From positions 434,001 through 498,000 of the forward strand of contig NZ_VAJM01000003.1 of assembly GCF_005771675.1 (NCBI RefSeq): a stretch of 64,000 bases of DNA, given 5' to 3'. Under the pieces are notes generated by a model that made no database searches, was not told the DNA's origin, and was given only the letters and a program-made list of their open reading frames with translations. Below are positions 1 through 64,000 of the stretch, piece after piece. This DNA comes from Hymenobacter jeollabukensis. GTDB lineage: Bacteria; Bacteroidota; Bacteroidia; Cytophagales; Hymenobacteraceae. The position numbers were made by a program, and so were the translations under genes. How positions within the stretch are numbered: position 1 is the stretch's first letter; every line of letters starts with the position of its first letter.

Positions 1-1392
1 GAAATCCGCCTCTACGGCTTCGCCGGCAACGACTCCTACCGCGTGCGGGGCAACGAGCCCAGCAGCATCCGCCTGCGCATCATCGGCGGCATCGACCGCG
101 ACACCATCGTCGACGAATCGACCAAAGGCGGCTCCTTCCTGCGGCCCCATTCGGTGCAGGTGTACGACGCCGACTCGGGCAACGTCATCGTGCCGGGCAA
201 GGAAACGCGCCTGCGCCTGGCGCCGGGCACCGAAGTGAGCCAGTACGACTACCCCACGCGCACCAACAAGCGCGACTACAAGCTGCCCTACTTCGGCCCG
301 GCCGTGTACTTCGGCTACAACGTCGACGACGGCGTGTTCGTGGGCGGCGGCGGCACGCTGCGCACCTACGGCTTCCGCCGCGAGCCGTTTGCCACCGAGC
401 AGACGCTGGTGGCCAACTACGCCCCCTCGCGCCAGGCCTACAACGTGCGCTACACCGGCGTCTTCACCGACGTGCTCGGCAAGTACGACCTGCGCGTCAG
501 CTCGCAGCTCTACGGCCCGCAGCTGCTCTACAACTACTTCGGCGAAGGCAACGACACCCGCAACGTAGCCCAGGGCGAAGGCAGCGGCAACCCGCTCGGC
601 AACCGCGCCATCAACGACACCTACCGCATCCGCTTCTCGCGCTTCAACTTCTCGCCCACGCTGGAAACCGACGTGTTCAGCTTCCTGAAGTTCGGCATCG
701 GGCCGCAGTACGACCAGTGGCGCATCGACCGCGCCCAGATCGGCCGCGAAATCCAGTCCGGCATCGACAACGGCTTTACCGGCGCCGCCGCCGGCATCCG
801 CGAGTCCGATTTCGGGATGAACCGCTACCTCGGCGGCAAGGCCTACCTCAACCTCGACGCCAGCTCTTCGCCCATCAACCCGCGCATCGGCCTGCGCTGG
901 TACAACTCGGCCGAATACAACAGCCAGCTCAACGGCGAAAAGCTGAAGTACGGCCGTCTGGCCTCGGAAGTACGCTTCTACGTGTCGCCGAACTTCCCCT
1001 TCCAGCTCACCTGGGCCGGCCGCATTGGGGCCGCCCGCAACCTGGGCGACTACCGCTTCTACCAGGCCAACACCCTGGGCGGCACCACCAACCTGCGCGG
1101 CTACCGCCGCACCCGCTACGCCGGCCGCAGCATGACCTACGCCAACGCCGAGGTGCGCCTACAGCTGTTTACCTTCAACGCCTACCTGGTGCCCGGCAAG
1201 TTCGGCATCATGGGCCTGGCCGACGCCGGCCGGGTATACAGCCGCTACGACATCGAGAAGGGCCTCGACGCCTACCACACCGGCTTCGGCGGCGGTATCT
1301 GGATCGACGTGCTGAAGCAGGCCGTCATCAACGCCACGTACTCGGCCGGGGAGGAGCGACTGGTCAATATCGGCTTCGACTTCCTGTTCTAA
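1..1392 (+). CDS. BamA/TamA-like outer-membrane barrel protein, C-terminal part (5' end outside window)
   Basis: The reading frame is open from base 1, so the true start lies upstream. The visible 463 codons begin with a beta-rich stretch containing GNDSYRV and IGGIDRDTIVD, then pass into a 16-stranded-type barrel of the BamA/Omp85 surface-antigen class (VYFGYNVDDGVFVGGG, GGTTNLRGYRRTRYAGRS, GIWIDV) ending in FDFLF, an aromatic C-terminal residue typical of barrel recognition. In Bacteroidota this arrangement is usually the end of a protein of about 1200 residues with an N-terminal calcineurin-like phosphoesterase domain. That N-terminal part cannot be checked here. It is predicted to sit in the outer membrane. 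A strong terminator follows the stop. Confidence 0.8.
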   Translation, partial: EIRLYGFAGNDSYRVRGNEPSSIRLRIIGGIDRDTIVDESTKGGSFLRPHSVQVYDADSGNVIVPGKETRLRLAPGTEVSQYDYPTRTNKRDYKLPYFGPAVYFGYNVDDGVFVGGGGTLRTYGFRREPFATEQTLVANYAPSRQAYNVRYTGVFTDVLGKYDLRVSSQLYGPQLLYNYFGEGNDTRNVAQGEGSGNPLGNRAINDTYRIRFSRFNFSPTLETDVFSFLKFGIGPQYDQWRIDRAQIGREIQSGIDNGFTGAAAGIRESDFGMNRYLGGKAYLNLDASSSPINPRIGLRWYNSAEYNSQLNGEKLKYGRLASEVRFYVSPNFPFQLTWAGRIGAARNLGDYRFYQANTLGGTTNLRGYRRTRYAGRSMTYANAEVRLQLFTFNAYLVPGKFGIMGLADAGRVYSRYDIEKGLDAYHTGFGGGIWIDVLKQAVINATYSAGEERLVNIGFDFLF

Positions 1393-1413
1393 CAACTCCT
1401 TGCTTTTCAGTAG

Positions 1414-1451
1414 CAAAAGCCGCGGCCACTAGGGTCGCGGCTTTTGTTTTT
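1414..1451 (+). terminator. Rho-independent terminator after the BamA-like gene
   Basis: Perfect 11-bp arms (1414-1424 and 1436-1446, CAAAAGCCGCG and its complement) enclose an 11-base loop and are followed by a run of five T at 1447-1451. It lies 22 bases after the stop codon at 1392. Confidence 0.9.
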
Positions 1452-1989
1452 AACCGTGATTGGACAGAAGCAACCGAAGCGCAGGTTCGACTCAAGAAAT
1501 CGAAACGGACTCTCTATGCTGGCTACCTCTCCTTCGTGAGAAAGGAAGGTCCCACATCGGGATTAATGGCATTTTTGATATAATAAATATTATATTTTAA
1601 TTTTTAAAATCTGCGTGTGAATTGCTTTCGTACATCACCGATTAACAGCTAAGTAATTGTATTATTCTATGTTAAATTGCGGTATTACTTGCTGAAAAAC
1701 CGCTTGTTAGCTAATTTTGGGCCCTTGCCACAGGAGCTTGCTCAAGCTTGGACTGATGCGGAACCGGTGACGAAATTCGGAAGCTTGGACGATATGAGAA
1801 AATTCCCATTATGGGTAAGGTGCCTTAAAGGCTCGACTGTTCAGCGAGAAGAAGCTCTCCTCCGGCCAGTAAAATCCGCCGTTTGTCGAGAAGGGCTGTG
1901 CCTGTGGCAGGGTGCCCGGTAGTTTTGCTGGCTCCGAAGCCGCGCCTGCGGTACAGCGTTGATTTTCCATCCACTCAAATACTTACCCA
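1452..1989. other. 538-bp AT-richer intergenic island, possible decayed gene
   Basis: This stretch has much lower GC than its surroundings, with a very AT-rich core at about 1575-1620. A TTG-initiated frame of 81 codons (1677-1922) encodes a peptide with no recognised domain, and nothing upstream of it looks like a conserved start. The segment could be a promoter region plus the remains of an imported or decayed gene. I could not recognise a transposase motif or terminal inverted repeats. It must contain the promoter for the giant gene that starts at 1990. Confidence 0.35.
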
Positions 1990-4900
1990 ATGCGAACAGC
2001 CTTACGATTTACAGTCGGATTGCTGATCTGGTTAGGGAGCACCGCAACAGCGGTGACAGCCCAAACCCGACCTCAACCGGTCTCTGCCCGCAGCGGAGAC
2101 CTTGACCCGCGCACCAGCCGAGTCAGCAACACCCTACCCAGGGTGTCTACTGTACCGGTGGCAGAAGCGGTTACTCCCAAAGGCACTGGCGCCCGGCCAA
2201 CGGCACTGATTGCCAATGACGTGGCCGTAACCATTGCCAGCGACGCCGGCCTGACGGAAATTTCGCCGTTGAACTATTCCACCACTGGCGGTACAGGTGC
2301 TCCTAACCGGTTTACCTTCAACTCAATACCCAACGCCACAACGCAGGGGCGCCTGCGGGGCTACAGCGCCGACGCTTCTACGTTCGTCAATATCGTGGCG
2401 GGCACGGAGTATTTGCTGGCCGACTACCCCCGTTTGGCCTTCACGCCAATAGCCACGTACAACGGCGTCATCTCGCTGACTTATAGCGTACGGCGGCAAG
2501 GGGCCGGGGCTGCTACTTCCGGCAACGCCGACTACGTCATCAACGTGACGCCTTCGCCCAATGATCTGACGGCCCTGATTATCCCGGCTTCGTACGGGAT
2601 TACGGCCCTGTCGGAGGCTTTGTCGTCTACGCCTACTGCCCAGAGCTTCATCATCAAGACGCTGCCGGACGCAGCAAGCGGCACGCTGTATGTGACGCGC
2701 AACGCTGCCGGAGCGGTGATTACCCCTGCCGCGGTCAGCGCCAACCAGCCGCTGACGCCGCTGCAGGCGGCCAATCTGGCATTTGACCCGGCTGCCAACT
2801 ACTTCGGGTCGGCACGCTTTACGTATTCGGCCGTCAATAACGGCGCCGAATCAGCCCCGGCGGGCTATGCCATTCCCGTCAGCAAATCCGCTTGTGGCCA
2901 GGCCAACGCCCTCAACTTCGCTACTCGCCCCACCAGCCCGGCCGAAAACTGGGCGGTCAACGGCAAAACCGTGACCGTGGACGGCGTGACCATCACGACC
3001 GGTGACTACACCACCACCACTGTCAACGGCTCGACTTCGGGCCTGAGCGTGCAGGCCGGGAGCAACGCCCCCGGTACGGCTTTGATCTGGGAAGCTGACT
3101 ACGGCGCCAACACGACCGCAACGCAAATCGTTACGTTCAACTTCAGCCGTCCGCTGAAGAATTTCTCGTTGACCGTATCGGACATCGACCAGCTGGTGGG
3201 CGGCCAAACCAACACGGGCTGGACCGATGAACTGCAGGTAGACGGGTACGCGGGCGCTTCGGGCGGCGCGGCTTACACCCTGACGAGTGCGGACGTTTCG
3301 CTGAGTTCGAACGGCAGCAACACGCTACTGAGTGGCAACCGCATTCGTGGCCAGAACGACTTCAACAACTTCGGCGTCAACGGCAACGTGGTCGTCACCT
3401 TCCCGATACTGATTCAGCGCATAACGCTGCGCTACCGCAACCTGCAGACGACCCCGGCCGACCCGGGCGGGCAGTTCGTCGGCATTCACTCGTTCTCGTG
3501 GTGCTCCCAGGCAGATCTGTTTACGAGCGCGGCGCAACTGACGTCGCCGGTAAACGCCGGGCAGCAGGGGCAGTTCAACGTGAGCTTCGGCAGCGTCAGC
3601 GGCCTGGACGTGGCCAACAACGTGGTGCGTACCGTGCAGCTGCCCGCCGGGCTGACGAACGTGGTGCTGACCGACAATGGCACCGTGGTGGCTAACGCTT
3701 ACGACGCGGGCACGGGCCTGGTGACGTATCCGGTGCTGGCGACTTTTGCCAGCGGCACTACGCGCAACTCCACCATCACCTTTACGGCGCCGCCTACGGG
3801 GCCGGTTCTGGCTACCTCGACCATCAGCTCCGATGCGGATGAAAACGGCGCCACGGGCAACAACACTTCGGTCGCCAGCATTGGGGTGAATCCGTTCATC
3901 ATCAGCGGTACCGTCTTCGAAGACGTGAACTTTGGCGGCGGCGTTGGCCGCAACTACTCGACGGCCAACACCTCGGCAACGAACTCCGGCTTTGCCAGCA
4001 ACGCCATCCAACGCGCGGGTGCCACGGTAGAGCTCTACAACAGCTCCGGCACTCTGGTGGGTACCACCACGACCAACAGCACCGGGGTGTACAGCTTCAA
4101 TGCCCCGGCGGCCGGTGATTACCGGGTGCGCGTGGTTAACTCTACCGTGACTTCGCTGCGCACGGGCTATACCAGTGCATTGCTGCCGGTGCAGACGTTT
4201 GTATTCGGCAACGTGAACCGCGTAGGCGGTGAAGCTCCCGAAAAGCAGGATGCTGCCGCCAACAACGGCTCGCAGACGCTGGCTTCGCTGACGGCCGGTA
4301 CGGCGACGCCGCAGTCGCTGGTGACCATTACGGCCAGCACTTCGGGCGTGACCGGCGTGGACTTCGGCTTCAACTTCGACGTCATCACCAACACCAACGA
4401 CGCGGGCCAAGGCTCGCTGCGCCAGTTCCTGCTCAACAGCAATGCTCTGGCTAACACCAACCTATCGCAGACGGGCCTGACGGCCGGGCTGGAGACGAGC
4501 ATCTTCATGATTCCGGACGGCGTGGCCCACAACGGCCTGCGCAGTGGCTTGGTGAACCAGCTGACCAACGGCGCGGCTACCATCACCCTGGCCTCGGCAC
4601 TGCCCAACATCACCGGCGCCAGCACCTCGCTGAACGGCTCGACGCAGACCACCAACGTGGGCGACTCCAACGCCGCCGTAACGACGGCCGGCAGCGAATC
4701 GACCGGCCCGGAGGTGATTGTGAACTTCGGCGGCACCGACGGCTTTGCTACCACGGCCGCCAACACGCGCGTGATTGGCATGGGCTTCACCAACGCCAAC
4801 AACGGCGCTGGCTCGGGCTCGGCCGCCCTGCGTGTGGATGCTGGCGCTACCGCAGCCATCATCCAGAACAACACCTTCTACAGCAACGGGGCCAACTTCC

Positions 4901-7900
4901 GCCTCAACAACGTGGGCGGCGCAACGGTGAGCGGCAACATCTCGCGCAATGCGTTGTCGAACAACTCGGATGGTATTGAAATGACGGCTTCGTCGAACAA
5001 CACCATCACCAACAACCAGTTCCTGAACAACGCGGGCTACGGCATCGACTTCATCAGCGGTGTGAGCAATGGCAACACCATTACGGGCAACGTGTTCAGC
5101 GGCAACGGCCAGAACAGCAGCAACGGCCAGACGGCCGGCATCGGCCTGCGCGACGGCAGCTCGAACAACACCATCACGGGCAACACCTTCACGGCCAACG
5201 TGGGCGACGGTATTTCGGCCCGCGACGGGAGCAATAACATCTTCTCGCAGAACAGCTTCTCGGCCAACGGCAACCTGGGTATCGACCTGACCACGGGCGC
5301 CACTTTCGACGGCGACGGCGTGACGCTGAACGACTCGGGCGACGCGGACGCCAACACCGGCCAGGCCAACGGTCTGATCAACTTCCCGGTTATCACCTCG
5401 TCGACCATCCGCAACGGCAACCTGATCGTGCAGGGCTTTGCCCGCCCGGGCGTGACGGTGGAACTGTACGTGGCGGACCCGGATGGCACCGGCTTCGGCG
5501 AAGGCCAGACCTTCTTCAACACCTTCGTGGAAGGCTCGGCGGCGGACACCAACCCGGGCACGGGCACCTACTCGGGCCTGATCAACGGCCGCGACCAGGG
5601 CACCGACAACACCAACCGCTTCACGGTGACCATCGCGCTGTCGTCGCTAACGGCGGCCCAGCGCACGGCCCTGACGGCCGCCGGCGCCCAGCTGACGGCC
5701 CTGGCTACGCTGACCACGAACACCGCTGGCAACTACGGCACGTCGGAATTCTCGGGTGATTCGCCGGTGCTCAACGCCCCGGTAGCCATCAACGACGCGG
5801 GTACCACGACTCCCGGCACGGCCGTCACGCTGACCGTGACGACCAACGACCAGAACAACATCGACCCGGCCACGGTGGCCCTGAACGGCCTGGCGGCCGG
5901 CAGCACCACGGCGGTAAGCGTAACGGGCGGCACCTTCCAGTTCCTGAGCAACGGTCAGGTCCAGTTCACGCCGACGGCGGGTTTCACCGGCATCGCCACG
6001 GTGCCGTACACGGTGAACAACACTTCGGGCATTACGTCGAACACCGCTTTCATCACGGTGAACGTGCGTAACCCCAGCATCGACCTCTCGACCACGATTA
6101 CGTCCCCGGCCAACAACACGGCCATCAACGGCGGGACGGCCCTGACGTACGTGGTGGTGGCTACCAACGGCACCGCCACGGCGGCCAGCACGGTGGTAGA
6201 AACCCTGCAGCTGCCGGCCGGTCTGACGACCAACGGCGGCACCGTGACCATCACGGGCGGGCAGAACTTCGCTTCGGCCAGCTACAACAACGCTACCGGC
6301 CTGGTGACCATTCCGGTGGGCACGCTGGCGGCTAGCGCCTCGCAGACCTACAACGTGGCCGTATCGGCCATGCCCGGCACCGGCCCGGTAACGGCTACGG
6401 CCAACATCAGCGGCGCCGTGACGGAAACCAACACGGCCAACAACACGGTGGCCACGACGGTGACCATCAACCCGCGCTACGACGTGGCCACGACCATCAC
6501 GGGCCCGGCTACGGGCGTGGTGCGCGGCAACGAAATCACCTACACCGTGACGACCAGCAACCTGAGCACCACCGCGGGCTCGGTGTCGCCGGCCCCGAAC
6601 GTGGTGCAGGTGGTGCAGCTGCCGACCGGCCTGACGGGCGTATTTGCCTCGAACGGCGGTACCTACAACTCGGCCGACGGCAAGGTGACCTTCCCGGCCA
6701 TTGGCTCGCTGCCGGTGGGTCAGACGGTGGTCAACAGCATCAGCTTCGCGGCTCCGGCCGCCAACTTCACCGTGCCCTCGGCCACGGTGACGGCCGGCGC
6801 CAGCAGCGACAACGCCGGTGACCTGAACTCCCCCTCGGCGGGGACCAACAACAACACGGCGTACCTGAACAACCTGGCCAGCAACGCCACGGTGGCTACC
6901 GTAGCCCCGAGTGCCTCGCAGGTGAACGTGTACACCAACATCAGCAGCTCGGCCACCAACGTGGCCCCGAATGCCTCGGTGACGCTGACGGTAACGGCCA
7001 ACAATGCCGGCCCGGCCACGGCCACTGCGGTAACGGAAACCCTGCAACTGCCGGCCGGCCTGACGGGCGTGACGGTGAGCAACAGCGGTAACTACAACTC
7101 CACCACCGGCCTAGTGACCTTCACCTCGTTCGGCGACTTGGCTCCGGCCGGCAGCGCCTCGGCCACGGTGACGTTCAACGCCCCGGCCCAAGGCTTCGTG
7201 CTGGCTTCGGCTACGGTGATGACGACGGCTACCGACCTGGTGCCGGCCGATAACCTGGCCCAGATCAAAGTGGAAGTGGCTCCGGTAGCCAACGTGGCTA
7301 CCACGCTGGCGGGCCCGACCACCGTAGTACCCGGTCAGACGGCCACCTACACGGTGACAACCAGCAGCCTCGGTGAGGCGGCGGCCGTTGGCGTGGTGCA
7401 GACGGTAAGCCTGCCGGCCGGCCTGACGGGCGTGACGGTGAGCGGCGGCGGTGGCTACAACAGCACCACCGGCGTGGTAACCTTCACCTTCGCTGGCGCG
7501 ATGAGCAAGGGCACGACGCAAACCAACTCCATCAGCTTCACCGTGCCCTCGGGCGCTACGAACTACTCGGCCGTAGCCAACGTGAACACCACAACGCCGG
7601 AAACGGTGCTGACCAACAACGCGGCCACGGTGGCCACGACGGTGCAGCAGACGGCCGACCTGGTAGAGCGCGTGAGCGGTCCGAGCACGGCTGGTGCCGG
7701 TAGCGCGGTGACGTATACCACGACGACGACCAACAACGGCCCCTCGGTGGCTACTTCGGTGGTGCCCACGCTACAACTGCCCGCCGGTCTTGGCACGGTG
7801 GTGGTGCCGGGCGGTAGCTACAACAACACCAGCGGCTTGGTGACCTTCGGCACGGTATCGGCCCTGGTCAACGGCGCCAGCGTGACCAACACGGCCACGT

Positions 7901-10050
7901 TCATCATGCCCGACGCGAGCAGCGTCAACGGCTTGGCGCAAGCCAGCGCGGCCTCGGCCGAAGCCAACTTCGACAACAACTTCGCCTCGGTGGCAACCAC
8001 GGGAGCCACGCCGGGCACCGGCACGGCCAACCTGGGCGCTACCATTGCCGCTTCGACGACGCAGACCAGCCCCAACGGGCAGGTAACCATTGCCACCAAC
8101 TTCACCAACGCGGCGGGCTCGGACCCGGCGGCCAACGTAGCGCTGGCGCTGCAACTGCCGGCTGGCCTGGGTACCGTTGCGGTAAGCGGCGGCACGGGTG
8201 GCAGCTACAACAACACGACCGGTTTGGTGACCTGGAACAGCCCTGGCACCCTCAACGGCAACGCAACGTTGAGCGGTTACCAGGTGGTGTTCAACGCCCC
8301 GTCCAACCTGAGCTCGTTCACGGCTACGTCGTTCATTTCCTCGCCGACGACGCCGGAAAGCAACCTGGCTAACAACGCCACCAGCCTGACCGTCACGGTT
8401 GCACCTTCGGCCGACGTCGCCACGGACATCAGCGGCCCGACGACCACGCAGCCCGGCGCCACGGTAACCTATGCCGTGACGACCCTGAACAACGGTGTGT
8501 CGGCCGCTTCGTCGACGCAGACGGTGCGCATCCCCGATACGGCCACCAACATCGTGGTGCCGAGCGGCAGCACGCAGTCGGCCGCTGCGGGCGGGTTCAT
8601 CACCATCACCTTCCCGGCCATCAGCAATCAGCCGGCTGGTGCGGTGGGTCAGGTGACCAACTACGTGTCGTTTACGGCTCCGAGCGCGGCTTACACGGTG
8701 TCGGCCGCCCTCACGCCCGGCACGACCGATGGCGACAATGCCGGCAACAACACGGCCAGCATCAGCACGTCGATCAACCGCGCGCCGGTGGCTTACAACG
8801 TGGTGAATGCCCTGCAGACGCCCGAGGCCAACACGGCCGCAGCACTGCTCATCTCGCCGCTGGTGGCGACCGATGCCGACGGCAACACGCTGACCTACAC
8901 CATCACGGCAGTGCCGAGCAGCTCGGTGGGGCAGCTCTTCATCGGCAGCTCGACCACGGCCCTGGCGGCCAACGCGACGGTGACGGCGGCGCAGATCAGT
9001 ACCCTGCGCTTCGACCCAGCCGCCAATTTCATCGGCAATGCCTTCTTCTCGTACACGGCTACCGATAACGCGACGACTCCGGCTACCTCGAACACGGCTA
9101 TCTACACCATCGCCGTGGGCCAAGACGTCAACTCGGCGTACGCCAGCGCCCCGAACCGCGGGGGCTCGGCCAGCAACTACTCCAACGGGGACCTGATTGG
9201 CTACCTGTTCGACGCCAACGCGGCCCGCTACGCCAGCACCGGCACGTTCTACAACACGGCCGTGGCCAACGGCACGCTGATTTCGGGCGCCAACACCGGC
9301 GTTACGTCGACGACGACCGACGCCGCCGGCACCAACCAGCTTAACACGCTGGGCCTGGCGCTGAACGCCGCTACGGGCGAAATCCGGGTGACGAACCGCT
9401 TGCTGCTGCGCGGTGGTAGCTACACCATCAACGTGACGACGGTGGACGCCAACGGCGGCACCAACACGCAGACGGTGACCTTCAACATCGGCTTCGGCCC
9501 GCTGCCCGTCACGCTGGTCGAATTTACGGCCAAGGCCCAGGGCGACGCCGCCCTGCTGAACTGGAAAACGGCGCAAGAGAAGGACAACGACCACTTCGAT
9601 GTGGAGCGCTCCATCGACGGCCTGCACTTCGAGAAGGTAGGCGAGGTGGCCGGCCACGGCAATAGCACGACGCCGCAGCCGTACAGCTTCACCGACGCGG
9701 GCGCCTCGCGCCTGGCCGGCACGGTGTACTACCGTCTGCAGCAAGTGGACACCGACGGCACGACCACGGCTTCGGAAGCCAAGGTGGTGAGCTTCGGCAA
9801 GACGGCCGGCCTAGAGCTGACGCTGTTCCCGAACCCGGCTTCGGAAACGCTGAACATCCGCCTCGCCGGTGCCGCCGGTACCAGCCAGGTGACGGTGTAC
9901 AGCACGACCGGTGCGCTGGTGCTGCAAGGCAAACTGGCGGGCGCGCTCAGCACGGCATTCGACGTGCGGGCACTGCCGGCCGGAACGTACCTAGTGAAGG
10001 TGCTGGCTGCCAACGGCCAGTCCCGGATCAGCCGCTTCGTGAAATACTAG
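1990..10050 (+). CDS. Giant multidomain T9SS-secreted surface protein (DUF11 repeats, beta-helix, sorting domain)
   Basis: A 2686-residue protein with a signal peptide (residues 1-25, hydrophobic core ending at TAQ). Order of regions: Ig/cadherin-like segments (about 50-300); a DUF11-like domain (about 510-640); an SdrD/carboxypeptidase-regulatory-like fold starting ISGTVFEDVNFGGG (about 638); a right-handed parallel beta-helix rich in NTITNN and NTITGN turns (about 935-1105); a tandem-95-like module; seven further DUF11-like repeats, most with the signature LQLPAGL (about 1360-2250); a second tandem-95-like module; a fibronectin-like segment starting TLVEFTA (about 2506); and a type A T9SS sorting domain starting LFPNPASETLNIRL (from about 2611). 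It is predicted to be exported by Sec, moved across the outer membrane by T9SS and anchored at the surface, probably as an adhesin or matrix protein. The ligand is unknown. Start chosen at the ATG directly before the signal peptide. Confidence 0.9.
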   Translation: MRTALRFTVGLLIWLGSTATAVTAQTRPQPVSARSGDLDPRTSRVSNTLPRVSTVPVAEAVTPKGTGARPTALIANDVAVTIASDAGLTEISPLNYSTTGGTGAPNRFTFNSIPNATTQGRLRGYSADASTFVNIVAGTEYLLADYPRLAFTPIATYNGVISLTYSVRRQGAGAATSGNADYVINVTPSPNDLTALIIPASYGITALSEALSSTPTAQSFIIKTLPDAASGTLYVTRNAAGAVITPAAVSANQPLTPLQAANLAFDPAANYFGSARFTYSAVNNGAESAPAGYAIPVSKSACGQANALNFATRPTSPAENWAVNGKTVTVDGVTITTGDYTTTTVNGSTSGLSVQAGSNAPGTALIWEADYGANTTATQIVTFNFSRPLKNFSLTVSDIDQLVGGQTNTGWTDELQVDGYAGASGGAAYTLTSADVSLSSNGSNTLLSGNRIRGQNDFNNFGVNGNVVVTFPILIQRITLRYRNLQTTPADPGGQFVGIHSFSWCSQADLFTSAAQLTSPVNAGQQGQFNVSFGSVSGLDVANNVVRTVQLPAGLTNVVLTDNGTVVANAYDAGTGLVTYPVLATFASGTTRNSTITFTAPPTGPVLATSTISSDADENGATGNNTSVASIGVNPFIISGTVFEDVNFGGGVGRNYSTANTSATNSGFASNAIQRAGATVELYNSSGTLVGTTTTNSTGVYSFNAPAAGDYRVRVVNSTVTSLRTGYTSALLPVQTFVFGNVNRVGGEAPEKQDAAANNGSQTLASLTAGTATPQSLVTITASTSGVTGVDFGFNFDVITNTNDAGQGSLRQFLLNSNALANTNLSQTGLTAGLETSIFMIPDGVAHNGLRSGLVNQLTNGAATITLASALPNITGASTSLNGSTQTTNVGDSNAAVTTAGSESTGPEVIVNFGGTDGFATTAANTRVIGMGFTNANNGAGSGSAALRVDAGATAAIIQNNTFYSNGANFRLNNVGGATVSGNISRNALSNNSDGIEMTASSNNTITNNQFLNNAGYGIDFISGVSNGNTITGNVFSGNGQNSSNGQTAGIGLRDGSSNNTITGNTFTANVGDGISARDGSNNIFSQNSFSANGNLGIDLTTGATFDGDGVTLNDSGDADANTGQANGLINFPVITSSTIRNGNLIVQGFARPGVTVELYVADPDGTGFGEGQTFFNTFVEGSAADTNPGTGTYSGLINGRDQGTDNTNRFTVTIALSSLTAAQRTALTAAGAQLTALATLTTNTAGNYGTSEFSGDSPVLNAPVAINDAGTTTPGTAVTLTVTTNDQNNIDPATVALNGLAAGSTTAVSVTGGTFQFLSNGQVQFTPTAGFTGIATVPYTVNNTSGITSNTAFITVNVRNPSIDLSTTITSPANNTAINGGTALTYVVVATNGTATAASTVVETLQLPAGLTTNGGTVTITGGQNFASASYNNATGLVTIPVGTLAASASQTYNVAVSAMPGTGPVTATANISGAVTETNTANNTVATTVTINPRYDVATTITGPATGVVRGNEITYTVTTSNLSTTAGSVSPAPNVVQVVQLPTGLTGVFASNGGTYNSADGKVTFPAIGSLPVGQTVVNSISFAAPAANFTVPSATVTAGASSDNAGDLNSPSAGTNNNTAYLNNLASNATVATVAPSASQVNVYTNISSSATNVAPNASVTLTVTANNAGPATATAVTETLQLPAGLTGVTVSNSGNYNSTTGLVTFTSFGDLAPAGSASATVTFNAPAQGFVLASATVMTTATDLVPADNLAQIKVEVAPVANVATTLAGPTTVVPGQTATYTVTTSSLGEAAAVGVVQTVSLPAGLTGVTVSGGGGYNSTTGVVTFTFAGAMSKGTTQTNSISFTVPSGATNYSAVANVNTTTPETVLTNNAATVATTVQQTADLVERVSGPSTAGAGSAVTYTTTTTNNGPSVATSVVPTLQLPAGLGTVVVPGGSYNNTSGLVTFGTVSALVNGASVTNTATFIMPDASSVNGLAQASAASAEANFDNNFASVATTGATPGTGTANLGATIAASTTQTSPNGQVTIATNFTNAAGSDPAANVALALQLPAGLGTVAVSGGTGGSYNNTTGLVTWNSPGTLNGNATLSGYQVVFNAPSNLSSFTATSFISSPTTPESNLANNATSLTVTVAPSADVATDISGPTTTQPGATVTYAVTTLNNGVSAASSTQTVRIPDTATNIVVPSGSTQSAAAGGFITITFPAISNQPAGAVGQVTNYVSFTAPSAAYTVSAALTPGTTDGDNAGNNTASISTSINRAPVAYNVVNALQTPEANTAAALLISPLVATDADGNTLTYTITAVPSSSVGQLFIGSSTTALAANATVTAAQISTLRFDPAANFIGNAFFSYTATDNATTPATSNTAIYTIAVGQDVNSAYASAPNRGGSASNYSNGDLIGYLFDANAARYASTGTFYNTAVANGTLISGANTGVTSTTTDAAGTNQLNTLGLALNAATGEIRVTNRLLLRGGSYTINVTTVDANGGTNTQTVTFNIGFGPLPVTLVEFTAKAQGDAALLNWKTAQEKDNDHFDVERSIDGLHFEKVGEVAGHGNSTTPQPYSFTDAGASRLAGTVYYRLQQVDTDGTTTASEAKVVSFGKTAGLELTLFPNPASETLNIRLAGAAGTSQVTVYSTTGALVLQGKLAGALSTAFDVRALPAGTYLVKVLAANGQSRISRFVKY

Positions 10051-10073
10051 GGTGGATGGAACCCACGAACGGC

Positions 10074-10113
10074 AAAGGCCGCTGCTCCGAAAGGGGCAGC
10101 GGCCTTTCTTTTT
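10074..10113 (+). terminator. Rho-independent terminator after the giant protein gene
   Basis: Perfect 12-bp arms, AAAGGCCGCTGC at 10074-10085 and its complement at 10096-10107, followed by a T-rich tract to 10113. It lies 24 bases after the stop. Confidence 0.9.
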
Positions 10114-10214
10114 CCCCTGATATTCATCAGCCCGGCCGATGTAGCCTTTTTGGCGCGTTTGCGTTTAGACCAGCACCGCTCCCGGTTCTCTCACCATTTT
10201 GCCGCACTCGCCCC

Positions 10215-11381
10215 ATGAATACTACTACTACGCTGCTCACCTGGCGCCTCGGCCTCGGTTTGAGCTTTTCCCTGTTGGTGCTGGGCTTCCCGGCCGCACA
10301 GGCCCAGGATCAGCCCCCGCGCAAAGGCGGTGAGCCGGTGCGTACGCCGGTGTACCCACCGCCCGCCCCGCTGGCCAGCGACACCACCCGCACCGATCAG
10401 GTGGGCCAGAGCCAGGAATTTGCCGTGCCCTCGGTGCTGGGCAGCGGCCCGAGCAAGGGCGTAGTGGCTCACTACGAACGGCTCGGCAACTTCTCCATTA
10501 ACTCCAAGCTGCGCGACCGGAACCCCGAAGGCCAGGCCTCGACCACCGTCACCAAGAATGCCCGGGCATACATCAAGGCTTACGCTCCGCTGATCAACCA
10601 CCCGCACCTGAAGATGATTCTCGGCCTGAACTACGACCGGGAAGAGTTTAACTTCAAGAGCCCGGAGGGCAGCACGTTCTACCGCAACCTTGAAGAAAAG
10701 GGGCTGAAGGTCATCGGGGCGCAGCTGGCCGTCATCCGGCCCGTCGATGAGGTGCACTGGTACATTGCCCGCATCAAGGGCGAGCTGAACGGCGACTATA
10801 CTTCCAGTGAGCTGGACGTGCCCGACTACCTGAAGATGTCGGGGGAATTTATCTACGGCTGGAAACGCTCCCCCAACTTCGCCTGGGGTATCGGCGGGCA
10901 GCTGGGCTACACGTTCGGGCGGCAGAGCATCTACCCGGTTATTCTCTACAACCGCACATTCAATCCACGCTGGGGCGTCGAAGCGCTGTTTCCGGCCCGC
11001 GTGTCGTTTCGCTACAACGCCACCCGCAGCACCCTCTTCTTCGCCGGCTACACCGTCGACGGCTACAACTACAACATCAAGCTGCGCGAACCGCTGCAGA
11101 ACGGCCAGCAGACCCTCATCCTGCGCGAAACCGAGCTGAAGCCGCGCGTGCGCCTGGAGCGGGAGATTTACGACTTCCTCTGGTTCGGGCTGGAAGCGGG
11201 CTACCGCTACAACGTCTCCTTCAACGCCCTCGACGAGGCCAATAACAAAGGCCTCGGCCTGCTGCGCAAGAGCCCGCGCCCGCTGCTGCTCGACAACACC
11301 TTGGGCGGCGCCCCCTACGCCGCCTTCGAGCTGTTCCTGGTGCCCCCGCGCAAGTTCCTGAACAAAACCGCCAGCAAGTAG
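10215..11381 (+). CDS. DUF6268-like outer-membrane beta-barrel protein
   Basis: A 388-residue protein with a signal peptide (MNTTTTLL... ending AAQAQ) followed by alternating beta-strand sequence rich in aromatic girdle residues (for example HPHLKMILGLNYDREEF, VHWYIARIKGELNGDY). Overall pattern and length resemble the Bacteroidota DUF6268 barrel family, for which no activity is established. It probably forms a medium-sized barrel in the outer membrane. The frame extends upstream to 10056, but that part overlaps the preceding terminator, so the ATG at 10215 before the signal peptide is the start. No partner gene is obvious. Confidence 0.8.
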   Translation: MNTTTTLLTWRLGLGLSFSLLVLGFPAAQAQDQPPRKGGEPVRTPVYPPPAPLASDTTRTDQVGQSQEFAVPSVLGSGPSKGVVAHYERLGNFSINSKLRDRNPEGQASTTVTKNARAYIKAYAPLINHPHLKMILGLNYDREEFNFKSPEGSTFYRNLEEKGLKVIGAQLAVIRPVDEVHWYIARIKGELNGDYTSSELDVPDYLKMSGEFIYGWKRSPNFAWGIGGQLGYTFGRQSIYPVILYNRTFNPRWGVEALFPARVSFRYNATRSTLFFAGYTVDGYNYNIKLREPLQNGQQTLILRETELKPRVRLEREIYDFLWFGLEAGYRYNVSFNALDEANNKGLGLLRKSPRPLLLDNTLGGAPYAAFELFLVPPRKFLNKTASK

Positions 11382-11400
11382 GCCGACGGTTCACCCCGTA

Positions 11401-11610
11401 GTCATTGCGAGCGAAGCGCGGCAACCGCAGGAAGGCGTAGCCAATCTTTCCTCCAGTAGCACCGCCGCCAAAACTGGCAGAACCCGAAAACAGCCCCGCC
11501 CGAAACTGCAGATGCAGGTTTCGGGCGGGGCTTGTGTTAGCGGCGGCACGTTGTACAGGACCGATTGGCTACGCCTTCCTGCGGTTGCTTCGGCTACGCC
11601 TCGCAATGAC
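11401..11610. repeat. Nested long inverted repeat (GTCATTGCGAGCGAAG family) with internal hairpin
   Basis: The outer arms at 11401-11445 (GTCATTGCGAGCGAAGC...) and 11563-11610 (its near-complement ending CGCAATGAC) are imperfect inverted copies. A second near-perfect hairpin, with 15-bp arms, lies between them at 11492-11532 (AGCCCCGCCCGAAAC...). It sits between convergent genes (DUF6268 plus, ppk minus) and may terminate both. The outer motif resembles dispersed REP-like palindromes rather than a plain terminator. Confidence 0.75.
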
Positions 11611-11640
11611 TGCCACTCGCGCCGGGGCTTGTGGCTCCGC

Positions 11641-13737
11641 CTACTTGCGGCGCTTTTTGCGCAGGTAGTCGTAGGTGGCCTGCTGGGCGCGCACGGGCTT
11701 TTCCTCGGCGGCTTCGCGCAGGTACTGGTTTTGCCAGTCGCGCGACTTTTGGTTGTCCTGGCGCTGCAGGTCGAGCAGGTGGCGCACTTCGCGGCGCACG
11801 TCCGGGTCGTAGAGGGGGAAGGCCACTTCCACCCGCCGGTCCAGGTTGCGCGACATCCAGTCGGCCGAGGCCACGTAGATGCGCTCCTGCCCGCCGTTGC
11901 CGAACACGTACACCCGGGCGTGCTCCAGGTAGCGGTCCACCAGGCCGCGCTGCTGAATGTTCTCGCTCTGGCCCGCCGCACCCGGCACCAGGCACGAAAT
12001 ACCGCGGATGAGCAGCTCCACCCGCACGCCGGCCTGGCTGGCCTCGTAGAGCTTGCGGATAATGGCCTCGTCCTGCAGCGCGTTCAGCTTCAGAATGATG
12101 TAGGCCTCTTGCCCCGCTCGGGCGTGCTCGATTTCCACGTCGATGAGCAGGTTCAGCCGCTGGCGCAGCTCGAAGGGTGCCACCAGCAAGTGGCCGAAGG
12201 GCGCGGGCGTTTCGCGGGAGCGGAAGAAGTCGAAGATGCGGGCCACCTCGCCGGTCAGCCGCTCGTCGGCGGTGAAGAGGCCGTGGTCGGCGTACACGTG
12301 GGAGGTGTCCTCGTTGAAGTTGCCGGTGCTCAGGTAGGCGTAGTGCCGCGGCGCGCCCTCTTCCGGCCGCGTGATGAGCAGCAGCTTGGCGTGCACCTTC
12401 AACTCGGGCACCCCGTAGATGACCACCGCGCCGGCCCGCTCCAGCTTCTCGGCCCAGCGAATGTTGGATTCCTCGTCGAAGCGGGCCTTCAGCTCCACTA
12501 CCACGGTCACGCGCTTGCCGTTTTTGGCGGCCTTCAGCAGGGCTTTGGCCACCTCGCTCTTGCTGGCTACGCGGTAGAGCGTGATGCTCACGTCGGTTAC
12601 GGCCGGGTCCTTGGCCGCTTCCTTGATCAGGCGCGGCACGTAGTCGAACGACTGGTAGGGGTAATGGATCAGGTGGTCGTGCCGGGCCACGGCAGCCAGC
12701 AGGCTTTCCTCCTTGGCCCGCGGCAGCGAGGGGTGGGGCAGGGCATTCTGCGGCGGGTACTGTAGCTCCTTCAGCCCGAAGCCCGGGAAGCCGAAAAAGT
12801 CGCGGAAGTTGTGGTAGCGGCTGCCCTCCACCAGCTCGTCCTTGCCGATGCCGGTCTTTTGCATCACGGCCCGCAGCGCGGCCTTAGGCATGGTGGGGTC
12901 GTAGAGCAGGCGGGCGGGGTAGCCGGTTTCGCGCTTCTGCAGGCTGCTCTTGATTTTGGCCAGCAGGTTGCCCGATACTTCCTCCTGAATGTCCAGCTCC
13001 GCGTCGCGCGACATCTTGATGCTGCTCACTTCCACCGTCTGGTACTTCGGAAACAGCTCGTGGGCGCAGCAGCGCACCACATCATCGAGGAACATCACGT
13101 AGTGCTCGGGGCCCGCGTCGGGCAGCTGCACGAAGCGGCCGCCGTGGCGCTTGGTGGGCAGCTCCATCACCAGCACGCGCTCCTCGTCCTCGGCCTTTTT
13201 GCCCTTCACGTGCCCCGAGAGGTACACGGTGAGGTAGGTGACCTGGTCTTTCAGGAACAGGTGGTGCAGGTTATCGTCGAGCACGATGGGGGACAGCAGA
13301 TCCTGCACCCGGGCGCGGAAATATTCCTTGACCCACTGCCGCTGCTCGGCCGTGAGGTCGTGCTCCGTGACGAGGTGAATGTGCTGGCGGTGCAGCTCGG
13401 GCAGGATCTGGTTGCGAAACGTGTCGCCGAACAATTCCTGCTGTCGGCCCACTTCGGCCAGCACCTGCTGCAGCTGCTGGGCCGGGTCTTCTTCGCCCAG
13501 CTTCGCCAGGGTTTTGCGCTTGAGGTTCTGCAGGCGGCGCAGCGTGGCCACGCGCACCTTGAAGTACTCGTCGAGGTTGGAGGAGAAGATGGCCAGGAAC
13601 TTCAGGCGTTCCAGCAGCGGAACCTCGGGGTTCTGGGCTTCCTGCAGCACGCGGGCGTTGAAGGTCAGCCAGCTTTGTTCGCGGTTGAGCAGCGTCGGCT
13701 CCGGGGGCGGTGGTGTGGTGAGGGCGTCGTGCGGCAT
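11641..13737 (-). CDS. ppk1: Polyphosphate kinase 1
   Basis: A 698-residue protein, the normal length for Ppk1, which reversibly transfers the gamma-phosphate of ATP to polyphosphate. The N domain begins NREQSWLTFNARVLQEA; the head domain and the two phospholipase-D-like catalytic domains follow. The KVHAKL motif carries the phospho-accepting histidine, and HYAYLSTGNFNEDT lies after it. The frame reaches back to 13800, but that extension runs through the repeat at 13743-13834, so the ATG at 13737 (MPHDALTT) is preferred. Downstream in the same direction as the SixA-type phosphatase gene, about 100 bp away. Polyphosphate supports stress survival in many bacteria. Confidence 0.95.
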   Translation of the reverse strand: MPHDALTTPPPPEPTLLNREQSWLTFNARVLQEAQNPEVPLLERLKFLAIFSSNLDEYFKVRVATLRRLQNLKRKTLAKLGEEDPAQQLQQVLAEVGRQQELFGDTFRNQILPELHRQHIHLVTEHDLTAEQRQWVKEYFRARVQDLLSPIVLDDNLHHLFLKDQVTYLTVYLSGHVKGKKAEDEERVLVMELPTKRHGGRFVQLPDAGPEHYVMFLDDVVRCCAHELFPKYQTVEVSSIKMSRDAELDIQEEVSGNLLAKIKSSLQKRETGYPARLLYDPTMPKAALRAVMQKTGIGKDELVEGSRYHNFRDFFGFPGFGLKELQYPPQNALPHPSLPRAKEESLLAAVARHDHLIHYPYQSFDYVPRLIKEAAKDPAVTDVSITLYRVASKSEVAKALLKAAKNGKRVTVVVELKARFDEESNIRWAEKLERAGAVVIYGVPELKVHAKLLLITRPEEGAPRHYAYLSTGNFNEDTSHVYADHGLFTADERLTGEVARIFDFFRSRETPAPFGHLLVAPFELRQRLNLLIDVEIEHARAGQEAYIILKLNALQDEAIIRKLYEASQAGVRVELLIRGISCLVPGAAGQSENIQQRGLVDRYLEHARVYVFGNGGQERIYVASADWMSRNLDRRVEVAFPLYDPDVRREVRHLLDLQRQDNQKSRDWQNQYLREAAEEKPVRAQQATYDYLRKKRRK

Positions 13738-13742
13738 CTTGT

Positions 13743-13834
13743 CAATGAGTGAATAAGTGAATGAGCGAATGAGTGAATGGAAAGGATAGCCGAACGACAA
13801 TCACTCATTCACTCATTCGCCCATTCACTCATTG
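13743..13834. repeat. Inverted repeat whose arms are built of degenerate GTGAATGA units
   Basis: Left arm 13743-13780 and right arm 13798-13834 are near-complements, each made of four to five degenerate copies of an 8-base unit (GTGAATGA, GCGAATGA). The element fills the gap between the sixA-like gene and ppk1. It resembles the elements at 29829-29924 and 33617-33769 in design. Confidence 0.8.
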
Positions 13835-13838
13835 AATA

Positions 13839-14336
13839 TCAGTCTTCGTGGTTTTTCGGCGTGTCCACGAAGTACAATTCGGCGTTGTGGCGGTGGGCGT
13901 CGGCCCAGTGCTCGGTCTGGAAGTGCAGGCACACCACGGCGGCCGTGGTCATTTCGTGCACGGCACTGGGCGAGAGATAGTTCACCGTATCGGTGATGGT
14001 GGGGTTATGGCCCACCAGCAGCACGCTGTTCACGTCATCGGGCAGCTCCTGCACGATGCCCACCAGCCGGTCGAGGTCGGCTTCGTAGATGCCGTCGAGC
14101 ACCTGAATGCGCTCAGGCGGGTAGTTCAGTTCCTTGGCCACCAGGGCAGCGGTGCTCAGGGCCCGCACGGCCGGGCTGCTCACCAGCAAATCCAGCTGAA
14201 TGTTGCGCTCGGCCAGGGCCTGGCCCATTTGAGGCGCGTCGGTGCGGCCGCGGTTGTTGAGGGGGCGTTCTTTGTCGCTGAGCCCGTCGAAGTTCCAGCT
14301 CGACTTGGCGTGGCGCATCAGGTACAGGATTTTCAT
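13839..14336 (-). CDS. SixA-type histidine phosphatase
   Basis: A 165-residue protein of the histidine phosphatase (phosphoglycerate-mutase-like) superfamily, SixA branch by size. The catalytic RHA is at residues 8-10, followed by SSPAVRAL and the second histidine in LLVGHNP (H110). SixA of Escherichia coli removes phosphate from phosphohistidine on phosphotransfer proteins. The substrate here is unknown. It is transcribed towards ppk1, with the inverted repeat between them, so co-transcription is possible but not assured. Cytoplasmic; no signal peptide. Confidence 0.9.
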   Translation of the reverse strand: MKILYLMRHAKSSWNFDGLSDKERPLNNRGRTDAPQMGQALAERNIQLDLLVSSPAVRALSTAALVAKELNYPPERIQVLDGIYEADLDRLVGIVQELPDDVNSVLLVGHNPTITDTVNYLSPSAVHEMTTAAVVCLHFQTEHWADAHRHNAELYFVDTPKNHED

Positions 14337-14412
14337 CGTGGGAGGGGAGAGGTGGCAGTAGCGGGCTTCTTTACTGTAGCCCGCCGAAAATAGTTATCAG
14401 CCCCGGCGGCGC

Positions 14413-14455
14413 CAAAAGCAAAACCCGCCCCGCCGGGCGGCGGAGCGGGTTTGCA
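14413..14455 (-). terminator. Terminator after the GEVED metalloprotease gene
   Basis: Read on the minus strand, a GC-rich hairpin (GCAAACCCGCTCC... pairing with ...GGCGGGTTTTGC) is followed by a T-rich tail. It lies about 40 bases past the stop codon at 14498. Confidence 0.8.
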
Positions 14456-14497
14456 AAGAGGTGAGTGAGGCGGCGTCGGGCGCCGCTTGGAGTAAGC

Positions 14498-16207
14498 TTA
14501 TTGCTTCACGAAGCGCTGGTGTACCACCGTGTCGCCGTCCTTCAGGCGCAGGGTGTACACACCGGCCGGCAGCTGCTGCACTTCCAGCATGCCCGAGCCG
14601 TCGTAGCGCACCTGCTTCATGCTGGCGCCGCGGGCGTCCAGCACTTCCACCTGCACGTCACCGGCTTTGTGGTTGGACGGCAGCACCAGGTTCAGCACGT
14701 CGCTGGTCGGGTTCGGGAACAGCTTGTAGTCGGCCAGCGTGGCCTTAGCCGATTCCGAGGTGCGCAGGCCGCCGGTGATGTTCACCGTGTAGTCTTCGGT
14801 TTCGCCGTAGCTGTAGCTGCCGCAGCTGGTGGTGGCCGAGGCGTCGCTCATCACCACGCGCATGCGGGTCGCACCGTTTTTGGCCGTGCTGGGCACCGTG
14901 AAGGCGCTGCTCAGCGTGGTGCTCACGTTGCTGCTGCGGCTGGCTACCAGCTCCCCGGCGTCGGTAAATACGCCGTTCTGGTTGTAGTCGATGTACACTT
15001 TCCAGTACTCGGTGTAAGCCGAGCTGGCGAAACCGGCCGAGTAGTAGATGGTCTGGGCCGAGCCCGCGGCCAGCGTGGTGCTGCTGGCGGTGCCGTCGTA
15101 GTAGCCGGCGTTGGCGGCCGAGGTGCGGTTGATGGAGCCCAGCTGCACCAGGTCAATCCACTCGTAGCTCACGCTCGTGCCTTTCGAGGCGCAGTAGGTC
15201 GGGGTGGTACCGCCGCCACCGCCGGGAGCCGTGCCGCCCACCGAGGTCAGCAGCCCTACGCGGGCGCCGCCGGTAGCAAACAGCGCGTTCATGCGCGACG
15301 ACTGGCCGGTCGAGAACATGTACATGGCTGCGTCGTCCACGTAGTCCATGTAGTTCATGAACATGTCGCTGGTGTTCGAGCAGGAGGGGTTGGGGTAGGT
15401 CGGCGTGCCGTAGTTTTCGTCGGCCTGGTTGGGCGTGTCCGATACGTTGTCGGTGCCGGTGCAGGCGGTGCCGTCGTCACCCCAGATGTGGTTCAGGTTC
15501 AGCCAGTGGCCTACTTCGTGGGTAGCGGTGCGGCCCAGGTTGAAGGGTGCTACGGCCGAGCCGCCTTTGCCGAAGGCCGTGGTCAGGATAACCACGCCGT
15601 CGGTAGCGGCCGCGCCGCCGGGGAACTGCGCGTAGCCCAGCACGCCGCCCGAGAGATTACACACCCACAGGTTCAGGTACTTGCTGGAGTTCCACGCGTC
15701 GAGGCCGCCGGTGCTGGCCTTTTTCATCGCGTCGTTGGTGCCCCAGGAGGTGGTAGAAGTCTGCTTCCGCTCGATGCCAGTGGTAGCGGCGCCGGTAGGC
15801 GTCTGCTTGGCCAGCACGAACTGAATGCCGACGTTGGCCACCAGCCCGGCAAACGCCGACGGAGTCTTGGTGTAGTCGGAGTTGGTTTTGCTGTAGTCCT
15901 GGTTCAGTACGTCGAGCTGCGACTGAATCTGGGCATCAGAAATGTTCTGGGCCGAGGTGTTATAGAGCACGTGTACCACCACCGGGATGGTGATGACGGC
16001 GTTGGTGCGCTGGGCGTCGTTGCTCTTGCCGGACACGTAGGCCTGGGCCTGGGCTTCGATAGCGGCACGACGGGCGGCCAGCGAGGGGTCGGCCGCCAGC
16101 TGGGCCTGCAGGTTTTCAACGGTAGCGCACTGGCGAACCGACTGTGCCTGCGCGGCAGAGGTCAGCAAGCCCAGGCACGCCAAGGCAGCGTAAACGGTTT
16201 TCTTCAT
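14498..16207 (-). CDS. Secreted M43-family zinc metalloprotease with GEVED domain and T9SS sorting domain
   Basis: A 569-residue protein. Signal peptide 1-22 (MKKTVYAALACLGLLTSAAQ AQ). The metzincin motif HEVGHWLNLNH has zinc ligands H230, H234 and H240 and catalytic E231; a Met-turn (MNYMDY) lies near 285. These are features of pappalysin-type M43 peptidases. A GEVED domain follows (about 370-480: DYNQNGVFTDAGEL, GETEDYTV), then a type A T9SS sorting domain (LFPNPTSDVLNLVL). It is predicted to be an extracellular or surface-attached protease. The ATG at 16207 is chosen because it begins the signal peptide; the frame extends 20 codons further. It is paralogous to the next gene upstream. Confidence 0.92.
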   Translation of the reverse strand: MKKTVYAALACLGLLTSAAQAQSVRQCATVENLQAQLAADPSLAARRAAIEAQAQAYVSGKSNDAQRTNAVITIPVVVHVLYNTSAQNISDAQIQSQLDVLNQDYSKTNSDYTKTPSAFAGLVANVGIQFVLAKQTPTGAATTGIERKQTSTTSWGTNDAMKKASTGGLDAWNSSKYLNLWVCNLSGGVLGYAQFPGGAAATDGVVILTTAFGKGGSAVAPFNLGRTATHEVGHWLNLNHIWGDDGTACTGTDNVSDTPNQADENYGTPTYPNPSCSNTSDMFMNYMDYVDDAAMYMFSTGQSSRMNALFATGGARVGLLTSVGGTAPGGGGGTTPTYCASKGTSVSYEWIDLVQLGSINRTSAANAGYYDGTASSTTLAAGSAQTIYYSAGFASSAYTEYWKVYIDYNQNGVFTDAGELVASRSSNVSTTLSSAFTVPSTAKNGATRMRVVMSDASATTSCGSYSYGETEDYTVNITGGLRTSESAKATLADYKLFPNPTSDVLNLVLPSNHKAGDVQVEVLDARGASMKQVRYDGSGMLEVQQLPAGVYTLRLKDGDTVVHQRFVKQ

Positions 16208-16407
16208 AAAAGGGGGTTGGTTGTGGAAAAGGGGAACGGTATGACTTTTTGAAAGTCGCGGTGGCAATCTTTGAAATTATTGCTTGGCTAACAAGTGTTT
16301 GTTGAAAAATTATTCAAAAAAAGTATTGCTAATCCCTGCAGGTGTAAATAAAGCCTGCAACAAATTGCGGTTTTGTCAGGCCGACCGTCAAGGCTTAGTA
16401 CAACTAT

Positions 16408-16463
16408 CCGCTAATGCAAAAAGCGTTCATTCCGCGCGGAATGAACGCTTTTTGCATTAGCGG
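16408..16463. terminator. Perfect 56-bp palindrome, probable terminator of the upstream metalloprotease gene
   Basis: Bases 16408-16435 and 16436-16463 are exact reverse complements with no spacer. Each arm contains five consecutive A or T (GCAAAAAGCG). It starts 14 bases after the stop codon (at 16478) of the minus-strand gene, the normal position of a terminator, but the T run is inside the stem rather than behind it. Confidence 0.8.
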
Positions 16464-16477
16464 GGAGGCTTGTCCGG

Positions 16478-17755
16478 CTACTCCTTCATGAAGCTTTTCT
16501 GCACCGTCTGCTGGCCGTCGTTGATGGCAATGCGGTACAGGCCCTTGTTCAGGCCCTGCACGTCTACCCGACCGGTGGCGGCATTGTAGCGGGCACCTTT
16601 CATCAGCTGGCCGTGGATGTCATACACCTGCACGCTCACGTTGGCGGTGCGCGTACCCACGTTGGCATCGGTCAGCGTCAGGGTCGAGGTCGCCGGGTTC
16701 GGGAACAGCGAGTACGAGGTCAGCGCCGTGCGCGGTGAGGTACCGCCGTTCGAAGTCAGCAGCGAGGCGCGGGCACCACCCGAGCCGAACAGCGCGTTCA
16801 TGCGCGAGGACTGGCCGGTGGTGAACATGTACATGCACTGGTCGTAGGTGTAGTCCATGTAGTTCATCGACATGTCGCCCTGGTTGCTGCAGGTCACGTG
16901 CGGGAAAGCCGGGCAGCCGCCGTTGCTGGTCTGCTGGGTGGGCGTGTCGGCCACGAGGTCGTTGCCGCAGCTGGCATCACCCCAGATGTGGCGCAGGTTC
17001 AGCCAGTGGCCTACTTCGTGGGTAGCGGTGCGGCCCTTGTTGTAGTTGGTAGCCGCGCCCCCGGGCACCGAGGAGTACAGCACCACCACGCCATCGGTGG
17101 CAGCCGCGCCGCCGGGGAATTGCGCGTAGCCCAGTAGGCCCTGGCCCAGGTTGCAGAGCCACAGGTTCAGGTATTTATTAGCCGGCCAGGCGTCGCTGCC
17201 GCCCTTGCTGGAGTACTTCACGAAGTCGTTTGAGCTGAACGAGCGGGTCTTGGTGGATTTGCGCACCACGCCGGTAGTAGCCGCGCCGTTCGGGTCGCGC
17301 TTGGCCAGCACGAACTGGATGTTGGTGTTGGCGGCCAGGCCGGCGTAAATCGAAGGCGTGTTGGCCGCGTCGGCGTTCAGCTTGGCGTAGTCCGCGTTCA
17401 GGGTGGCAATCTGCGCGTCGATCTGCGACTGCGGCACGTTCTGCGCGGCCGTGTTGTACACCACGTGCACCACCACCGGGATGGTCACCACGGCGTTGGT
17501 GCGGTTCATGGTCGGGTTGGCCACGAAGCTGCGCGTCTGGGCTTCGATGGCGGCCAGGCGCTGGCTCATGGCCGGGTCGGCGGCAATCTGCTGGGCCAAT
17601 ACCTCCATCGAGGCGCATTGGCGGCCAGGGGCGCCGGGCATTTCCACCTGGGGCTGGGCGCTCTGGGCAATGGCGCGGGCCGCATCCTGCGCCGTAGCGG
17701 GCAGCAGGGCGGCAAAGCTCAAACCGAAAGTGAGGGCGTAGAACGTTTTCTTCAT
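16478..17755 (-). CDS. Secreted M43-family zinc metalloprotease with T9SS sorting domain
   Basis: A 425-residue protein with a signal peptide (MKKTFYALTFGLSFAALLPA, cleavage near TAQ), a propeptide-like segment, and the M43 motif HEVGHWLNLRH with ligands H246, H250 and H256 and catalytic E247. The Met-turn MNYMDYTYD and the cysteines of the pappalysin core are present. A type A T9SS sorting domain ends the protein (LFPNPATSTLTLTD). Unlike its downstream paralogue it has no GEVED domain. The two share long identical stretches (LLGYAQFPGGAAATDGVV), so they arose by duplication. Predicted extracellular protease; its substrate is unknown. Confidence 0.92.
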   Translation of the reverse strand: MKKTFYALTFGLSFAALLPATAQDAARAIAQSAQPQVEMPGAPGRQCASMEVLAQQIAADPAMSQRLAAIEAQTRSFVANPTMNRTNAVVTIPVVVHVVYNTAAQNVPQSQIDAQIATLNADYAKLNADAANTPSIYAGLAANTNIQFVLAKRDPNGAATTGVVRKSTKTRSFSSNDFVKYSSKGGSDAWPANKYLNLWLCNLGQGLLGYAQFPGGAAATDGVVVLYSSVPGGAATNYNKGRTATHEVGHWLNLRHIWGDASCGNDLVADTPTQQTSNGGCPAFPHVTCSNQGDMSMNYMDYTYDQCMYMFTTGQSSRMNALFGSGGARASLLTSNGGTSPRTALTSYSLFPNPATSTLTLTDANVGTRTANVSVQVYDIHGQLMKGARYNAATGRVDVQGLNKGLYRIAINDGQQTVQKSFMKE

Positions 17756-17907
17756 AGAAGGGTTTGGTGGTTGTGTTGGCGGAGTTGTCTGGTAATAGAC
17801 GAATTACTGTACAGAAAAGCAAAAAATAGGTTGCTAATTTTTAAATAGTGCAAATTATATGTGTCTATCAATAAGGAAAATAAAATGTTGATGACGGCTG
17901 GATTGGC

Positions 17908-17940
17908 CAAAAAGAAGAGCCTGGCCAACGGCCAGGCTCT
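17908..17940 (-). terminator. Terminator after hflX
   Basis: On the minus strand, perfect 11-bp arms (17930-17940 and 17916-17926, AGAGCCTGGCC and its complement) with a 3-base loop are followed by a T-rich tract. It lies 36 bases past the hflX stop. Confidence 0.9.
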
Positions 17941-17975
17941 CGCAAAAACAGGACTATGAAGGGATAGGCGCCGGC

Positions 17976-19340
17976 CTATTCTTCGACGCTGTAGGCCGAT
18001 AAGTCGGGGAAGGGCGGATGGCCGGGGTATTGCTGCGCGTAGAGCGCACGCAGGCGGCGCGAAATCATGGTGCGCAGTTCGTCGATGTTCTGACGCTCCT
18101 GGGCCGAGATGAAAATGACCGGATCGTGGAGGCGGGCCATGTAGGAAGCCTGCAGCTGCTCCAGGGTGGGGCGCTGCTGCACGTCGTCGGCGTGGTGCAG
18201 GTCCTCGGCGTGGTCGGGCTCCACGTCGTGCAGGTGGGCGGCCGGGTCCACGTCGGTCTGGTACTGGTCGATTTTGTTGAACACCAGGATGGTCGGCTTT
18301 TCGGCCGCGCCGATGTCCTTGAGCGTGTCGTTGACGACCTGAATGTGCTCCTCGAACATGGGGTGCGAAATGTCGACCACGTGCAGCAGCAGGTCGGCTT
18401 CGCGGATTTCGTCCAGCGTCGACTTAAAGCTCTCGATCAGGCGCGTGGGCAGCTTGCGGATAAACCCGACGGTATCGGAGAGCAGGAAGGGCACGTTGTC
18501 GAGCACCACCTTGCGCACCGTCGAGTCGAGGGTGGCGAAGAGCTTGTTTTCGGCAAACACGTCGGCGCGGCTGAGCAGGTTCATCAGCGTGCTCTTGCCC
18601 ACGTTGGTGTAGCCGACGAGGGCCACGCGCAGGGTGCCGGCGCGGGCCTTGCGCTGCACCTGGCTTTGCTTGTCGAACTCCTGCAGTTGGTCTTTCAGCA
18701 GGCTGATCCGGTCGCGCACCACGCGGCGGTCGGTTTCGATTTCCCGTTCGCCCGGGCCGCGCATGCCCACGCCGCCACGCTGCTTGTCCAAGTGGCTCCA
18801 GAGGCCGGTGAGGCGGGGGAGCAGGTACTGGTACTGGGCCAGCTCCACCTGGGTGCGGGAGGTAGCCGTTTTGGCGCGCGAGGCGAAGATGTCGAGGATG
18901 AGCAGGGTGCGGTCGAGGATTTTCACCTTCAACTCGGCTTCCAGGTTGCGCAGCTGCGAGGGCGAGAGGTCGTCGTCGAAGATGACCACGCTGCTGTTGT
19001 GGTGCTGCACGTAGGCGCGGATTTCCTCCAGCTTGCCCGAGCCGACGAAGGTGCGCAGGTCGGGCTTTTCGAGCTTCTGGATAAAGCGCTTGGTGGGCAC
19101 GGTGCCGGCCGTTTCGGTTAGAAAGGCCAGCTCATCGAGGTACTCGGTGGTCAGCGCGTCGTCCTGGCGCTTGTCGGGCACGGCCACCAGCACGGCGGTT
19201 TCCTGCTCGGCGGAGGTTTCGTAGGTGGCGTCTTTGTTGCCCTTGGCCAGAATGCGGCCGGCGCGGCCCTTCACCGTATCGTGGGCGCCGGGGTGGCGGG
19301 TGCTGTTGGTGCGACGTTTGGAAGCGGGGCGGTTTGCCAT
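17976..19340 (-). CDS. hflX: GTPase HflX
   Basis: A 454-residue protein. The HflX N-terminal domain (FVGSGKLEEI, glycine-rich linker QRGGVGMRGPGEREIETDRR) precedes a G domain with G1 GYTNVGKST (243-251), G3 DTVG (289-292) and G4 NKID (355-358). HflX binds the 50S subunit and rescues stalled or heat-damaged ribosomes in other bacteria. Between G4 and the C-terminal part there is a His/Asp/Glu-rich insert (about 365-392, HLHDVEPDHAEDLHHADD) that I do not expect in the family core. The ATG at 19340 begins a basic leader (MANRPASKRR). Downstream of the GNAT/cytochrome fusion gene by about 100 bp. Confidence 0.95.
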   Translation of the reverse strand: MANRPASKRRTNSTRHPGAHDTVKGRAGRILAKGNKDATYETSAEQETAVLVAVPDKRQDDALTTEYLDELAFLTETAGTVPTKRFIQKLEKPDLRTFVGSGKLEEIRAYVQHHNSSVVIFDDDLSPSQLRNLEAELKVKILDRTLLILDIFASRAKTATSRTQVELAQYQYLLPRLTGLWSHLDKQRGGVGMRGPGEREIETDRRVVRDRISLLKDQLQEFDKQSQVQRKARAGTLRVALVGYTNVGKSTLMNLLSRADVFAENKLFATLDSTVRKVVLDNVPFLLSDTVGFIRKLPTRLIESFKSTLDEIREADLLLHVVDISHPMFEEHIQVVNDTLKDIGAAEKPTILVFNKIDQYQTDVDPAAHLHDVEPDHAEDLHHADDVQQRPTLEQLQASYMARLHDPVIFISAQERQNIDELRTMISRRLRALYAQQYPGHPPFPDLSAYSVEE

Positions 19341-19444
19341 GGAATGGTAGTCGGGAGCGGGAAAAAGGGGAAGCTGGGGCTGCCTGTCACATACGGCAAA
19401 AGTAACGCGAGGGTAACGCGCCTACGCCGTAGCCAGGGTCAGGG

Positions 19445-20323
19445 CTATTTCAGCGTGAGGCTGTAGGCGGCCACCTGCTCGATCTGCTCGGGCGTGAGCT
19501 GGCCCTTGAAGGCGGGCATCTTGCCCATGCCGTTCGTGACCATGTATGCCCGGCCCATCTGGTTGAGGTTGCTCTTGGTCAGGTCGTGGGCACCGTTGAG
19601 GCCGCGCTTGCCGTCGGGGCCGTGGCAAAGGGCGCAGTTCTGCTCGAACAGGGCCTGGCCCGCATCGACCAAGCCAACGGCATCGGCGGGCGCGGCGGTC
19701 GGCGGGGCAGTGGCGTTGTCGGCCTCGCCGCCGCAGCTGCCCAGGGCCAGCAGCAGGATCAGGCCGGCGGCCCGTAGCGGCGCGGCCAGTGACACCGGGG
19801 CGGCCACCGGGCGCAGGCGGCCCCACTGCCAGACTTCGCCCCAGTTCGGGTCGAGCACCGGGCCTTCGTAGGCCATACCCGCTTTTTCCAGCACCCGACA
19901 GGAGGCGTTGCGCTGGGGCTGGGTCAGGGCCGTCACGCGGCGTACGGCGGGCTGCGCGAAGGCGTACTGCACCAGGGCCTGGGCCGCTTCGGTGGCCAGT
20001 CCTTGCCCGCGGTAGGCATCAGCCACGCTGTAGCCGAGTTCCACCGCGCCCTGCTCATCGGGGCGGCCCTTGAAGCCCGCCAGCCCGATGAGCCGCTGAT
20101 CGGCCCGGTGCACGAGCAGGTAGATCCACCAGGGCGCCAGGCCCGGGTCGCGGCGCAGGTGCTGGTAGCCGGGGGCCAGGGCTTGCCGGGCTTCCTCCGA
20201 GCCGGGCCAGCCGGCTTCGGCGGCCACGCCCAGCACGGCGGCCAGCACGTGGTGGCCGGCCAGCGCGGCTTCGAAGTGAGCCGGCGTACACGGAATCAGC
20301 TGCAGGCGCGGGGTGGTGAGCAT
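19445..20323 (-). CDS. In-frame fusion of GNAT acetyltransferase and cytochrome c lipoprotein
   Basis: One open frame of 292 codons. Residues 1 to about 172 are a RimJ-type GNAT N-acetyltransferase (TTPRLQLIPCTPAHFEA, GYSVADAYRGQGLATEA for acetyl-CoA binding, LEKAGMAYEG, WGEVWQWGR). Directly after comes a hydrophobic lipoprotein signal (LILLLALGSC, lipobox Cys197), a Pro/Ala linker, and a class I cytochrome c with CALCH at 230-234 and probable distal ligand Met259 (GKMPAF). A cytoplasmic enzyme and a periplasmic haem protein in one chain are topologically odd. In-frame GTG codons at 19807 and 19795 could start a separate lipoprotein of normal design, so this may be two genes joined by loss of the GNAT stop, or a genuine fusion. 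Start at ATG 20323; ATG 20353 is the alternative. Confidence 0.8.
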   Translation of the reverse strand: MLTTPRLQLIPCTPAHFEAALAGHHVLAAVLGVAAEAGWPGSEEARQALAPGYQHLRRDPGLAPWWIYLLVHRADQRLIGLAGFKGRPDEQGAVELGYSVADAYRGQGLATEAAQALVQYAFAQPAVRRVTALTQPQRNASCRVLEKAGMAYEGPVLDPNWGEVWQWGRLRPVAAPVSLAAPLRAAGLILLLALGSCGGEADNATAPPTAAPADAVGLVDAGQALFEQNCALCHGPDGKRGLNGAHDLTKSNLNQMGRAYMVTNGMGKMPAFKGQLTPEQIEQVAAYSLTLK

Positions 20324-20417
20324 GGGGTGAGGGCGGGTGGAACGAAGCAGCAAGGTACGGCCAAACGCGCGGGCCCCGGTCGTCCGGTCTCCATTTGCCT
20401 CGGACTTCGCCCCGCCC

Positions 20418-23033
20418 TTACTGCAGCTGCACCGACTCGATATCTACCTGCAGCGGGCTGCCCATGGCCGGCCCGTCGACCACGATTTGCAGCACCTCCG
20501 CGTCAGCGAGGCGCAGCTGGGCGGGCTGGGTGGCGGGCTGGAAGTGCAGGGGCAGAAAGCCGGGGTAAGGGCGCGGGGTGATAAGCAGCGGGGCTGGCTG
20601 CAGGCGGCTGAGCGGGATGCGCACGGTTTGCCAGTCCGCAGTCAGCGTGAGCGGGGCGGCATAGGCCGCCGCATTCCTGGTGACGAGCAGCACCTGTACC
20701 GCGGCGCCGGGCTGGCTCGTGCGGGCGCGCACCAGCAGCTCTTGGGCGCCGGCCAGCTCCCCGGTGCGGCCCTGCAGCTGATCGGCAAAGTAGGCCCGCA
20801 GGCTCACGGCCGGGGCCGTTTCGGATGTGCTGGCTCCCGTTTTGGGTACCGGCACCACCAGACGCAGGGTCAGTTCGCCCGCAGGCGTGGTCACGTAATC
20901 GGCCCAGCCGGAAAAGGCGTTTTCGGTGCCGCGCACTTCCACCCGGCGCTGGTCGTGGCCGGCGCGGAATAGCGGCAGCGGGCTGCCCGCCGCCACAATG
21001 GGCACTTCCCAGTGCTCCTGGGAGTAGAAGTCCCAGTCGGAGGGCTGGCCCGGCACGGCGCCGGGGAAGGTCAGCGTCGGCAGGCCCTTCGACTTATCCT
21101 GTGGCTTCAGCACCACCCAGTAGCGCAGCAGACCGGGGTACAGCAGTTCGGCGGGCACGGTGGCTTCGGCGGTGAAAATGTTCAGGCGCGTCATGGGCAG
21201 GCGCAGGGTGCGGCCGTAGAAGTGCTGGGCCACTAGTAGCAGGCTGTCCCGTAGCTCCGCGCCGGCCACCTGTACGCGCAGCCGCAACGGCTGGCCCGCC
21301 GTAGTTTGCGGAGGCGGAGTTGCCTGCACCGCCCCCGTACCTATGACGGGCTCTGACAGCAAGAAGTGCCGTGGGGCCACGAACTCGCTCAGGCCAAGCG
21401 CACCCACTTTGGCATCTTGCGTTATCGACTTCTGCGCGTCCTGGTCGCGCACCGCAAGCAGGTAGGTACCCGGCCGCACCCGCAGCTTGCCATCCTGCGC
21501 CCGTTGCTCGGCACGGTTGCCCGTGTCGAGGCCGCGCAGCGTGAACGACGCGCCCAGGTCGGGCAGCTGCACCCGTAGCGGCTGCTCGTTCCATTGAATG
21601 CTGGTCACCACCTTCCGCAACGACGTCTTCTCGAACGGGTCCCGCACCGGCACGGCATCGGGCATGACTTCCAGGCGCCACACGCCGGGGGCCAGCCGGT
21701 CGAGGAAGTAGGCGCCGGTGCCGGCGTACGTGACGACCGGCGAGGAGCCCACACCGGCCAGGTGCCGCAGCTTCGTCGGTTTCTTCGGGGCGGTGCGGGT
21801 GGTGTTGGTGTAGTAGAATTCCTCGTCGGTGTTCATCTCGCTGAGCTGCTCCCGGTAGCTGACGCGGAACGGGCCGAACACCGAATCGGCGGGGTAGCGG
21901 CGAAACTGCTGATTGCGCCGCACCGTGCGAAACACCTTGCCCGCGATGAGCAGGCTGATGGCCTTGCTCGGGGTGTAGGCCAGGTTCAGGTAGTGCGTCT
22001 GGTACTCGGTGTTAAATGGCGCAATGGCCAGCGGGTCGTAGGCAAACTGCGTGGCCCACTGAAACCCGGCCTCCCGGAAGCTGCGGGCCATCATCGGGTA
22101 CATGATGGGCTGCAGCACGTCGGCCGACTCGAACTCGTACACCATCCTGGCCCGGCGCCGGAAGCGCGGGTCGTTGCGGTAGGGGATGGGGTACTGGTCG
22201 ACGTAGGGCAGCAGGTTGCCGCGCAGCTCGTGGCCGCTCACCAGGCCCTGCGGGTACCACTGAAAGGTCAGCCCGTCCACGTTGGCGTCGAGGATGGCCT
22301 CGTGCACGGCGTAGTTTTCGGCGATGTTGTAAAAAATAGGCTTACTGAGGCCGGTAGCCCGCATGGCCCGCACCATGCGGTTGGCAAAGTCCGTCACCTG
22401 TGCTTTGGGCTCGTGGTAGCGCGGCTCGTTGCACACCTCGAAGGCAATGATGTCCGGGTCGTCGCGCAGCAGCAGTTTGGTGTAGGGGTTCTGGTGGTTG
22501 AGGAACTGCGTCAGGTACCGCTCCTGGGCCGCAATGGCGCGCGGGTTCACGTAGGCCTCGGCCTTGGAATAGATGCTGGAAAAGCCGGTGCCCGAGTCCG
22601 GCTCGGGGTAGCCGTTGTTCCAGTAGGCAATGGGCGTCAGAATGGTCTTGATGCCGCGCTGCTTGAGTTCGGCCAGTAGAAAATCGAGCAGCCGCAGGTG
22701 TTCGTTCGGCTGCAGATTGCCCAGGGTATCGGTGATTTCCACGTCCCAGACGTGTACCCGGAAGGCGTCGACGCCCAGCCGGGCCAGGTGGTACACGTCC
22801 TGCCGAATGGCCTGCTCCACATCAGCTCCTACGGCCTGGTGCGCCCGGTAGGCATGGGCAAAAGGCGCGGTATAGTTCACCCCGAACAGGGCTACCTCAC
22901 GCTTGGTATCCTCCCAGCGCAGCACGCCCTGCTTATCGACGAACACGCCCGCCGTTGGTTTTTGTTGGGCCGAAGCCGGGAATGAAAAGCCGCACAGCAG
23001 CGGCAGCAGCAACAGAAAACGCAGAAAATTCAT
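20418..23033 (-). CDS. Secreted GH5-like glycoside hydrolase, large
   Basis: An 871-residue protein with a signal peptide (MNFLRFLLLLPLLCGFSFPASAQ). The N-terminal 400 residues look like a TIM barrel of clan GH-A: FRVHVWDVEITDT (about 91-103), the acid/base signature NEP (E203), and a candidate nucleophile in MVYEFES (E300 or E302). The remaining 450 residues are beta-rich modules that could bind carbohydrate. Clan GH-A enzymes cleave beta-linked polysaccharides, but the substrate cannot be read from sequence. No polysaccharide-utilisation partners (SusC/SusD) are nearby. The start is the only ATG placing the signal peptide at the N terminus. Confidence 0.8.
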   Translation of the reverse strand: MNFLRFLLLLPLLCGFSFPASAQQKPTAGVFVDKQGVLRWEDTKREVALFGVNYTAPFAHAYRAHQAVGADVEQAIRQDVYHLARLGVDAFRVHVWDVEITDTLGNLQPNEHLRLLDFLLAELKQRGIKTILTPIAYWNNGYPEPDSGTGFSSIYSKAEAYVNPRAIAAQERYLTQFLNHQNPYTKLLLRDDPDIIAFEVCNEPRYHEPKAQVTDFANRMVRAMRATGLSKPIFYNIAENYAVHEAILDANVDGLTFQWYPQGLVSGHELRGNLLPYVDQYPIPYRNDPRFRRRARMVYEFESADVLQPIMYPMMARSFREAGFQWATQFAYDPLAIAPFNTEYQTHYLNLAYTPSKAISLLIAGKVFRTVRRNQQFRRYPADSVFGPFRVSYREQLSEMNTDEEFYYTNTTRTAPKKPTKLRHLAGVGSSPVVTYAGTGAYFLDRLAPGVWRLEVMPDAVPVRDPFEKTSLRKVVTSIQWNEQPLRVQLPDLGASFTLRGLDTGNRAEQRAQDGKLRVRPGTYLLAVRDQDAQKSITQDAKVGALGLSEFVAPRHFLLSEPVIGTGAVQATPPPQTTAGQPLRLRVQVAGAELRDSLLLVAQHFYGRTLRLPMTRLNIFTAEATVPAELLYPGLLRYWVVLKPQDKSKGLPTLTFPGAVPGQPSDWDFYSQEHWEVPIVAAGSPLPLFRAGHDQRRVEVRGTENAFSGWADYVTTPAGELTLRLVVPVPKTGASTSETAPAVSLRAYFADQLQGRTGELAGAQELLVRARTSQPGAAVQVLLVTRNAAAYAAPLTLTADWQTVRIPLSRLQPAPLLITPRPYPGFLPLHFQPATQPAQLRLADAEVLQIVVDGPAMGSPLQVDIESVQLQ

Positions 23034-23454
23034 CGATAAGCAAGCCAGAGCTGAACGGGCAACGGGAGCGGTGGGCTAGCGCGGGTCTATGTCCCGCCAG
23101 GAATGCCGGCAGGTTTTGGGGACCGAAGCAGGAGCCGGCGGCAAAGGTACGGCCTGGCTCGTGCGGGGCCTCCGCAACGAGTACGCCGCCCGTGTGGCTC
23201 CAGCGGCAGCGCGCCGCGCCGGGTGGTCACAAATCCTATACTGAGCAAAGGAAGAAAAAGCAGGATGTTTTGCTTAAGTGGCTGTTGGCTAAGCGGTTGG
23301 TTTTTGTGGGGGGGTAAATGCGCCGGGTGCCCGGTGGTGGCCGCGTCACGGGCGCGGGGCGTTCTTCCTGGCGTGCCGGGGCCGGGTGGCCGTGCTTTGC
23401 CGCCCTATGCCGCGCCGGGGCTAGCTTGCCGGCGCACTCATGTTCGCTTAGCTT
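23034..23454. other. 421-bp divergent intergenic region without a recognised gene
   Basis: This gap separates the minus-strand hydrolase from the plus-strand barrel array and must hold promoters for both. Short frames through it have the composition of shadow frames and no recognisable domains. I see no hairpin or repeat of note. Confidence 0.5.
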
Positions 23455-24204
23455 ATGCTCCGTTTCAGTTTCGCCACGCTCTGCCTGGCCGCCTGCGCGC
23501 TGGCCGCCCGGGCCCAGGCGCCTGATACCACGACCACCCATCGGCACGAGTTGGGGCTGACGGCCAGCCCGGTGCTGAACCGGTTTTTCACCCGCAACCG
23601 CGCCCTGCCCGTGGGCCTGCTCTACAAGCGGCGCCTGGGCACCGGTGGCCGCGCCTTGCGCCTGGGCGCGCAGGGCAGCTACCAGCGGCAGCAGCGCGAC
23701 GACCCGTACTGGCCCACCGTCAACGACGACTTCGACTACCGCACCACCCAGCTGGAGCTGAGCGCGGGCCTGGAGTGGGTGCGCCCACTCGGTCGGCGCT
23801 GGGCCGTGGCCGCCGGGGCCGATGTGGGCGCCGGCTACCGCCGCGAGTACCGGTACCGGCTCACCTTCAACACGGGCAACACCGGCATCCGTGACCAGAA
23901 CGGCAACCCCGTGCCTGTGTATGAGGAAGAGGAGTTTACTTTCACTTATCGCACAGCAGTGCTGCGTCCTTTCACTGCCTTACGACTCTATGTCACGCCT
24001 TGGCTCTACACCAGCTTCGAGGCAGCCGTAACGGGCTCTTTTACCCGTTTTCGCACAGACGGCAGCGCCAGAAGAGTACGGACAGACACTAACGAAGCGT
24101 ACATACAGACATATAATGGCAGTCCGCTTTACAGAGAGGATGCCTGGAATTTACGCTTGCAACTTCTCTGTCAGGTGACGGTGCATTACTGCTTCGGCAG
24201 ATAA
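23455..24204 (+). CDS. Tandem outer-membrane barrel protein, copy 1
   Basis: A 249-residue protein: signal peptide (MLRFSFATLCLAACALAARAQ), then about 150 residues almost identical to copies 2 and 3 (from APDTTTTHRHELGLTASPVL to GNPVPVYE), then a divergent tail and a conserved end QVTVHYCFGR. Alternating hydrophobic residues, aromatic girdles (WAVAAGADVGAGYRREYRYR) and an aromatic near the C terminus suggest a small outer-membrane barrel of the OmpW/porin-like kind. Function unknown. The signal peptide differs from that of copies 2 and 3, and homology to them begins exactly at the cleavage region. Base composition drops in the divergent tail (about 23911-24170). Confidence 0.85.
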   Translation: MLRFSFATLCLAACALAARAQAPDTTTTHRHELGLTASPVLNRFFTRNRALPVGLLYKRRLGTGGRALRLGAQGSYQRQQRDDPYWPTVNDDFDYRTTQLELSAGLEWVRPLGRRWAVAAGADVGAGYRREYRYRLTFNTGNTGIRDQNGNPVPVYEEEEFTFTYRTAVLRPFTALRLYVTPWLYTSFEAAVTGSFTRFRTDGSARRVRTDTNEAYIQTYNGSPLYREDAWNLRLQLLCQVTVHYCFGR

Positions 24205-24287
24205 CCTAATCCCGTTTTTCGTCTTATGAAACACGTTCACAAGCTCCTGGCGGGCTTGGCGTGGATTCACTACCGCTTTGCTTGTCG
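24205..24287 (+). repeat. Array spacer 1, holding a relic copy of the downstream gene's start
   Basis: An 83-bp spacer identical to the one at 25041-25123. It starts with the same 21 bases that precede the T9SS gene at 25895 and contains ATGAAACACGTTCACAAGCT from 24226, matching that gene's start with few changes before diverging near 24257. The relic frame reads 21 codons (MKHVHKLLAGLAW...) and stops at TGA 24289-24291, overlapping the ATG of copy 2 as ATGA. Confidence 0.85.
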
Positions 24288-25040
24288 ATGAAGTACTACC
24301 GCGCTCTGTTACCGCTGCTGGCGGGGCTTCCTATCACTTCTGCGCAGGCCCAGGCGCCTGATACCACGACCACCCACCGGCACGAGTTGGGGCTGACGGC
24401 CAGCCCGGTGCTGGACCGGTTTTTCACCCGCAACCGCGCCCTTCCCGTGGGCCTGCTCTACAAGCGGCGCCTGGGCACCGGTGGCCGCGCCTTGCGCCTG
24501 GGCGCGCAGGGCAGCTACCAGCGGCAGCAGCGCGACGACCCGTACTGGCCCACCGTCAACGACGACTTCGACTACCGCACCACCCAGCTGGAGCTGAGCG
24601 CGGGCCTGGAGTGGGTGCGCCCACTCGGTCGGCGCTGGGCCGTGGCCGCCGGGGCCGATGTGGGCGCCGGCTACCGCCGCGAGTACCGGTACCGGCTCAC
24701 CTTCAACACGGGCGACACCGGCATCCGCGACCAGAACGGCAACCCCGTCCCCGTCTACCAAGAAGATCGTTCCACCTTTACCTACCGCACGGCGTTGCTG
24801 CGCCCTTTCGCCTCCGTGCGTTTCTATGTTACGCCCTGGCTCTACGCCAGCCTTGAAACCAGTATTACTGGCTCCTACACTCGGCTTGATGATGTGTTTT
24901 ATTCTAAAAGGGTACGTACTGATACCAATGAAGCATACATCCAGACTATCAATGGAAACCCTTTGACCATAGACTATGACTGGCATTTGCGACTACATCT
25001 CATCCGTCAGGTGACGGTGCATTACTGCTTCGGCAGGTAA
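24288..25040 (+). CDS. Tandem outer-membrane barrel protein, copy 2
   Basis: A 250-residue protein. Signal peptide MKYYRALLPLLAGLPITSAQ. Over bases 24288-24758 I find only two differences from copy 3, both silent (24491 and 24740). From about 24759 to 25004 the sequences diverge strongly, then the last 10 codons match again (QVTVHYCFGR). The upstream frame opens at GTG 24261, but the ATG at 24288 begins a proper signal peptide and overlaps the stop of the relic mini-frame (ATGA), which suggests translational coupling. Predicted outer-membrane barrel; ligand and function unknown. Confidence 0.85.
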   Translation: MKYYRALLPLLAGLPITSAQAQAPDTTTTHRHELGLTASPVLDRFFTRNRALPVGLLYKRRLGTGGRALRLGAQGSYQRQQRDDPYWPTVNDDFDYRTTQLELSAGLEWVRPLGRRWAVAAGADVGAGYRREYRYRLTFNTGDTGIRDQNGNPVPVYQEDRSTFTYRTALLRPFASVRFYVTPWLYASLETSITGSYTRLDDVFYSKRVRTDTNEAYIQTINGNPLTIDYDWHLRLHLIRQVTVHYCFGR

Positions 25041-25123
25041 CCTAATCCCGTTTTTCGTCTTATGAAACACGTTCACAAGCTCCTGGCGGGCTTGGCGTGG
25101 ATTCACTACCGCTTTGCTTGTCG
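25041..25123 (+). repeat. Array spacer 2, identical to spacer 1
   Basis: Identical by eye to 24205-24287. The relic frame runs from ATG 25062 to TGA 25125-25127 and overlaps the ATG of copy 3. Two identical spacers indicate that at least one duplication of the whole spacer plus barrel unit (836 bp) was recent or has been homogenised. Confidence 0.85.
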
Positions 25124-25873
25124 ATGAAGTACTACCGCGCTCTGTTACCGCTGCTGGCGGGGCTTCCTATCACTTCTGCGCAGGCCCAGGCGCCTGATAC
25201 CACGACCACCCACCGGCACGAGTTGGGGCTGACGGCCAGCCCGGTGCTGGACCGGTTTTTCACCCGCAACCGCGCCCTTCCCGTGGGCCTGCTCTACAAG
25301 CGGCGCCTGGGCACCGGTGGCCGCGCCCTGCGCCTGGGCGCGCAGGGCAGCTACCAGCGGCAGCAGCGCGACGACCCGTACTGGCCCACCGTCAACGACG
25401 ACTTCGACTACCGCACCACCCAGCTGGAGCTGAGCGCGGGCCTGGAGTGGGTGCGCCCACTCGGTCGGCGCTGGGCCGTGGCCGCCGGGGCCGATGTGGG
25501 CGCCGGCTACCGCCGCGAGTACCGGTACCGGCTCACCTTCAACACGGGCGACACCGGCATCCGCGACCAGAACGGTAACCCCGTCCCCGTCTACGAGGAA
25601 AGCCGCAACACTTTTACTACGCACTCATTGTTCGTGCGTCCGTTTGCTTCTCTACGCTTCTACTATACAGCTTGGCTTTATATCAGCTCCGAAACCAGTA
25701 TTACCGGCTCCTACGCTAAGCTGCGAATCGATACCGAATCAAAGCGGGTCAGACTAGACACCAATGAAGCGTTTGTTCGATCCTACAGTGACCCTCTGAC
25801 AATAGATTATAGCTATGAACTGCGGCTGCAACTCCTCCGTCAGGTGACGGTGCATTACTGCTTCGGCAGATAA
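25124..25873 (+). CDS. Tandem outer-membrane barrel protein, copy 3
   Basis: A 249-residue protein with the same signal peptide and first 157 residues as copy 2. Its tail (bases about 25595-25837; for example RNTFTTHSLFVRPFASLRFY) differs from both other copies, with lower GC and different codon choice, and ends with the shared QVTVHYCFGR. Predicted small outer-membrane barrel, probably surface-exposed through the variable loops. It is followed after 21 bases by the start of the frameshifted T9SS gene, which is the source of the relic sequences in the spacers. Confidence 0.85.
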   Translation: MKYYRALLPLLAGLPITSAQAQAPDTTTTHRHELGLTASPVLDRFFTRNRALPVGLLYKRRLGTGGRALRLGAQGSYQRQQRDDPYWPTVNDDFDYRTTQLELSAGLEWVRPLGRRWAVAAGADVGAGYRREYRYRLTFNTGDTGIRDQNGNPVPVYEESRNTFTTHSLFVRPFASLRFYYTAWLYISSETSITGSYAKLRIDTESKRVRLDTNEAFVRSYSDPLTIDYSYELRLQLLRQVTVHYCFGR

Positions 25874-25894
25874 CCTAATCCCGTTTTTCGTCTT

Positions 25895-27687
25895 ATGAAA
25901 CACGTTTACAAGCTCCTCGGGGGCTTGGCAGCTGCGCTATTGTCGTTGCTGTCCGCTCCCCTCGCCTCAGCCCAGAACTGGCGTACATCAAGGAAGTATG
26001 TCCGGGCGAAACGCGCAGCTACACGCTGGGCAATATCCCGGCGGGCTGGCGCCTGAAAAGCACCCCTGCCAGTATTCAGAATGGCTCATTGACAAATACG
26101 CCGTCCATTTCCTCTAGCCAGGCGGCCACGTTTACCGTCCAATGGAACGATGCGTGGCCCGGCAAGATCACGCCGCAACTGGAAAGCCCCCGTTTTGATA
26201 ATAATGGAAATATAACCGGCTACGATCCTGCCACCGCCCCGGATGCTTTGGTCGAGCTGCTCTCGGTCAAGTCGCTGAGCGGCTGGACGCCGGGGCCCGT
26301 TAGCGGGCCGGCCACCATCGACCCGTGCAGCAGCGGGCAGGCGTACACCTACTCCGTGCCGCAGCGCGAGTTTCCCAGCGCCCCGGGCGACGTCATCACC
26401 ACCTACGTCTGGCGGGTGCCCGCGGGCTGGCAAGTGCAAAACGTGGCGCCCGACGCGCAGGGCGAGTACGTGACCGGCCGCGCCATCACCGTGGTGGTGC
26501 CCGCCGGCGGCGCCAACGGGCAGGTGCAGGCGCGGGCCTACAGCTCCACCTGCAACTTCCAGAACCTGGCCCTGTCGCTCAAAACCTACGTCAGCGACTG
26601 GGTGACGCTCGGCGTCACGCGCACGCCGGCGCTGAGCGTGGCACCGGCCAACCCGAGCCTGACCTGCGGCGATACTCGCCCGCTCACGTTCACGGCCGCG
26701 CTGAGTCCGGCCATCGGCAACCCGGTCATCAACTGGACCTACCCCGCGGGCTGGACGGGACCGGCCACGGGGGCCTCCGTGACGGTGACGCCCAGCGGCA
26801 CGGGCGGCGGCACCGTCACGGCCTCGGCCGTGTATAGCTGCGTGACGCCGGCCGTGAGCGTCTCGCAGGCGGTTTCGGTGGGCTTCAGCCCGCAGGTGGC
26901 CCCGCCCACGCTCAGCGGCCTGCCGCAGCCCGTAGGGGAGGTGCAAGTGCTGTGCCAGCCCACCACCGTGACGGCCAGCGCCCCCGGCGCCACCAGCTAC
27001 GCCTGGACGACCACCGGCTCGCTGCGCGTCAACGGCAGCACCACGGCCACCGGCGCCAGCGTCACGGTGGGCTCGGCCACGGGCGGCGGCAGCGGCACGG
27101 TACAGGTGCAGGCCCTCAACGCCAGCTGCGCCGCCAGCGACCCGCGAGGCTTTCAGGCCAGCTACGGCCCGCCGCAGCCCGAGGAGCTGACCTACAACGA
27201 CCGTGACCTGTGCAATACCGGCATCGTGTTCTTCTCGGTCCGGGCCGCCGACCCCGCCGCCACGTTTCAGTGGTCCATCAGCGGCAGCGGGGCCCGGCTG
27301 CGCTTCGGCTCCACCGGCAGCCAGGTATCCGTTTACATCACCGATCCGCAGGGGACGTTCGACCTGTCGGTGGAAGCGCGTAACAGCTGCAACCCCGCGC
27401 CCGCGCCGGTCAACCCCGTGCAGGTGGGCACCTTCTTCTGCGCTGACTTCGACTACACCTGCGGCATGGGCAGCGCCCGCGCCGCCGCCTACCCCAACCC
27501 CGCCGACGAGTCCCTGACCGTGCGCGGCAACGCCGGGGCCACCCTCTACGACGCCGCCGGCGCACCGGTAGCGCGGCTGGCGCCGGGGCAGCACCAGCTG
27601 CGCACCCGCGGGCTGCCGGAGGGCGCGTATTTCCTGCAGCTGCCCGGCCGCCCGGCCCGGCAGCGGGTGCAGGTACGCCACCGCTAG
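25895..27687 (+). pseudogene. PKD-like T9SS cargo gene with a frameshift after the signal peptide
   Basis: ATG 25895 opens a clear signal peptide (MKHVYKLLGGLAAALLSLL, ending APLASAQ) that stops at about 26055. The body of the protein is in another frame, readable from about 25978 (LAYIKEVCPGETRSYTLGN) to 27687. Joining them needs one extra base, or two fewer, near 25976-25978. The body holds several PKD/Ig-like domains (CGDTRPLTFTAAL, WTYPAGW, YAWTTTGSL) and a type A T9SS sorting domain (AAAYPNPADESLTVRG). The downstream frame alone would start at ATG 26089 and lack a signal, so export would fail. It is either a recent pseudogene, a phase-variable gene without an obvious slippery tract, or a sequencing error. 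Confidence 0.8.
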
Positions 27688-27833
27688 CGGCGCCCGGCCG
27701 GACCCGTTTTCGCCGCGGCCTCGCCGCTTCCGGAATGCGTTGGCGTATCCGGGAGCGGCGAGGCCGCTTCCCGCGCCGCGTCGACGACCCGGCGCAACGC
27801 CTCCACGGGCGTAGCCGCCGCTTCAAGGGCCAT
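27684..27833 (-). CDS. Possible small protein, 49 residues (doubtful)
   Basis: ATG 27833 opens a 49-codon frame beginning MALEAAATPVEALRRVVDAA, amphipathic and alanine-rich, ending on the complement of the T9SS gene's last codons. Its DNA also carries the terminator at 27715-27767. Upstream on the same strand, similar heptads (VEAPAKAVDA, VIEKPDRA) occur in other frames, so it may be the last intact piece of a decayed heptad-repeat gene. No homologue is recognised. Confidence 0.2.
   Translation of the reverse strand: MALEAAATPVEALRRVVDAAREAASPLPDTPTHSGSGEAAAKTGPAGRR
27715..27767 (+). terminator. Large hairpin after the frameshifted T9SS gene
   Basis: Arms GCGGCCTCGCCGCTTCCGGA (27715 onward) and its near-complement ending at 27767 pair over more than 20 bases with few mismatches. 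It lies 28 bases after the stop at 27687. No strong T run follows, so it may act as a terminator or RNA-stabilising stem. Confidence 0.6.
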
Positions 27834-28003
27834 CACGGCGGCGTCAAGAGCCTTGCGGATGCCCTGTCCGGCTTCTCAATTACCCTTCGGGGCGCGTCAA
27901 CGGCTTTGGCTGGGGCCTCAACGAGGGCAGCTGCCCGTCAACGGCTGTAACCGCCTCCTCAACCTGGTCAACCGAGCGTCAACAAGGTCAACCGAGCATC
28001 AAC
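27823..28003. repeat. TCAAC array with about 10.5-bp phasing upstream of the glycosyltransferase gene
   Basis: TCAAC occurs at 27897, 27918, 27938, 27959, 27968, 27979, 27988 and 27999, with related TCAAG or TCAAT at 27823, 27844 and 27876. Spacings are 21, 20, 21, 9, 11, 9 and 11 bases, close to one or two helical turns. It may be a phased binding-site array, or the DNA of a decayed heptad-repeat coding sequence on the minus strand. Confidence 0.6.
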
Positions 28004-28089
28004 TGCCCAACCGACCTGCCCGATGCGGCGTAGCCCCGCGGCTCGTGCTACCTTTGCCGCACCGGTGCCCAACCCGCGCCGGCTTTTTT

Positions 28090-29208
28090 ATGCGCGTTGC
28101 CATCGTCATCAATACCAGCTGGAACATCTGGAACTTCCGCCGCAACCTCGTGCGCGCCCTGCAGGCGGCCGGCCACGAGGTGCTGGCCATTGCCCCCCCG
28201 GATGATTATTCCGCCCGGCTGGAAACCGAGCTGGGCTGCCGCTACGTGCCCATCCCGATGGAAAACAAGGGCACCAACCCGGTAAAGGATGCCGCCCTCA
28301 CGCGCCGCTTCTACCAGATTTACCGCCGCGAGCGGCCCGACGTCATCCTGCACTACACCATCAAGCCCAACATCTACGGCACCATCGCGGCCAAGCTGGC
28401 GGGCATCCCCTGCGCCAACAACGTGTCGGGCCTCGGCACGGTGTTTATCGTGCAGAATATGGTGAGCAAAGTGGCCCTGGGCCTGTACCGTTTCGCGTTC
28501 CAGTTCCCGAAGCGGGTGTTTTTCCAGAACGACGACGACCGGCAGCTGTTTCTGCAACACAAGCTGCTGCGCAAGGAAATTACCGACCTCGTGCCCGGCT
28601 CCGGCATCGACGTGGACAAGTTTCGCCCCGACCCCGCCGCCCCGGTGCGCCACGAGCCCTTCACCTTCCTCATGATTGCCCGCGTGCTCTACGAAAAGGG
28701 CGTGGAGGAATACTTCGAAGCCGCCCGGCAGGTGCGCCAGGCCGTGCCCGGCACCCGCATTCAGCTGCTCGGCGGGATTGATGAGTCGGGTGGAGTCGGG
28801 GTGAAGCGCGCCGTGTTCGAGGAATGGATGAAAGCCGGCAACGTGGAGTACCTCGGCACCTCCGACGACGTGCCCGCCCACATCCGGCAGGCCGACTGCG
28901 TGGTGCTGCCCTCGTACCGCGAAGGCACCCCCAAAACCCTGCTCGAAGCCGCCGCCCTGGGCAAGCCCCTGGTCACCACCGACGTGCCCGGCTGCCGCGA
29001 AACCGTCGTCGACGGCGACAACGGCTACCTCTGCCAGGTGCGCTCCTCGGGCGACCTGGCGGCCAAGATGCTGCGGGTGCTCGGCCTGCCCGACGCCGAG
29101 CTGCGGCGCATGGGCCAGGCCTCGCGCCGCCTGGCCGAAACCAAGTTCGACGAGCGGCTGGTGCTCGACAAATACCTGCGTACCGTGGCCGAAATCGGCC
29201 GCCGCTAA
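28090..29208 (+). CDS. GT4-family glycosyltransferase
   Basis: A 372-residue protein with two Rossmann-like halves: MRVAIVINTSWNIWNFRRNL at the start for acceptor binding, and SYREGTPKTLLEAAALGKP in the C-terminal half, the E-x7-E type motif that binds the nucleotide-sugar in GT4 enzymes. GT4 enzymes transfer a sugar from an NDP-sugar with retention, here probably onto a lipid-linked surface glycan. No transmembrane segment. The frame is open back to 27853, but the ATG at 28090 matches the family N terminus. Followed after 74 bases by rfbC, so both may serve envelope polysaccharide synthesis. Confidence 0.9.
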   Translation: MRVAIVINTSWNIWNFRRNLVRALQAAGHEVLAIAPPDDYSARLETELGCRYVPIPMENKGTNPVKDAALTRRFYQIYRRERPDVILHYTIKPNIYGTIAAKLAGIPCANNVSGLGTVFIVQNMVSKVALGLYRFAFQFPKRVFFQNDDDRQLFLQHKLLRKEITDLVPGSGIDVDKFRPDPAAPVRHEPFTFLMIARVLYEKGVEEYFEAARQVRQAVPGTRIQLLGGIDESGGVGVKRAVFEEWMKAGNVEYLGTSDDVPAHIRQADCVVLPSYREGTPKTLLEAAALGKPLVTTDVPGCRETVVDGDNGYLCQVRSSGDLAAKMLRVLGLPDAELRRMGQASRRLAETKFDERLVLDKYLRTVAEIGRR

Positions 29209-29282
29209 TTCCACTTCCGGCCGCTGCTGCGTAGTTTTCGGCGCCGGCCGCCTCTCCCCATGCCTCTCCCTTTGCTTGCCCG

Positions 29283-29828
29283 ATGGAAGTAATTCAACAC
29301 CCGATCAACGGAGTTATCGAACTGGTGCCGCGCGTGTTCGGCGACGCCCGCGGTACGTTTTTCGAGTCGTTCAGCGCCCGGCTGCTGGCCGAAAAGGCCG
29401 GCATCGAGGAAGACTGGGTGCAGGACAACCAGTCCATTTCGGCCGCCGGCGTGCTGCGCGGCCTGCACTTTCAGCGCCCGCCCTACGCCCAGGCCAAGCT
29501 GGTGCGCGTGGCCCGCGGCCGCGCCCTCGACGTGGTGGTGGACATCCGCCGCGACTCGCCCACCTTCGGCCAGCACACCAGTACCCTGCTCACGGCCGAG
29601 CGCGCCAACATGCTCTACGTGCCCGTCGGCTTCGCCCACGGCTTCCTGGCCCTGGACGACGACACCATCTTCCTCTACAAGTGCTCGAACTACTACCACC
29701 CGGCTTCGGAGGGCGGGCTGCTCTGGAACGACCCCGCCCTCGGCATCGACTGGGGGGCCGACGCCCCCAACGTGTCGCCCAAAGACGAAATTCTGCCCCG
29801 CCTGAGCGAACTGGCGTCGCCGTTTTAG
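29283..29828 (+). CDS. rfbC: dTDP-4-dehydrorhamnose 3,5-epimerase
   Basis: A 181-residue cupin-fold protein of normal length. Family signature residues are visible: FGDARGTFFESF, RGLHFQ with catalytic His62, YVPVGFAHGF, and YKCSNYYHPASEGG with catalytic Tyr132. RfbC/RmlC makes dTDP-4-keto-L-rhamnose on the way to dTDP-L-rhamnose, used in surface polysaccharides. The rfbA, rfbB and rfbD genes are not in the window. Same strand as the preceding glycosyltransferase, 74 bases away. Confidence 0.95.
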   Translation: MEVIQHPINGVIELVPRVFGDARGTFFESFSARLLAEKAGIEEDWVQDNQSISAAGVLRGLHFQRPPYAQAKLVRVARGRALDVVVDIRRDSPTFGQHTSTLLTAERANMLYVPVGFAHGFLALDDDTIFLYKCSNYYHPASEGGLLWNDPALGIDWGADAPNVSPKDEILPRLSELASPF

Positions 29829-29924
29829 GTGAAATAGCGAGATGGTGAAATGGTGAGTTGACGTTCATGAGGCCGGATGCCAGAACGTCAACTCACCATT
29901 TCACCATTTCACAACTCACCAACC
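29829..29924. repeat. Inverted repeat built of GTGAAATGGTGA-type units
   Basis: Left arm 29829-29865 (starting GTGAAATAGCGAGATGGTGA) and right arm 29884-29924 are near-complements made of degenerate 8-base units. It lies between convergent rfbC and murF and could terminate both. Confidence 0.8.
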
Positions 29925-31210
29925 AGCGTTTCCAGGCCCATGCCGCGGGAGCCTTTCACCAGGATGAGGCGGCCTTCCAGCGGATGTTCGTGCAGCCAGT
30001 GGGCCGCCTGAGCCTTGGTGGCGAAGTGGCGGAATCCCGGGCGCTGGGCCCGCTGCATCTCGGTGCCGATGAGCAGCACCAGGCCGAATTCCTGGCGGGC
30101 CAGCAGGTCGCCGAGGGCGTGGTGCTCGGCGGCGCTTTCGTCGCCCAGCTCAAACATATCGGCCAGGATAGCCACTTTGCGGGCCGCCTCGCCGGGCCGG
30201 GCGGCCAGGCTGGCAATGGCCGCGGCCATCGACGACGGATTGGCGTTGTAGGCGTCCAGAATCAGCTCGTTGAGCTCAGTACGTACCAGCTGGGAGCGGT
30301 TGTTCTTGGGGTCGTAGGCGGCCAGGGCGGCGGCAATATCCGCCGACGGCACGCCGAAGTGCGCCCCCACGGCGGCGGCGGCGGCCAGGTTCACGAAGTT
30401 GTAGGCCCCGGTGATGGTGGCTTCCACCGGCGTGCCGTCGAACAGGCGCATGGCCACCTGCGGGGCGGCTGTGAGCAGCTCGGCCGGGTAGGTGTCGCCC
30501 GGGCTCGGGTAGGTCACGCGCGCGGGCACCAGCTGGCCCAGCGCGGGCAGGCGCGCGTCCTGGGTGTTCACGAAGGCCGTGCCGCCGGTTTCGGCCAGGT
30601 AGCGAAACAGCTCCCCCTTGCCTTTGGCCACACCCTCGGCCCCGCCGAAGCCTTCGAGGTGGGCCTTGCCGATGTTGGTAATGAGCCCGTGCGTGGGCTC
30701 GGCGTAGCGGCAGTAGCTGTCGATTTCGCCCTGGTGGTTAGCCCCCATTTCCACCACGGCCATGTCGTGCTGCTGCGGGTCGATGCTGAGCAGGGTCAGC
30801 GGCACGCCGATGTGGTTGTTGAGGTTGCCGCGGGTGTATTGCACCCGGTAGCGGCGGCTGAGCACGGCGCTGAGCAGCTCCTTGGTGGTGGTTTTGCCGT
30901 TAGAGCCCGTCACGGCCACCACGGGCATGCTGAGCTGCTGGCGGTGGTAATGGGCCAGCTCCTGCAGGGCCAGCAGTGTGTCGGGCACGTAGGCGTAGCG
31001 CGCCGGGTCGGTGGCGGCCAGGGCGGCATCGTCGACCACGGCCACGCGGGCGCCCTGGGCCAGGGCCTGCGGGGCAAAGTCGGCGCCGCGGAAAGAAGGG
31101 CCGTTCAGGGCCACGAACAGGGTCTGGTCCTGGGGCTGGCGCGAGTCGGTGCTCACGCGGCGGCACTGCTGAAAGTGGGCGTAGAGGTCAGGAATGGAAA
31201 TCGGCGACAT
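29909..31210 (-). CDS. murF: UDP-N-acetylmuramoyl-tripeptide--D-alanyl-D-alanine ligase
   Basis: A Mur ligase of about 433 residues with the ATP-binding P-loop TGSNGKTTTKE (from residue 101 when started at 31210), the carbamoyl-lysine region, and the C-terminal ligase domain (DAYNANPSSM, ILADMFELG). MurF adds D-Ala-D-Ala to UDP-MurNAc-tripeptide in the cytoplasm. ATGs at 31210 (MSPISIPDLYAHF), 31231 and 31261 are possible; the first fits the family N terminus best. The 3' end overlaps the right arm of the repeat at 29829-29924. It stands alone here, away from a dcw cluster. Confidence 0.93.
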   Translation of the reverse strand: MSPISIPDLYAHFQQCRRVSTDSRQPQDQTLFVALNGPSFRGADFAPQALAQGARVAVVDDAALAATDPARYAYVPDTLLALQELAHYHRQQLSMPVVAVTGSNGKTTTKELLSAVLSRRYRVQYTRGNLNNHIGVPLTLLSIDPQQHDMAVVEMGANHQGEIDSYCRYAEPTHGLITNIGKAHLEGFGGAEGVAKGKGELFRYLAETGGTAFVNTQDARLPALGQLVPARVTYPSPGDTYPAELLTAAPQVAMRLFDGTPVEATITGAYNFVNLAAAAAVGAHFGVPSADIAAALAAYDPKNNRSQLVRTELNELILDAYNANPSSMAAAIASLAARPGEAARKVAILADMFELGDESAAEHHALGDLLARQEFGLVLLIGTEMQRAQRPGFRHFATKAQAAHWLHEHPLEGRLILVKGSRGMGLETLVGEL

Positions 31211-31333
31211 ACCGGCGGGGGTGGCGTACATTGGGAACGGAACCAAACCGCTCCGGCGCAAATTTTGCTGTTTGTTCCAACCTAATTTTCTTTTTCAGGA
31301 TCATTCCTGACGATTACCCCCACTTCCTCCGCT

Positions 31334-33616
31334 ATGCTGCGTCGTTTACCCGCCTTACTGGCCCTGCTGCTGCCGCTGAGCGTGGCCGCCCAAACCAGCC
31401 GCTTCGGCTTTGAGTACCGCCCCCGCCTGGCCACGGTGCTGGTCGCCGGCGACACCCTGCGCCAGGCCTGGGTGGGCGGCTTCGATAGCCCGCAGTTTTC
31501 CAACATCGACCTCAACGGCGACGGGCAGCAGGATCTGTTCGTGTTTGAGCGCATGACGGGCCGCGTGCTCACCTTCCTGAACGCGGGCACGGGCGCCAAC
31601 AAGCGTTGGGTATACGCCCCCGACTACGAAACCATCTTCCCCGCCGACCTGACCAACTGGGTCCTGCTGCGCGACTACGATTGCGACGGCCGCCCCGACC
31701 TCTGGGCCTCGAACAACGGGTCCGACGTGCGCCTGTACCGGAACGTAGCCGGCGCCGGCGGGCGGCCCACCTTGCAGCTCGTTAGCGCGCAGCTGGAGTC
31801 GCAGCAAATCGACGGGCGGCCGTACGTAACCGGCGTCTACGTTAGCCCCTACGACGTGCCGGCCATTCAGGACGTCAACGGCGACGGCAAGCTTGACATC
31901 CTGATGATCAGCCCGCTCGGCGGTTCCACCATTCAGTACTACCAGAACATCAGCACGAGCTGCGGCGGGCTCACCTTCAATTACCGCTCGGCCGAAGCCT
32001 GGGCGGGCCTGCGCTACTGCGGCCTCTCGGGTACCAGCTACGCCACCGCGGGCACCCAGTGCCGCCCCGCCGATACCGGCCGCCCCAACCACACCAGCGG
32101 CGGAGCCCTGCTGCTGCAGGATTTCGACAACGACGGCGACCAGGACCTGCTGATAGGCCGCGACCTAGCCGTGGAGTTGGCCGCCATTCGTAATACCGGC
32201 ACCAATGCCGCCGCCGCGACCAACGCCAGCAGCGTGCTCACCAGCATTCCGAACGGGGCCGGCCCCGTTTCGGTGACCACCTACCCGGCCCCGTACCTCG
32301 TCGACGTGACTTTCGACGGCAAAACGGACTTGCTGGTGGCCTCGGCCCAGGTCGACCATACCGACATGACCAGCCTGCGCAACAACGGCGTGTGGTTCGA
32401 AAACACCGGCACGGCTACCGCTCCGGTGTACGTGCGGCGCACCGGCAGCTTCCTGCAAAGCCAGATGCTTGATCAAAGCGAGGCCGCGGCCGCGGCTTTC
32501 GGCGACATCGACGGCGACGGCAAGGTAGACATGCTGGTGGCTACCGGCATGGACCAGTACGGAACGCCCTTTTCCAGCCCCGGCTACCGCTCCCAGCTCG
32601 CCTACTACCGCAACGTAGGCACGGGCGCGCAGCCGGTGTATAGCCTCGTAACCAGTGACTACCTGGGCCTTTCGGCGCGCAGCTTTGGCAACATGCGCCC
32701 GGTGCTGGCCGATCTGAACCACGACGGCGCCCTGGATTTGGCCTTCGGCAGCGCTTACAACGGGTCGTCGTTCATTTTTTACTACCTGAACACGGCCGCC
32801 GCCGGGCAGGCGGTAAGCTTTAATACCGCGCAGTTCAACTATCTGGACAGCATCGGCAACGGCGCGCTGGACGCGCCCTGCTTCACCGACGTGGACGGCG
32901 ACGGGTACCTCGACCTGCTCCTGGGCACTGAGGCCGGCACCAACAGCGGCTCGCTCCGCTATTACCGCCGCAACCCCACCCAACCCCTGGCCACGGGCTT
33001 CACGTTGGTCAGCAACGACTACGGCGCCATTCGCCTGGGCAACGGTGCCAAACCCCAGCGCCTGGCTCCCGCCGTGGCCGATGTGGACGGCGACGGCACG
33101 CCTGACCTGATGACCGTCGACGGTACCGGCACGATTCACCTGTACGCCAACTACCGCGCCCAGTCCGGTGTGCTCTTTGACCGGACCGATCTGTTCCTAA
33201 ACACCCTGAACGCGCAGTACGAAACCTCGCGCCTGGGCCGCGGTACCAGTGGCCGCTACCACCTGGCCCTGGCCGACCTCAACGCCGACGGCCGGCCCGA
33301 GCTGGTGGCGGGCACCGAAACCGGCGGGCTGCTGCTCTTCGCCCCCCGCAACACCGTGACCAGCGCCCGCACCCGGGCGGCCGAGGCCCTGCCGCTGCAG
33401 GTGTACCCCAACCCGGCCCAGGACGTGGTGACCGTGGAAACGCCCACCGCCACCCGCGTAGTGCTGCGCGACCTGCTGGGCCGCGTGATGCAGCAGGCCG
33501 ATGCCGCCCAGCGCCAGCACCAGCTGAACGTGCGCACCCTGCCCGCCGGCGTGTACCTGCTCGAAGCCACCGACGCCAACGGCCGCCGCGGCGTGCAGCG
33601 CCTTACGGTGAAATAG
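31334..33616 (+). CDS. FG-GAP/VCBS-repeat T9SS-secreted protein
   Basis: A 760-residue protein with a signal peptide (MLRRLPALLALLLPLSVAAQ), many FG-GAP-type repeats each with a calcium-binding loop of the DxNGDGxxD kind (DLNGDGQQDLF, DVNGDGKLDIL, DGDGKVDMLV, DVDGDGYLDLL, DVDGDGTPDLM), and a type A T9SS sorting domain (LQVYPNPAQDVVTVE ... GVYLLEATD). The repeats should fold into a beta-propeller of the integrin-alpha type. Predicted surface-attached or released protein; ligand unknown. Divergent from murF, with about 120 bases between them. Confidence 0.92.
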   Translation: MLRRLPALLALLLPLSVAAQTSRFGFEYRPRLATVLVAGDTLRQAWVGGFDSPQFSNIDLNGDGQQDLFVFERMTGRVLTFLNAGTGANKRWVYAPDYETIFPADLTNWVLLRDYDCDGRPDLWASNNGSDVRLYRNVAGAGGRPTLQLVSAQLESQQIDGRPYVTGVYVSPYDVPAIQDVNGDGKLDILMISPLGGSTIQYYQNISTSCGGLTFNYRSAEAWAGLRYCGLSGTSYATAGTQCRPADTGRPNHTSGGALLLQDFDNDGDQDLLIGRDLAVELAAIRNTGTNAAAATNASSVLTSIPNGAGPVSVTTYPAPYLVDVTFDGKTDLLVASAQVDHTDMTSLRNNGVWFENTGTATAPVYVRRTGSFLQSQMLDQSEAAAAAFGDIDGDGKVDMLVATGMDQYGTPFSSPGYRSQLAYYRNVGTGAQPVYSLVTSDYLGLSARSFGNMRPVLADLNHDGALDLAFGSAYNGSSFIFYYLNTAAAGQAVSFNTAQFNYLDSIGNGALDAPCFTDVDGDGYLDLLLGTEAGTNSGSLRYYRRNPTQPLATGFTLVSNDYGAIRLGNGAKPQRLAPAVADVDGDGTPDLMTVDGTGTIHLYANYRAQSGVLFDRTDLFLNTLNAQYETSRLGRGTSGRYHLALADLNADGRPELVAGTETGGLLLFAPRNTVTSARTRAAEALPLQVYPNPAQDVVTVETPTATRVVLRDLLGRVMQQADAAQRQHQLNVRTLPAGVYLLEATDANGRRGVQRLTVK

Positions 33617-33769
33617 TGAGCTGGTGAACTGGTGAGCTGACGCTCAACGAGCCTGAACGGAAACGGCCCCGACTGCAACTGCAGCCGGGGCCGTTTCGGT
33701 GTATAGAAGCTGGTTGGAAAGCCGTCAGGCCGTCAAACTCACCATCTCACAATTTCACCAACTCACCAC
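33617..33769. repeat. Inverted repeat of GTGA-type units with a nested terminator
   Basis: The outer arms start directly at the stop of the FG-GAP gene (GTGAGCTGGTGAACTGGTGA) and are matched by the complement ending at 33769 (ACTCACCATC ... CTCACC). Inside lies a perfect 10-bp hairpin AAACGGCCCC at 33661-33670 with 33687-33696, which should terminate transcription from both sides. Confidence 0.75.
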
Positions 33770-34586
33770 TGGTGCGCAGCTCAAACTCGTCGGCGTCGAG
33801 CAGGGCGGGGAAGCGGCTGCGGTAGGCCTCCAGGTCGGCGCGGCGCAGGGTGCGGGTGATGCCCGTTTCCTGGTTGCCGACTTCCACCAGGTACTCGCCC
33901 TTCATGTCGAGCAGGGCCGAGTCGCCGTCGTAGGGCTGGCCGCCGGGGTCGAGGCCGAGGCAGTTGACGCCCATGGTGTAGGCCTGGTTTTCGATGGCGC
34001 GGGCCCGCAGCAGTGTTATCCAGGCGGTGCGGCGGGCGGCGGGCCAGTTGGCCACGTACAGCAGCAGGTCGTAGGGCTGGTGCAGGTCGTTGCGGCTCCA
34101 CACGGGGAAGCGCAGGTCGTAGCAAATCAGCGGGCAGATGCGCCAGCCGCGCCACTCTTCCACCAGACGCTGCTGCCCGGCGCTGTACACCTCATGCTCG
34201 CCAGCCATGCGAAACAGGTGGCGCTTGTCGTAGTGGCTATAGGAGCCGTCGGGGCGCACCCACAGCAGGCGGTTGTAGAAGTGGCCTTCCTCGTCGCGGG
34301 TCATCACGCTGCCGGTAATCACGGCGTCGCGGCGGGCGGCCAGCTCGCGCATCCAGGCCAGCGTGGGCCCGTCGACGGGCTCGGCCCAGTGCGCGGCGTC
34401 CATGCTAAAGCCGGTGCTGAACATCTCGGGCAGCACGATGAGGTCGGTGGCAACGGATATTTCGGCGATGTGCGCGGCCAGCTCAGCCCGGTTGGTCGCG
34501 GGCGAGTGCCACTTCAAGGCAAGCTGAACGAAGGAAACGGTGAGGTCGGACACGGTGGAGGGGCGCTTGGGGTCTTTCCCGAGCAT
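33747..34586 (-). CDS. Nitrilase-family omega-amidase (2-oxoglutaramate/2-oxosuccinamate amidase type)
   Basis: A 279-residue protein with the nitrilase catalytic triad: Glu54 in VLPEMFSTGF, Lys121 in YDKRHLF and Cys155 in LICYDLRFPVW. The EMFSTGF and DKRHLFRMAGE contexts point to the YafV/omega-amidase branch, which hydrolyses alpha-ketoglutaramate to 2-oxoglutarate and ammonia. It lies directly downstream of a methionine-type aminotransferase, a pairing that supports glutamine transaminase/omega-amidase coupling in methionine salvage. A GTG at 34553 (VSDLTVSFVQ) may be the true start. Cytoplasmic. Confidence 0.9.
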   Translation of the reverse strand: MLGKDPKRPSTVSDLTVSFVQLALKWHSPATNRAELAAHIAEISVATDLIVLPEMFSTGFSMDAAHWAEPVDGPTLAWMRELAARRDAVITGSVMTRDEEGHFYNRLLWVRPDGSYSHYDKRHLFRMAGEHEVYSAGQQRLVEEWRGWRICPLICYDLRFPVWSRNDLHQPYDLLLYVANWPAARRTAWITLLRARAIENQAYTMGVNCLGLDPGGQPYDGDSALLDMKGEYLVEVGNQETGITRTLRRADLEAYRSRFPALLDADEFELRTSGELVKL

Positions 34587-34705
34587 GTTACTGAATTATC
34601 GCCGAAAAGCCAAATTGAAATACGCAAAGTGCTACTATTTGCACCGGTATTATGCAACAAGCGCCCGATTTTCAGTTCGATACACCAGCCGCCACCCAGC
34701 CGTGC

Positions 34706-35863
34706 CTACCGCCGGGCGGCAAACTGCTGCAGCCGCTCGGCCGCGGCGCGCAGGGTATCGTCCTGTTTGGCGAAGCAGAAACGCACGAGGCCGTGGTCGG
34801 TGCCGTCGTGGTAGAAGGGCGACACGGGCACCACGGCCACGCCAGCTTCCTGCGTCAGACGGCGGGCAAAAGCCACGTCGGCCTCGCCGGGCGCCAATTG
34901 CTGGTAGCGCGCCAGCTGGAAGTAGGAGCCCTCGGAGGGCAGTAGCTCGAAGCCGGTGCCCCGCATCAGCTGCCCGAACAGGTCGCGCTTCTGCTGCATG
35001 AAGGCCGGCAGGTAGTCGTAGCTGCCGGCGTCGCCGAGCACGTCGGCAATGGCCAGCTGGAAGGGCGTGCTCACGGCGAAGGTGACGAACTGGTGCACGC
35101 GGCGCACCTCGGCGCTGAGCGCGGCCGGGGCCACGCAGTAGCCCACCTTCCAGCCGGTGGCGTGGTAGGTTTTGCCAAACGACGACACCACGAAGGCGCG
35201 GGCGCGCAGCTCCTCGTGCTGCAGGGCCGAGCGGTGCGGGCGCCCGTCGAAGGTCATGTGCTCGTACACTTCGTCGGAGAGCAGCAGGGTCTCGGTACCG
35301 CGCAGCAGCTCGGCCAGCTGCTGCCAGTCGGCTTCGGTCCACACCGCGCCGGTGGGGTTGTGCGGGGTATTCACCATCACCAGGCGGGTGCGCGGCGAAA
35401 GGGCGGCGCGCACCTGGTCCCAGTCGGGGCGAAAGTCGGGCAGGCGCAGGGGCACGTACACCGGCCGGCCGCCCGCCAGCCGGATGGCCGGGGCATAGGA
35501 ATCGTAGGCCGGTTCCAGCACCACCACCTCGTCGCCCGGCCGCACCACGGCCGTGATGACGGCAAACAGCGCCTCGGTGGCGCCGCTGCACACGGTGATG
35601 TCAGTGCCAGCGTCAGGCGCCGCGACGCCGTAGACGCGGGCGGTTTTCTCGGCAATCAGCTCGCGCAGGCGCATCAGCCCGGGCATGGGCGCGTACTGGT
35701 GCTGGCTGCCCTGGGCGTGGCGCACCAGGGCCTCGGTAAGGGCGGCGGGCGGGTTGAAGTCGGGAAAGCCCTGAGCGAGGTTGATGGCGCCGTGCTCGGT
35801 GGCCAGCTGGGTCATCACCGCGAAAATGCTGGTGCCGACGTCGGGGAGTTTGGAGGTAAGCAA
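34706..35863 (-). CDS. PLP-dependent aminotransferase (methionine/glutamine transaminase, YbdL-like)
   Basis: A class I/II fold-type I aminotransferase of 385 residues from the TTG at 35863 (MLTSKLPDVGTSIFAVM, the family's usual N terminus). Visible sites: NTPHNPTGA, SDEVYEH, and the PLP-binding Lys231 in SSFGKTYHATGWKVG. The closest family by pattern is methionine aminotransferase YbdL, which transaminates methionine and aromatic or glutamine-type donors. An upstream ATG at 35938 gives an extension starting MQGASKVLRCAQDD; that is translated from the intergenic repeat and should be rejected. Probably transcribed with the omega-amidase, 119 bases downstream. Confidence 0.9.
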   Translation of the reverse strand: MLTSKLPDVGTSIFAVMTQLATEHGAINLAQGFPDFNPPAALTEALVRHAQGSQHQYAPMPGLMRLRELIAEKTARVYGVAAPDAGTDITVCSGATEALFAVITAVVRPGDEVVVLEPAYDSYAPAIRLAGGRPVYVPLRLPDFRPDWDQVRAALSPRTRLVMVNTPHNPTGAVWTEADWQQLAELLRGTETLLLSDEVYEHMTFDGRPHRSALQHEELRARAFVVSSFGKTYHATGWKVGYCVAPAALSAEVRRVHQFVTFAVSTPFQLAIADVLGDAGSYDYLPAFMQQKRDLFGQLMRGTGFELLPSEGSYFQLARYQQLAPGEADVAFARRLTQEAGVAVVPVSPFYHDGTDHGLVRFCFAKQDDTLRAAAERLQQFAARR

Positions 35864-35896
35864 GGTGGGAAGTGGAGAATGGCGAATAAAAGGCCC

Positions 35897-36043
35897 GTCA
35901 TCCTGAGCGCAGCGCAGGACCTTGCTTGCCCCCTGCACCAGCCCTTAAGTCCTGGCGACTGACGTTCCGGCAAAGGGCGTTGGTGGCTGCGCTTCTCGTT
36001 CGTGCAGGGTGTGAGGAAGGTTCTGCGCTGCGCTCAGGATGAC
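35897..36043. repeat. Long inverted repeat of the GTCATCCTGAGC family, copy 1
   Basis: The outer arms GTCATCCTGAGCGCAGCGCA (35897 on) and the complement ending CTCAGGATGAC at 36043 pair over about 27 bases. Inner matching blocks (CCCTGCAC with GTGCAGGG) continue the pairing. It shares outer arms and the internal GGTGGCTGCGCTT block with the element at 45557-45747. It lies between two minus-strand genes. Confidence 0.85.
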
Positions 36044-36053
36044 AAACGTAATG

Positions 36054-39000
36054 TTACGGCATCAACTGTCCATTCCCACCCACCGGCAGCCACACCCGGA
36101 ACGTGGTGCCCTCGCCCACCTGGCTTTCCACCTCCAGCTTGCCGCCGTGGGCCTGCACCAGGCGCTGCACCAGGTACAGCCCGGTGCCCGAGCCGGGCAC
36201 GTGGTCGTGGAAGCGGCGGAACAGCTGAAACAGCTCCTTGCCGTGGCGCTCCAGATCGATGCCCAGGCCGTTGTCCTGCACGGTGAGCTGCACGGCATCG
36301 GGCAGGCGCTCCGTCCACACGCGGATGCGGGGCGGCCGGTCGGGGGCGCGGTACTTCACGGCGTTGCTGAGCAGGTTGTAGAGCACGCTCTGCAGGTTGG
36401 GGCGGATAAACTCCACGGCGGGTACCGCGGCAAAGTCGGTTTCCACCACGGCCCCGGCCCCACGCACCTGCTCGCCGATGCTGTGCAGCACTTCCTGGGT
36501 GAGCCGCTCCAGGCGCACTTCCTCCGGGGCGGCCGTCAGGCTGTGTTTCTGGGCCTGCACCAGCGCCGACAGCTCCTGAATGGTGGTGTAAATCTGCTCC
36601 AGCGAGTGTTCGAACATCGTTACCAGCGCCGGGGCATCGGGGTCGTCGAAGCGGGCCGAGCGCACCAGCTCGTGGAAGATGCCGCCCATGTTGTCGATGG
36701 GCTGGCGCAGGTCGTGCGAGGCGGTGTAGACGAAGTTGTCCAGGTCCTGGTTGATGCGCATCAGCTCGGCGTTGCGCGCCTCCATGTCGTGCTGAAACCG
36801 CTTGTAGTCGTCGATGTCGGTGCTGGTGCCGAACCAGCGCACGATGCGGCCGTGCACGTCGCGCATGGGGCGGGCGCGGTGCAGGTGCCAGCGGTACTGC
36901 CCGTCGGCGGCGCGGCGCAGGCGGTTTTCGTGTTCGTGCACGCGGCCCAGGCGCACGTTTTCGCGGAGGGTGTGCTCGGCCAGGTCGCGTTCGGACTCGG
37001 GCACCAGCGCCCCCCAGCCGTGCTGCTGCACCTCGGCCAGCGCCAGGCCGGTGTACTTCTGCCATTCCTCGTTTAGGAAGCTCGGCGTGCCGTCGGGCTC
37101 CAGCGTCCACACCAGCTGCGGAATACTGTCGGCCAGGAAGCGGAACTCGACCTCGGAGCGGCGCAGCTCGGCCTGCAGCTCGTACTGCTCGTGGATGTCG
37201 GTATTGGAGCCGAACAGGCGCAGCACCGCGCCGTCGATGTCCAGCTCGGGCACGCCGTGCACCAGGTGCCAGCGGTACTGCCCGTCGCGGCGGCGCAGGC
37301 GCACTTCCATCACGTAGGAGCGCCGCGTCTGCAGGGCCGTGACGATGCGCGCCCGGGCCGGGGCCACGTCGTCGGGGTGCAGGGCCTGCAGCCAGCCGGC
37401 TTCGGGGCCGAGCACGGTGGGGTCCTGCGCATCCTGGCCGGTGAGGCGGAACCACTGCGGGCTGAGGTAGTCGAGGCGGCCGTGGGCGTCGGCCGTCCAG
37501 ATGATGTGCGGAATGCTCTGGGTGAGCAGCCGGAACCGCTCTTCGGAGCGCCGCAGCCGCTCGTGCAGCTCCTGCTGCTCGTGCACGTCGGTGAGCGAGC
37601 CGTACCAGCGGCTGAGGCGGCCCTGCTCGTCGAACACCGGCAGGGAGCGGATCAGGTGCCAGCAGTACTGCCCGTCGTGGCGACGCAGGCGCAGCTGGGT
37701 GGTCCAGGGCGTGCGGGCGCGGCGGGCGCGGGCAAAGGAAGTAGCCACCGCAGCCAGGTCGGCGGGGTGCACGAAGCTGCGCCAGTCGCGGCCCCCGGCG
37801 GCTAGGCTGGGCACGCCGGTGTAGTCGCCCCACTGCGGGCTCACGTACACCACCCGGCCGCTGGGCGCCTGGCTGAAACTGATCAGCGGCAGGGCCTCCG
37901 TCATGGCGCGCACCTGCTCGTTGCGGCGGCGCCCGGCGGCGGTCAGCCGCTCGCTGCGCTGCTGGGCCTGCACCCGCTCGGTGGCGTCGATGGCAAAGAA
38001 GAGCACGCCCTGCACCAGGCCCTGCTCGGTCAGCAGGGGCTGCAGCGTCAGGTCGTAGTAGTGGCGGGTGGGCTGGCCGCTGGCGGCGTTCAGCCAGTCG
38101 AGCGGGCAGGCCTGCCGGGTGATGGTGCGGCCCAGGTGGTAAGCCTCGTCGAGCAGGGCCGACAAGCCCTGCTGCTGAAACTCCGGCACCGTCTCATTTA
38201 CCGACCAGCCCGGGCGCAGGCGGCCGCCGAGCAGCTCCTGAAAGTTGGGCGTGACGAAGGAGCAGATGTGCTCGGTGCCGAACAGCGTAGCCACATAGGC
38301 GGGCACCTCGCCCAAGATCTGCTGCAGCTGCCGGTCCTTGGCCAGCAGGCGCTGCTGCACGCGCTTGGCGTCGTCGATGTCGGTGCAGGTGCCCAACCAT
38401 TGACTCACGCGTCCCTGGGCGGTGCGCAGGGGCTGGGCCTGCACCAGAAACCAGCGGTAGCGGCCGTCGTGGGCGCGCAGGCGCAGCTCGGCGCGGTAGG
38501 GCTCGGCGCCGGTGAGGGCCTGCTGCCAGCGCGCGGCGGCGGCGGGCGCGTCGGCCGGGTGCAGGGCGGCCGTCCAGGCCGGGTCGGCCGCGCCGAGACC
38601 GGGCAGGCCGGTGTAGTCCAGCCAGCGCTGGTTGAAGTAGTCGGGGCGGCCCTGGGCGTTGGTGGTCCACACCAGCTGCGGAATCACCTCGCTCAGAAAG
38701 CGAAACTGCTCCTGTTGGCGACGCGGCGCGGCAGCGGATGCTGCGGCTGGCGCCGGGGCGGCGGGCGCTACCAGCAGGTAGCGCAGCTCGGCGGCGGCAT
38801 CGGCGGGCACGGGGCGCAGCGTGAGCGGCTGCGGGCCGGCGGCGGTGAGCAGCCGCACGGTTTGCTCCCGGCGCTCCTGGCGCAATTCGGTCATCAGCTG
38901 CGGCCAGTCGGCGTCGGCCAGGGGCAGGGCGGTGGCGGCGTCGGTGCCCTGCAGCTCGGCAGTCGGGCGGCCCAGCCACTGGCCCATGGCGGCGTTGGCG

Positions 39001-39092
39001 GCCACCACGGTCTGATCGGCCGCCAGCGCCAGCTGGGGCGTCGGTAAGGCGTCGAACAGAAGCCCGAAATCAGGGGCCGGAGACGAAGACAT
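36054..39092 (-). CDS. Soluble sensor histidine kinase with six PAS domains
   Basis: A 1012-residue protein. About six PAS domains follow one another (for example PQLVWTTNAQGRPDYFNQRW, PAYVATLFGTEH, PLISFSQAPSGRVVYVSPQW, PHIIWTADAHGRLDYLSPQW, PQLVWTLEPDGTPSFLNEEW), several with PAC-type segments (RWYGSLTDVHEQ). A HisKA region with phospho-accepting H793 (TASHDLRQP) and a HATPase_c domain (NLLSNAVKY, DNGLGID, GTGLYLVQRL) end the protein. No transmembrane segment is seen, so it probably senses a cytoplasmic signal. No response regulator is adjacent. Start at ATG 39092; a longer frame to 39158 lacks support. Divergent from a pair of STAS-like genes. Confidence 0.93.
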   Translation of the reverse strand: MSSSPAPDFGLLFDALPTPQLALAADQTVVAANAAMGQWLGRPTAELQGTDAATALPLADADWPQLMTELRQERREQTVRLLTAAGPQPLTLRPVPADAAAELRYLLVAPAAPAPAAASAAAPRRQQEQFRFLSEVIPQLVWTTNAQGRPDYFNQRWLDYTGLPGLGAADPAWTAALHPADAPAAAARWQQALTGAEPYRAELRLRAHDGRYRWFLVQAQPLRTAQGRVSQWLGTCTDIDDAKRVQQRLLAKDRQLQQILGEVPAYVATLFGTEHICSFVTPNFQELLGGRLRPGWSVNETVPEFQQQGLSALLDEAYHLGRTITRQACPLDWLNAASGQPTRHYYDLTLQPLLTEQGLVQGVLFFAIDATERVQAQQRSERLTAAGRRRNEQVRAMTEALPLISFSQAPSGRVVYVSPQWGDYTGVPSLAAGGRDWRSFVHPADLAAVATSFARARRARTPWTTQLRLRRHDGQYCWHLIRSLPVFDEQGRLSRWYGSLTDVHEQQELHERLRRSEERFRLLTQSIPHIIWTADAHGRLDYLSPQWFRLTGQDAQDPTVLGPEAGWLQALHPDDVAPARARIVTALQTRRSYVMEVRLRRRDGQYRWHLVHGVPELDIDGAVLRLFGSNTDIHEQYELQAELRRSEVEFRFLADSIPQLVWTLEPDGTPSFLNEEWQKYTGLALAEVQQHGWGALVPESERDLAEHTLRENVRLGRVHEHENRLRRAADGQYRWHLHRARPMRDVHGRIVRWFGTSTDIDDYKRFQHDMEARNAELMRINQDLDNFVYTASHDLRQPIDNMGGIFHELVRSARFDDPDAPALVTMFEHSLEQIYTTIQELSALVQAQKHSLTAAPEEVRLERLTQEVLHSIGEQVRGAGAVVETDFAAVPAVEFIRPNLQSVLYNLLSNAVKYRAPDRPPRIRVWTERLPDAVQLTVQDNGLGIDLERHGKELFQLFRRFHDHVPGSGTGLYLVQRLVQAHGGKLEVESQVGEGTTFRVWLPVGGNGQLMP

Positions 39093-39266
39093 GACGGCGC
39101 GGGAGCGAAAAATCGGTGGGGCAGCGTATCCCAAAGATACACTTCGGGCCGGGGGCATGGGCGGTCCGGGGCCGACAATCCGGAATTTTTTTGGCTGATC
39201 GACCAGCAGAAGCGCAACCCTGCGGGCTATACCGCCGTTTACGGCCGATTGCCCTTTCCCGCCCGC

Positions 39267-39662
39267 ATGGCTCTACGCCTCCTCCACCAGGATGCTGTTA
39301 TCAGCATTTCTTACGATTACACCAACGACTGGCTCTACGTCGACTGGCAGGCCGAGCAGGATGCCTTTTCGGTGCAGGCCGGGGCGCTGAAGATGCTGGA
39401 GCTGCTGCGCCAGGAGCGGGCCCGCAAGGTGCTCAACGACAACCGCCGGGTGCAGACGATTTGGGCCGACGCCTCGGAGTGGGGCGGCAAGGTGTGGTTC
39501 CCGCTCATGGCCGAAGCCGGGCTGGAATATTTTGCCTGGGTGTACTCGCCCAACGTGTACAGCCGTCTGAGCACCGACCTCACGCTGCAACACACCAGCA
39601 AGCCCGTCGTAATGACTTTTGACAGCATCGACACGGCCAGTGCCTGGCTGCGGCAGATGTAA
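39267..39662 (+). CDS. Small STAS/SpoIIAA-like protein, paralogue A
   Basis: A 131-residue cytoplasmic protein with alternating beta-alpha pattern typical of STAS/SpoIIAA-like folds. Motifs shared with three other genes in the window: KVLNDN near the middle, W-A-x-x-EW, GLEYFAWVYSPNVYSRLS, and a C-terminal FDSIDTASAWLRQM helix. Function unknown. Many STAS-fold proteins act as switches by binding kinases or anti-sigma factors. It is divergent from the six-PAS kinase and 61 bases upstream of paralogue B. Start at ATG 39267; an in-frame ATG at 39249 is also possible. Confidence 0.75.
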   Translation: MALRLLHQDAVISISYDYTNDWLYVDWQAEQDAFSVQAGALKMLELLRQERARKVLNDNRRVQTIWADASEWGGKVWFPLMAEAGLEYFAWVYSPNVYSRLSTDLTLQHTSKPVVMTFDSIDTASAWLRQM

Positions 39663-39723
39663 GGCCCGCCGGGCCGGAGCATCGGGGCGCAGCGGCTGTC
39701 GCTCCACCGTTAGCCCGTTATCC

Positions 39724-40122
39724 ATGCTCCGCCACCTATATCACGACGAGGCCCTGCGCCTCGACTACGACCCCGACCACCGCTGGCTCTACGCCGACTG
39801 GCAGCCCCGGCAGGATGTACGCACGGCCCACCGCGGCTGCGCCACCCTGCTGCACTACGCCCGCCAGCAGGGTTGCTGCAAGGTGCTCAACGATAACCGC
39901 CTGGTATGCACCCTCTGGGCCGACGCGGCCGAATGGGTGGGCACCGCGTTTATGCGCGAGCTGAGCGAGTCCGGCGTGCAGTATTTCGCCTGGGTCTACG
40001 CCCAGAGCATCTACGGCCGCCTGAGCATAAACCAGGCCCTGGCCTACGCCGAGCAGCCCACCATCCGCGCCTTCGACGACTACACCGCCGCCGCCAACTG
40101 GCTCGACAGCTGCCGCGACTGA
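39724..40122 (+). CDS. Small STAS/SpoIIAA-like protein, paralogue B
   Basis: A 132-residue protein closely related to paralogue A: KVLNDNRLVCTLWADAAEW, GVQYFAWVYAQSIYGRLS and a final FDDYTAAANWLDSCRD helix. Same strand and probably the same transcript as paralogue A. The KVLNDN and GRLS motifs place it with the genes at 50927 and 54749. Cytoplasmic; function unknown. The ATG at 39724 fits paralogue A's N terminus; the longer frame upstream overlaps paralogue A's 3' end and is rejected. Confidence 0.75.
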   Translation: MLRHLYHDEALRLDYDPDHRWLYADWQPRQDVRTAHRGCATLLHYARQQGCCKVLNDNRLVCTLWADAAEWVGTAFMRELSESGVQYFAWVYAQSIYGRLSINQALAYAEQPTIRAFDDYTAAANWLDSCRD

Positions 40123-40258
40123 GCGAAGTTTGTGAGTTTGAAAGGGTAAGAGTTTAAGAGGCGGTAGCGTCGGGTCAGGAGTTGCAGAAAATCCATTCTA
40201 TAGCTCTCAACCTCTGTAGCTCCCCAACTCTTGCCCGCCTAAACTCTTGTCCGGGCTT
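40123..40258. repeat. Weak inverted low-complexity element
   Basis: Units resembling AAGAGTTT appear in both orientations (for example 40148-40158 and the complement near 40244-40251), in the style of the other GTGA-type elements but much more degenerate. It lies between same-strand genes. Confidence 0.35.
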
Positions 40259-40301
40259 CTCTGGTTGCAAATGCGGGGCGGGCTGGGCAGCTTTACCGCT
40301 G

Positions 40302-43169
40302 ATGCTCCGCTCCGCCTTCCTTGCTCCGCTGCTGCTGGGCGCGGCCCTGCCCGCCGCCGCCCAGAGCCTGCCCATTCTCGACCAGAACCCGCCCGCGCTG
40401 CGCTGGCAACGGGTGCGCACGCCGCATTTCCGCGTGCTCTACCCCGCCGGCTTCGATTCGGCGGCCCAGCACACGGCCCGGCGCCTGGAGCAGGCGCACG
40501 CCGCCGGCACCCGGTCGTTGGGCGTGGCGGCGCGGCCCCTCACGGTGGTGCTGCAGACGCAAACCACCGTCAGCAACGGCTTCGTGACGTTTCTGCCCCG
40601 GCGGGCCGAGTTTTTCGTGGTGCCGCCGCAGGAGGCCAGCCTGGGCACCGTCGACTGGCTGGATCAGCTGGTGGTGCACGAGTTCCGGCACGTGGGGCAG
40701 TTCGACAAGGCCCGGCAGGGCCTGGGCCGGGTGCTGGTGCCCCTGCTCGGCGACGGCGCCCTGGGCGTGATGTCGGTGGGCGTGCCGCCGTGGTTTTTCG
40801 AGGGCGACGCCGTGGGCACCGAAACGGCCCTGACGCGCAGCGGCCGGGGCCGCATTCCCTCGTTCGACGTGGGCCTGCGCGCCAACCTGCTGGCCGGCCG
40901 CCGCTACTCGTACCCGGAGGCCGTGTGCGGCTCGTTCCGCCACCAGGTGCCCAACTGGTACACGCTGGGCTACTTCCTGACCTCCTACGTGAAAAGCCAC
41001 CACGGCCCCGACGCCTGGGACCGGGTGCTCGACCACTACTACCGCTTTCCGTTCTACCCGTTTTCGTTTTCGGCCGGCATCCGCCGCGTCACCGGGCTGA
41101 AGGTGGAGCAGGTGTACCAGCGCGCCATGCAGGAGGCCGATTCGGCGTGGCGCGCCCGGCAGCAGGAGCGGCCCGTCACGGCGGCACAGGACTTCGCCGG
41201 GCAGGCTTCGACGAAGATTTACACCAATTACGAATACCCGCAGTACCTCACCGACAGCACCGTGCTGGCCCTGAAAGCGGGCTTGGACGACATTGCGCAG
41301 TGGGTGCGCCTGGGCCGCCACGGCCGCGAGCAGAAAGTGTTTGTGCCGGGGCTGATTCACCTGCCCGAGGGCCTGAGCGTGGCCGCCGGCAAGGTGGTCT
41401 GGCCCGAATACCAGCCCGACCCGCGCTGGGGCCAGCGCACCTACTCCGAGCTGCGCGTACTCGATCTGGCTACGGGCAAGCTCACCCGCCTCACCCGCCG
41501 CACGCGCTACACCAGCGCCGCCCTCTCGCCCGACGGCCAGCGCCTCGTCGTCACCGAAACCGACGACAGCTACCGGCACCACCTGCGCCTGCTCGATGCC
41601 CGCACCGGCGCCGTGCTCCAGACCTGGCCCAACCCCCAGAACCGCCTCTACCTGCAGCCCCGCTTTTTGCCCGACGGGCAGCGCGTGGTAGCCGTGGTGC
41701 TCGACAAGGCCGGCAAAACCATCGAGCTGCTCGACCCGACTGCCGGCTCGGCCCGCGCCCTGCTGCCCGCGGCCAACGTGAACCTGAGCAACCCCGTGCC
41801 CTGGCAGGACTACGTGCTCTACAACTCACCGCAGTCGGGCATCGACAACCTGCACGCCGTCAGCCTCACCACCGGGCAGACGTACCAGGTCACCAGCCGG
41901 CCGCTGGGCGCCTACCACGCCGCCGTCAGCCCCGACGGCCGGCACCTGGCTTTCCATGATTTCCGGGCCCAGGGCAGCCGCATCGTCGAAATGCCGCTAA
42001 ACCCCACCGCCTGGACGCCGGTGACGCCGCCGGCCGCCGACCCCGAGCGGCTGTACTCCGGGCAGCTTTCGGCCACCGACCCCGGCGCCCCGCGCCTGCG
42101 CCCGCAGCTCAGCGCCCCCGACTCGGCCGGGCGCTTTCCGGTGCGGCCCTACTCGCCGCTGGCCCACGCCTTTCACGTGTTCAGCTACGGCTTGGTGCAG
42201 AGTCCCGAGGGTACCGGGCTGAGTTTGGGCGTCCGCTCCCAGGACTACCTGAGCACCACCCAGGCCATTGCCGGCGCGAGCTTCGACCAGACCGAGCGCA
42301 CCGGCGCCCTGTTCGCGGGCCTGAGCTACCAGGGCCGCTACCCGGTGTTCGACCTCGACGTGACCCACGGCGGGCGCAATTCCGGCCTCATCGTGGGCGG
42401 CACTGAATACCGTGACCAGTGGCGCTACACCCGCCTGCGCACCGGCCTGCGCCTGCCGCTCACCCTGACGCGCTCCAAGTACCTGCAGGCGCTGACCCTG
42501 GGCGCCTACTACCTGCACGAGGAAGTGCGCAGCTACGACCTGCCCGCCCGTTACCTTAGCGACGTAGGCCCGAACAACCCGCTCAACGCCCTCGAAACCA
42601 CCCTTAGCTACGCCCGCCAGCTCAAGCAGAGCGCCCGCGACGTGGGCCCGCGCTGGGGCCAGGCCCTGCTGCTGACCGGCCGTTTCACGCCCTTCGGCCA
42701 CGGGCTCGATGCCCGGCAGTGGGCCGCCATCGGCAGCGTGTACTTTCCCGGCATCGGCAAGCACCATTCGCTGCGGCTGCGCGGCGGCTACCAGCGCCAG
42801 CAGCAGCGCGAGTACCAGTTTGCCCCGGCCGTGTTCTTTCCCCGGGCTTCCAGCTACACCGGCTTCGACCGGCTGGCCGTGGGCAGCGCCGAGTACCGCC
42901 TGCCCTTGTTCGACGCGCACTGGGCCGCGGGCCGCTGGCTGTACGTGCAGCGCTTCAAGAGCACGGCTTTCGTCGACGTGGCGCGGGGGCGTAATCTGAG
43001 CGGCCGCCTCATGGGCACGCGCGACTACCGCAACGTGGGCGGCTCGGTGTCGGTGGTGTTCAACGTGCTGCGCCTGCGCACCCCGCTCGAAACCGGCCTG
43101 CGGGCCGTGTACGACACCTACGTCGGGCAGTGGCGCTTCGATCCGCTGGTGCTGGATATCGGCATCTGA
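40302..43169 (+). CDS. Protease-like / TolB-propeller / outer-membrane barrel fusion protein
   Basis: A 955-residue protein. Signal peptide (MLRSAFLAPLLLGAALPAAAQ). The N-terminal domain contains HEFRH (126-130) and, 37 residues later, WFFEGD (E167), the zinc-ligand layout of a gluzincin metallopeptidase of the peptidase-MA type. Next come WD40/TolB-like propeller blades (SAALSPDGQRLVVTE, HAAVSPDGRHLAFHD; about 290-600) and a C-terminal Omp85-like or porin-like barrel (about 640-955, ending FDPLVLDIGI). Predicted outer-membrane protein with a periplasmic or surface enzymatic domain. Activity not established. Start at ATG 40302 because it opens the signal peptide; the frame extends to 40182. 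Confidence 0.8.
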   Translation: MLRSAFLAPLLLGAALPAAAQSLPILDQNPPALRWQRVRTPHFRVLYPAGFDSAAQHTARRLEQAHAAGTRSLGVAARPLTVVLQTQTTVSNGFVTFLPRRAEFFVVPPQEASLGTVDWLDQLVVHEFRHVGQFDKARQGLGRVLVPLLGDGALGVMSVGVPPWFFEGDAVGTETALTRSGRGRIPSFDVGLRANLLAGRRYSYPEAVCGSFRHQVPNWYTLGYFLTSYVKSHHGPDAWDRVLDHYYRFPFYPFSFSAGIRRVTGLKVEQVYQRAMQEADSAWRARQQERPVTAAQDFAGQASTKIYTNYEYPQYLTDSTVLALKAGLDDIAQWVRLGRHGREQKVFVPGLIHLPEGLSVAAGKVVWPEYQPDPRWGQRTYSELRVLDLATGKLTRLTRRTRYTSAALSPDGQRLVVTETDDSYRHHLRLLDARTGAVLQTWPNPQNRLYLQPRFLPDGQRVVAVVLDKAGKTIELLDPTAGSARALLPAANVNLSNPVPWQDYVLYNSPQSGIDNLHAVSLTTGQTYQVTSRPLGAYHAAVSPDGRHLAFHDFRAQGSRIVEMPLNPTAWTPVTPPAADPERLYSGQLSATDPGAPRLRPQLSAPDSAGRFPVRPYSPLAHAFHVFSYGLVQSPEGTGLSLGVRSQDYLSTTQAIAGASFDQTERTGALFAGLSYQGRYPVFDLDVTHGGRNSGLIVGGTEYRDQWRYTRLRTGLRLPLTLTRSKYLQALTLGAYYLHEEVRSYDLPARYLSDVGPNNPLNALETTLSYARQLKQSARDVGPRWGQALLLTGRFTPFGHGLDARQWAAIGSVYFPGIGKHHSLRLRGGYQRQQQREYQFAPAVFFPRASSYTGFDRLAVGSAEYRLPLFDAHWAAGRWLYVQRFKSTAFVDVARGRNLSGRLMGTRDYRNVGGSVSVVFNVLRLRTPLETGLRAVYDTYVGQWRFDPLVLDIGI

Positions 43170-43309
43170 TAGGGGTGGTCGAGAGAAATATAAAGGGCCT
43201 GGTAAATAGGATGATGGCAGGAAGGTGAAAGAAAAATATGCGGGCTGGTAAATCCGCTGCCGAGCCGGGCGGCGTAGGTGCAGCACATTCACTCTCCGCA
43301 TTCCTCCTG

Positions 43310-43885
43310 ATGAAAAAGAACCTGTTTTCTCTGGCCCTGATTGCCCTGCTAGGCGGTGCTTCGTATTCGGCTTCGGCTCAGTCGGCCCAACTCTCGCCCA
43401 ACAGCGTGATGGTGGGCGGCATGGCCATGCTGCCGAGCAAAAATATTGTCGAAAACGCCGTCAACTCCAAGGACCACACCACGCTGGTAGCCGCCGTGAA
43501 AGCCGCCGGTTTGGTGGAAACGCTGCAGGGCAAGGGCCCCTTTACCGTCTTCGCGCCGGTAAACGACGCTTTTGAAAATCTGCCTGCGGGCACCGTGGAA
43601 AGCCTTTTGAAGCCCGAAAGCAAGGCCGCGCTGACCAAGGTGCTGACCTACCACGTGGTGGCCGGCAACATGACCGCCGACAAGCTGATGGCCGCCATCA
43701 AAGCCGGCAAGGGCAAGGCCACGCTCAAGACCGTGAGCGGCGGCACCCTGACGGCCATGATGAACGGCCCGCACAACGTAGTGCTCGTCGACGAGGGCGG
43801 CAACGTGGCCAGCATCTCGACCTACGACGTGCTGCAGAGCAACGGCGTCATCCACGTCATCGACAAAGTGCTGCTGCCCAAATAA
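43310..43885 (+). CDS. Secreted fasciclin (FAS1) domain protein
   Basis: A 191-residue protein with a signal peptide (MKKNLFSLALIALLGGASYS ASAQ) and one FAS1 domain (about 45-190) showing the H1 motif TVFAPVNDAF, YHVV, and the end motif GVIHVIDKVLLP. FAS1 domains mediate weak adhesion between cells or to matrix. No lipobox or sorting domain, so it is probably periplasmic or released. The ATG at 43310 is preferred over the frame start at 43238 because the signal peptide begins there. A terminator follows. Confidence 0.93.
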   Translation: MKKNLFSLALIALLGGASYSASAQSAQLSPNSVMVGGMAMLPSKNIVENAVNSKDHTTLVAAVKAAGLVETLQGKGPFTVFAPVNDAFENLPAGTVESLLKPESKAALTKVLTYHVVAGNMTADKLMAAIKAGKGKATLKTVSGGTLTAMMNGPHNVVLVDEGGNVASISTYDVLQSNGVIHVIDKVLLPK

Positions 43886-43905
43886 GCTGCACTCACTGAC
43901 GCATC

Positions 43906-43945
43906 AAACCCCGCCAACAGCATTCAGTTGGCGGGGTTTGGTGTT
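43906..43945 (+). terminator. Terminator after the fasciclin gene
   Basis: Perfect 13-bp arms AAACCCCGCCAAC (43906-43918) and complement (43927-43939) followed by GGTGTTT. It lies 21 bases past the stop. Confidence 0.85.
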
Positions 43946-44016
43946 TATGCGAAAATTGAATTATTGCCAATGGTAGCTCAGCTGAAGAAGCATAGACTTG
44001 CCAACGAAGCAGCAGC

Positions 44017-44050
44017 AAAAAGCCCTGCCGGTTTCGCAAACCGGCAGGGC
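44017..44050 (-). terminator. Terminator after msrA
   Basis: On the minus strand, 13-bp perfect arms (44038-44050 and 44022-44034, GCCCTGCCGGTTT and its complement) with a 3-base loop are followed by five T (44021-44017). It lies 30 bases past the msrA stop. Confidence 0.9.
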
Positions 44051-44079
44051 AGTAATCGTGCGTTTCGGCAAGCAAGCCC

Positions 44080-44754
44080 TTACGTACCCGATTTCTTTAT
44101 CAGCTCCGGAAACGCCTTCGCGAAGTGGTTGTAGCGCGGCGTCGACACGTTGCGGATATAGGGGTTGTCGGGGTGGTTGACGAAGTAGTCCTGGTGGTAG
44201 CGCTCGGCCGGGTAGAAGGCCTTGAACGGCACCACCTGCGTCACGATGGGGCTGGGGTAGAGCTTGGCGGCGTTGACGCGCTGGATTTCGGCTTCGATCT
44301 GCTGCTTTTCCTGCGGACTGCGGTAAAAGGCAATGGAGCGGTACTCCTCGCCCGCGTCGGGGCCCTGGCGGTTGAGCGTGGTCGGGTCGTGCTGCACGAA
44401 AAACACCTTCAGCAGCGTCGGGAAGCTGATGACCTTCGGGTCGTAGTACACCTGGATGGCCTCGGCGTGGCCGGTGCCGCCGCGGCCCACCTGCTCGTAG
44501 GTGGGGTTGGGCACGGTGCCGCCCGCGTGGCCCGAAATGACGGTGCGCACCCCCTTCAGGCTTTCAAACACGTGCTCGGCGCACCAGTAGCAGCCGCTGG
44601 CAAAGGTGGCCACGGCCTCGCCCGGCTGGGGCTTGGGCAGCTCGGCAAAGCGGTGGTCTTCCTGCGGCGGCGTAGCCGCCTCGTTGCCGCCGGAGCGGGC
44701 TTCGCAGCTGACCGCGCCCAGCGCCGCCAGCAGTAACACAAGTAGTTGTTTCAT
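44080..44754 (-). CDS. msrA: Peptide-methionine (S)-S-oxide reductase, lipoprotein form
   Basis: A 224-residue protein. The N terminus is a lipoprotein signal (MKQLLVLLLAALGAVSC, lipobox Cys17). The MsrA core follows with GCYWCAEH (catalytic Cys55), GYAGG-like GHAGGTVPNPTYEQV, and GHAEAIQVYYDP. MsrA reduces the S-form of methionine sulfoxide in proteins. The signal suggests it protects periplasmic or outer-membrane proteins. The frame extends to 44904, but only the ATG at 44754 gives a lipoprotein signal. No MsrB is adjacent. Confidence 0.93.
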   Translation of the reverse strand: MKQLLVLLLAALGAVSCEARSGGNEAATPPQEDHRFAELPKPQPGEAVATFASGCYWCAEHVFESLKGVRTVISGHAGGTVPNPTYEQVGRGGTGHAEAIQVYYDPKVISFPTLLKVFFVQHDPTTLNRQGPDAGEEYRSIAFYRSPQEKQQIEAEIQRVNAAKLYPSPIVTQVVPFKAFYPAERYHQDYFVNHPDNPYIRNVSTPRYNHFAKAFPELIKKSGT

Positions 44755-44915
44755 TCGGAGCATATTCATCAGGCTGAACATACGAGCGGGCGGATTGATT
44801 CGGATGCGGCCGCAGAAACCAGCCCGGTACTGCTGAGTCTGCGGCCGTGCGGACACAACCAATTGGCCGCAAGCGGGGTAGGAGGAAGTCATACCATTCA
44901 TCAACCGCTACCGAC

Positions 44916-45515
44916 ATGCAACGCCATTCGATAACTGCGCTGCTGCTGCTGATCCTGGGCTGGCTCGGCGCCTGCTCATCCGTCAACGTGCAGGAGCAGG
45001 CCAACGTGGATTACGCGCAGTACCGCACCTACGCCTGGGCCGACACCGAGGTGAAAACCGACAACACCCAGGGGCCGGCTCTGCGCAGCCAGCTGCAGGA
45101 CAATGTGCTGCGCCCGGCCATCGACGCGGAGCTGGCCAAGCGTGGCCTCACCCAGGCCACCAGCGGCAAGCCCGATCTGTACCTGACTTACCACCTCTAC
45201 GTGGAGCAGGCCGAGCGCACCGTGGCCAACCCGCCCAACCCCGCCGTACCCATAAGCTACCCCTACCTGGTGAGCTACCGCGGCGCCATCATTCCCGTCA
45301 ATTACACCCGCTGGTACCAGGCGCCGAGCGGCTACCGTACCGAAACCTACCAGGAAGGCATGCTGGTGCTCGACTTCATCGACGCCCGCACCAACAACAT
45401 GATCTGGCGCGGCTCCGTGTCCGACGCCGTCAACAACCCCGCCCGCGCCGGGGAGCGGTTCGCCGAATCCGCCCGCGACATTCTCGACAAATTTCCGGTG
45501 AAGGAGCAGAAGTGA
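44916..45515 (+). CDS. DUF4136 lipoprotein
   Basis: A 199-residue protein with a lipoprotein signal (MQRHSITALLLLILGWLGAC, Cys20) and a DUF4136 domain (YAQYRTYAWADTE, GLTQATSGKPDLYLTYHLYV, MLVLDFIDARTNNMIWRGSV, AGERFAESARDILDKFP). Proteins of this family are widespread Bacteroidota lipoproteins without a known biochemical role. The ATG at 44916 is preferred; the frame extends to 44847 without a signal. Divergent from msrA, with about 160 bases between them. Confidence 0.92.
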   Translation: MQRHSITALLLLILGWLGACSSVNVQEQANVDYAQYRTYAWADTEVKTDNTQGPALRSQLQDNVLRPAIDAELAKRGLTQATSGKPDLYLTYHLYVEQAERTVANPPNPAVPISYPYLVSYRGAIIPVNYTRWYQAPSGYRTETYQEGMLVLDFIDARTNNMIWRGSVSDAVNNPARAGERFAESARDILDKFPVKEQK

Positions 45516-45556
45516 GGAGGCGGTGAACAGATTTTGGATGAACAGATGAATAGGGC

Positions 45557-45747
45557 GTCATCCTGAGCAGAGCGAAGGACCTTCCTCGAGCCCTGCACCA
45601 ACCTAGAAGCGCAGCCACCGTCGCCCAATCATTCGGGCAAGGGTGGCTGCGCTTGGTCGTTGCTATCAGTTGCTGAACAGCGTCGGCTCGTTGTTGGCAG
45701 CGGCGGTGCGGGTCTGGAGGAAGGTCCTTCGCTCTGCTCAGGATGAC
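45557..45747. repeat. Long inverted repeat of the GTCATCCTGAGC family, copy 2
   Basis: The outer arms GTCATCCTGAGCAGAGCGAA (45557 on) and the complement ending CTCAGGATGAC at 45747 pair over about 28 bases. An inner hairpin AAGCGCAGCCACC ... GGTGGCTGCGCTT lies at about 45608-45655. It shares its outer arms and several inner blocks with 35897-36043. Located between convergent genes. Confidence 0.85.
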
Positions 45748-45781
45748 GTTCTGGTTTTCCGGCTGACCGGAGGCGCCTTAC

Positions 45782-47083
45782 CTACTCGCCCTCAATCCGG
45801 GACGTGTGCTTGGTGTCGGCCATGTGCCAGTACACCAGCAGCGACAGGGCCGCGCACAGTGTCACGTACCAGTAATAAGCCGGCTCCAGGCCCCATTGCT
45901 TGGCTTGCAGGGCGATGTACTCGGCCGTGCCGCCGAAAATGGCCACCGTGAGGGCGTAGGGCAGGCCCACCCCGAGGGCGCGAATGTGCGTGGGGAACAG
46001 CTCGGCTTTCACCACCGCGTTGATGGCCGTGTAGCCGCTCATCACCACGATGGCCAGCACCAGCAGCCCGAAAGCTGCCCAGGCATTGGTGGTGTGGGCC
46101 AGCAGCGTGAGTAGCGGCACCGTGCCCAACGTGGCGCCTACCCCGAAGAACAGCAGCACCGGCCGCCGGCCCACGCGGTCGGAGAGGGCGCCGATGAGGG
46201 GCTGCAGCACCAGGGCCACGGCCAGCGTCCAGAAGGAAATCTGTGCGGCCTGCTCGCGGCTGAAGCCGGCCGTGTTGACCAGGAATTTCTGGGCGTAGGT
46301 GGTGAAGGTGTAGAACACGATGGTGCCGCCTAGCGTCAGGCCCACTACCGTCAGCACCTCGCGCGGGTGGCGCAGCAGCACGCGCAGCTTGCTTTCCGTC
46401 ACCACGTCGGCTTCGGCGGCCTGCTGCTCGCTGAACGAGGCCGTTTCGGCCATGTGCCGCCGCAGGTACAGCGCCACCAGCGCCGCCGCCGCCCCGATGA
46501 CGAAGGGCACGCGCCAGCCCCAGCGCTGCAACTCGGCGGGCGTGAGCAGCTGCTGCAAACCCAGCTGCACCAGCAGGGCCAGCAGCTGCCCGGCCAGCAA
46601 CGTCACGTACTGAAAGCTGGAGTAGAAGCCGCGGTGGCGGGCGTCGGCCATTTCGCTCAGGTAAGTGGCCGAGGTGCCGTACTCGCCGCCCACGCTCAGG
46701 CCCTGCAGCAGCCGCGCCAGCACCAGCAGCACCGGCGCCGCCCACCCGATCTGCGCGAAGCCCGGGGTGAGGGCAATGAGCAGCGAGCCGGCGCACATCA
46801 GCAGCACCGAGAGCAGCAGGGCGGCTTTGCGGCCGTGGCTGTCGGCGTAGGTGCCCATCAGCCAGCCGCCCAGGGGCCGCATCAGAAAGCCCACCGCAAA
46901 CACGGCCGCCGAGTTGAGCAGCTGCAGGGTAAGGTTGCCGCTGGGAAAGAACACCGGCGCGAAGTACAGGGCAAAGGCCGAGTACACGTACCAGTCGTAC
47001 CACTCCACCAGGTTGCCGATGGAGCCGCTGATGATGGAGCGGATGCGGGCGCTGGTAGTGCGCGGGGGAGAAGCCGAAGTCAT
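45782..47083 (-). CDS. kgtP: MFS permease, KgtP-like (2-oxoglutarate/proton symporter type)
   Basis: A 433-residue protein of the metabolite:H+ symporter (MHS) family with 12 predicted membrane segments. Long stretches read like Escherichia coli KgtP, the alpha-ketoglutarate permease: SGSIGNLVEWYDWYVYSAFA, LARLLQGLSVGGEYGTSATY, FQYVTLLAGQLLALL, VKAELFPTHIRALGVGLPYA. Expected role is proton-coupled uptake of 2-oxoglutarate or a similar dicarboxylate across the inner membrane. The substrate is inferred from similarity only. The long N-terminal extension of the frame to 47314 is rejected in favour of ATG 47083. Confidence 0.85.
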   Translation of the reverse strand: MTSASPPRTTSARIRSIISGSIGNLVEWYDWYVYSAFALYFAPVFFPSGNLTLQLLNSAAVFAVGFLMRPLGGWLMGTYADSHGRKAALLLSVLLMCAGSLLIALTPGFAQIGWAAPVLLVLARLLQGLSVGGEYGTSATYLSEMADARHRGFYSSFQYVTLLAGQLLALLVQLGLQQLLTPAELQRWGWRVPFVIGAAAALVALYLRRHMAETASFSEQQAAEADVVTESKLRVLLRHPREVLTVVGLTLGGTIVFYTFTTYAQKFLVNTAGFSREQAAQISFWTLAVALVLQPLIGALSDRVGRRPVLLFFGVGATLGTVPLLTLLAHTTNAWAAFGLLVLAIVVMSGYTAINAVVKAELFPTHIRALGVGLPYALTVAIFGGTAEYIALQAKQWGLEPAYYWYVTLCAALSLLVYWHMADTKHTSRIEGE

Positions 47084-47279
47084 GCCGGCAAATGAACGGA
47101 GCTTTGCGCACAAGCCAGTGGGGCGCATCTTTCCGCACGCACTATATTGCTGACAAGGCCCGGGCCCAGCGTCTACCCACAGCCCGGCCGGGTATGGCCC
47201 TACTACCCAGCGGGTCGATTTAGCCTGATTGTGTTTGATTATGCCCTTTTTCGTTGTCGCAGTCGGATACTCTTGTTTT

Positions 47280-48809
47280 ATGCGTGCTTTCTTCCTGCTT
47301 CTGCTACTGACCACTGTAATCTACGCTGCTCCGGCCCAGCGCCTGACCCGCGAGCGGGTGTACGTAGGCGCCAGCATCTACCGGTTTGGCATGGCCCACA
47401 AGGTGGCTCCACGCCATGTGCTGACCAGCATAGCTAAGCGTGGCTTCCAGATGCCCGGGTTTTGGCAACGTGGGGTCATCCTGGACCCACAGCTGGACAC
47501 GACTACTACGTTGCTGCGCTTTTACAACCTGAACGGCAACTATTTCCAGCCGCTGCCAGCGGGCGGCTACGTGTATATCTTCGGGGTGCCAAGCGCGCAG
47601 CCAGCCGACTTCCAAGATGTCACGCTGCGCCGCTACCGCCCGGACCTGACGCTGCGCTGGGCGAGCACTTTCGACCTGTTCCCCGGCCAGCAGGATTTGG
47701 GCAACGGGCTGCTGGTCACCGACGAGGCCTATTTCCTGAGCGCCTACAGCTTCTACAATGCGGACCGCACGCGCCACATGGTGCTCAAGACCGACACGGC
47801 CGGCACCGTGCTCTGGCGCAAGAACTACGGCTGGAGTGTGACCGACTTCAACCTGGACATGCAGTTCACCCGCCAGGGCCACCTGCTGCTCTACGGCTTC
47901 ACGGGCAACTACGCCACGGGCACCGTCGAACTGAAGCTGCTGCTGCTCAACCAGCAGGGCGACTCGCTGCGCGGCCTGCACTACGCTCCGCTCGGGCCCG
48001 GCCGCGACGTGGCGCCGCCCGGGGAATGGCAAAACAGCAGCTTACTGCCGCTCTCGGACGGCGGGTTTCTATGTACGATGGCCGTCGATTCGGCCGCGGG
48101 CTGGCCGGCGCTACCGCTGGCGGTGAAAGTGGACGCGCAGCTGCGCCCGCAGTGGACCCACGTGTGGCGCTACCAGCCCACCGGGCCGCTGCAGCCGGGC
48201 CGCGCGCTGGGCTCCTTCGGCTCGGCCCTGGAGCTGGCCGACGGCTCGCTGCTGCTGCTGGCCCACTTCGACCAAACCCCGCTGAACGTGGCCACGCCCT
48301 ACTACCTGCTGCGCCTGGACGGGGCCACGGGCCGGCAGCTGGCCCGCTACGCGCTGCCCAGCCCGGCCTGCAACCGCCCGCAGCCCTACCAGCTGCTCGC
48401 GGACGGCGACAGCGCCGCCTACGTGCTGGGTTCGTGCACGGCCAGCGCCACGGGGGCGGCCATTCAGGCGCCTTATGCAGCGCGGCTGAGCTTGCGCGGG
48501 CTGCCGGGAATCGTCACGGCGGCCGGGCGGCCACGTGGCACCGGCAAAGAGGTCGGCCTGGGTGTGCCCTATCCCAACCCGGCCGCACAGGCCGTGCGCG
48601 TGCCTTACCGTCGCTCCGCCGCCGGGCCCGCCGCAGTGGCCCTCTTCGATGCGCTGGGGCGCCCGGTGCGCACCGTGGCGGTGCCGGGTGCGCCCACTGG
48701 GGAGGTGGTAGTGCCGTTGAACGGGCTGCCGGCCGGCGTTTACAGCCTGCGCTACGAGCAGAGCAACGTACCTGCGGGGCCGGCGCAGCGGCTGGTCGTG
48801 CAGCCATAA
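47280..48809 (+). CDS. T9SS-secreted protein of unknown function
   Basis: A 509-residue protein with a signal peptide (MRAFFLLLLLTTVIYAAPAQ), a long beta-rich region with repeated Asp-rich blades (LDPQLDTTTTLLRF, HMVLKTDTAGTVLW, GFLCTMAVDSAAG) suggesting a propeller, and a type A T9SS sorting domain (GVPYPNPAAQAVRVPY ... GVYSLRYEQSNVP). Predicted to be surface-attached or released. No enzyme motif found. The frame extends to ATG 47229, but the ATG at 47280 directly begins the signal peptide. Confidence 0.85.
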   Translation: MRAFFLLLLLTTVIYAAPAQRLTRERVYVGASIYRFGMAHKVAPRHVLTSIAKRGFQMPGFWQRGVILDPQLDTTTTLLRFYNLNGNYFQPLPAGGYVYIFGVPSAQPADFQDVTLRRYRPDLTLRWASTFDLFPGQQDLGNGLLVTDEAYFLSAYSFYNADRTRHMVLKTDTAGTVLWRKNYGWSVTDFNLDMQFTRQGHLLLYGFTGNYATGTVELKLLLLNQQGDSLRGLHYAPLGPGRDVAPPGEWQNSSLLPLSDGGFLCTMAVDSAAGWPALPLAVKVDAQLRPQWTHVWRYQPTGPLQPGRALGSFGSALELADGSLLLLAHFDQTPLNVATPYYLLRLDGATGRQLARYALPSPACNRPQPYQLLADGDSAAYVLGSCTASATGAAIQAPYAARLSLRGLPGIVTAAGRPRGTGKEVGLGVPYPNPAAQAVRVPYRRSAAGPAAVALFDALGRPVRTVAVPGAPTGEVVVPLNGLPAGVYSLRYEQSNVPAGPAQRLVVQP

Positions 48810-49088
48810 ATGCTTATGGGCTGATAATGGGCTAGCGGTGCGCGGGGCAGGTGCCGAATGCATACACCCGCAGGATGGGGCATCCCCGGCACAACGAGAG
48901 GCCACTGCCGGGCCAGATGGCAGCGTCACGCTCGGCTGGAGGTACCGCAGTAGCAGCTAATAGGTGTCTTTAGAGGAGTATTTGTAATTATTATTACTAA
49001 TTATTGTGGAAATGTTGATAATTATTAGGCTTGCCGCGTATTATTCCAGTATCATTCGCTTCCCCACACGCCCGTACCAACCGCACCT

Positions 49089-49322
49089 ATGGCTACCATC
49101 CAGAACTACTTAGTGAAGAGGACTTCACTAATCGAGAACATCAAGAGCTTTCACCACGAGATGCAGCGGCAGTCAGGCGCCGAAAGCGCCCTGAAAGTGT
49201 ACTGCCGCGCCCTCTGCCACTGGACCGAAGACCCCAACACCGACCTGCACCAAGCCGAGCGCCTCTTCGACGAAATCCGCCACGCCTCGCAGCTGGAAGA
49301 CCTCGACGATTGGATCGACTAA
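49089..49322 (+). CDS. Small hypothetical protein, 77 residues
   Basis: A 77-codon frame starting at an ATG after an AT-rich stretch (about 48956-49040) that looks like a promoter region. The protein is charged and mostly helical (MATIQNYLVKRTSLIENIKS, AERLFDEIRHASQLEDLDDW). It has no signal, metal motif or recognised domain. Codon choice resembles the neighbours. Convergent with the reductase gene ending at 49331. Probably a real gene; function unknown. Confidence 0.6.
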   Translation: MATIQNYLVKRTSLIENIKSFHHEMQRQSGAESALKVYCRALCHWTEDPNTDLHQAERLFDEIRHASQLEDLDDWID

Positions 49323-49330
49323 GCCGCTGT

Positions 49331-50389
49331 TCAACCGTCTATTTCGAGCTGTATGGGGCCGCCCACGGGGTAGCCGGTGCAGGTCAGTACCAGGCCGTGC
49401 GCTAGGTCGCGCTCGGTCAATACCTCGTTGTAGCTCATCCACACCCGGCCCTGGGTGCAGCGGGCCACGCAGTTGCCGCAGCGGCCGGCCTCGCAGCTGT
49501 AGGGTAGGCGCAGGTCGTGGCGGCGCGCGGCCTGCAGGATGGTATCGGGGTGCCGGGACTCGAACTCGTACTGCCGCCCGGCCCAGCGCACCGTCACCGG
49601 GTGGGCCTCGGTATCGGGCGGGAGCAGCGGGGGCACGGAGGCCGGCTCGGTCACGAAGTTTTCCCGCCGGATGCGGGCCGGGGGTACCTGCAGCTCGCGC
49701 AGGGCGTAGGTACACATGCGCATGTAGTTCAGCGGTCCGCACATGTAGGCCAGCAGCTCGGTGGGCCCGGCTACGGCGTGTTGCCGCACCAGGCTTTCGA
49801 GCAGCTCTTTGTAGAGGTGAGCCCGCGCCAGGTCGGGCGCGTTGCTGAACAGCCACTCGATGCGCAGCTGCTGCGGGTGCCGTGCTGCCAAGGCTTCCAG
49901 CTCGGCCCGAAAGATGGTGGTGTGCGGCGCGTGGTTGGAGTACACCAGCACCACCGGTAGCTGGGGCTGGGTGGCCAGCAGGGTCTTGAGCAGCGAATAC
50001 ACCGGCGTGATGCCCGAGCCGGCCGCCAGCAGCCACACCTGCCGCACGTCCGTCAGCTCATCGGGGAGGGTGAAGAGGCCGGCGGCGCCGGTGGTCAGCA
50101 GCACGTCGCCGGGCTGGGCGCGGTCGACGAGCTGGCGCGAAAACAGCCCGTTGGCAATGCGCTTGACGGTAATGGCCAGCGGCTCGGGCAGCGCTGGGCT
50201 GGAACTGAGCGAGTAGGAGCGGCGCGCCTCGTGGCCGTGCTCGTGCTGCACCAGCGTGAGGTACTGGCCGGCGCGGTAGGGCAGGGGCCGGTCGTCGGCG
50301 GGCGCCAGCACCAGCGTACGGGTGTCGTCGGTTTCGGCGCGCACGGCCAGCACGCGGAGCGGACGGTAGGGCGAGGCAGCGGAGGGCAT
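49331..50389 (-). CDS. PaaE-type flavin/2Fe-2S reductase
   Basis: A 352-residue protein: ferredoxin-NADP reductase domain with FAD-binding RRSYSLSS and NAD(P)-binding AAGSGITPVYSLL (about 125-140), then a plant-type 2Fe-2S ferredoxin domain with CEAGRCGNCVARC and a downstream cysteine in VLTCTGYP. The order matches PaaE, the reductase of phenylacetyl-CoA epoxidase, and related class IA-like reductases. No other paa genes are present, so it may serve another oxygenase or desaturase. Cytoplasmic. Start at ATG 50389; ATG 50422 is possible. Confidence 0.9.
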   Translation of the reverse strand: MPSAASPYRPLRVLAVRAETDDTRTLVLAPADDRPLPYRAGQYLTLVQHEHGHEARRSYSLSSSPALPEPLAITVKRIANGLFSRQLVDRAQPGDVLLTTGAAGLFTLPDELTDVRQVWLLAAGSGITPVYSLLKTLLATQPQLPVVLVYSNHAPHTTIFRAELEALAARHPQQLRIEWLFSNAPDLARAHLYKELLESLVRQHAVAGPTELLAYMCGPLNYMRMCTYALRELQVPPARIRRENFVTEPASVPPLLPPDTEAHPVTVRWAGRQYEFESRHPDTILQAARRHDLRLPYSCEAGRCGNCVARCTQGRVWMSYNEVLTERDLAHGLVLTCTGYPVGGPIQLEIDG

Positions 50390-50926
50390 AGGTAGAAGGC
50401 GGGTCTGGACGCAAATACGCAACTCCGCCGCAAGCAGCGGCGCCCGGCTACCCTGCAGAAAGGCAGGGCGGCCGGGCGCCGGGTGTTGGGTTGTGGAAAA
50501 AGGACGGATGCCAACTTACGCAACCTTGCTGGTTTGGTTGGCCGGCGGCCGGTTAAGTTTTTGATTCAGCGAAATTTCCGCCCGCCCTCCGCCGGTTCGG
50601 CCGATAACGGCACGCCAATGACGCGGACGGGTTGCTCGGTGCCGCCCCGCATCCAACCGCCCGCCTCGCGGCCCAACGTTATTCGCAACACCGTCAGGCC
50701 CGAGCCGTCCGGCTGGGGTTGCTCCAGCCGAGGCGTGAAGATGGTGCCCGCGCCGCCCCGGAAATTGGATGAGGGAAAGATGCTCAATTATCTTACGGCC
50801 GGAAAGTGCGGGCAGCCGTTGGTGTAATGACGGGTGGGGTAACCTTTGGCCGGCCCCGAAGGTTATACTTGGACTGCCGTTGGCGCTTTTCCACCCCGCT
50901 GCGCCGCCCGATTCCACCCCGCTTGC
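50390..50926. other. 537-bp gap between reductase and STAS-like paralogue C
   Basis: Apart from the doubtful 73-codon frame at 50566-50787 I find no gene, strong hairpin or repeat. The AT-rich segment at 50785-50800 may hold a promoter for that frame. Confidence 0.4.
50566..50787 (-). CDS. Possible small protein, 73 residues (TTG start)
   Basis: A 73-codon minus-strand frame from TTG 50787 with coding-like third-position GC; starts MSIFPSSNFRGGAGTIFTPR. No domain recognised. It fills an otherwise empty 537-bp gap and is divergent from paralogue C. It could equally be a chance frame in GC-rich DNA. Confidence 0.3.
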   Translation of the reverse strand: MSIFPSSNFRGGAGTIFTPRLEQPQPDGSGLTVLRITLGREAGGWMRGGTEQPVRVIGVPLSAEPAEGGRKFR

Positions 50927-51340
50927 ATGTCCGTTATCAAATTCCGCCGCCCCGACGGCCACGTGTACCTCACTGCCGAGCGCAACCGCGCGGAAGGCTG
51001 GATTCACGCCCGCTGGTCGGGGGTACAAACGCTGGAAACGGTGAAGGAAGGCGGCCTGGCCTACGTGGACATGCTGCGCGAAGAGCCCTGCGCCAAGCTG
51101 CTCAACGACCATTCCGAGCTGATCGGCCGCTTCACCGAGGCCAACGAGTGGGTAGCCCAGGTCTGGACGCCGATGATTTTGCAGGCCGGACTGCGCTACT
51201 TTGCCCACGTCCTCTCGCCCGGCATCTTCGGCCAGCTTTCCATCGAGGACCTGCACCAACGCATCGGCGACGTGTTCGAGCTGAAGATGTTCGACGACGT
51301 GGAAGAAGCCAAGCAGTGGCTGCGCGGCGTCGGCCAATGA
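50927..51340 (+). CDS. Small STAS/SpoIIAA-like protein, paralogue C
   Basis: A 137-residue protein with the family motifs in the same order: KLLNDH, ANEW, GLRYFAHVLSPGIFGQLS, and a final FDDVEEAKQWLRGVG helix. Its stop overlaps the ATG of the next gene as ATGA (51337-51340), so it is probably translationally coupled to the alpha/beta hydrolase. Cytoplasmic; function unknown. ATG 50927 is chosen because it aligns with the N termini of the other paralogues; the frame is open back to 50846. Confidence 0.75.
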   Translation: MSVIKFRRPDGHVYLTAERNRAEGWIHARWSGVQTLETVKEGGLAYVDMLREEPCAKLLNDHSELIGRFTEANEWVAQVWTPMILQAGLRYFAHVLSPGIFGQLSIEDLHQRIGDVFELKMFDDVEEAKQWLRGVGQ

Positions 51341-52149
51341 ACCTGAACCCCGCCGATTTCACCGTCACCGAAACCGACGTTCTGCTCGACGGCTACGCCC
51401 TGCGCGTGCAGCGCCTGCTGCCGCCTGATGTCGCGGCCACCCCGCGCCCCACGCTGGTGTTCCTGCACGACTCGCTCGGCTGCATCCGCCTCTGGCGCGA
51501 CTTTCCCGCCCGCCTGGCCGCCGCCACCGGCTGCCCGGCCCTCGTCTACGACCGCCGCGGCTACGGCCAGTCGGCCCCCTTCGACGGCCCGGCCCGCCAC
51601 AATGACTACCTGGCCGACGAAGCCCTGGTGCTCCGGCAGCTGCTCGACGCCTGCGGCATTGCCCGGGCCATCCTCTTCGGCCATTCCGACGGCGGCAGCA
51701 TTGCCCTGCTGGCCGCCGCGCGCTACCCCGCGCGCGTGGCCGCCGTGCTCACCGAAGGCGCCCACGTCTTTGTTGAAGACCTCACGCTGGCCGGCATCCG
51801 CGCCGCGCAGCAGCAGTACTACGGCACCAACCTGCCCGAGCGGCTGGCCCGCTACCACGGCTCCAAAACCGACGCCGTGTTCCACGCCTGGGCCGATACC
51901 TGGCTGAGGCCGGCCTTCCGCTCCTGGAATATCGAAGCCGAGCTGCCCCGCATTCAGTGCCCCGTGCTGGTGCTGCAGGGCGAGGCCGACGAGTACGGCA
52001 CCGTGGCGCAGGTCGAGGCCATTGCCCGCCAGGTGAGCGGGCCGGCCGAAGCGGTGCTGCTGCCCGGCGCCGCCCACAGCCCGCACAAGGAAGCTCCCAA
52101 TGAAACGCTGCGCCTGGCCACCGATTTTGTGCGCCGGGTACTGTCATAG
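51337..52149 (+). CDS. Alpha/beta hydrolase
   Basis: A 270-residue protein with the alpha/beta hydrolase triad: Ser117 in GHSDGG, a probable acid Asp218 (GEADEYG) and histidine near 247 (GAAHSPHKE). Oxyanion region LHDSLGC. Substrate unknown. Closest by pattern to small esterases or C-C hydrolases. It begins inside the stop codon of paralogue C (ATGA), which implies coupled synthesis and perhaps a shared role. No signal peptide. Confidence 0.9.
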   Translation: MNLNPADFTVTETDVLLDGYALRVQRLLPPDVAATPRPTLVFLHDSLGCIRLWRDFPARLAAATGCPALVYDRRGYGQSAPFDGPARHNDYLADEALVLRQLLDACGIARAILFGHSDGGSIALLAAARYPARVAAVLTEGAHVFVEDLTLAGIRAAQQQYYGTNLPERLARYHGSKTDAVFHAWADTWLRPAFRSWNIEAELPRIQCPVLVLQGEADEYGTVAQVEAIARQVSGPAEAVLLPGAAHSPHKEAPNETLRLATDFVRRVLS

Positions 52150-52173
52150 CGTCGCCCTCGGTTGGCCCTACCC

Positions 52174-52214
52174 ACCAAAAAAAGGGGGCGCGAGCTGCTT
52201 AGCTCACGCCCCTT
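52174..52214. terminator. Bidirectional terminator between hydrolase and oxidoreductase genes
   Basis: GGGGCGCGAGCT pairs with AGCTCACGCCCC with one mismatch region. An A run at 52177-52183 gives a T run on the minus strand for the convergent gene ending at 52291. Confidence 0.75.
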
Positions 52215-52290
52215 CTGAAGCTCGCGTCGGGTCCATTCCCCAATGCCCTTGCCAGCCGGAGTAGTTTTGGTGCATTCTCCCAACCCCTGG

Positions 52291-53625
52291 CTACGTCCGG
52301 TTGACTTGCGGCTTCAGTGTAGTTAATTCCCCGATGCGCACCGGCTTGCCCGAGTCGATGCTGTGGCGGGCGGCAATGCCCACCAGGCACGACATGGCGC
52401 CGTCGCGCGCGCCGGCGGCCTGGCGGTACGGGTCCTGGCCATCGGGGCTAAAGATTTGCTTGCGCAGACGCACGTCGCCGCCGCCGTGGCCGGCTTCGTT
52501 GTTCGGCAGGCGGATGATTTCGCGCTTGCCGAAGTTGGTCGTCAGCTGAATTTCGTCGAAGGGCTCCTCGTCCCAGGTCTGCTTTTCCTTGATCCAGGCT
52601 TCCAGGCGGCCTTTCGTACCGTTGAAGGCAATGCGGTAGCCTTCGTAGGGCGAGTAGGTGGTCAGCGAGTAGCTCACCTGCACCTGGTTGGCGTACTTGA
52701 TCTGCACCGCCATCTTGTCGAAAATGTCGATGTCCTCGCGCCACACGCAGCCGTCGCGGTGGTAGCCGTCGTGCTGCTCGTTGGCCGCGTAAATCTTCAT
52801 CAGCCGCTCGTCCTTGGTCATGTCCCAGTAGAACGCGCACTTGTCCTTGTGCGGGCAGGGGCGGCAGTTGGTGTGCCGGAAGGCGTTGTTCTTGCCGTAG
52901 AAGTTGAGCTGCCCGTTGGCGTACACCTCCTCCGGGTCCGATTCCAGCCACCAGTTCAGCAGATCGAAGTGGTGCGTGGCCTTATGCACCAGCAGCGAGC
53001 CGCTAAACTCCCGGCGGCGGTGCCAGCGGCGGAAGTAGTCGGCGCCGTGATGCACGTCGAGGTACCAGTGGAAGTCGGCCGAGGTGACCTGCCCGATGGC
53101 CCCGGCGCGCAGTAGTTCGTAGATTTTCTGGCGGTGCGGGGAGTAGCGGTAGTTGAAGGTCACTTTCACCTTCTTGCCGGTGCGCCGCTCCGCGTCGAGA
53201 ATGGCCTGGGCCTTCTTCTCGTCGGTGGTCATGGGCTTCTCCGTCACGATGTCGGCCCCGTACTCCATGCCCTTCACGATGAACTGGTCGTGGGTAGCGT
53301 CGACGGTGGTGACGATGAGCACGTCGGGCTTCACCTGCTTCATCATCTTGTCGAAGTCGGTGAAGGTGGGGCAGCTCACGCCCAGCATTTTCCTGCCGGT
53401 TTCCACCCGGCCAGGATTGATGTCGCACAGGCCCACAAACTCCACCCGCTCGCCGTGCTCCTTCAGCACGTCCACGCCCCACATGCCCAGGCCGCGGTGC
53501 CCGGTGCCCACCATGGCCACCCGCGTCTTCTTCCCGGCCACAAGGTCACCCGCCAGCAGATCGGGCGCCAAAAAGGCGCCGGCGGCTACTGTGCCCGAAT
53601 GCTGCAGAAAGGTGCGGCGTTGCAT
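52291..53625 (-). CDS. Gfo/Idh/MocA-family oxidoreductase with twin-arginine signal
   Basis: A 444-residue protein. It begins MQRRTFLQHSGTVAAG, a twin-arginine (Tat) signal. NAD-binding VGTGHRG (39-45), EKP (129-131) and the C-terminal GFO_IDH domain (GQVTSADFHWYLDVHHGADY) are clear. A cysteine cluster C-R-P-C-P-H-K-D-K-C lies near 253-262. Gfo/Idh proteins with a Tat signal include retaining glycosidases that use NAD (GH109-like) as well as dehydrogenases; which applies here is not known. Predicted periplasmic. The terminator at 52174-52214 follows. Confidence 0.9.
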   Translation of the reverse strand: MQRRTFLQHSGTVAAGAFLAPDLLAGDLVAGKKTRVAMVGTGHRGLGMWGVDVLKEHGERVEFVGLCDINPGRVETGRKMLGVSCPTFTDFDKMMKQVKPDVLIVTTVDATHDQFIVKGMEYGADIVTEKPMTTDEKKAQAILDAERRTGKKVKVTFNYRYSPHRQKIYELLRAGAIGQVTSADFHWYLDVHHGADYFRRWHRRREFSGSLLVHKATHHFDLLNWWLESDPEEVYANGQLNFYGKNNAFRHTNCRPCPHKDKCAFYWDMTKDERLMKIYAANEQHDGYHRDGCVWREDIDIFDKMAVQIKYANQVQVSYSLTTYSPYEGYRIAFNGTKGRLEAWIKEKQTWDEEPFDEIQLTTNFGKREIIRLPNNEAGHGGGDVRLRKQIFSPDGQDPYRQAAGARDGAMSCLVGIAARHSIDSGKPVRIGELTTLKPQVNRT

Positions 53626-53989
53626 GGCGTGGGTGGGAAAAAAGCGGGTGGGAACGAGTCGGTGAGCGGGTTGCGAGGTTGAATGTTGAGCTAATTCTTC
53701 TGAAAGTCATGCCCTTGCCGGCTGATTTTTTGCGCAAACGTTATCGGGAACGTTGCCAAAGCAGGCTACCAAACGGTTGTTTGGCGGCGGGTGGCAGCCG
53801 CAAGCGGCCATATTATTATGCGTCGCCGACCAGCAGCCGGAAAGTGGCTTAGGGCCGACTCCCGGCTGCTTTGTCGGGATGAAAGGCAGCTGGCCAGCGC
53901 TGAGCGAAGGCCGATTATCTTGCTGAAAGGCAACTATTTTGTGTATCTTAACGATTCCCTACCCAGGAACCCACCAGCCGTCATCCGTT
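53626..53989. other. 364-bp divergent intergenic region
   Basis: It separates the minus-strand oxidoreductase from the plus-strand DUF2141 gene and should hold both promoters. A near-consensus TATTTTG lies at about 53934-53940, but I could not find a matching -33 TTG at the right spacing. No gene or repeat seen. Confidence 0.4.
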
Positions 53990-54442
53990 ATGAAGTCGTT
54001 TCAGCTTGCCTTCGTCGCCCTCGGCACCGGCCTCTTGTGGGCCGCCGCGCCCTGCGTCGCCGGTAATCCGGTGACCACCTCGTCCGTTACCGTCGTGGTG
54101 TCGCAGCTGGCCTCCACGGAGTCGGCTGTAAAGCTCTACTTCTACAACCTGCGCGAATCGTTTCTGCAGCCCAAGCAGTACGCCTTCGTGAAGGTGGTGC
54201 GCCCCGGTGGGCTGGACCGCATCACGCTGCCCGTCGACCTGCCCAACGGCGACTGGGCCGTGGCCATTACGCAGGATACCAACAACAACGACAAGCTGGA
54301 CAAGAACATGATGGGCATCCCGACCGAGCCCTTCGCGTTTTCCAACAACGTGCGCCCGCGCTTCGCCCCGCCCGACTTCGACGACTGCAAGTTCACCGTC
54401 AGCGGGCCCGGCAAGGTGGTCAGCATCGTGCTGAAGCCCTGA
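53990..54442 (+). CDS. Secreted DUF2141 protein
   Basis: A 150-residue protein with a signal peptide (MKSFQLAFVALGTGLLWAAA) and a DUF2141 domain: YFYNLRESFLQP, VDLPNGDWAVAITQDTNNND, KLDKNMMGIPTEPFAFSNN, FDDCKFTVSG. Family members are small secreted beta-sandwich proteins of unknown function. Predicted periplasmic or extracellular. A clear terminator follows. Confidence 0.92.
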   Translation: MKSFQLAFVALGTGLLWAAAPCVAGNPVTTSSVTVVVSQLASTESAVKLYFYNLRESFLQPKQYAFVKVVRPGGLDRITLPVDLPNGDWAVAITQDTNNNDKLDKNMMGIPTEPFAFSNNVRPRFAPPDFDDCKFTVSGPGKVVSIVLKP

Positions 54443-54510
54443 GGCCCGCGCCTTGCTGCATGAGTCCGAGCGGAATGGCCGGACGTGCGGCCAACCGTTG
54501 ACAACCTAAC

Positions 54511-54547
54511 AAGCAGCCCGGCCACTCTGGTCGGGCTGCTTTATTTT
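54511..54547 (+). terminator. Terminator after the DUF2141 gene
   Basis: Perfect 10-bp arms AAGCAGCCCG (54511-54520) and complement (54532-54541), followed by TATTTT. It lies 68 bases past the stop. Confidence 0.85.
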
Positions 54548-54748
54548 GGCATCAGACCGGGCGCTGGTGCGGGCGATTTTACCTTTTCAGCCACTAAAAA
54601 CGGCGCTGCCGCCGCAGGGACGCCGGTAGCCTGCCGCGCCGGGGCGAGGCCGTAACCCGCAGATGCTTTGCGCCGTTTGCGGGCATGAAACCAGGCGAAT
54701 TGGCGGAGGTTATTAGCTTTGCCCAGACGCCCGCGTTTCCTGCCGCCC

Positions 54749-55177
54749 ATGTCCGACGTTGTTCTAGAAGCTGAATCCTACGGCTCCCTGCTGTTTGCCC
54801 CGGAAGTGCCCTGCGTGGTGGTTCAATGGCACGCGTTTGCCAACTCGCAGCAGTTTCGCAGCCTGATGGACAACTCCCTGGAAGCCTTTGCCGACCAGGC
54901 GCAGCTGCACTGGCCGCTGGGCTGGCTGATGGATGCGCGCCAGATGAGTGCCATCACGCCCGCCGACCAGATCTGGCTGGAAACCGACTGGAACCCACGC
55001 GCCTACGCCGCCGGCCTGCGCCACATCGGCATTGTCACCGCTGAAAACATCTTCGGCCGCATTGCCACCCAGGTATACATTGCCAACACCGTCGCCCAGT
55101 CGCACTACACCCTGGAGGCCGCTTCCCTTCCCTCCCTGGACGATGCCAAGGACTGGGTACGCGAGGCGCTGAGCTAG
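54749..55177 (+). CDS. Small STAS/SpoIIAA-like protein, paralogue D (divergent)
   Basis: A 142-residue protein with a weaker but ordered match to paralogues A-C: GWLMDA in place of KVLNDN, W-x-x-x-DW, AGLRHIGIVTAENIFGRIA, and a final SLDDAKDWVREALS helix. It lacks the second Asn of the LNDN motif. Cytoplasmic; function unknown. The ATG at 54749 aligns with the family start. Followed by a hairpin at 55204-55248. Confidence 0.65.
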   Translation: MSDVVLEAESYGSLLFAPEVPCVVVQWHAFANSQQFRSLMDNSLEAFADQAQLHWPLGWLMDARQMSAITPADQIWLETDWNPRAYAAGLRHIGIVTAENIFGRIATQVYIANTVAQSHYTLEAASLPSLDDAKDWVREALS

Positions 55178-55203
55178 CACCCGTCACGCCCACCGATAAC
55201 GCA

Positions 55204-55248
55204 CGGCCGCCCGCCATTCCCAGATCGAGCTGGAGTGGCGGGCGGCCG
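55204..55248. terminator. Hairpin between paralogue D and the DUF1905 gene
   Basis: Seventeen-base arms CGGCCGCCCGCCATTCC (55204-55220) and 55232-55248 with one mismatch. It lies between convergent genes and probably terminates both. Confidence 0.75.
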
Positions 55249-55268
55249 GCGTTTGGGCGGTCTGCTGT

Positions 55269-55769
55269 TTACAGCGGCTCTTTCAGAGGCCGGAACGGGT
55301 CGGCACCGCTGGCCAGCTGGTGCAGCAGCTTCACCACGCGCTGGGCGCGGGTTTCGGCCCGCTTGGCCGCGTCGATGTAATGCACGAGGTTGCGCTGGCG
55401 GCCGGGCGTCAGGCGGGCGAAGGCCGCCGCGGCTTCGGGCCACTCGGCCAGGCCTTCGGTCAGCTCCTCGGGCATGTCCACCTGATCGGGGTTGGGGTCG
55501 GCGGCCAGGGTCACCGTTACGGGGGCGTCGGCGCTCAGGCGCAGCTCGCGGCGCAGGGCCTTGCTCACGAGCAGAAACCGCTCCCCGGTGCTCATCGGCA
55601 GCAGGCCGCGGCGGATGGGGTGGCCGTTGAGCGTGCCCACCACGCGCTTCACGCTTTTGCCGCCCAGGGCCTCCACCACGTCTTCGGGCACGATGATGAT
55701 GGCCATGGGCATGAACCCGAGGCCGTTGGGCAGCAGCTGGCCCTGAAACGTGAAGTCAGCGGCGGCCAT
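55269..55769 (-). CDS. DUF1905/YdeI-OmpD-associated family protein
   Basis: A 166-residue protein with the DUF1905 N domain (FTFQGQL, AIIIVPEDVVEALG, VVGTLNGHPIRRGLLP) and the YdeI/OmpD-associated C-terminal helix region (GRQRNLVHYIDAAKRAETRA). The family has no settled function. Cytoplasmic by sequence. It lies 6 bases after the stop of the lipoprotein gene, so the two form an operon. Confidence 0.9.
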   Translation of the reverse strand: MAAADFTFQGQLLPNGLGFMPMAIIIVPEDVVEALGGKSVKRVVGTLNGHPIRRGLLPMSTGERFLLVSKALRRELRLSADAPVTVTLAADPNPDQVDMPEELTEGLAEWPEAAAAFARLTPGRQRNLVHYIDAAKRAETRAQRVVKLLHQLASGADPFRPLKEPL

Positions 55770-55775
55770 CCGGGC

Positions 55776-56378
55776 TTACTTCTTCTTGGCCGGCTCGCTC
55801 TTGACCGGAGCGGCACGCAACTCGGCCCCGCTGGGTACCGACAGCTCGCGCGAGGTCTGGAACTCGGGCTGCTTGTCGGCGCCTTCCTCCAGGCGGCGCT
55901 GCACGATGCGCACGTGGCCGGCGGTGCCGGGTAGCACGGCCAGGTCGTTGCTGGTGCCGGAGTTGGGGTCGTAGCTGCGGAAGCCGAGCACCATGCTGCC
56001 GGGGAAGTTGGCGCGCTTGGCTTCGGCCGCGTCCACCTGGTCGGGCTTGCCGGCGAAGGGGCCCAGGTCGATTTCACGCGACTCGCCGCCGCTCAGTACC
56101 AGGTAGGCAATGGTGCGGGCCGGGCCGCCGTCGGTGTTCTTCATCGGCTCGAAGCGGAAAGCCATTTCCACCGGCTTGGCGGGGGTAGCGGCGGCCGCCG
56201 GGGCTTCGGCCGGCGTGGAGCCCGACACGCCGGGCGCGGCTTCGCTGGCGTCGGCGGCACCGGCTTCGGGGGCCTTCACGTCGCCCGCGGGGGCCGACTG
56301 CTCATTGGCGGGCGGGTTCTGGTTGCAGCTGCCGAGCAGCAAGGTGGCGGCCAGCAGGGGGAGAGCGTAGCGTTTCAT
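55776..56378 (-). CDS. Lipoprotein of unknown function
   Basis: A 200-residue protein with a lipoprotein signal (MKRYALPLLAATLLLGSC, Cys18), a Pro/Ala-rich linker (about 25-75), and a beta-rich domain (FRFEPMKNTDGGPARTIAYL, GSMVLGFRSYDPNSG) that I do not recognise. It ends in a Lys-rich tail (AKKK). The ATG at 56378 is preferred over 56432 because it starts the signal. Directly upstream of the DUF1905 gene in the same operon. Confidence 0.85.
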   Translation of the reverse strand: MKRYALPLLAATLLLGSCNQNPPANEQSAPAGDVKAPEAGAADASEAAPGVSGSTPAEAPAAAATPAKPVEMAFRFEPMKNTDGGPARTIAYLVLSGGESREIDLGPFAGKPDQVDAAEAKRANFPGSMVLGFRSYDPNSGTSNDLAVLPGTAGHVRIVQRRLEEGADKQPEFQTSRELSVPSGAELRAAPVKSEPAKKK

Positions 56379-56610
56379 CGGGCAGAGGAGAGAAGGGCCA
56401 ACGGCGGGTTTTCGGAGAGTAAGGATAAGCATAAAAGCCCCGCCTGCCGCAGGCCGGGCCCGAAAAAGCCCGCGCCGGCCCGGCCAGCAGAATCAGGTGA
56501 CCCACCGCCACCGGCCGGCCGGGCCGCTTTCCGGCGGGGAACCGCCGCGCCGAAACCTTTCGGGCCCGGCCGGGCTTATAGCCGCCGTACTCCTTTTTGC
56601 CCCTGACGAT

Positions 56611-57312
56611 ATGAAAGTTGAAATCTGGTCCGATATCATGTGCCCGTTCTGCTACATCGGCAAGCGGCGCTTCGAAGCGGCCCTGCAGCAGTTTGCCCAC
56701 GCCGATAAGGTGGAGGTGATTTGGCGCAGCTTCGAGCTGGACCCCAACATGCAAACCCGCCCCGGCCAGACCATTCACCAGCTGCTGGCCGAGCGCAAGG
56801 GCGTGTCGGAAGCCGAGGGCCGACGCATGAACGACTACATGGCCGGCGTGGCCCAGGAAGTGGGCCTGCGCTTCGACTTCGAGCGGATGCAGCCCGTGAA
56901 TACCTTCAAGGCCCACCGCTTCGCGCACCTAGCCGCTGCCCACGGCCGCCAGGATGCCGCCGAGGAGCGTCTGTTTGCCGCCTACTTCACCGAGGGCCGC
57001 AACCTCGACGACGCCGTCACGCTGCAGGAGCTGGGCGCCGAGCTGGGCCTGCCCGCCGAGGCCGTGCCTCGGATGCTGGCCTCCGAAGCCTACGCCCAGG
57101 AAGTGCGCGTTGATGAATACCAGGCCCGGCAGATCGGGGTGCGCGGCGTGCCCTACTTCGTGTTCGACGACAAGTACGCCGTGTCGGGCGCGCAGCCGGC
57201 CGAGCTGTTTCAGGAAGTACTGACCAAGGTGTGGGACGAGCGGAACCCCGCGCCCAGCCCCGTAACCCTGGCCGAGGGCCCCGCCTGCGGCCTCGACGGC
57301 GCCGACTGCTAA
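56611..57312 (+). CDS. DsbA-family thiol oxidoreductase, FrnE-like
   Basis: A 233-residue protein with a thioredoxin-like fold, active site CPFC (11-14) near the N terminus, helical insert, and a cis-proline in GVRGVPYFVFDD. The end ACGLDGADC adds a second cysteine pair, as in FrnE-type proteins, which act on cytoplasmic disulfides. No signal peptide. Start at ATG 56611; the longer frame to 56497 lacks a family match. It is followed by the TfoX-like gene on the same strand. Confidence 0.92.
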   Translation: MKVEIWSDIMCPFCYIGKRRFEAALQQFAHADKVEVIWRSFELDPNMQTRPGQTIHQLLAERKGVSEAEGRRMNDYMAGVAQEVGLRFDFERMQPVNTFKAHRFAHLAAAHGRQDAAEERLFAAYFTEGRNLDDAVTLQELGAELGLPAEAVPRMLASEAYAQEVRVDEYQARQIGVRGVPYFVFDDKYAVSGAQPAELFQEVLTKVWDERNPAPSPVTLAEGPACGLDGADC

Positions 57313-57452
57313 GGTCGGATGACCTGCTTCGTGCCAAACGCCGGCCGCGCTTCCTGTTGGGGGCGCGGTCGGCATTTTGGGCCGGTGCGGGCCGCCCCAC
57401 GCTCCGTCAGGCCGGGAAGGCCGCTATCTTCGGCTTCTTCCTCGTCCTCCTC

Positions 57453-57761
57453 ATGTCTACTGCCGAAACCGAATTCCGCGCCATCGGCGCTACCCAGCCG
57501 GCCGCCGAAGCGGGCCAGCTGTTTGGCAAGCCCTGCTTCAAAATCAACGGCAAGGCCTTCGTGTGCTTTTTCCAGGAAGCCATGGTCTTCAAGCTCGCCG
57601 ACGAGGCCCACCGCGAGGCCCTGGCCCTGGACGGCGCCCGGCTGTTCGACCCCTCCGGCAAGGGCCGCCCGATGAAGGAATGGGTGCAGGTGCCCGCCGA
57701 ATATCATGCGCAGTGGCCCGCGCTGGCCGCTGCGGCTCATCGGTACGTGAGCGGGCAGTGA
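57453..57761 (+). CDS. Small TfoX/YjbR-like protein
   Basis: A 102-residue protein with FGKPCFKINGKAFVCFFQ and LFDPSGKGRPMKEWVQVP, patterns seen in TfoX N-terminal/MmcQ-YjbR-type domains. TfoX itself controls competence, but members of this size usually have no known role. No signal. Start at ATG 57453; the longer frame overlaps the FrnE-like gene. A large hairpin follows. Confidence 0.75.
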   Translation: MSTAETEFRAIGATQPAAEAGQLFGKPCFKINGKAFVCFFQEAMVFKLADEAHREALALDGARLFDPSGKGRPMKEWVQVPAEYHAQWPALAAAAHRYVSGQ

Positions 57762-57774
57762 GGCTACGTGGAAA

Positions 57775-57829
57775 CAGCAGCGCCCGCCGCGGTGCTTCCA
57801 GTAAGCCGGAGCCGCGGCGGGCGCTGCTG
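57775..57829. terminator. Large bidirectional hairpin
   Basis: Perfect 18-bp arms CAGCAGCGCCCGCCGCGG (57775-57792) and its complement (57812-57829), with a 19-base loop. It lies between convergent genes. Confidence 0.8.
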
Positions 57830-57841
57830 AAGCAGCCGCAA

Positions 57842-58537
57842 TTAGCGCTGCGCCGTTTCGGGGTTCAGAAAATTGAACGAGCGGCTCTGGTAGCGCGGCA
57901 GTTGTAGGCCGCTGCGCAGCTTCATAAACGAGTTGTAGGGCGCCACCGGCGCAATCATGTTGATCAGCCAGGTCGGCAGCTCGCCGCCCGGGTCCACCCG
58001 AAAGGTGTAGGCAATCTGCAGGCGGCTGTCGGTAATCTGGCGCACCGTCCACTGGCCCGTCCAGGATGGCACGCGCACGATATCGTTTTGCGGGGCCACC
58101 ATGCCGCCCACCGAGTTGGTGTGGATGATGAGCTGCCGCTCGGCCGGGGCGTACTGAAACTGCAGGTGCATCACCACGTCGCGGTTGGCCACGGGGCGGG
58201 GCATCTGGCTTTCGAGGTAGTAGTACAGCTCCGTTTCGCTCACGCGGCGCAGCAGGCGCGCGCGCTTGGTATTGCTGATAACCTCGGTGTAGTTGTCCAC
58301 GTCGGTATACAGGGCCACCAGCTGCGCCAGGGTGCCGGGCATCTCGCAATGCACCCGGATTTCCTTGAAGCGGCTATCCGGCGAATGGCGCGAGTACACC
58401 TGAATGCCGTTCTTGTTGGTTTCCAGCCGCCACGATTCCACCGCGGCCGCCTGCGCGGGCAACGGCGCCGTGATGGGCCCGACCAGGCTCAGCGCCGAGG
58501 CCAGGCTGGCAATAAACAGCGCGCGGGTGGTACGCAT
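57842..58537 (-). CDS. START-domain lipid-binding protein, exported
   Basis: A 231-residue protein with a signal peptide (MRTTRALFIASLASALSLVG, cleavage near QAAA) and a START/Bet v1-like domain: NGIQVYSRHSPDSRFKEIRV, LYTDVDNYTEVISNTKRARL, ELYYYLESQMPRPVANRDVV, YTFRVDPGGELPTWLINMIA. START domains bind lipids or other hydrophobic molecules. The exported location suggests lipid transfer or sensing in the envelope. No partner gene seen. Confidence 0.93.
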   Translation of the reverse strand: MRTTRALFIASLASALSLVGPITAPLPAQAAAVESWRLETNKNGIQVYSRHSPDSRFKEIRVHCEMPGTLAQLVALYTDVDNYTEVISNTKRARLLRRVSETELYYYLESQMPRPVANRDVVMHLQFQYAPAERQLIIHTNSVGGMVAPQNDIVRVPSWTGQWTVRQITDSRLQIAYTFRVDPGGELPTWLINMIAPVAPYNSFMKLRSGLQLPRYQSRSFNFLNPETAQR

Positions 58538-58716
58538 CAGGAACGAACGTGAGACCTTGGGTGGGAAACGAGCGGCAAACCGAATTGTGAAAATACAACC
58601 TTGCGGTTGAATAAAACAGTTTTCGTGCCGGAAGCCCCAACTTTATGTGACTTCCGCGGTTTCCGGGTCCTGCTGCGAGCCGTTGAGCACGTTTCGTCAG
58701 CCAGAGGCACTCAGTC

Positions 58717-59106
58717 TCAAGCCAGTGCCGGCAGGTGGGTGCGGCAGGCAAAATGGAACAGGGGCGAGAGCAACAGCTTGCTGAGCTGCACTTCGCGGGC
58801 GGCGGCGTGGCCGTCGGCGCGCTGCTCGTCGAGGTAGGTGCGGCAGGCGCGCTGCACGGCGTTGTACACGGCGGCGGCCGGGTAGCAGCTCAGCAATTCG
58901 CGCAGGTCGATGAGGTCGTCGGTGCTGAAGTGGGCGTTCAGGGCCAGAAAGGCCAGAAACTGCTCGCGAGAGGCCAGCGAAGCCGGCTGAATGGTGTTGG
59001 TAGCTGCCGCTGAATCGGCCGGGGTAACGGCGGTGGCATTGGCGCGGGTCGATTGAACGACAAAGCGGATCGACTCGGAAGCGGTGGAGGTAGCCGTGTG
59101 GATCAT
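58717..59106 (-). CDS. Hypothetical protein, 129 residues
   Basis: A Ser/Thr/Ala-rich N-terminal 45 residues precede an amphipathic helical region (REQFLAFLALNAHFSTDDLI, AAVYNAVQRACRTYLDEQRA). No domain recognised. A strongly AT-rich stretch upstream (59107-59215) looks like a promoter region, supporting a real gene. Three cysteines, no signal peptide. Confidence 0.6.
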   Translation of the reverse strand: MIHTATSTASESIRFVVQSTRANATAVTPADSAAATNTIQPASLASREQFLAFLALNAHFSTDDLIDLRELLSCYPAAAVYNAVQRACRTYLDEQRADGHAAAREVQLSKLLLSPLFHFACRTHLPALA

Positions 59107-59266
59107 AGTTGGTTTGAAAGAGGTTTGTATAAATATAGGTAAATATTTTATATAATAAGTTACATGAAATAGAAATTTTTATTCATGTTCCCAGAACAGG
59201 TGTTATTAATCATTGAATAGACGATGAATCCGACCGTAGAAGTGTGACTGGGGCAGCAGAAACGCT

Positions 59267-59303
59267 CCCGCCACTACCAGCTGCACGGGCCGGTAGTGGC
59301 GGG
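59267..59303 (-). terminator. Terminator after the DoxX gene
   Basis: Perfect 12-bp arms CCCGCCACTACC (59267-59278) and complement (59292-59303). It lies downstream of the minus-strand stop at 59339. Confidence 0.7.
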
Positions 59304-59338
59304 GACCTGAATACACGTGCAGATAGAATCGGTCAGCG

Positions 59339-59770
59339 CTAGGCCGCCACGGTGCCCAGGCTCGAAGCAACGGCCACATGTGCGGTGCCGGAGCCGAATT
59401 GCTGCGGGCGTACGCGGCGCCACAGCGCGCAGGAGGCCAGCATGAAGGCCAGGAACAGCAGGGGCGAAGCTACCAGCCAGAAACCGTCGTGGGCGGCGTA
59501 GCGGGCGGCGCAGGCCCCGAGCAGGTTGAACGTGAAGCCGGCGTAGGCCCACTCCTTAACGGTGCGGAACCACGGCTGCACCAGGGCCACGGCGCCCAGC
59601 AGCTTGCCGATGCCCAGCACCGTGAGCACATGCTCGGGGTAGCCCAGGTGCTGCATGATTTCCTGACCCGAAGGGTGGTGAATAACTTCGGAAACGCCGC
59701 CGAACAGCATGAAGGCGGCGAAGGGCAAGGTGAGGGTCCAGTAAAGCGTGGTGGCGGTTTTGGGTTCCAT
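59339..59770 (-). CDS. DoxX-family membrane protein
   Basis: A 143-residue protein with four hydrophobic segments: YWTLTLPFAAFMLFGGVSEV, VLTVLGIGKLLGAVALVQPW, WAYAGFTFNLLGACAARYAA and WLVASPLLFLAFMLASCALW. DoxX-like proteins sit in the inner membrane and are linked to redox or quinone chemistry in some species; the role here is unknown. Start at ATG 59770 (MEPKTATTLYW) is preferred over 59794. Divergent from a GlxA-type regulator that may control it. Confidence 0.9.
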   Translation of the reverse strand: MEPKTATTLYWTLTLPFAAFMLFGGVSEVIHHPSGQEIMQHLGYPEHVLTVLGIGKLLGAVALVQPWFRTVKEWAYAGFTFNLLGACAARYAAHDGFWLVASPLLFLAFMLASCALWRRVRPQQFGSGTAHVAVASSLGTVAA

Positions 59771-59801
59771 GACGCGGGGTGCTTGGCTAAGCATTTTGGG
59801 G

Positions 59802-59833
59802 TTGATTGGTATGCCAAAAATATTAGTAATTTG
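59802..59833 (+). promoter_or_regulatory. Candidate Bacteroidota promoter for the GlxA-type regulator gene
   Basis: TTG at 59806-59808 and TAATTTG at 59827-59833, 18 bases apart, approximate the -33 TTG and -7 TAnnTTTG elements of Bacteroidota housekeeping promoters (one base short in the -7 box). A transcript would begin about 65 bases before the ATG at 59905. Confidence 0.35.
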
Positions 59834-59904
59834 CGGCTGCCGCGAGGGGCGGATGCGACCATTTGCGGGTTTATCCCGACATTCCACGGACCATCATTGA
59901 AGCC

Positions 59905-60888
59905 ATGAAGCAGATATCCATTCTGGTGCCGCACGGGGCCGTGCTGGGCAGCATCGAGGGCCCGCGGCTGGTGTTTTCGGAGGTCAATCAGCTGCTGCAG
60001 CGGCTGGGCCGGCCGCCGCTGTTCCGGGTGCAGCTGGTGGGACTAACCCACGAAACCCCAGTGTGCGGCGGGCTCTACAACATCCGCACCGAGCAGCTCA
60101 TCGGCGACGTGGCTAGCACCGACCTGGTCGTTATTCCGGCCGTGGACGGCGACCTGGGCCGGGCGCTAGAGGTAAACCAGGACTTTTTGCCCTGGATAAC
60201 GCAGCAGTACCGGCAGGGCGCCGAAGTGGCCAGCCTGTGCGTGGGCGCGTTTCTGCTGGCCGCCACCGGCCTCATCGACGGGCGGCAGTGCACCACGCAC
60301 TGGGCGGCGGCGCACTACTTCCGGGCCATGTTTCCGCGGGTGCAGCTGGTGGAGGACCGCCTCATCACCGACGAACACGGCATCTACTCCAGCGGCGGGG
60401 CCTTTTCATACCTGAATCTGGTGCTCTACCTCATCGAGAAATACGCGGGCCGCGACATGGCCGTGACCTGCGCCAAGGTGTTCCAGATTGACATCGAGCG
60501 GGTGAGCCAGTCGGCCTTCGTCATCTTCCAGGGCCAGAAAGAGCACGGCGACGAGCCCATCAAGCGCATTCAGACCTACATCGAGGACAACTACCAGGAA
60601 AAGCTGACCGTGGATCAGCTGGCCGATATGCTGGCGCTGGGCCGCCGCAACCTGGAGCGGCGCTTCAAAAAAGCCACCGCCAACTCGGTGGTGGAGTACA
60701 TGCAGCGCGTCAAGATCGAGGCGGCGAAAAACCGACTGGAAACCTCGCCCGATAACGTGAATGAGGTGATGTACCGCGTGGGCTACTCCGACCCGAAGGC
60801 GTTTCGGGTGGCCTTTAAGCGCATTACCGGCCTCTCGCCCAAGCAGTACCGCGAGAAGTACGGGCGGGAGCGGGTACCGGTGGCGTAA
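59905..60888 (+). CDS. GlxA-type transcriptional regulator (DJ-1/PfpI plus AraC HTH)
   Basis: A 327-residue protein: DJ-1/PfpI-like domain (about 1-190) with the nucleophile-elbow cysteine in SLCVGAFLLA, and two AraC helix-turn-helix motifs (about 230-327: LTVDQLADMLALGRRNLERR, VGYSDPKAFRVAFKRITGLS). Such regulators usually activate an adjacent gene in response to a small metabolite. Divergent from DoxX, which is the likely target. The ATG at 59905 is preferred over 59863. Confidence 0.92.
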   Translation: MKQISILVPHGAVLGSIEGPRLVFSEVNQLLQRLGRPPLFRVQLVGLTHETPVCGGLYNIRTEQLIGDVASTDLVVIPAVDGDLGRALEVNQDFLPWITQQYRQGAEVASLCVGAFLLAATGLIDGRQCTTHWAAAHYFRAMFPRVQLVEDRLITDEHGIYSSGGAFSYLNLVLYLIEKYAGRDMAVTCAKVFQIDIERVSQSAFVIFQGQKEHGDEPIKRIQTYIEDNYQEKLTVDQLADMLALGRRNLERRFKKATANSVVEYMQRVKIEAAKNRLETSPDNVNEVMYRVGYSDPKAFRVAFKRITGLSPKQYREKYGRERVPVA

Positions 60889-60966
60889 TGCGCGTAGCGC
60901 GGCGGGGACGGCTGCGGAAGCGGTAATTACGGATAGGCTGCCGCCGGGATGAATGGCCACGCCCTG

Positions 60967-61527
60967 CTACGCCAGCACCTGCACCGCCGCCGGGTCGTAG
61001 AGCTGCTGCCAGTCGCGGCGCAGGATGGCGTAGAGCAGCTCGTCCTCGAACTCGCCCGCGTCGTTCAGGCCCGATTCGCGCATGCGGCCCTCGTACTGAA
61101 AGCCGGGCGTTTTCTCGATGGAGTGGCGCGAGGCCAGGTTTGATACCCGAAAGCCGGTGGCCACGCGGTTCAGCCCCAATAGCTCGAAGGCCAGGTAGAA
61201 GAGGTGCGGCTTGCTGCGCGGCGTGATGCCCCGGCCGCGCATGTGCTCAAACACGTCGGCGCCGGTGCTGCCGCTGCGCTCCTCCCAGCTGTCGACGGTG
61301 AGCAGGGTCATGCCGGCCAGCGCGGGGCCCAGGCAGGAGTAGAAGCCGAAGTTGGTGCGGCGGCCCTGCCGGTCGTACTGCGGCAGGTAGCTGCGAAACA
61401 GCTCGTCGAGCATGCCGTGCGAATCGGGGTGGCCCTGAAACCGCGTGGCAATATCGGCCAGGTTGTCCTCGTTGATCAGGTGCAGGGTGATGCCGTCGGA
61501 ATGCAGGGCGCGGAACGTGGGTATCAT
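60967..61527 (-). CDS. GNAT-family N-acetyltransferase, RimJ/RimL-like
   Basis: A 186-residue protein with a GNAT pattern: ITLHLINEDNLADIATRF at the start, LFYLAFELLGLNRVATGFRV and SNLASRHSIEKTPGFQYEGR at the end, as in RimJ/RimL enzymes that acetylate N-terminal alanine or serine of ribosomal proteins or small amines. The usual Q/R-x-x-G-x-G/A acetyl-CoA loop is weak (MRGRGITPRS), so the activity is less sure. Cytoplasmic. Confidence 0.75.
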   Translation of the reverse strand: MIPTFRALHSDGITLHLINEDNLADIATRFQGHPDSHGMLDELFRSYLPQYDRQGRRTNFGFYSCLGPALAGMTLLTVDSWEERSGSTGADVFEHMRGRGITPRSKPHLFYLAFELLGLNRVATGFRVSNLASRHSIEKTPGFQYEGRMRESGLNDAGEFEDELLYAILRRDWQQLYDPAAVQVLA

Positions 61528-61571
61528 GGCGGCGGGCGGGTAGTGCAGGCTGAAAATACCACCCGCGCCGC

Positions 61572-62282
61572 TTAATCGGCCAGCAGCGCTACCAGTTCAG
61601 TTACCAGGGCCGCGTCGGTTTCCCACCGCTCGGCGCCGAATAGGCTGACGGGCTGCGGGCCGGTGATGCGCCGTTTGGCGCTGGTATGCAGCTCTTCGGC
61701 GCCGGTGGCCGCGGCAATGGCCCGCACGTTGGCGGCCGTAATGCCCGCGCCCGGCATGATGACGAAGCGCCCGGCGGCCTGCCGCACCAGTGCGGCCAAG
61801 CGGGCCACGCCAGCCTCGGCCGTGGCCGCGCCGCCCGAGGTCAGCACGCGCCGGCAGCCGAGGCCGATAACGTCCTCCAGCGCGGCGGCCTGGTCGGGGC
61901 AGTCGTCGAAGGCGCGGTGGAAGGTTACGGGCAGCGGACCGGCGGCTTCCAGGAGCGGGCGGCAGGCGGCTACGTCCACGCGGCCTTCTGGGGTGAGGAC
62001 GCCCAGCACTACGCCGGCGGCGCCCAGCTCCCGGCACAGCTCGATGTCGGCCCGCATGATGGCCAGCTCGCCCGCGTCGTACACGAAATGGCCGGGGCGG
62101 GGGCGAATGAGCACGAACACCGGAATCGTCAGCTCCCGCAGCACCTGCCGCAGCAGGCCGTAGCTGGGCGTGATGCCGCCCTGCTCCAGGTTCTGGCACA
62201 GCTCGATGCGGTGCGCCCCGCCGGCCTGCGCCGCCCGCGCCGAGTGCAACGACGCGGCGCAGATTTCCAGCCGGCGGCTCAC
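61572..62282 (-). CDS. cutC: Copper homeostasis protein CutC
   Basis: A 236-residue TIM-barrel protein: LEICAASLHSARAAQAGGAH, RIELCQNLEQGGITPSYGLL, RPRPGHFVYDAGE, TFHRAFDDC, VLTSGG, IMPGAGITAANV, ELHTSAKR. CutC proteins bind copper in some species, although the role is debated. The start is GTG 62282, overlapping the TGA of the upstream gene as GTGA (62279-62282), so translation is probably coupled. The much longer frame upstream lies within the asparaginase gene and is a shadow. Confidence 0.9.
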   Translation of the reverse strand: MSRRLEICAASLHSARAAQAGGAHRIELCQNLEQGGITPSYGLLRQVLRELTIPVFVLIRPRPGHFVYDAGELAIMRADIELCRELGAAGVVLGVLTPEGRVDVAACRPLLEAAGPLPVTFHRAFDDCPDQAAALEDVIGLGCRRVLTSGGAATAEAGVARLAALVRQAAGRFVIMPGAGITAANVRAIAAATGAEELHTSAKRRITGPQPVSLFGAERWETDAALVTELVALLAD

Positions 62283-63304
62283 TTGAGCAGGTACTCGCTG
62301 TCGAGCAGCGTGTTTTTGCCGTCGGCGGTCTGCACGGCGTAGTTGAAGCCTTTCTGCAGGGCGTAGGCGCCGTATTCGCCGCGGTTGTTCAGCGCGATGA
62401 AGCAGACCTGAATGTCGCGGGCTTTGCTGCCCTTGATGCGCGCCACCCGTTCGATGGCGGCTTTGCAGGCGGCTTTCGGGCTCAGGCCCTGGCGCATCAG
62501 CTCCACGATGAGGCTGGCCCCGGCAATGCGGATGACGTCCTCGCCCTGCCCGGTAGCGGCGGCGGCGCCCACCTCGTTGTCCACGTACAGGCCCGAGCCG
62601 ATCAGCGGGGAGTCGCCCACGCGGCCGCGCATCTTGAAGGCCATGCCGCTGGTGGTGCAGCTGCCGCTGAGGTTGCCGCGCGCGTCCTGGGCCAGCATGG
62701 CAATAGTGTCGTGGTTGTGCTTGCCGCCGACCGGGCCCACCGGCCGCCGGTCGGAGTTTTCGACGTTGATGACCGGCTTGTAATGGCTGGTTTTCAGCCA
62801 TTCGCGGTAGTCTTTCTCGGCATCGGCGCTAAGCTTATTGGGCTCCAGCGGAAAACCCTGGGCCAGGGCAAACTGCTGGGCACCCTCGCCCACCAGCAGC
62901 ACGTGCGGGGTGCGCTCCATCACGCGGCGCGCCACGCTGATGGGGTGCTTGATGCGCTCCAGCGCCGCCACGCCCCCGCAGTTGAACTGCTCGTCCATGA
63001 TGCAGGCGTCGAGCGTGACGCGGCCGTCGCGGTCGGGGCGGCCACCCAGGCCCACGCAGCAGCCGATTTCATTCTCGGTTACCATCACGCCGGCCTCCAC
63101 CGCGTCGAGGGCGCGGCCGCCGGGCTGCAGCACCTTCCAGGCGCCCTGGTTGGCGTTGATGCCCGCATCCCAGGTGGAAATAACGACGGGCTTGCCGACA
63201 GCGGCGCGGGGCGCGGGGCGGGCGGCCTCGGCCAGGGCCTGGCCGGTGGCCAGCGCGGCCAAGCCGGCGGCCGAGGTTTGAAGGAATTTTCGGCGGTTTG
63301 GCAT
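62279..63304 (-). CDS. N4-(beta-N-acetylglucosaminyl)-L-asparaginase-like Ntn hydrolase with Tat signal
   Basis: A 341-residue protein. It begins MPNRRKFLQTSAAGLAALAT, a Tat signal. The glycosylasparaginase core shows STWDAGINANQGAWKVLQ, GGRPDRDGRVTLDACIMDE, and the autocatalytic cleavage site HNHDTIAML with nucleophile Thr200. Flavobacterial members cleave the GlcNAc-Asn bond of glycoprotein fragments in the periplasm. Isoaspartyl or asparaginase activity is an alternative. Its stop overlaps the GTG of cutC. The frame extends to 63667, but ATG 63304 begins the Tat signal. Confidence 0.92.
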   Translation of the reverse strand: MPNRRKFLQTSAAGLAALATGQALAEAARPAPRAAVGKPVVISTWDAGINANQGAWKVLQPGGRALDAVEAGVMVTENEIGCCVGLGGRPDRDGRVTLDACIMDEQFNCGGVAALERIKHPISVARRVMERTPHVLLVGEGAQQFALAQGFPLEPNKLSADAEKDYREWLKTSHYKPVINVENSDRRPVGPVGGKHNHDTIAMLAQDARGNLSGSCTTSGMAFKMRGRVGDSPLIGSGLYVDNEVGAAAATGQGEDVIRIAGASLIVELMRQGLSPKAACKAAIERVARIKGSKARDIQVCFIALNNRGEYGAYALQKGFNYAVQTADGKNTLLDSEYLLK

Positions 63305-63439
63305 GGGGCAGGTGAGCGGATAAGCTGGGCGCGAAAGAACGAAAGATTCCGGCGCTTTGCCTTGTCCGGACTGCCAGCGGAGCAGTGGCCCGCTGCGTCT
63401 GCTCTTAGCCGCCGCAGGCGGCGGCCAGCCGCAACAGCG

Positions 63440-63483
63440 GCGTGCCGGCCCGGGCGTCAGCGAAGACGACCAAGCCGGCACGC
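63440..63483 (-). terminator. Possible terminator after the OmpA-family gene
   Basis: Ten-base perfect arms GCGTGCCGGC (63440-63449) and complement (63474-63483) with a 24-base loop, 31 bases downstream of the minus-strand stop. No clear T run. Confidence 0.45.
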
Positions 63484-63513
63484 AATTGCTGGCAGAGCTA
63501 AGCGAAGGGGCAG

Positions 63514-64000
63514 CTACGAGATGATAACCTCCACCCGGCGGTTTTGCTGGCGGCCGGCGGGGTTGTCGGAGCCGTCGGGGCGGGCGTTGGGCGCCACGGG
63601 GTTGGCTTCGCCGTAGCCCTTCACCTGAATCTGCCCGCCGGCGTTGGCGCCGTGCTGCTGCAGCCAATCGGCAATGGCCTGGGCGCGGCGCTGCGAGAGG
63701 GTGAGGTTGTAGGCGTCGTTGCCCTTGGCGTCGGTGTAGCCGTTGATGACCACCCGGCTCTTGGTATACTGCTTCACCACCTCGGCCAGCTTCTGCAGCG
63801 TGGGGCCGGCTTCGGGCTTGATGTCGGCCTTGTCGAAGTCGAAGAGCACGTCGGCGTTGAAGTTGATGACCAAGCCCATGTCGGTCATCGTCGCACCCAG
63901 GTCGCTGGCCGCCCCCGACAGGTCGCTGACGACGCCGGTGAGCTTCTGACCCCGGTCGACGGCCGGTGCGTTTTGGGCGGTGGTAGCCGCGGGCGTTTCG
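63514..64000 (-). CDS. OmpA-family protein, C-terminal part (start beyond window)
   Basis: The frame is open to the window edge; upstream codons read ETPAATTAQNAPAVDRG before MTDMGLVINF. The visible 161 residues contain a complete OmpA-like peptidoglycan-binding domain: LFDFDKADIKPEA, INGYTDAKGNDAYNLTLSQR, ADWLQQHGAN, VKGYGEANPVAPN and RQQNRRVEVIIS. It should anchor the outer membrane to peptidoglycan. The N-terminal part is not visible, so the full architecture is unknown. Confidence 0.9.
   Translation of the reverse strand, partial: ETPAATTAQNAPAVDRGQKLTGVVSDLSGAASDLGATMTDMGLVINFNADVLFDFDKADIKPEAGPTLQKLAEVVKQYTKSRVVINGYTDAKGNDAYNLTLSQRRAQAIADWLQQHGANAGGQIQVKGYGEANPVAPNARPDGSDNPAGRQQNRRVEVIIS

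Follow-up and report, generated by a model that had tools for sequence, protein, structure and literature searches.

The outer-membrane paralogues babA, babB and babC of Helicobacter pylori have homologous N- and C-terminal regions with a variable middle, and 5' gene conversion about 60-240 bp from the start gives rise to chimeras (PMC4552749). In Porphyromonas gingivalis, the alleles of RagAB are distributed independently of strain phylogeny (PMC5266723). In the agrBDC system of Staphylococcus a hypervariable stretch extends over parts of adjacent genes, the products of which must match (PMC12312760), and comQXP of Bacillus shows high polymorphism (PMC4408185).

Here, an array of three genes for predicted outer-membrane barrels (c1, c2 and c3) and the following gene c0 are described. 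The array probably represents a two-gene surface module that recombines in Hymenobacter and its close relatives; gene 1 would encode the barrel and gene 2 (c0) a protein that is secreted by the type IX system and built as a string of Ig/PKD-like domains. Like the Bab genes, the c1-c3 family consists of outer-membrane paralogues shaped by gene conversion; however, the Bab genes occupy separate loci and encode other proteins, and PMC4552749 describes neither a secreted partner nor an exchange unit that enters the next gene. RagAB likewise joins an outer-membrane protein of Bacteroidota to a surface partner, but this pair, of which allelic types exist, is a TonB-dependent transporter with a lipoprotein, both from unrelated families. 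The likeness to agr and com lies in a variable block that spans parts of adjacent genes. In comQXP this stretch covers parts of comQ and comP. Both are quorum-sensing peptide systems of unrelated proteins with demonstrated specificity, whereas a pairing of barrel and c0 is suggested by sequence comparison; membership of this class was rejected, as the locus has a barrel and an Ig/PKD-like T9SS protein instead of a peptide signal, a processing enzyme and a histidine kinase. By kind, the family is one of surface proteins shaped by gene conversion, like Bab, and by architecture it is agr/com-like, but it is a member of neither. A description of a barrel-c0 module in Hymenobacter was not found in the open-access literature, which is weak evidence of absence.

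The window, i.e., the whole stretch of DNA that was analyzed, comprises 64,000 nt of Hymenobacter jeollabukensis (GCF_005771675.1, contig NZ_VAJM01000003.1, positions 434,001-498,000, forward strand). Its features are the following.

23455-24204, plus strand: c1, gene for a predicted 8-strand outer-membrane barrel, with a signal peptide distinct from that of c2 and c3
24226-24261, plus strand: remnant of the c0 start in the c1-c2 spacer, with a second copy at 25062-25097; trace of the duplication unit
24288-25040, plus strand: c2, second barrel gene
24288-24761, plus strand: homogenised head of c2; partners are c3 25124-25597 and the mature head of c1, ~23516-23918
24762-25008, plus strand: divergent tail of c2, low in GC3; partners are c3 ~25598-25841 and c1 ~23919-24172
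25009-25040, plus strand: conserved last strand of c2, also at c1 24173-24204 and c3 25842-25873; near-identical spacers follow
25124-25873, plus strand: c3, third barrel gene, immediately 5' of c0; AlphaFold2 model with pLDDT 82
25598-26892, plus strand: putative exchangeable cassette, comprising the c3 tail and the N-half of c0
25895-27687, plus strand: c0, PKD/Ig-like domains and a T9SS C-terminal sorting domain, about 20 bp past c3
26893-26906, plus strand: putative 3' cassette boundary, the QVAxP linker CAGGTNGCYNNSCC between Ig-like domains 3 and 4 of c0
26893-27687, plus strand: C-half of c0, 73% identical to the C-half at the same site in the related genome G005 (N-halves 26%)

An earlier note on this DNA had reported that all three barrel genes share nearly identical first 150-157 residues. 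This applies in full to c2 and c3, but for c1 only to the mature part. The first 471 bases of c2 and c3 differ at two positions (24495 and 24743), both of them silent as had been stated for 24288-24758. From 24762 onwards the two genes diverge strongly, with differences at 98 of 276 sites, until the match is restored in the final ~11 codons and in the spacer of 83 bases. The break between head and tail had a z of 13.6, and none of 2000 permutations reached such strength. The mature head of c1 (codons ~20-155) is 97-100% identical to those of c2 and c3 at the nucleotide level and the signal peptide 33%, i.e., c1 enters the near-identical block only past its signal peptide. The three tails share 47-72% nucleotide identity among themselves. 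Beyond c1, c2 and c3, no members of the barrel family were found in the source genome, and the nearest relative of the c1 tail is a single-copy gene of the related genome G007.

The heads of c1-c3 have a pS of 0.01-0.04 and the tails of 0.76-0.90, and the pN of the tails (0.23-0.35) is well below their pS. Since silent sites are near-identical in the heads and saturated in the tails, the heads are recent and shared, and purifying selection acts on the tails, which are old. The tails of c1-c3 are thus variants of long standing rather than freshly diversified ones. The break tests and the contrast in pS bear out the view of the earlier note that simple divergence after duplication is insufficient. 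Both spacers of the array contain a 36-base copy of the c0 start, recognized by direct reading and as a repeat family, and the repeated unit of 836 bp consists of a barrel gene and the first bases of c0. Because of this composition, the unit records how the array has grown: tandem copying of the barrel gene with the start of c0 would have produced the three copies, and their heads would have been homogenised later.

About 30 related bacteria were compared, with one genome per species. Of 204 Hymenobacteraceae genomes, 51 contain the barrel family, which is also thinly scattered through the order. The named hosts are Hymenobacter species, which were recovered by a related-locus search with an alignment; a query with a single protein matched nothing. 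Paralogues of at least eight other genomes (G053, G005, G037, G021, G040, G116, G060 and G046) show the same break between head and tail: within a genome, their best match is confined to about the first 60-120 codons, past which similarity drops sharply. Near-identical ends around a differing interior block, with identical silent sites in the shared part, are thus found in paralogues. In the strongest cases, which are the window genome G000, G053a, G005 and the first pair of G037, head DNA over codons 30-70 is 96-100% identical within a genome, compared with a mean of 70% and a 95th percentile of 82% between genomes.

Tree discordance was apparent in G037 and G060, two species (H. cyanobacteriorum and a second one) with two comparable copies each. 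Their heads group by species, and the AU test rejects cross-species pairing (p 0.002 and 0.005); the remainder of the gene groups across species, with pairing of the two G037 copies rejected (p 4e-5). As heads pair within and tails across species and the opposite groupings are rejected, the heads of old paralogues have been overwritten, which demonstrates head conversion between them; the shared and the variable parts have conflicting phylogenies. Between the window and G007 alone, the tree topologies show no significant conflict and differ only in branch lengths, therefore the case rests on these branch lengths, on G037/G060 and on other sites. For this pair, pS is 0.67-0.84 in the tails, 0.33-0.52 in flanking genes and 0.27-0.29 in the heads, just under the range of the flanks. 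Gene conversion or cassette exchange, as proposed in the earlier note, is therefore largely right in view of the break tests, the pS contrast and the discordance in G037/G060.

Tandem duplication with neutral or relaxed divergence of the tails, in which selection holds the heads constant without any recombination, would agree with the head motif being more conserved throughout the family than any other part of the protein. It does not agree with the discordant trees, nor with a head identity within genomes far above the level between species, and it is refuted by the silent sites, which within one and the same gene hardly differ in the head but are saturated in the tail. This explanation is regarded as highly improbable. 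The pattern of uniform heads and old tails is instead attributed to recombination, for which the conserved barrel head, i.e., the motif and its neighbouring codons, may provide the homology between paralogues and between strains. Conversion seeded in the head would keep the heads of each genome uniform, and the tails would persist as deeply diverged types.

A sharply bounded variable block near the C-terminus between conserved sequences is also known from target genes of diversity-generating retroelements, which likewise vary the C-terminal part of a surface protein. Targeted diversification of the tails after a recent triplication, by such an element or another form of hypermutation, is given even less credence, as substitutions peculiar to either c2 or c3 comprise every type, the dN of the tails is far under their dS and tail types are common to several species. 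The only reverse transcriptase domain of the genome (RVT_1) is located on another contig. A retroelement was thus ruled out, as here neither a linked reverse transcriptase nor adenine-specific changes nor a second copy of the tail as template repeat is present.

The identification of the gene product as an outer-membrane barrel, already made in the earlier note, agrees with the structure prediction. The AlphaFold2 model (27-sequence alignment, pLDDT 82) is an 8-strand barrel that is matched by Foldseek to CarO, OmpW, OmpX and OmpA, and the predicted protein has eight antiparallel strands, a signal peptide and a C-terminal strand ending near an aromatic residue (conserved F247). Gene 1 is therefore predicted to encode an 8-strand outer-membrane barrel of ~245 residues. 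OMP_b-brl_2 (PF13568) scored 16.7-19 bits, below its gathering cut-off of 27, and is a hint only. The predicted fold is like that of the small barrels above and of PF13568; however, in comparison with PF13568-type barrels the motif HxLGLTASPxLDxFFxxNRxLPxGLLYKR was seen here only in the c1-c3 family, where residues 30-70 are the most conserved stretch. The termini of such barrels are generally periplasmic. With this orientation the predicted outer loops are L1 (39-53), L2 (82-92), L3 (141-155) and L4 (211-225). Loops L1, L2 and L3 are identical in c2 and c3, which differ in L4, strands S6-S8 and the short S6-S7 turn; c1 differs from both by one residue in L1 and one in L3. The proposal that a surface-exposed part is being diversified thus finds little support, as three of the four predicted outer loops are identical between c2 and c3 and the pN of the tails is far below their pS; no sign of positive selection on the tails was observed (pN 0.23-0.35, pS 0.76-0.90).

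The variable segment does not end with the barrel gene. Its placement in the earlier note was correct within the barrel genes, but its continuation into c0 had been missed. In Mantel tests on pairwise identities at 21 loci, or 18 once near-duplicates were removed, the barrel tail correlated with the N-half of c0 (r 0.75, p 0.001 and r 0.74, p 0.0003, respectively) and not with its own head (r -0.02 and -0.04). The N-half and C-half of c0 gave an r of 0.16, which decreased to 0.09 without near-duplicates. Within tail types, the correlation of tail and c0 N-half was retained (r 0.60, p 0.002) and the other correlations vanished. This shows that the tail is uncoupled from the head and the c0 N-half from the C-half, and that the tail is coupled with the c0 N-half.

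The same was observed at orthologous sites, where other tails occupy the position in related species. Site C was compared in six species of Hymenobacter. DNA identity there is mostly 75-92% for the flanks and 72-88% for the heads, but in most pairs the DNA alignment breaks off at barrel codon ~80 and is not regained until the middle or the far end of c0; beyond this block, similarity returns at up to 91%. At Site A, G005, which judged by flanking genes is nearer to the window than G007, differs from the window in tail type and in the N-half of c0, but its c0 C-half is 73% identical. Alike C-halves with unlike N-halves of c0 were found in G105/G020a (89 versus 21%), G000/G005 (73 versus 26%) and G025/G060 (86 versus 41%), and in all three comparisons high similarity starts again at one shared point, the QVAxP linker (window 26893); in G025/G060 a weaker similarity sets in ahead of this point. 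Thus, at orthologous sites the barrel tail and the c0 N-half are replaced and the head, the c0 C-half and the flanks are conserved, i.e., a hypervariable block with conserved ends spans the gene boundary. G076 and G105 have c0 N-halves with 78% DNA identity but strongly different barrel tails, which indicates that tail and c0 N-half are not always swapped as one block.

On its 5' side, the exchanged block starts anywhere from codon 58 to codon 157, as expected of homologous recombination with variable tract ends and not of site-specific recombination. Cassette switching driven by a site-specific recombinase was also rejected because no spare or silent tails exist elsewhere in the source genome, and the linked recombinase that the earlier note had suggested looking for was not found among the flanking genes scanned.

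The cassette also differs in base composition. The median GC3 is 0.88 in the head, 0.53 in the tail, 0.51 in the first 70 codons of c0 and 0.83 in its C-half, and in 21 of 21 loci the head exceeds the tail and the c0 N-half is below the C-half. Instead of import, GC-biased gene conversion could have produced a high-GC head and a low-GC tail, and indeed the most converted segment, the head, has a GC3 of 0.7-1.0 and the least converted one, the tail, of 0.2-0.8. However, most neighbouring genes in the window have a GC3 of about 0.9 throughout; the head is not much above this value and the tail is clearly below, so that it is the low-GC3 cassette that stands out, rather than the head. In addition, single-copy loci have the same gradient. 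The composition favours imported cassettes, and GC-biased conversion is considered quite unlikely as the cause.

In a profile search, c0 was found to follow most arrays. An initial restriction of c0 to YCFG-type tails was overturned by this wider search, as c0 occurs after most tail types. Its product is modelled as a chain of about five Ig-like domains and the sorting domain. In the window, the signal peptide (ATG at 25895) and the mature domains of c0 are in different frames, thus this copy is either inactive or affected by an assembly error. In nine other genomes c0 contains in-frame TAA or TAG codons (L103, L049, L040, L092, L102, L099, L101, L047 and L095). Recoding was ruled out, as both codons occur and in differing sequence contexts, and the unrelated positions of the stops indicate repeated independent loss of the secreted partner. 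The middle of c0 is lost in G037. Altogether c0 is broken in at least 11 genomes including the window, and it is absent next to the single barrel gene of G007; therefore, the barrel-c0 pair is not indispensable. Such frequent loss fits a dispensable surface module or one with fast turnover.

Why tail and c0 N-half travel together can be answered in two ways. Homogenised heads could be a by-product of the tandem array, and the correlation of tail and c0 N-half could reflect linkage in imported DNA, with neither pairing nor adaptive exchange. Physical linkage alone could explain the joint exchange, as the two segments are adjacent (about 20 bp between the genes in the window), c0 is often broken and the low-GC cassettes look imported. 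Against this, three comparisons regain similarity at the same domain boundary and not at random points, the tails are under purifying selection, and no such coupling exists for the head and the c0 C-half, which lie equally close. This account is considered somewhat unlikely.

In the alternative reading, the barrel tail and the N-terminal domains of c0 are exchanged jointly, probably because they would bind each other as a matched pair. Recombination with one anchor in the head and the other at the boundary of Ig-like domains 3 and 4 of c0, or past it, would replace the interior, and barrel tail and c0 N-half would travel jointly as observed. It is well conceivable, though by no means assured, that this is an undescribed module of the Hymenobacteraceae in which the second half of the barrel and the first half of c0 together make up a matched specificity cassette that can be exchanged as a unit, the head and the c0 C-half serving as generic recombination ends. 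Head and tail of a single protein can, as seen here, differ in their history, that of the tail being shared with the neighbouring gene. A matched pair predicts that an outer-membrane barrel pairs specifically with a substrate of type IX secretion; natural variants of the two are plentiful in the family. A uniform head with a variable tail could otherwise be read as antigenic variation; here an explanation is proposed for it in environmental bacteria.

Some further observations were made at these loci. The near relatives G109 and G025 (L101 7479-9473 and L104 4670-6664) share their barrel tails almost wholly, but a dense cluster of changes in c0 (~alignment positions 1040-1364) points to a further exchange inside c0. 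In H. elongatus (G040; L045 6848-12185) barrel and c0 copies alternate, and two barrel genes are 100% identical over their full length, corresponding to a very recent duplication of the unit. In Hymenobacter sp. HSC-4F20 (G106; L057 6532-6687) ~52 codons of a barrel head are left as a deletion remnant, at a site that holds arrays in other species. In the window, a second type IX-secreted surface protein with FG-GAP repeats and a sorting domain is encoded near the array (31334-33616), and it gave a weak score with the c0 profile. Finally, H. rubripertinctus and H. piscis have tetranucleotide repeats, GCTT x12 (L056 6128-6175) and TGCT x8 (L055 ~6180-6212), ~220-240 bp upstream of the barrel gene. 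Only eight such repeats occur in the 635 kb examined, and a function as expression switch is possible.

Follow-up and report, generated by a model that had tools for sequence, protein, structure and literature searches.

Spacers of a barrel gene array in Hymenobacter jeollabukensis as probable scars of a tandem duplication that ended within a T9SS cargo gene

Introduction

When a tandem duplication ends within a gene, every internal seam is left with a 5′ fragment of it, and a single full copy stands at the end. Three arrays of barrel genes match this pattern: one in a 64,000-nucleotide stretch of Hymenobacter jeollabukensis contig NZ_VAJM01000003.1 (the whole stretch analysed, hereafter the window), one in G005 of the same genus, and one in G105 of another genus. 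Nothing essential sets the window apart from duplication-junction fragments in general; its fragment is only ∼12 codons long and happens to reach an ATGA overlap with the next barrel gene.

PorP/SprF barrels are encoded beside cargo with a type B CTD (PMC9143113, PMC12618676). The present locus resembles that arrangement in that an outer-membrane barrel adjoins a T9SS cargo, possibly as its specific partner (PMC9143113, PMC12618676). However, the cargo is here of type A (TIGR04183) and the barrel gene lies upstream, not downstream, of it; the barrel itself is, by prediction, an 8-stranded, OmpA-like one, and none of 18 members examined matched the PorP/SprF profile. Because the CTD type and the gene order differ, the pair is not classed with PorP/SprF.

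The meningococcal tpsA/tpsC arrays are alike in another respect, as truncated cassettes of exported proteins lie there among small intact genes and recombination swaps segments between them (PMC3848433). They differ from the present locus in secretion route and in cassette order, which is reversed, the fragments here retaining the 5′ end; neither growth inhibition nor immunity has been shown for the present locus.

Results

Layout of the array

Three tandem barrel genes occupy positions 23455-25873 of the window and are followed by the T9SS cargo gene; the repeat unit measures 836 and 833 bp (Table 1). A pattern scan of 23300-26100 for TTG-N17..24-TANNTTG gave a single match, 5′ of copy 1, and none in either spacer, so copies 2 and 3 are probably co-transcribed from the promoter of copy 1. 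The first barrel gene of G005 carries the same promoter-like motif at the matching place, with the spacing one base longer. Antisense to the cargo gene, on the minus strand, runs a 531-codon open frame (26086-27681), which is probably not a gene, such frames being typical of GC-rich coding sequence.

Table 1. Features of the barrel gene array and its cargo gene (window coordinates)
Feature	Position	Strand	Remarks
Promoter-like TTG-N22-TAGCTTG	23397..23428	+	5′ of barrel copy 1; consensus match only
Barrel gene copy 1, 249 aa	23455..24204	+	Own signal peptide
Variable segment of copy 1, 83 codons	23920..24168	+	Closest to the single barrel of G007
Spacer 1	24205..24287	+	Gap of 21 nt, then relic T9SS start (24226-24260), then 27 nt of different sequence up to copy 2 ATG
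Relic ORF 1, 21 codons	24226..24291	+	TGA overlaps copy 2 ATG
Barrel gene copy 2, 250 aa	24288..25040	+	Predicted 8-stranded OmpA-like barrel
Variable segment of copy 2	24756..25004	+	
Spacer 2	25041..25123	+	Identical to spacer 1
Relic ORF 2, 21 codons	25062..25127	+	TGA overlaps copy 3 ATG
Barrel gene copy 3, 249 aa	25124..25873	+	
Variable segment of copy 3, 82 codons	25592..25837	+	
T9SS cargo gene start, signal-peptide frame, 53 codons	25895..26056	+	Out of frame with body
T9SS cargo body (PKD-like domains, type A C-terminal sorting domain)	25978..27687	+	No start codon before 26089

The barrel and its cargo

An AlphaFold model of copy 2, made with 18 family members, gave an 8-stranded barrel at a pLDDT of 80. 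The best solved match in the re-ranked list was the OmpA transmembrane domain 1qjp (Z 14.2, 136 residues aligned, 3.2 Å), and the protein is predicted from the model to be a small OmpA-type 8-stranded barrel. By the strand list of the model, the variable segment spans strands 6 to 8 and the last large loop. In Pfam, the PorP/SprF profile matched none of the 18 barrel members, for which only weak OMP_b-brl_2 matches below the gathering score were obtained.

PKD-like domains and a type A sorting domain were recognised in the cargo. Its orthologues in G005, G105, G143, and G070 match TIGR04183 at 27 to 44.7 bits (cut-off 23), and the window cargo reaches 19.7 bits, just below that cut-off; the orthologues thus fall under type A and not under the type B CTD (TIGR04131). 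A barrel gene followed by this same type-A cargo gene was found in 21 surveyed loci from several genera, which makes the pair the ancestral unit in the family. The search of genome contigs gave one distant match (26%), in a KSB1 MAG.

The spacers carry the start of the cargo gene

Both spacers have one and the same 83-nt sequence. The initial annotation had read in each of them the beginning of the T9SS gene at 25895, and our comparison with that start (MKHVYKLLGGLAAA...) bears this out: the relic has the ATG and matches at 32/35 bases (24226-24260). The match runs unbroken into the gap and the barrel 3′ end (24158-24260 vs. 25827-25929, 103 nt, 95%). Since this block spans the barrel 3′ end, the 21-nt gap, and the cargo start, the relic match is homology, far beyond chance. 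The start context of the cargo is retained as well, with the 21 nt upstream and the first 12 nt of the gene identical. The short frames described earlier were also found as claimed, each reading 21 codons (MKHVHKLLAGLAWIHYRFACR) to a TGA that overlaps the next barrel ATG as ATGA (24288, 25124). The breakpoint does lie inside the cargo gene, after ∼12 codons; its position, earlier put at ∼24257, is now placed nearer 24260.

We consider it very probable that the spacers are scars of a tandem duplication whose right breakpoint fell inside the cargo gene. The proposed derivation of the relic from the downstream T9SS gene is upheld by the contiguous homology, by the ancestral pair, and by the arrays of G005 and G105. 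The identity of the two spacers could also be expected of a conserved intergenic element, a regulatory or recombination site that merely resembles the cargo start. Such an element is contradicted by the homology, which at the cargo gene extends on across the gap and the end of the barrel, and no copy of it was found elsewhere in the organism's own genome or in the family genomes searched; we regard it as extremely improbable. Outside the window, the own genome gave only weak, short matches to the seam. The full junction was not found in the 203 other genomes of the family set searched (204 genomes, one per species). A relative with the spacer and without the T9SS gene, which would have spoken against derivation from that gene, was likewise sought among these 203 genomes and not found: G007, of the same genus, has a single barrel gene (72% identical) and no cargo gene, directly upstream of the same glycosyltransferase gene, and it carries no relic.

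The 27 nt between the relic and the next barrel ATG resemble the leader of the first barrel gene in G005 (shuffle p 0.003). Their similarity to the leader of copy 1 is weak, with p 0.37 under linear gaps and 0.03 under affine gaps. Judged by these alignments, they are likely a native barrel leader.

Arrays in relatives

The geometry expected of a duplication scar is seen directly in G105, where a 1688-bp tandem duplication (98.3% identical) runs from upstream of the barrel gene into cargo codon ∼228. The second unit continues into the complete cargo gene, and a third, diverged barrel gene lies further downstream. G005 likewise has a barrel gene, a cut cargo gene (∼codon 163), a second barrel gene, a second cut cargo gene, and a third barrel gene with a full cargo gene, between the same flanks as in the window, a GH5-like gene and the glycosyltransferase gene. 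These two arrays lend support to the duplication origin of the relic. Inner cargo fragments retain their 5′ end in 3/3 arrays (window, G005, and G105), which is what such a geometry predicts; the full cargo copy comes only after the last unit in the window and in G005, and after the duplicated unit in G105. In the G005 array (L013 2800-9500, minus strand), the barrel C-terminal halves and the cargo 5′ ends vary and the block from mid-cargo to the N-terminal half of the next barrel is 92% identical, a modular layout as in the window.

Alternatively, the inner cargo genes may once have been complete and have been deleted later from codon 12 to the barrel leader. The inner cargo fragments of G005 have decayed further, the second having an in-frame TAG, and cargo genes are broken in many relatives, both of which fit this history. 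However, the one-step duplication in G105 already yields a cut inner cargo gene, so that an extra deletion is unnecessary, and we think a later deletion rather doubtful.

Possible translational coupling

The relic might instead be a working upstream ORF, kept in frame by selection, from whose stop reinitiation at ATGA couples the translation of copies 2 and 3. Among prokaryotic coupling arrangements the 4-nt ATGA overlap is the commonest, and reinitiation at ATGA is well documented (PMC6728339, PMC10666635). Since the start context of the cargo is present in full in the relic, ribosomes that initiate on the cargo might initiate on the relic too. The 83 nt between one barrel's stop and the next barrel's ATG are too long a distance for direct coupling without the relic. 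Against this, ∼23% of random junctions run into ATGA without an earlier stop (with frame and leader base order randomised), and the run-in counts only once, because both spacers copy one seam. Two identical spacer copies also give no sequence signature of selection, and in the seams of G005 and G105, as read, no relic stop overlaps the next start. The 21 nt from the barrel stop to the relic ATG predict weak coupling, as a separation of that length nearly abolishes it in E. coli and Haloferax (PMC10666635). The overlap further presupposes that the barrel starts at the ATG (24288/25124); this start yields a better signal peptide than the in-frame GTG at 24261/25097, from which the barrel would be started without an overlap. 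On balance, a selected coupling frame appears unlikely.

As the scar of a duplication, the 21-codon frame requires no function. Should ribosomes still use the cargo-derived start, reinitiation at ATGA could feed copies 2 and 3 as a by-product.

Mosaic history of the barrel copies

Among the three copies, the mature N-terminal part of the barrel (135 codons) is 98-100% identical, and its identity to G007 is 82%. The next 83 codons are only 54-63% identical among the copies, and the last codons together with the spacers return to 94-100%. In the variable segment, copy 1 has a higher nucleotide identity to G007 (73%) than to copies 2 and 3 (63% and 54%). This mosaic profile indicates that the flanks have been homogenised within the genome and that the variable segments arose before the split from G007. 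Diversifying point selection was rejected as the cause of their variation: third positions in the segment are 35-44% identical among the copies vs. 95-99% in the N-terminal part, which is better explained by old divergence between homogenised flanks.

In the signal-peptide region, copy 1 shares only 39% identity with copies 2 and 3, vs. 98% in the next 405 nt, which means that a single recent duplication is not the whole history and that recombination followed. These identities indicate that the first duplication was followed by unequal crossing-over or conversion, which reshaped the array.

The cargo gene is recurrently broken

The window cargo is not one frame. The frame of its signal peptide (25895-26056) differs from that of the body, whose alignment begins at ∼25978-25990, and the body frame, 602 codons long, contains no ATG, GTG, or TTG before 26089. 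The shift lies directly after the signal peptide and may be either a genuine lesion or an error of the assembly.

Disruption was found in 16/21 cargo loci, namely the window and L040, L041, L043, L046, L048, L049, L051, L052, L053, L056, L058, L059, L064, L065, and L068, in which the sequence is otherwise conserved. Uninterrupted genes are present in G005, G105, G143, G070, and as one of two in G109. The lesions comprise frameshifts (window, G107, G162, G109 C19, and G051), in-frame stops (G097, G101, G071, G121, G089, G049, G100, and G022), in-frame stops together with a frameshift (G131/G129), and a changed start codon (G069). A programmed frameshift was rejected as an explanation, because the lesions lie at different places and include plain stops and a lost start. 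A control T9SS cargo, an M43 protease, showed no internal stop in 23 full-length matches, nor in the partial matches listed, from 100 family genomes. The difference is significant (16/21 vs. 0/23, Fisher p ∼5e-8), with the 21 loci picked by similarity and the lesions of G131 and G129 shared; the control scan counts stops and not frameshifts, although full-length open matches exclude frameshifts too.

The lesions are young, as sister pairs are otherwise well kept. The pair G121/G069 is 95.7% identical, with mismatches of 26/17/42 by codon position and no indels; in G070/G100 the mismatches are 38/21/110, with no internal indels. Recurrent breakage of the cargo explains why cargo remnants are tolerated.

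Other changes were seen at some of the surveyed loci. In G129 (L048 3920-5290, reverse-complement coordinates), ∼1.4 kb of other sequence stands between the barrel and the cargo and replaces the cargo signal peptide. The barrel genes of G131 and G129 (L046, L048) have an in-frame TAG before the last strand, and that of G089 (L064) is cut short too.

Discussion

From the arrangement of the array we infer the following order of events. The ancestral unit would have been a small outer-membrane barrel gene whose stop lay ∼20 nt ahead of a T9SS type-A cargo gene. A tandem duplication reaching from just before the barrel gene to ∼12 codons inside the cargo gene would have joined the first 35 nt of the cargo to a short leader, presumably of barrel origin, ahead of the next barrel copy. 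The upstream region and its promoter-like motif would thereby have stayed with copy 1, and the remainder of the cargo gene with the last copy. The third copy may have come from later unequal crossing-over or gene conversion among near-identical units; the seam would have been carried along, which accounts for the identity of the two spacers.

The scar is real, well explained, and ordinary in kind, with good independent support. Through it the assembly history of a surface-protein array is traced to a breakpoint, backed by independent cases in relatives. A literature search returned no direct precedent for duplication-junction relics or for barrel arrays with variable C-termini, and the conserved pair of barrel and T9SS type-A cargo appears to be undescribed in the literature found. 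As a practical warning, gene callers will annotate these cargo genes short or split.

The wider pattern, with a conserved pair, homogenised N-terminal halves, and recurrently broken cargo, is more interesting than the scar itself. Speculatively, and in our judgment quite improbably, the barrel and the T9SS cargo may form a cognate surface pair under opposing selection, in which barrels are kept, multiplied, and made to exchange their C-terminal halves and the cargo is repeatedly and recently switched off. Opposing selection would be expected if phages used the cargo as a target, if it were a surface factor that is costly to bear, or if it were an antagonistic protein with the barrel as its receptor or protective partner. 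If this were so, the scars would be one of several routes to barrel copies without cargo. With a cargo that is broken in most of the genomes that have it, the pair lends itself to testing how a surface protein is inactivated time and again.
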